Assembly (NCBI GenBank): GCA_937873665.1
Contig: CALMYW010000056.1
Location: forward strand, 1-14,248
Reading direction: 5' to 3'
Source: an uncultured Sphingorhabdus sp.
Lineage (GTDB): Bacteria; Pseudomonadota; Alphaproteobacteria; Sphingomonadales; Sphingomonadaceae
Length of the DNA: 14,248 nt
The notes beneath the pieces were generated by a model. That model had not been told where the DNA came from. It ran no database searches and worked only from the letters and a program-made list of their open reading frames with translations. Made by a program: the position numbers and the translations under genes. Position 1 is the stretch's first letter, and each line of letters starts with the position of its first letter. Below are positions 1 to 14,248 of the stretch, in pieces.

Positions 1-3000
1 TCCGCCCCCGCCGTATCCTCTTGGAGGCCCGATCCGCCAGACGCCGTGACGCCATCCGCTACCGCCGTGACCGTAATCGGCACGTTGAATGTGGCGGACG
101 ATTCAGGCAATGCATTCTGCCCAGCGCCAACCGCGCTTTCGATCGTCGTCACCGTCACTGACAGGGGAAAATCTGTGTCGAGGTGCTGGCGCGCGCCGCC
201 GACTGCAAACACCAGGGTCAGGTTGGCTAGCACGTCGTTGATGGCCGCGTCATTCGGGCCTGTCACCGTATAGGTTCCATTGCCGTTCAGCGTTAGAACG
301 CCGGCACCAACGGACGATTCCGACAGCGAAAAGCCCGCCGGAATATTGCCGATGACAACGTTCTTGATGTTCTCACTGCCATCGGTGTTGTCGGCATGGC
401 CGACAGAAATGCTGACTGGAATGTTCTGGTCTTCGAGACCGCTGCCCGAGCCCGAGCCTGTCGGAACGTCAGCCACGGCCGCCACCCGGATCACATGCGT
501 TCCGTTGGTGACGAGGGTTGCGGCCGCTTCGCTTTCGCTGGTTGTCTGGTCGACCTTCGTGACCGCGATGCCGAGCGAAATGTCGGCGTCACTGTTCGGC
601 GGTGGCAGAAGCGTCATCGATGCCAGCGCGGCGCGGATTTCGGCTTCGCTGCCGCCGTTGAGCGTTATTGACGTCGTGCCCGCAGCAACAACGTACGTGG
701 TCAGCACACCGGCAACCGAGACATAACTGACGACGGCGCCTACCGGCAGACCGCTGACAACGATCTGAGTGATGGCTTCCGACCCGTCTGTGCTGTCGGG
801 TGCGGAGATCCCGATATTGGCCCCGAAATTAACAGCCGCCGTGACCGCTTGGTCAGCGGTGTTGACGATGCCATCCTCGTTGACGCTGCTCGAACCAGAG
901 ATGACCGGCGCGTCGTTGACAGGATTAACGGTCACCGGAATGGTGATCGACTGGCTGGCGCGCAACAGCGAAACCTCGCCGCCAGACAGCGTGCTTTCGA
1001 TGGTGCCGACCTGCACACCGACATCGAAGTTGACGTCGCTGTTGGCAGGCGCGCGCACCTGAAGGCCGGTTGCCAGGAATGCTTCAAACTGTGCTGCCGT
1101 CGTCGCGGCGCCCGGCGCGAACGTCACCACATTGCCGGCGACCGAAACGGCGATACCGTTCGGCGGCACAGCGGCATAAACGAGGGTCACGCCTACAGGA
1201 ACTGTGATCCGGGCGAACTCATAGGATTCCGACCCGTCCGCGTCGATGCGCGTGACCGTAATCGGCATATTGATGTTCTGGTCTTCGTTGCCAGATGCCG
1301 AGCCTGAAAGTGTCGGCCCGTCTGCCACCGCTGCAACGGCAATCGCGTGCGTGGACGTTGCCGTCGATGTCGCCGCCGCCTCGCCTTCGCTCGTCGTTTG
1401 GTCAACTTTTGTGATGGCCACCGTAACAGCAATATTCGCGTCGCTGTTCAGCGGCGGCGTCAGTGCAAACGTTGCGAGCGTATCGCGAATATCATCCTCG
1501 GTGCCGCCGGAGATCGTATAGGTGCGCACGCCTGCAACGACGGCCGTCGTTACGGTAGCGCCGCCGACGGCCGCGTATGTCACGGCCGCACCCAGCGGAA
1601 TGTTGCCGAGCACGATTTGGGTGATGGCTTCCGAACCGTCGGCCTTGTCATTCTCGGAGATGATGATGTCGGCGCCAAACGTGACGCTTTCGTCCTCATC
1701 GACCGTGCTCGCACCGGAGACGGTCGGCATATCCACGACGGGATAGACGGTCACAGGGATCTGAACCGTGTCGCTGGCTCTCAAAAGCGAGACTTCGCCA
1801 CCCGACAGCGTGCTCTCGATTGTGCCAACTTCCACACCGACATTAAAGTTCACGTCGCTGTTGACCGGCGGGCGCACTTGCAGCCCCGTCGCCAGGAAGT
1901 CTTGGAATTGGGCAGCCGTCGTCGTTGGGCCTGGCGTGAACGTCAAAACGTCACCGGACTGCGTCACCGAAATCCCGTTCGGCAGCACGCCTGGGTAAAT
2001 GAGCGTGCCGCCTGTCGGAATGGTGATCCGGGCGAACTCATACGATTCCGAGCCGTCAGCATCGACGCGCGCAACCGTGATCGGCAAACTGATGTTTTGA
2101 TCTTCATTGCCAGACGCCGAGCCCGTAATGCTCGTCCCGTCCGCCACGGCTGCAACCGTGATGATCATCGGCACAGTCTGCACGTCGGTCACGCCGCCCA
2201 GGTCTTCGGTCGTTGCCGAAACGGACAGAGTGATGTTCTGATCGGCATTCGGCGGCGGCAATACAGACAACGACGCAAGCGAAGCACGGATCTCTGCCTC
2301 GGAAGCGCCTGCAAACGACACCGAACCGCCGGCCGGCAAACTGATCACAACAGCAGGACCACCGCCGAGAGGGATGTAACTGACGGTCGAGCCCGGTGGG
2401 AATCCCGTGACGGTCACGTTCGTGATCGTCTGCGTCAAAGCATCGTTGACCACGAACGTTATGTCATCGCCAAACGTGACCCAGGTATCTTCATCTGTCG
2501 CCTGTGTCGGCGCCGTGATCTCAACGGGATCGGCCACCGGGTTGACGAGGACGCTGATCGGAGCCGTCGCAATCTCCCGGTCGCCATTCGAGCCTTCGGT
2601 CGCGATCGCGACAATGCTCATGCCAGAGAACGTGCCGCTCTCGTCCGGTGGCGGCAGGAAATAAACATCGCCAATCTGCGACGGCGACAGCGTATAGGTC
2701 TTCGTGCCGGTATCGGAAATCGAAAACGGATATTCGACGCCGAGACTGTTGGTGATCTTAGCATCCGCATCAACGCCGCGGATCTCCACGACATGGCTTT
2801 CCGAACCGTCGGTCAAATCGCCGAACGTGGCGGCGAGGTTGGCGAGGTGAACGGCAACATCTTCGTCCGTCGTCTCCGCGTCGCCCGTCGCGGTCACGGC
2901 GTCGGCCACCGCTTCGACATCGATATGGTAGGCAAAGTGTACCGTCTCACGGTCGAGATAGCCGGGCAGATTGGACGGAACGTTGCGCTCGATCGTCGTA

Positions 3001-4418
3001 ACCGCAATGTCCAGCGTGATTCGGCCGTGGTAGTCGGCGGGCGGCGTCACCTGAAGAGACAGCAGCAGCGCCTGGATCTGCGCCGTCGAGCCCGAAACGA
3101 TGAATGATCCATCCGGTTGCTGCACGACGGAGCCGGGCAGCCCCGTGTTACAATCAAGCGTGGCGCCGGAAGGCAAGCCATTGATCACGACCTTTTCGAT
3201 CGCTTCCGGACCATCGGAATCGTTGAGATTGACCGTCCCCGGCGGGGCGATCGCCCCATCTTCGCCCGTCGCTGCGCCGCCCGAGACGGAGGCCGGATCC
3301 GCCACCGCCGCAACCGTGATGGCGACCTTGCCGGATACCGTTTCACCCGTGCGGGGGTCGACGAACGAGTAGGTGAACGAAGCGAAGCCCGAAAATCCGT
3401 TTGCCGGCGTGTATTCGAAATGCCCATCGGGGCCGAGAGTCACGGTACCGAACAGCGGGTTGATGCTGACTTCGCGGCTGATGACGGGCAGCGGCATACG
3501 GGAGGGATCGAACAGGGCGCCGCCGTAAGGCGTATCCTCGCTCGCGCGAAACGCCGAGATCGGCTCAAGCGGCGTCCAAATCTTCGGCCGGAAGCCGTCA
3601 CTCTCGAAGACATCGGCCCCCTGTTCGAGATCACGGGACGCCCGCAGATATTCAACATCGCCCAGCAGCCAGAGATGATCCAAACCCGAACCGACACCGG
3701 CGTTCGGGCCCTGTAGAATCGTGTTGTCCGACGAAACGAGTTTTTCGCCGTTGCGATGCCCGATTTCTTCATCACCCAGGCCAGCGAGATGGCCGATTGC
3801 GGTCCCTGTCTTGACTGTGACGAGCCGGCCGCTTGCACCGGCTTCGCCGTGTTTCAAATCATCCCGGCCCCAACGGCGCGTTTCCGGCGCCAGGGCCGAT
3901 AGGGGGGACTCTGATGACTGAAGATCGGATGGCACGCCATGGGCTGGCAACGGGCTCGAGCCGCTCAGCAGCGGTTCTTGCAAATCTGGGTCGTTACGAT
4001 CGGCCACCTCGCCGCGGTGCTCGACTTTGGGCAGCAGCCCCGCGACCGGCCCCTTCCCGTCGCGGCCCGCCGCCAGATCAGAGATCACAGCGATCAAAAC
4101 GTCGGAAGGCATATCGAGCACGTCGGAGACGTGCTCCAATTCGGCCGCCAGCGACCCTGTCCCCTTGAGGACAATGAGACCTCCATTCGGGAATTGCAGC
4201 CCGAGGAGCCCGGTGCTCGTGATCACCGGCTCAGCACCTGCGTCGCGAACGAATGCGGCAAGGGCCGGTTCGGTCGCCGCGTCCGGCTTGATTTCGATGG
4301 TTTCGTGGTACGCCGGAGCGCGAAGCGCTTGTGCCGCTCCTGCGTTGACGGAGGTCGTGCCTTCGGCAACATCATAGGGCAACGATTCCGGATGCACGGA
4401 ATCGATAGGGCGATCCAT
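1..4418 (-). CDS. Giant type I-secreted adhesin with tandem Ig/cadherin-like repeats, N-terminal part (runs off the left edge)
   Basis: The minus-strand frame is open from ATG at 4418 to the left edge, giving 1472 codons with no stop seen. The start is firm: an in-frame TGA lies two codons upstream and a GGGAGA ribosome site lies 9 bases before the ATG. There is no signal peptide, as expected for a substrate that carries its export signal at the C-terminus. Residues 1 to about 350 are non-repetitive and unrecognised. From about residue 367 there are repeats of roughly 130-140 residues. Each opens with a motif like VAAVADxxxxSGxAxGxED and carries DGSE and a PPxxSD motif; starts fall near residues 367, 500, 625, 755, 892, 1027, 1163, 1313 and 1450. 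Length and motifs resemble the T1SS-143 / Ig-like repeats of LapA-type biofilm adhesins. It is probably cell-surface anchored and exported by the adjacent type I system (inference). The C-terminal RTX and secretion signal would lie outside the window. One cysteine (near residue 420) is unusual for this class. Confidence 0.9.
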   Translation of the reverse strand, partial: MDRPIDSVHPESLPYDVAEGTTSVNAGAAQALRAPAYHETIEIKPDAATEPALAAFVRDAGAEPVITSTGLLGLQFPNGGLIVLKGTGSLAAELEHVSDVLDMPSDVLIAVISDLAAGRDGKGPVAGLLPKVEHRGEVADRNDPDLQEPLLSGSSPLPAHGVPSDLQSSESPLSALAPETRRWGRDDLKHGEAGASGRLVTVKTGTAIGHLAGLGDEEIGHRNGEKLVSSDNTILQGPNAGVGSGLDHLWLLGDVEYLRASRDLEQGADVFESDGFRPKIWTPLEPISAFRASEDTPYGGALFDPSRMPLPVISREVSINPLFGTVTLGPDGHFEYTPANGFSGFASFTYSFVDPRTGETVSGKVAITVAAVADPASVSGGAATGEDGAIAPPGTVNLNDSDGPEAIEKVVINGLPSGATLDCNTGLPGSVVQQPDGSFIVSGSTAQIQALLLSLQVTPPADYHGRITLDIAVTTIERNVPSNLPGYLDRETVHFAYHIDVEAVADAVTATGDAETTDEDVAVHLANLAATFGDLTDGSESHVVEIRGVDADAKITNSLGVEYPFSISDTGTKTYTLSPSQIGDVYFLPPPDESGTFSGMSIVAIATEGSNGDREIATAPISVLVNPVADPVEITAPTQATDEDTWVTFGDDITFVVNDALTQTITNVTVTGFPPGSTVSYIPLGGGPAVVISLPAGGSVSFAGASEAEIRASLASLSVLPPPNADQNITLSVSATTEDLGGVTDVQTVPMIITVAAVADGTSITGSASGNEDQNISLPITVARVDADGSESYEFARITIPTGGTLIYPGVLPNGISVTQSGDVLTFTPGPTTTAAQFQDFLATGLQVRPPVNSDVNFNVGVEVGTIESTLSGGEVSLLRASDTVQIPVTVYPVVDMPTVSGASTVDEDESVTFGADIIISENDKADGSEAITQIVLGNIPLGAAVTYAAVGGATVTTAVVAGVRTYTISGGTEDDIRDTLATFALTPPLNSDANIAVTVAITKVDQTTSEGEAAATSTATSTHAIAVAAVADGPTLSGSASGNEDQNINMPITVTRIDADGSESYEFARITVPVGVTLVYAAVPPNGIAVSVAGNVVTFAPGAATTAAQFEAFLATGLQVRAPANSDVNFDVGVQVGTIESTLSGGEVSLLRASQSITIPVTVNPVNDAPVISGSSSVNEDGIVNTADQAVTAAVNFGANIGISAPDSTDGSEAITQIVVSGLPVGAVVSYVSVAGVLTTYVVAAGTTSITLNGGSEAEIRAALASMTLLPPPNSDADISLGIAVTKVDQTTSESEAAATLVTNGTHVIRVAAVADVPTGSGSGSGLEDQNIPVSISVGHADNTDGSENIKNVVIGNIPAGFSLSESSVGAGVLTLNGNGTYTVTGPNDAAINDVLANLTLVFAVGGARQHLDTDFPLSVTVTTIESAVGAGQNALPESSATFNVPITVTAVADGVTASGGSGLQEDTAGA
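486..1337 (-). repeat. Two-domain super-repeat of the adhesin, copy 2 (852 bp)
   Basis: This is the second copy of the domain pair. Its first domain is collinear with copy 1 at a constant 819-base offset. Its second domain is 33 bases (11 codons) longer, with extra residues just after the NED motif (VNTADQAVTAAV region). The shared second-domain motif DGSEAITQIV and the shared TKVDQTTSE segment confirm homology. The domain that follows (from about 485 down) is more divergent and is not a third copy of the same quality. Confidence 0.75.
1338..2156 (-). repeat. Two-domain super-repeat of the adhesin, copy 1 (819 bp)
   Basis: This stretch encodes two consecutive Ig-like domains (273 residues) and closely resembles the next stretch at 486-1337. 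The offset is exactly 819 bases at three points I compared: the VAAVAD boundary (2142 and 1323), the YEFARIT segment (2044 and 1225) and the GGEVSLLRAS segment (1804 and 985). The copies differ mostly at synonymous or conservative positions. This indicates tandem duplication of a domain pair rather than of a single domain. Confidence 0.8.
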
Positions 4419-4457
4419 CTGTCACATTCTCCCACGGACGTGCTTTTTGAACGCAAT

Positions 4458-4478
4458 CCGGATCGCTTTGTTATCCGG
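4458..4478 (-). promoter_or_regulatory. Small hairpin in the adhesin 5' leader
   Basis: A perfect 6-bp inverted repeat (CCGGAT, 9-base loop, ATCCGG) lies 40 bases upstream of the adhesin start and would form in the leader RNA. No T run follows it in the sense of transcription, so it does not look like a terminator. A role in mRNA stability or translation is possible but is only inference. Confidence 0.3.
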
Positions 4479-4488
4479 GCGACGAATA

Positions 4489-4509
4489 AACCGTACACAT
4501 CGTATGGTT
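4489..4509. repeat. Imperfect inverted repeat upstream of the adhesin (possible operator)
   Basis: On the minus strand the site reads AACCATAC, a 5-base spacer, then GTACGGTT: two 8-base arms with one mismatch. It lies about 70 bases upstream of the adhesin ATG, a reasonable place for a regulator-binding site or a leader hairpin. A further perfect palindrome TTCGCGAA lies nearby at about 4530. I cannot assign a regulator, and such short palindromes can occur by chance. Confidence 0.25.
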
Positions 4510-4594
4510 TCCAAAGGACTAAGAAGCGTTCGCGAAACGTCCTATTCAGAGAATTTGTTAAGTTACTGTAGAGAAAGTGATATCTCTTTTCGGC

Positions 4595-5038
4595 GAAGAC
4601 CTGCGACCGGCCTGCCGAAGGGGCCTCCATTGGCGCGAGCAAGGCGGCCTCGGCGCCGTCACCAGACCGTCTCGATTGCATATACGCGGTGGCCTTACCG
4701 CCTTCGGTAACGATCACATCTTCCAGAGTGCGCAATCGCGAACGGCATGCGGAGTCGAAGTACTCCTTTTTGATGCCAGCGGCAGTTTTCTGGAAGCTGA
4801 CGTCGCCGTTCTCGGCGATCACCGCAGCGACCGGCCCCATGCTGGCCAACATCAATCGCCAGCTGGCCGAGGCGGCCCTGACCGACACGACCGCGATGCC
4901 CGCCTCTTGCAGCTATTCGAGAGCCAACATCGTTGCGCTTTCGAGGCGACCGTTACTGGTCAGCGTGTTGTCCACATCGGTGGGTAAGAATTCGACACCG
5001 CTCAACAAGCGTGCGTCGGCTTGCGACCATGGCTGCAT
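4595..5038 (-). pseudogene. Decayed HAD-superfamily phosphatase (HAD-IIB-like), 5' part only
   Basis: From an ATG at 5038 the minus strand reads as the start of a Cof/mannosyl-3-phosphoglycerate-phosphatase-like HAD protein. TDVDNTLTSNGRL (residues 20-32) holds the DxD catalytic aspartates. After 41 codons an amber TAG (4915-4913) interrupts the gene, yet homology continues in the same frame beyond it: LQEAGIAVV, then PVAAVIAENGDVSF. The alignment to the family across this part needs no gap, from memory of typical members. The usual motif II segment (VTGRPAGW-like) has become VRAASASW, losing the conserved Thr. Similarity fades near 4700-4600, and the C-terminal half with the last metal-binding aspartates is absent. 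A length near 250-280 residues would be normal. I call it a pseudogene and set the left end approximately. A functional short protein from the internal GTG at 4888 seems unlikely. The 220 bases between it and cysE show no further gene. Confidence 0.75.
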
Positions 5039-5258
5039 CGATGCCCCCTCCCGTGTTGTTGTGGCGGTCACCTGTAGCTCTAGGCTTGGACCCGTCTATT
5101 GAGAATTCCTGATTTGCTTAGCAACTCTTCTTCGTTCACTGGCAGGCGCAAGGATCATAGACAGGTCGTGAATTGTCCAACCATCGGATCGCCCGTGTGC
5201 CTCCTGCGGATGTGACGGTTCGTGCTCGCCTCTGGACCTCACCTGCGAAAGCCAATCC

Positions 5259-6206
5259 ATGACGAAATTCGAAACACGGCCCACTGAAAGCTGGCTGGCG
5301 ATACCCCTGGACAAGATCGTAACCGACCTTCGCGCGTCGCGGTCACGCACGAGGGGATCCGCAGACCACAAACCCTATGCGCGTGAACTGCCCAATCCAG
5401 ATGTTGCGGCACTCGTCGTAAAAGACATCTACGCCGCGCTGTTTCCGCGTCACGGCGGCGGGCAGGACGGCAATGATGAAGGCATAGACTATTTTGTCGG
5501 TCACACGCTCAACCGAGCCTTGCGGTCTTTGCGCGGCCTTATCGAGCAAGAATTGCAGTTCTCCTTCGCCCAGCATCATCAGGATAAGGCAGATGTTGCA
5601 TCGGCGGCGTCTTCGATATTGCAGGACTTCGCCGGCGGCTTGCCCGAGGTTCGCGAAAATCTTCTAACCGACGTTCGCGCCGCCTTTGATGGCGACCCAG
5701 CCGCCCAGACGACCGAAGAAATCCTGCTCAGTTACCCTGGCATCCGCGCGATCTATCATCATCGCCTCGCGCACGAGTTGTTCAGGCTTGGAGCGCCAAT
5801 TGTTGCACGCATTATTGCCGAGATTTCGCATTCCGCAACCGGCATTGACATTCATCCTGGTGCTCGCATCGGCGGCAGCTTCTTCATCGATCATGGCACC
5901 GGCGTCGTCATAGGCGAAACTGCCGTCATCGGCGAGCGCGTGCGGCTGTATCAGGCCGTGACACTCGGCGCCAAACGGTTTTCCGTTGAGGAAAGCGGCG
6001 CGCTGACCAAGGGAGAGGCACGCCATCCGATCGTCGAAGACGATGTCGTCATCTACGCCGGCGCGACGATTCTCGGCCGCGTCACTATTGGCCATGGCTC
6101 GACCATCGGCGGAAATGTCTGGCTGACGCGGAGTGTACCGCCAGGCAGTAACATCGTGCAGGCAATGGCACGAAGCGAAGTGTTCGACAGCGGCGCCGGT
6201 ATTTGA
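5259..6206 (+). CDS. cysE: Serine O-acetyltransferase, EpsC type
   Basis: The 315-residue protein makes O-acetyl-L-serine from serine and acetyl-CoA, the first step of cysteine synthesis; it is cytoplasmic. The N-terminal alpha-helical region includes the EpsC-type motif DYFVGHTLNRAL (77-88). The C-terminal left-handed beta-helix holds hexapeptide repeats and the conserved histidine motifs DIHPGARIGG (197-206, His199) and FIDHGTGVVIGE (209-220, His212). These are followed by VRLYQAVTLGAKRF (228-241) and the coenzyme-binding loop IGGNVWLTRSVPPGSNI. Length and end match the longer EpsC subfamily, not the about 270-residue enteric CysE. The ATG at 5259 gives the expected N-terminus, although the ribosome site before it is weak. 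The gene appears intact. It is followed 95 bases downstream by a broken Family 2A encapsulin shell gene; serine acetyltransferases are known neighbours of that shell family, as in the srp sulfur genes of Synechococcus. It is transcribed divergently from the adhesin. Confidence 0.93.
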   Translation: MTKFETRPTESWLAIPLDKIVTDLRASRSRTRGSADHKPYARELPNPDVAALVVKDIYAALFPRHGGGQDGNDEGIDYFVGHTLNRALRSLRGLIEQELQFSFAQHHQDKADVASAASSILQDFAGGLPEVRENLLTDVRAAFDGDPAAQTTEEILLSYPGIRAIYHHRLAHELFRLGAPIVARIIAEISHSATGIDIHPGARIGGSFFIDHGTGVVIGETAVIGERVRLYQAVTLGAKRFSVEESGALTKGEARHPIVEDDVVIYAGATILGRVTIGHGSTIGGNVWLTRSVPPGSNIVQAMARSEVFDSGAGI

Positions 6207-6301
6207 TTCCAATATAACGACGTTGACGTCCAATGCGCGGTCGCATCTACACAAATTACTGAATTGAACTTGGTTCTGATATAGCAGCAATAGGAAATAC
6301 A

Positions 6302-6772
6302 ATGGCAGACAAACTGCAGACGGCATTGGGCGATATAGCGGCACGACAATTAGCCAATGCAACAAAGACCGTGCCTCAGATGTCGAGCATCACGCCGCGT
6401 TGGCTGGTGCACTTCATGAGCTGGGTGCCTGTCGAAGCCGGCATTTATCGCGTCAACAAAGTGCGCGATCGCTGCGCGATGAACGCGTGCTGCCGCAGAC
6501 CCACGTCGATTACATCGACAACCCGCGCGAATATCTACTCAGCGCCGTACAGACGGTGCTCGACGTGCATACCCGCGTTTCGGATCTCTACAGCGTCCCT
6601 CACAACCAGATCAAGGAGCAGCTTCGCCTGACCATCGAAACGGTGAAAGAGCGCCAGGAAAGCGAACTGATCAACAACAAGGAATACGGGCTTCTGACGC
6701 ATGCCGCCGACTCGCAGAAGATCCAGACCCGGAGCGGCGCGCCGACACCCGATGACCTCGATGAATTGATAG
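6302..6772 (+). pseudogene. Family 2A encapsulin nanocompartment shell protein (SrpI-like), broken 5' half
   Basis: Two overlapping frames together read as the N-terminal half of an SrpI-type encapsulin shell. From ATG 6302 (weak AGGA ribosome site) the first frame gives [24 protein letters not shown] and [14 protein letters not shown]. Then, between about 6458 and 6478, the match jumps to another frame. That frame gives [60 protein letters not shown] and [12 protein letters not shown]. Compared with remembered family members, about a dozen residues are also missing at the junction. The match ends exactly where the IS3 element begins, so roughly the C-terminal half of the usual about 300-residue HK97-fold shell protein is gone. 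Intact Family 2A shells enclose a cysteine desulfurase and are often encoded with serine acetyltransferase and rhodanese genes. The cysE gene just upstream fits; no desulfurase is present in the window. A functional shell cannot be made from this copy. Family assignment is by recognition, without a search. Confidence 0.85.
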
Positions 6773-6798
6773 TGATCCTCCCCCAGTGAAGTGGTCCG
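6773..6798 (+). repeat. Left terminal inverted repeat of the IS3 element
   Basis: The end begins TGATCCTCCCCCA and closes with GTGGTCCG. It aligns with the reverse complement of 8027-8051 with a few mismatches and one base of length difference. Confidence 0.85.
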
Positions 6799-6834
6799 AC
6801 TCGAAGTATGGCTTTTTGCCCGAGGAGGACAGTG

Positions 6835-7113
6835 ATGCCGAGGAAAAAATACAAAGCGGAAGATATCGTCTCAAAGCTTCGCCAGGTTGACGTTTTGGTG
6901 GCTCAGGGGAACAAGGTTCCCGACGCCGTCAGATCGATTGGCGTGACACAGGTGACGTATTATCGCTGGCGGCGTGAGTTCGGCGGCCTGCAGATGGATC
7001 AGGTCAAGCGGTTGAAGGAGCTGGAGCTTGAGAACCAGCGCCTGCGCAAAGCGGTTTCCGACCTGACGCTCGATAAGTTGATCTTGGCCGAGGCTGCCAA
7101 GGGAAACTTCTAA
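6835..7113 (+). CDS. IS3-family transposase OrfA
   Basis: This is a 92-residue DNA-binding subunit. It starts [20 protein letters not shown], the usual OrfA N-terminus, then has a helix-turn-helix around [22 protein letters not shown] and a leucine-zipper-like heptad segment ([18 protein letters not shown]). I prefer the ATG at 6835 to the in-frame ATG at 6808: it follows a strong CGAGGAGG ribosome site and gives the N-terminus typical of the family. The protein ends at TAA 7111-7113. A slippery heptamer just before the stop would let ribosomes move into the orfB frame to make the full OrfAB transposase. Confidence 0.9.
7101..7107 (+). other. Programmed -1 ribosomal frameshift site (GGGAAAC heptamer)
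   Basis: In the orfA frame the bases read AAG GGA AAC, which fits the X XXY YYZ slippery pattern as G GGA AAC. A shift back by one base here moves into the frame GGG AAA CTT CTA AGC CCC, which runs open into orfB. In that frame the family-typical segment LSPARRR and [20 protein letters not shown] follows. The orfA stop is only four bases further on. IS3 elements are known to make their OrfAB transposase by -1 frameshifting; I did not model a downstream stimulatory structure. Confidence 0.8.
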
Positions 7114-7184
7114 GCCCCGCCCGCCGACGCGTTTGTATCGAGCATGTTCGACGTGAGCTTCACGTCTCCGAGCGTCGCGCCTGC

Positions 7185-8018
7185 GTGGCGCTCGGACAGC
7201 ATCGCTCGACGCAAAGGAAGGTGCCGACGGGGCGCGATGACGAAGAGCGCCTAACCGCCGATATTATTGAACTGGCTCGCCGATACGGTCGCTACGGCTA
7301 TCGCAAGATCGCCGCGCTGCTGCGCCATGCCGGCTGGCTAGTGAACGACAAGCGGGTCGAGCGCATCTGGCGGCGTGAGGGGCTGAAGGTTCCTTACAAA
7401 CAACCCAAACGCGGTCGTCTGTGGCTGACAGACGGCTCGTGCATCCGACTGCGCCCGGAGCACCGCAATCATGTGTGGTCCTACGACTTCGTCGAGGATC
7501 GCACACATGACGGACGGAAATACCGGATGCTCAACGTGGTCGATGAGTTCACGCATGAGAGCTTGGCGATCAGGGTGCGGCGCAAGCTGAAATCGATCGA
7601 CGTGATCGACGTTCTCTCAGAGCTGTTCGTCCTGCGCGGCGTTCCAGGACACATTCGCTCTGATAACGGCCCTGAGTTCATCGCCGAAGCTGTGCAGAAC
7701 TGGATCACCGCTGTTGGATCGAAGACGGCTTACATCGCGCCGGGCAGCCCGTGGGAGAACGGATACGTCGAGAGCTTCAACGCCCGGCTCAGAGACGAAC
7801 TGCTGAACGGGGAGATTTTCTACTCGCTCCGTGAGGCTCAGATCGTCATTGAGAGCTGGCGCCGGCATTACAACGCAGTGAGGCCGCATGCTTCGCTCGG
7901 CTACAAAGCACCAGCGCCTGAGGTCTTCGTTCCCGCCCTTGCTGCATGGCCGCCTACGCGGGCTACGCCCGCTCCACCGTCCACGCAGCATCTAGCCGAA
8001 GGAGGGGCTATGAACTAA
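7185..8018 (+). CDS. IS3-family transposase OrfB (DDE integrase core)
   Basis: This is the catalytic part of the transposase, 277 codons from a GTG at 7185. The frame is in fact open from 7101, so the natural product is probably OrfAB (6835-8018) made by -1 frameshifting, and the GTG is only a nominal start. An HTH_21-type segment ([20 protein letters not shown]) precedes the integrase core. The acidic triad is visible as the Asp in VWSYDFVED, the Asp in [10 protein letters not shown] and the Glu in [18 protein letters not shown]. The C-terminal motif [21 protein letters not shown] is typical of the IS407/IS3 group. No stop or frameshift breaks it, so the element may still move. Confidence 0.92.
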
Positions 8019-8026
8019 CATTGCAC

Positions 8027-8051
8027 CGGACCACCCGATGGGGGCTGATCA
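8027..8051 (-). repeat. Right terminal inverted repeat of the IS3 element
   Basis: Read on the minus strand it begins TGATCAGCCCCCA and closes with GTGGTCCG, matching the left end. It starts 8 bases after the orfB stop codon. Confidence 0.85.
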
Positions 8052-8414
8052 GGCTTAGCTGGATTTTTACTTACGTTATTCCAATGGCTTATGAGCCTGT
8101 GCAATGGACAGCGGGTCGGCGCTCAAACACCCAACCTGACATTTCGTCATACCGTTTGCGCCTGTTTTCACACGGGTCGCTGAAATCATTGGAATCGGCG
8201 CCCTGACAATTTGGCAGTGGCTTGAATCGCCTTGGAATGCGGGACTGTTTCAGGGTGGCTCGGCGGCTCAACGCCAAAACGTTCGAGCATCAAAATAGAT
8301 GTCTCGCCATTGCCCCAGCGGGTGGCACGCGCGACGGCAAACGGTGTTGTGCTTGCGGAGACAAACAATGCCAGTCGCGCCAAACTGCGTGGAACATCGC
8401 CTGCTTCTCAGCGT
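8052..8414. other. 363-bp stretch between the IS and the adaptor gene, no recognisable gene
   Basis: I find no shell-gene continuation here in any frame and no recognised protein. Two weak open frames exist. One is on the minus strand (8383-8186, TTG start, containing RWGNGETSILMLERFGVEPP). The other is on the plus strand, running out of the IS to 8206. Neither has a ribosome site or a family I know. A 9-base inverted pair ATTCCAATG/CATTGGAAT lies at 8078-8086 and 8187-8195, about 100 bases apart, possibly by chance. No convincing terminator for the secretion operon is visible. Confidence 0.4.
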
Positions 8415-9770
8415 CTATCGTTCCCTGAGTGCGCTCTGGCGCATACGTGTTAGGGGCTTCATGATGTAGCTGAGAACGGATTTCTGACCGGTCCGCACAT
8501 CGACATCTGCCACCATGCCTGGGAGCACCTGAAACTCTTTGTCGTTCTGCAGCAGGGTTCGCCCTGCGGTCCGCACTTGGATCAGATAATACGTCACGCC
8601 TTGGTCGTCGGTGATGCTGTCCGCACCGATCTGCTCGACGCGCCCCTCAAGGCCGCCATAAAGTGAGAAGTCGTAGGCCGACAGTTTCACCACTGCTGGA
8701 AGCCCCGGATACATGAAGGCGATATCATTCGGCTTGATGCGCGCTTCGACAACCAGCGTATCGTTCATCGGAACAATTTCGATCAGGCTCTGACCCGGCT
8801 GCACGACTTGACCCGGCGTTGTGACGTGCACGGTCTTGACGATGCCGGCCACCGGCGCCTTCACAACAGTCCGCGACACACGATCCTCGCCGCCGCGTGC
8901 CTGCTCGCCCAGAACGCCAGCCTCCACACGCGCACTCGATAATTGCTGCATGGCCTCGCTGCGGAAAGCCGATATTTTCTCGTTGATCCGGTCGCGCGCC
9001 TCGCGTACTGCCGCTTCGAGACGCGGCAACGACAATTCAGCCGCCGACAGGCTGCCCGCCGTATCGTTCACCTTGCTTTCGATGGCCAGCATCTCCGCCC
9101 GCGAGGCCGCCTTGCTCTGAACGAGAGGCTGCAACAGCGCCAGCTGTTCATTGGCGAGCGCCAGAGCGCGCTTCAGCGTTTCAATGCGGTCCTTGACCTC
9201 GACGACTTCCTGCGTCCGCTGGCTCTCCTGCGTGGTGAACACATCGATTGCCGATTTAAGCTCGCGCTCGCGGCTACCGAAGTGCTGCATTTGAGTCGCG
9301 ACCAAGTCCGGCCGCCGCGTCGCCAGATGATCTGGGAATTGTGGTGTGGCGCCGCGCACCTCTGCCTCCAGCCGGACAATGAGCGCTTCGAAGCTGTCGA
9401 TCTTTTCCTGCGTTTCACCGAGCGACGAACCCGCTTGTGTCGGATCGATCTTCAACAGCACGTCGCCGGCCTTGACCGTGGCGCCTTCGCGCACCAAGAC
9501 CTCGCGCACGATACCGCCTTCGAGGTTTTGAATAACCTGCAGCTTGCTCGCCGGAATAACGCGGCCCTGTCCTGTCGTCACCTCGTCGATGCGTGCGAAC
9601 GCCGCCCAGACGAAAAACCCGATCACCAGCGCGATCAGACTGAGCAGAAGCCGATCTAGCCCGCGCGCAGGCCGCGCCAGCAGATCAGCGCTGATGGCCG
9701 ACGGCACACCGATCGGCCGCCGCACTTTAGGTTGCTCCGGCTTGCTCACCGATAGAGGCGCCGCCGTCAT
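8415..9770 (-). CDS. Type I secretion membrane-fusion (adaptor) protein, HlyD/LapC family
   Basis: This 451-residue protein joins the inner-membrane ABC transporter to the TolC channel across the periplasm. After a short cytoplasmic N-terminus a single membrane helix (about residues 40-58, LLLSLIALVIGFFVWAAF) is followed by the family-typical segment TTGQGRVIPASKLQVIQNLEGG. The lipoyl half (VREGATVKAGDVLLKIDPTQ), a long alpha-hairpin rich in Glu, Arg and Ala (about 115-295), and the returning lipoyl/beta-barrel part (VVKAPVAGIVKTVHV, GQSLIEIVP) come next. It ends with the conserved PGMVADVDVRTGQKSVLSYIMKPL. Length and layout match TIGR01843-type adaptors. Its ATG overlaps the stop of the ABC transporter gene in ATGA (4 bases), so the two are translationally coupled. 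It is intact and is the last gene of the secretion operon. Confidence 0.95.
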   Translation of the reverse strand: MTAAPLSVSKPEQPKVRRPIGVPSAISADLLARPARGLDRLLLSLIALVIGFFVWAAFARIDEVTTGQGRVIPASKLQVIQNLEGGIVREVLVREGATVKAGDVLLKIDPTQAGSSLGETQEKIDSFEALIVRLEAEVRGATPQFPDHLATRRPDLVATQMQHFGSRERELKSAIDVFTTQESQRTQEVVEVKDRIETLKRALALANEQLALLQPLVQSKAASRAEMLAIESKVNDTAGSLSAAELSLPRLEAAVREARDRINEKISAFRSEAMQQLSSARVEAGVLGEQARGGEDRVSRTVVKAPVAGIVKTVHVTTPGQVVQPGQSLIEIVPMNDTLVVEARIKPNDIAFMYPGLPAVVKLSAYDFSLYGGLEGRVEQIGADSITDDQGVTYYLIQVRTAGRTLLQNDKEFQVLPGMVADVDVRTGQKSVLSYIMKPLTRMRQSALRER

Positions 9771-12040
9771 GCGACACCCCCGGACGGAAGCCTGACCGCG
9801 CCAGCAGCCGAAATGGTCACCTTGGGTGTCTGCGCCGCCGTTCGCCGGGCTTCGAGTTCTCTTAGAACGTCAGCCTTCTTGCCATCGAGAATGACGCGGC
9901 CGCCTTCCATAACGATCAAGCGATCCACCAGCGCCAACACCGCCGGACGATGGGAAATGGCAACGATCGTGCAATCCTTCAAAGCTGCCTTCATTGAGCG
10001 CACGACGTGCTGCTCGGTCAGGAGGTCCATGTCGCTCGTCGGTTCATCGAGCAGCACGATCCGCGGGCTTCTAAACAACGCGCGCGCCAGCGCCACCGAT
10101 TGTCTCTGTCCGCCTGAGAGGCCCGCGCCTCGTTCGCGCACCAGTGTTTCGAATCCCTTGGGAAGCTTGAGTATCCACTCCAGCGCACCAGCCGCGCGTG
10201 CTGCCGCGATCACGTCCTCATCCGGCGCACCCGGATCGGCGAGCGCAATGTTGGTGCGGATGGTCCCGTGAAAAAGATCAGCCCCCTGCAGCGCCAGCCC
10301 GATATTGGCGCGCAGCAGCGACGGATCAATCTGATGCACCGGCACGCCATCGGCCGTCACCCGGCCCTTGTTCGGCACATATACGGCATGCATGAGCTTC
10401 AACAACGTCGTCTTGCCGCTGCCGATGGCTCCGATGAGCCCGACATGCTCACCGGGCGCGATCGTAAACGTCACATCCGATAGGCAGGGCGGCTCATCCT
10501 TATCGTAGAAAAACCCCAAGCCCTCAACTGCAAGGCGTCCTGAAAATTCAGCTTTCGCCAGCAGCCGCGCGCCTTCTGGACACTCTTGTTCGAGATCCAC
10601 GATTTCCGAAAGCGCCCTAAAGGCCAGCCGGGTTTGATGCAGCCGCGTGATCAGCATCGCGATCTGGCCCAGCGGCTGCCACGCCCGGCCCGCCAGCATC
10701 GTTGCTGCAATGAGCCCGCCCCTGGTCAGGCTGCCCGCTGCCACGAGATAGAAACCCGCGACGACCATGGCGATTTGCGTCAGCGTCTGGATGGCGAAGA
10801 TCGTGTGGATACCGAGATTGGAGATGTATCGGCTCGCATGCGCGGCCCGGATCTGATCGCTGACCGCCGCCTCCCACTTACCCGCTGCCCAACTCTCCGC
10901 GCCCGCAGCCTTGACGCTGTCGAGGCCGACGATCGTCTCGACGATGATCGCGTTTTTCTGTGCCGAGTCTCTGAAACTTTTTTCCGAAAGCCGCGTCAAC
11001 CGCTTCTGCGTCACCCAACCAATGCCGAGCACCACGGGTATTGTCAGGAGCGCGATCCATCCCAGCGGCCCGCCCACCACGAAGATCATCGCCAAGAAGA
11101 AGATCAGAAACGGCACATCGCCAAATGCCGTGAGGGTTGCGGAATTGAAGAATTCGCGAAGCGTCTCGAATTCCCTGAGCGCGTTGGCTCTGACGCCTGC
11201 CGAGACCGGACGGACATTGGCTCGCGCACCGAGAAGCCGCCCAAATATAAGATTGGCAAGCACGACGTCCGCCCGCCGCGACGCGACATCGACAAACTCC
11301 GCCCGCAGCGTCTTGATGAGAAAATCAAACAGCGTCGCCAGCACAACGCCGATAGCGAGCGCCCACAGCGTCGTCTCGACCGCATTCGGCAGAACGCGAT
11401 CGTAGACATTCATCGTGAAGAGCGGCAGCGCCAGCGCCAGAAGATTCAAAGCCACCGTGGCCGCGATGGCCTCGCCGTAAATTTTTCCACTGTCGCGAAA
11501 CGCCGACAGAAACCAGTTGTTGCCCGAACGGCGGACGGCCGTCTCACCGCGCTCGTCGCGCCCCGCCTCGGGTCGTAGCCGCACGATTTGGCGCGAGGGC
11601 GCCTGTTCGATCGCGTTCAGCGGCAGCGCGATGCGCGCCTCGGACTGACCAGGACGAGACAGCCGCGCCGTCGCCCCTTGGTCTGAGGTGCCCGCTTCGA
11701 ACTCCCACAACACTACGCAGCTGCCGCCGCTTGTCATCACAAGCACCGGCAAATCGTGGGCTTTGAGTGTGGAGAGCGGCACAGTCGCGACGTCAGCACT
11801 CAGATTGGCGCGCCGCGCGGCAGACGCCACATGTTCGAGCGGCAAGCGCCCCTCGACCAACGGCAAACCGGCAACGAGGACTTTCGCGACCGTTCTCGAT
11901 CCGTAATGAGCGGCGACGTCGCAGAGAGCCTGCGCAAGAATATCCTGCGGACCGTCGTCCCGCGAATGAGAAACGGCCGCCGCCATTTGCTGGGCTGCCG
12001 CCTCCAATTGTCCGACCATGTCTGCTGTGCCATCGCTCAT
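9767..12040 (-). CDS. Type I secretion ABC transporter/permease, LapB-like, with degenerate C39 domain
   Basis: This 757-residue inner-membrane exporter drives transport of RTX/adhesin substrates by ATP hydrolysis. Residues 1-150 form a C39-like domain; where the catalytic Cys of active C39 peptidases would stand, the sequence has Ile (QDILAQALCDVAAHYG), so it probably binds substrate rather than cutting it. The membrane domain spans about 185-440, with hydrophobic helices near 190-210, 226-243, 305-345 and 412-436. The nucleotide-binding domain has Walker A GAIGSGKTT (537-545), Q-loop Gln585, signature LSGGQRQ (641-647), Walker B IVLLDEP (661-667) and switch His697. It resembles the LssB/LapB subfamily (TIGR03375) that serves large adhesins. 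It starts 44 bases after the tolC-like stop and overlaps the adaptor gene by 4 bases. A proline- and alanine-containing tail of about 30 residues follows the NBD. Confidence 0.95.
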   Translation of the reverse strand: MSDGTADMVGQLEAAAQQMAAAVSHSRDDGPQDILAQALCDVAAHYGSRTVAKVLVAGLPLVEGRLPLEHVASAARRANLSADVATVPLSTLKAHDLPVLVMTSGGSCVVLWEFEAGTSDQGATARLSRPGQSEARIALPLNAIEQAPSRQIVRLRPEAGRDERGETAVRRSGNNWFLSAFRDSGKIYGEAIAATVALNLLALALPLFTMNVYDRVLPNAVETTLWALAIGVVLATLFDFLIKTLRAEFVDVASRRADVVLANLIFGRLLGARANVRPVSAGVRANALREFETLREFFNSATLTAFGDVPFLIFFLAMIFVVGGPLGWIALLTIPVVLGIGWVTQKRLTRLSEKSFRDSAQKNAIIVETIVGLDSVKAAGAESWAAGKWEAAVSDQIRAAHASRYISNLGIHTIFAIQTLTQIAMVVAGFYLVAAGSLTRGGLIAATMLAGRAWQPLGQIAMLITRLHQTRLAFRALSEIVDLEQECPEGARLLAKAEFSGRLAVEGLGFFYDKDEPPCLSDVTFTIAPGEHVGLIGAIGSGKTTLLKLMHAVYVPNKGRVTADGVPVHQIDPSLLRANIGLALQGADLFHGTIRTNIALADPGAPDEDVIAAARAAGALEWILKLPKGFETLVRERGAGLSGGQRQSVALARALFRSPRIVLLDEPTSDMDLLTEQHVVRSMKAALKDCTIVAISHRPAVLALVDRLIVMEGGRVILDGKKADVLRELEARRTAAQTPKVTISAAGAVRLPSGGVA

Positions 12041-12084
12041 CGACTATCCAGCCCCCGCAGACAAAAGCCTCGCTCGCATCGCTG

Positions 12085-13503
12085 TTACTTGGCCGGCGCG
12101 GTGTCTGCGCTCCAGCTGTGATAGCCCTCGCGCGGCACGGCATTGACCTCTGCACGCCAACCTTCGATCAGGTTTTCCGCCGGTGGCTGCGCCGCCTCAA
12201 GCGGCATGTCCAGACCGAGCCCCGGAACCAGACGTCCCATGGCCGCAAGCAGACGATAGCTGCTGTAGATGCCGATCAGCTCTTCGGTTTTCAGCGAGCT
12301 GTTGACGACGAAAATTTCATTCTGCACATCCAGAATATCGAGGAGACGGCGCTGGCCGACGTCGAATTGCTCCAGATAGGCCGAGCGCCGTTGGCGTTGC
12401 AGGCTGAGTTGCTCGCGCAGCTCCGGCACCCGCACCGAAGCCGCCTTAAGCGCGTTCCACGAGATGCGCGTCTCGCGCTCCACATTGCGGGATGTGTTCG
12501 CCGAGATTTCATCGGCCTCCGCTGCCCGGGCGCGGGCTTCCCAGATGCGTGCTTTGTCGATACCGCCGTTGAACAAGTTCCAGCGCACTACCAGCATGGC
12601 GGTGGCGTCGTAGTTCTTGTCGTTGTCCTCGACGAGGCCCCAGCCGTGATTGGTCGAGACTTCGAAATTCAGCTTCGGGCTGAAGCGCGCATAGGTCGAG
12701 CCCACGGCCGCTTCGGCAGCCAACGCATCAAACTGCGTGGCAACGACCGAAGGCGCCACCTGCACGGCTTCGCCCACGGCATCATCTACCGACCTCGGCA
12801 GGCCCCTAGCTGGCGAAGCGGCATCGAGCTTCGCTGGCATCCGGCCGACGACGGATTTGAAAAGCGCATAGGCATCTTGCACCCGCGCAGCTGCTTCGGC
12901 GACGATCGCCTTGGCATTGGCGGTGCGTGCTGCCGCTTCAGTACTTTCGGCTGCGTTGGCCATACCACCGTCTGCGCGCTGGCGCACGCGCGCCAAGAGA
13001 CCTCGGTGAGCTTCGAGATTGGCCTCAGCCGCCGATAACACGGCTCTGGCGCGGTTACATTCGAGATAGGCTTGCACGGCACGCAGCGCGATCGAGTTGG
13101 CGGTGTCGTTGACGCGCCAGCGCGCGCTTTCTACGCGGTTCTTTTGGCGTGCGATTTCATGTTGGCTCTCGAACCCGTCGAAGATCCGTTGCGAGAAAAC
13201 CGTTCCCACGCCGTCGCGGTCGTGCCAGTCGTTACTGTCTTTGATGCCGTTGCCGGTCACGCTGAATTCGCGGTGACGGCCCACGTCCGCCTTGACGTCG
13301 ACCGTCGGCAGGTTCAGCCCGCGCGCTGCGTTGAGTTCATTATCAATGGCGCGTCTGTTGAACCGAATGGCGGCAAGCTCTGGGTGACCTTCAAGTGCTT
13401 CCTGCACAACGCCAACGAGGGAATCGGCGACGGCGGCCGGAGCCGCAATCGAGCAGACAAGCGCCACCGCCGCAGCTCGAAGAGCCACGTATCCGCGTAT
13501 CAT
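12085..13503 (-). CDS. Type I secretion outer-membrane channel, TolC family
   Basis: This 472-residue protein forms the outer-membrane exit duct of the type I system. An N-terminal Sec signal peptide (AAAVALVCSIAAPAAVA, cleavage probably after residue 26) precedes two OEP repeats. Repeat 1 contains ALEGHPELAAIRFN, GLNLPTVDVKADVG and FSQRIFDGFES; repeat 2 contains ALAAEAAVGSTYARFSPKLNF, VVRWNLFNGG and QRRLLDILDVQNEIFVVNSS. The second strand-turn ends YRLLAAMGRL, typical of TIGR01844. The start is supported by an AGGGGG ribosome site four bases before the ATG at 13503. It is the first gene of a three-gene operon with the ABC transporter and the adaptor. The terminator at 13856-13893 separates it from the RTX gene upstream, so it probably has its own promoter in 13504-13855. 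Confidence 0.94.
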   Translation of the reverse strand: MIRGYVALRAAAVALVCSIAAPAAVADSLVGVVQEALEGHPELAAIRFNRRAIDNELNAARGLNLPTVDVKADVGRHREFSVTGNGIKDSNDWHDRDGVGTVFSQRIFDGFESQHEIARQKNRVESARWRVNDTANSIALRAVQAYLECNRARAVLSAAEANLEAHRGLLARVRQRADGGMANAAESTEAAARTANAKAIVAEAAARVQDAYALFKSVVGRMPAKLDAASPARGLPRSVDDAVGEAVQVAPSVVATQFDALAAEAAVGSTYARFSPKLNFEVSTNHGWGLVEDNDKNYDATAMLVVRWNLFNGGIDKARIWEARARAAEADEISANTSRNVERETRISWNALKAASVRVPELREQLSLQRQRRSAYLEQFDVGQRRLLDILDVQNEIFVVNSSLKTEELIGIYSSYRLLAAMGRLVPGLGLDMPLEAAQPPAENLIEGWRAEVNAVPREGYHSWSADTAPAK

Positions 13504-13855
13504 TCATCCCCCTGGGAAGCCCCGACTAAAGTCGCTCATGCGGTTGCACGCCGAAGGCGCCAAATCCGCGAAAGCGCTTACAAGTCATAAAGTCCTACGT
13601 TCCACGCGAATTTGTGCCTGATTCGAGTGGTTGCGCCCATACGCGCAGGTCATCCTTTGATCCGCTTTTCCTCAAACTATAAAGAATAAGTCTTATACTG
13701 ATTTATTGCGTGCTTTCCTGGCAACATCGCTGGCAGCCGGCGTAGCGCCAACAATCCATGACCGAACGCAATGGGCGTCACACCTATCGGATGAACACAC
13801 TACCGGATAGCGCGCGCCCGCCCCGACCCCAGGGGCGAGGCAGGGCAGGGCGATC
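13504..13855. other. Intergenic region upstream of the secretion operon
   Basis: No gene is supported here. The stretch should hold the promoter of the tolC-like operon (minus strand), since the upstream RTX gene ends in a terminator. An AT-rich patch at about 13672-13712, containing TATAGT and TATAAG on the minus strand, is the most promoter-like part, but I see no well-spaced -35 box. A GC-rich inverted repeat CGCCCC/GGGGCG lies around 13821-13839; it has no T run, so it is at most a secondary structure after the RTX terminator. Confidence 0.4.
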
Positions 13856-13893
13856 AAAAAGCCAACGGCCTCAAACGATCAAGTTGCCGTTGG
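13856..13893 (-). terminator. Rho-independent terminator overlapping the RTX stop codon
   Basis: On the minus strand an 8-bp perfect stem CCAACGGC / GCCGTTGG (13893-13886 and 13869-13862) with a 16-base loop is followed by C then TTTTT. The left arm lies in the last codons of the RTX gene and the TGA stop lies in the loop. This should end the transcript of the RTX gene before the secretion operon. Confidence 0.75.
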
Positions 13894-14248
13894 TCCGCAT
13901 CGCGTTGACGTCGAGACCGGTGACGCCCTGCAAGATCACGAGGTCCTGGAAGCTGTTACCGCCGCCGTTCGCATCAATCCGGATCGTGCTGTTTCCGGCC
14001 GCCGAGTTGACTTGAATGTAATCAGTCAGGATCGATGTCGCGGGATCAAAGCCAACCAGCAAAGCGGCAATATCCAAGGCATCTCCGCCGGCCCCCGCAG
14101 CAAAGTCCGTGACGTTGTCAACGCCAGAGCCAAGATCACCGGAGCCATAGGCGAAGACGTCTGCTCCGCCGCCGCCCGTCAACGTATCGCTACCTTGCCC
14201 GCCGGTCAGGCGATCACTGTCGGCTCCGCCGTCGAGCGCGTCGATCCC
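13871..14248 (-). CDS. RTX protein C-terminus with type I secretion signal (runs off the right edge)
   Basis: The last 125 residues of a larger minus-strand protein are visible, ending at TGA 13873-13871. Glycine- and aspartate-rich RTX nonapeptides (LDGGADSD, LTGGQGSDTLTGGGGADVF) bind calcium outside the cell. They lead into the C-terminal secretion module: ADVFAYGSGDLGSGVDNVTDF, GDALDIAALLVGF, then SFQDLVILQGVTGLDVNAM and the hydrophobic end NGNLIV. This is the VCA0849-type C-terminal target domain of giant type I adhesins. The protein is therefore a probable substrate of the exporter encoded immediately downstream. Its size, repeats and N-terminus lie outside the window, so adhesin or RTX enzyme cannot be decided here. 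Confidence 0.93.
   Translation of the reverse strand, partial: GIDALDGGADSDRLTGGQGSDTLTGGGGADVFAYGSGDLGSGVDNVTDFAAGAGGDALDIAALLVGFDPATSILTDYIQVNSAAGNSTIRIDANGGGNSFQDLVILQGVTGLDVNAMRTNGNLIV

Follow-up and report, generated by a model that had tools for sequence, protein, structure and literature searches.

In the window (the whole stretch of 14,248 bases analysed here), a Family 2A encapsulin operon of the type EpsC – shell – cysteine desulfurase, from a Hyphomicrobium-like bacterium, is very probably present as a copy that was inactivated recently. The shell gene has two lesions: about 25 bases have been lost, which shifts its frame after about residue 54, and an inserted IS3-family element cuts it off at residue 165 of 303. 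HAD hydrolase, EpsC and shell follow each other as they do in the closest relative, but in the window the HAD gene is a relic as well. The operon itself is already known, and the break is ordinary decay.

According to two papers, Family 2A shells enclose a cysteine desulfurase, and serine acetyltransferases are among the most enriched neighbours (PMC8346489, PMC8049743). With the Family 2A encapsulin cysteine desulfurase operon of the SrpI type (NF041162 for the shell, NF041166 for the cargo), the window shares the shell matches and the EpsC gene upstream; it differs in that the shell lies in two frames and is cut by an insertion sequence (IS), and in that there is no cargo gene within the window. 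The features are collected in Table 1.

Table 1. Features of the window in order of position, with strand and the basis of each assignment.
Feature	Positions	Strand	Basis or remark
Large repeat adhesin, N-terminal 1472 aa	3-4418	-	runs off the contig
HAD-IIB hydrolase relic	4727-5038	-	internal stop; tblastn; gene upstream of EpsC in G443
EpsC-type serine O-acetyltransferase, 315 aa	5259-6206	+	intact, C-terminus GI; NCBIfam, Pfam and structure matches
Family 2A encapsulin shell relic, residues 1-54, first frame	6302-6463	+	profile and structure matches
Frame-shift site, about 25 bases of the relatives missing	6464-6469	+	comparison with relatives
Family 2A encapsulin shell relic, residues 65-165 of 303 by P0254, second frame	6469-6771	+	profile, Pfam and structure matches
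IS3-family insertion sequence, full-length, 1279 bases	6773-8051	+	inverted ends, two transposase frames
IS3 transposase OrfA	6808-7113	+	ORF as listed; the true start is perhaps a later ATG
IS3 transposase OrfB, integrase core	7185-8018	+	ORF as listed
Stretch between the IS and the HlyD gene, 363 bases	8052-8414		no recognisable gene, no significant shell or cargo similarity
HlyD-type secretion adaptor	8415-9770	-	
Type I secretion ABC transporter	9767-12040	-	
TolC-family outer membrane protein	12085-13503	-	
RTX adhesin, C-terminal 125 aa	13871-14248	-	enters from the contig end

The shell pieces and the EpsC gene

The two shell frames were searched separately, without joining them. The first reading (6302-6631) matches the NCBIfam profile encap_f2a (NF041162) over positions 1-59 (E 5.2e-21, 75 bits) and the SrpI structure 6x8m over chain residues 7-71 (E 4.4e-22), while no Pfam family was found in it. 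The second reading (6466-6789) matches encap_f2a over positions 59-158 of 295 (E 2.7e-47, 161.3 bits), the SrpI-like Pfam family PF19307 (E 2.4e-44) and chain residues 66-167 of 314 of 6x8m (E 4.9e-46). The shell homology of both pieces is far beyond chance, and the SrpI-type Family 2A shell that the preliminary description had recognised is thus confirmed by each frame searched apart. Both scores lie below the full-length cut-off of NF041162 (380 bits): the gene is clearly homologous but incomplete.

The preliminary description also placed an intact EpsC-type cysE gene directly before the shell, which holds. The product scores 165.4 bits (E 9e-49) against NCBIfam NF041874 EPS_EpsC, whose cut-off is 150; of the solved structures it matches 3f1x best (E 6.1e-74), and a hexapeptide domain was found in it. 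The same order is kept in all 24 genomes of one family that carry this EpsC. The window therefore includes the accessory serine acetyltransferase of a Family 2A system (5259-6206), and the start of the shell reading at 6302 lies 95 bases past the EpsC stop. The region 6180-6320, which covers the gap between the two genes, folds as RNA no better than its own shuffles (z 0.69).

In CysE enzymes, the terminal GI serves the docking of cysteine synthase; the product of EpsC enzymes is O-acetylserine. This terminal GI is present in the window EpsC and in all 23 relatives' tails examined. In family score, hexapeptide domain and GI tail the protein is like the EpsC type (NF041874, 3f1x), with no notable difference. 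It has a private change at 1 of 112 invariant sites in a comparison with 23 relatives, which themselves have between 0 and 5 such changes. Judging from its family and its conserved tail, EpsC could still supply O-acetylserine for cysteine synthesis.

Among the matches listed, the nearest EpsC (P0001) is identical as far as residue 307 but for a single residue, and then has another tail, which replaces the C-terminal GI. A contig from a viral collection (L181, 207-1049) encodes an EpsC that is 62% identical to P0001.

The operon in relatives

In a scan of genome contigs with EpsC, 596 matches were confirmed and 80 were listed, and a shell lies within about 500 bases downstream in 19 of these 80. 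A sample of 103 genomes of one family, in which EpsC was counted at E 1e-60 or better, includes 24 genomes with the window-type EpsC and 29 shells that pass the cut-off and have no internal stops. The comparison of the locus in relatives, proposed in the preliminary description, bears out its reading of the gene order: a full shell stands directly behind EpsC in 24/24 genomes (the shell match starts 111-140 bases past the EpsC match), and the catalytic domain of a cysteine desulfurase was found within the 1,500-base flank downstream of 28 of the 29 shells. None of these 29 shells is shortened.

One of the 28 desulfurases (that of genome G398) consists of 31 residues followed by the contig end; the shell for which no desulfurase domain was found (G434) is on a contig that ends 670 bases past it. 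Pfam assigns the neighbour of the shell to the class V aminotransferases in the six loci analysed with it, and in the two loci tested with NCBIfam this neighbour passes the cut-off of NF041166, the 2A cargo family. CysB-type regulators and genes for sulfate-binding proteins are found near the operon in the loci examined (L106, L107, L127/L128 and L129), which is consistent with the published sulfur role. The relatives give a clean picture of a conserved EpsC – shell – desulfurase operon in Hyphomicrobium-like bacteria, the label Hyphomicrobium resting on P0002 and P0254. Among open-licence papers, none on encapsulins with Hyphomicrobium was found, and none was found by title on an encapsulin pseudogene of this kind; one paper names encapsulins together with serine O-acetyltransferase, and among the 15 listed for encapsulins with insertion sequences, one contains the word encapsulin.

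In the closest relative (G443) the genes are arranged as sulfate-binding protein, HAD-IIB hydrolase on the opposite strand, EpsC, shell and desulfurase. Its DNA matches the window at 78% over 5374-6770, and the match stops at the IS. The HAD relic of the window corresponds to 107 of the 255 residues of the G443 gene, with 55% identity. Since the order is that of G443 and the HAD gene finds its counterpart there, the stretch from about 4727 to 6771 is one ancestral block, broken at both ends.

Beyond this family, a Candidatus Binataceae MAG (L001, 7370-10189) has EpsC followed by a shell of 486 aa, which is closer in length to a Family 2B shell. A search for shell relatives in viral contigs gave three pattern matches, none of which is a relative. 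The shell occurs on 33 records of the plasmid collection, 23 of them at 60-80% identity and 10 below 60%. Three chromosome-sized records of this collection from Acinetobacter baumannii (NZ_CP077849.1, NZ_CP064203.1 and NZ_CP104448.1) carry a 73% identical Family 2A shell, with no gene listed under the match in a gene table that is incomplete.

Cargo, insertion sequence and secretion locus

As the preliminary description stated, the shell is truncated by an IS; residue 165 of 303 is the last before the element. With its two transposase frames, integrase core and terminal inverted repeats, the element is an ordinary member of the IS3 family. It is 77.0% identical over its whole length to an IS3-family copy on the Lichenihabitans psoromatis plasmid NZ_CP036516.1, and G443 contains two full-length relatives of it (88% and 87% identical).

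No desulfurase with a long N-terminal extension stands beside the shell within the window. The second half of the shell (from one relative) and the desulfurase (from two relatives) have no match in the window at E <= 1; with 19 full-length shells and E up to 10, the matches behind the IS are weak, the best among those listed (E 0.012) being inside the HlyD gene. The desulfurase follows the shell directly in relatives, so the cargo gene would be expected beyond the IS. The preliminary description went further and called the cargo gene absent. As a statement about the organism this is not supported, since the place of the cargo would lie beyond the IS and the gene order suggests a possible misjoin.

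Read from one end, the window contains the C-terminus of the adhesin, TolC, ABC, HlyD, the IS, the shell, EpsC, the HAD relic and the N-terminus of the adhesin. In genome G290, one long adhesin frame is followed by TolC, ABC and HlyD (the frame was read from two overlapping stretches and agrees by coordinates), and the secretion genes of the window are a circular permutation of this order. Both adhesin ends of the window match this single G290 frame, the N-terminal part at 64% and 77% and the C-terminus at 71%; by the G290 gene, about 2,080 residues of the middle are missing from the window. The shell module was described as lying inside an adhesin secretion locus, which is correct for the window contig, whereas in G290 about 363 kb of one contig separate the shell from the secretion locus.

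One explanation of this order, which we regard as evenly balanced, is that two direct copies of the IS led to a misjoin of the contig (a graph cycle). One copy would interrupt the shell gene, whose second half would follow beyond it together with the cargo, and the other would sit behind HlyD. The shell would still be interrupted but the cargo kept, so that a misjoin is compatible with a recently inactivated operon. It would account for the permuted order, given that both adhesin ends belong to one open frame in G290, and G443 provides a precedent for two full-length copies of this IS in one genome. No short repeat is common to the two flanks of the window IS, as a misjoin would have it, but this says little: the two other copies that can be judged at both ends (L171 and L167, unlike L172 and L168) have no target repeat either. 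The target-site duplication is therefore uninformative for or against a simple insertion. Two adhesin paralogues would give the same order.

Besides two collapsed IS copies, the order may come from a genuine circle, from a tandem array or from two genes for adhesins. The contig ends were compared for an exact overlap (10 to 300 bases) that would close a circle, and none was found. It is very unlikely, in our opinion, that two direct IS copies bound a unit of about 20 kb, in which adhesin, TolC, ABC and HlyD are joined by EpsC and the fragment of the shell, that this unit exists as a tandem array or circle, and that EpsC, an enzyme of sulfur assimilation, is being carried off with the adhesin secretion locus on a composite mobile unit.

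It may also be that the genome has lost the second half of the shell and the cargo, perhaps through an adjacent deletion mediated by the IS, which would have brought the relic next to the HlyD side. In favour of this, the window has neither of them, and no relation to the module is seen in the stretch that follows the IS; however, the same data fit a misjoin, and a simple deletion leaves the permuted secretion locus unexplained. We consider a deletion possible but rather doubtful. These observations call for caution: a broken encapsulin gene can be read from raw sequence, but the loss of the cargo cannot be concluded from a contig that is possibly joined via a repeated IS.

Nature and age of the break

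In place of the single open frame of a Family 2A shell, the window has two frames, with about 25 bases missing between them and the IS at 6773; similarity to the shell extends as far as 6771. In the window, 5 bases lie between the codons on either side of the frame break. In the family shells this spacing is 30 bases in 23/29, 33 in 1/29 and 54 in 5/29, the last five being more distant. The shell had been described as split over two frames; the gene is broken indeed, but the spacing points to a loss of about 25 bases relative to close relatives rather than to a point event.

The gap could in principle be an assembly fault, which is a point against the two-lesion explanation. We find it improbable that the 25-base gap is a fault of assembly or sequencing and that the IS alone breaks the shell gene. 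The truncated reading (P0121) is recorded on one contig, whose 14,248 bases equal the window in length, and the residues on both sides are otherwise unchanged, both of which would fit a fault, but gaps of such length are unusual as a read error. We keep to the two-lesion reading, held with high confidence as a whole, in which the window shell is a pseudogene of a recently inactivated Family 2A operon copy. Such a gene would no longer encode the complete HK97 fold, and no shell would be expected to assemble from its products.

A working role of the shortened shell as a small protein of the capsid fold has next to no probability: PMC8346489 describes Family 4 A-domain encapsulins as short capsid-fold proteins, but here the pieces are in different frames, the part that is kept is the first half and no A-domain protein, and 0/29 family shells are shortened.

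An intact full-length shell of 303 aa, P0254 (labelled Hyphomicrobium sp.; 6 member sequences, 41 contigs, the longest of 912,735 bases), is identical to the window pieces at 155/155 residues (54/54 and 101/101). The next best shell after P0254, among the 120 listed of 8000 proteins scored with the G443 shell as query, has 146/155. The break appears to be recent, because all 155 residues are identical to those of the intact P0254. The shell pieces have no private changes at otherwise invariant sites (0/28 and 0/55), which shows only that decay has not piled up in them: this test is weak for dating, as 27/29 and 28/29 working relatives also score 0. Old decay of the shell is not seen by it.

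The preliminary description spoke of a module caught in decay. This applies to the copy in the window and not to the lineage as a whole, which has not lost the shell, since an intact one exists that is identical over the 155 residues and probably belongs to the same species. For studies of the role of the shell, still unsolved, a strain that retains EpsC but has its shell knocked out would offer a natural comparison.

The shortened shell is not unique. A search with the broken reading gave 680 short shell relatives, and several of the 120 listed are on long contigs; among these matches, P0160 is on 40,941 bases and P0133 on 8,543,337. P0160 (a shortened shell reading of 159 aa) and P0009 (a window-type EpsC) both have a longest contig of 40,941 bases, and may belong to a second broken module.
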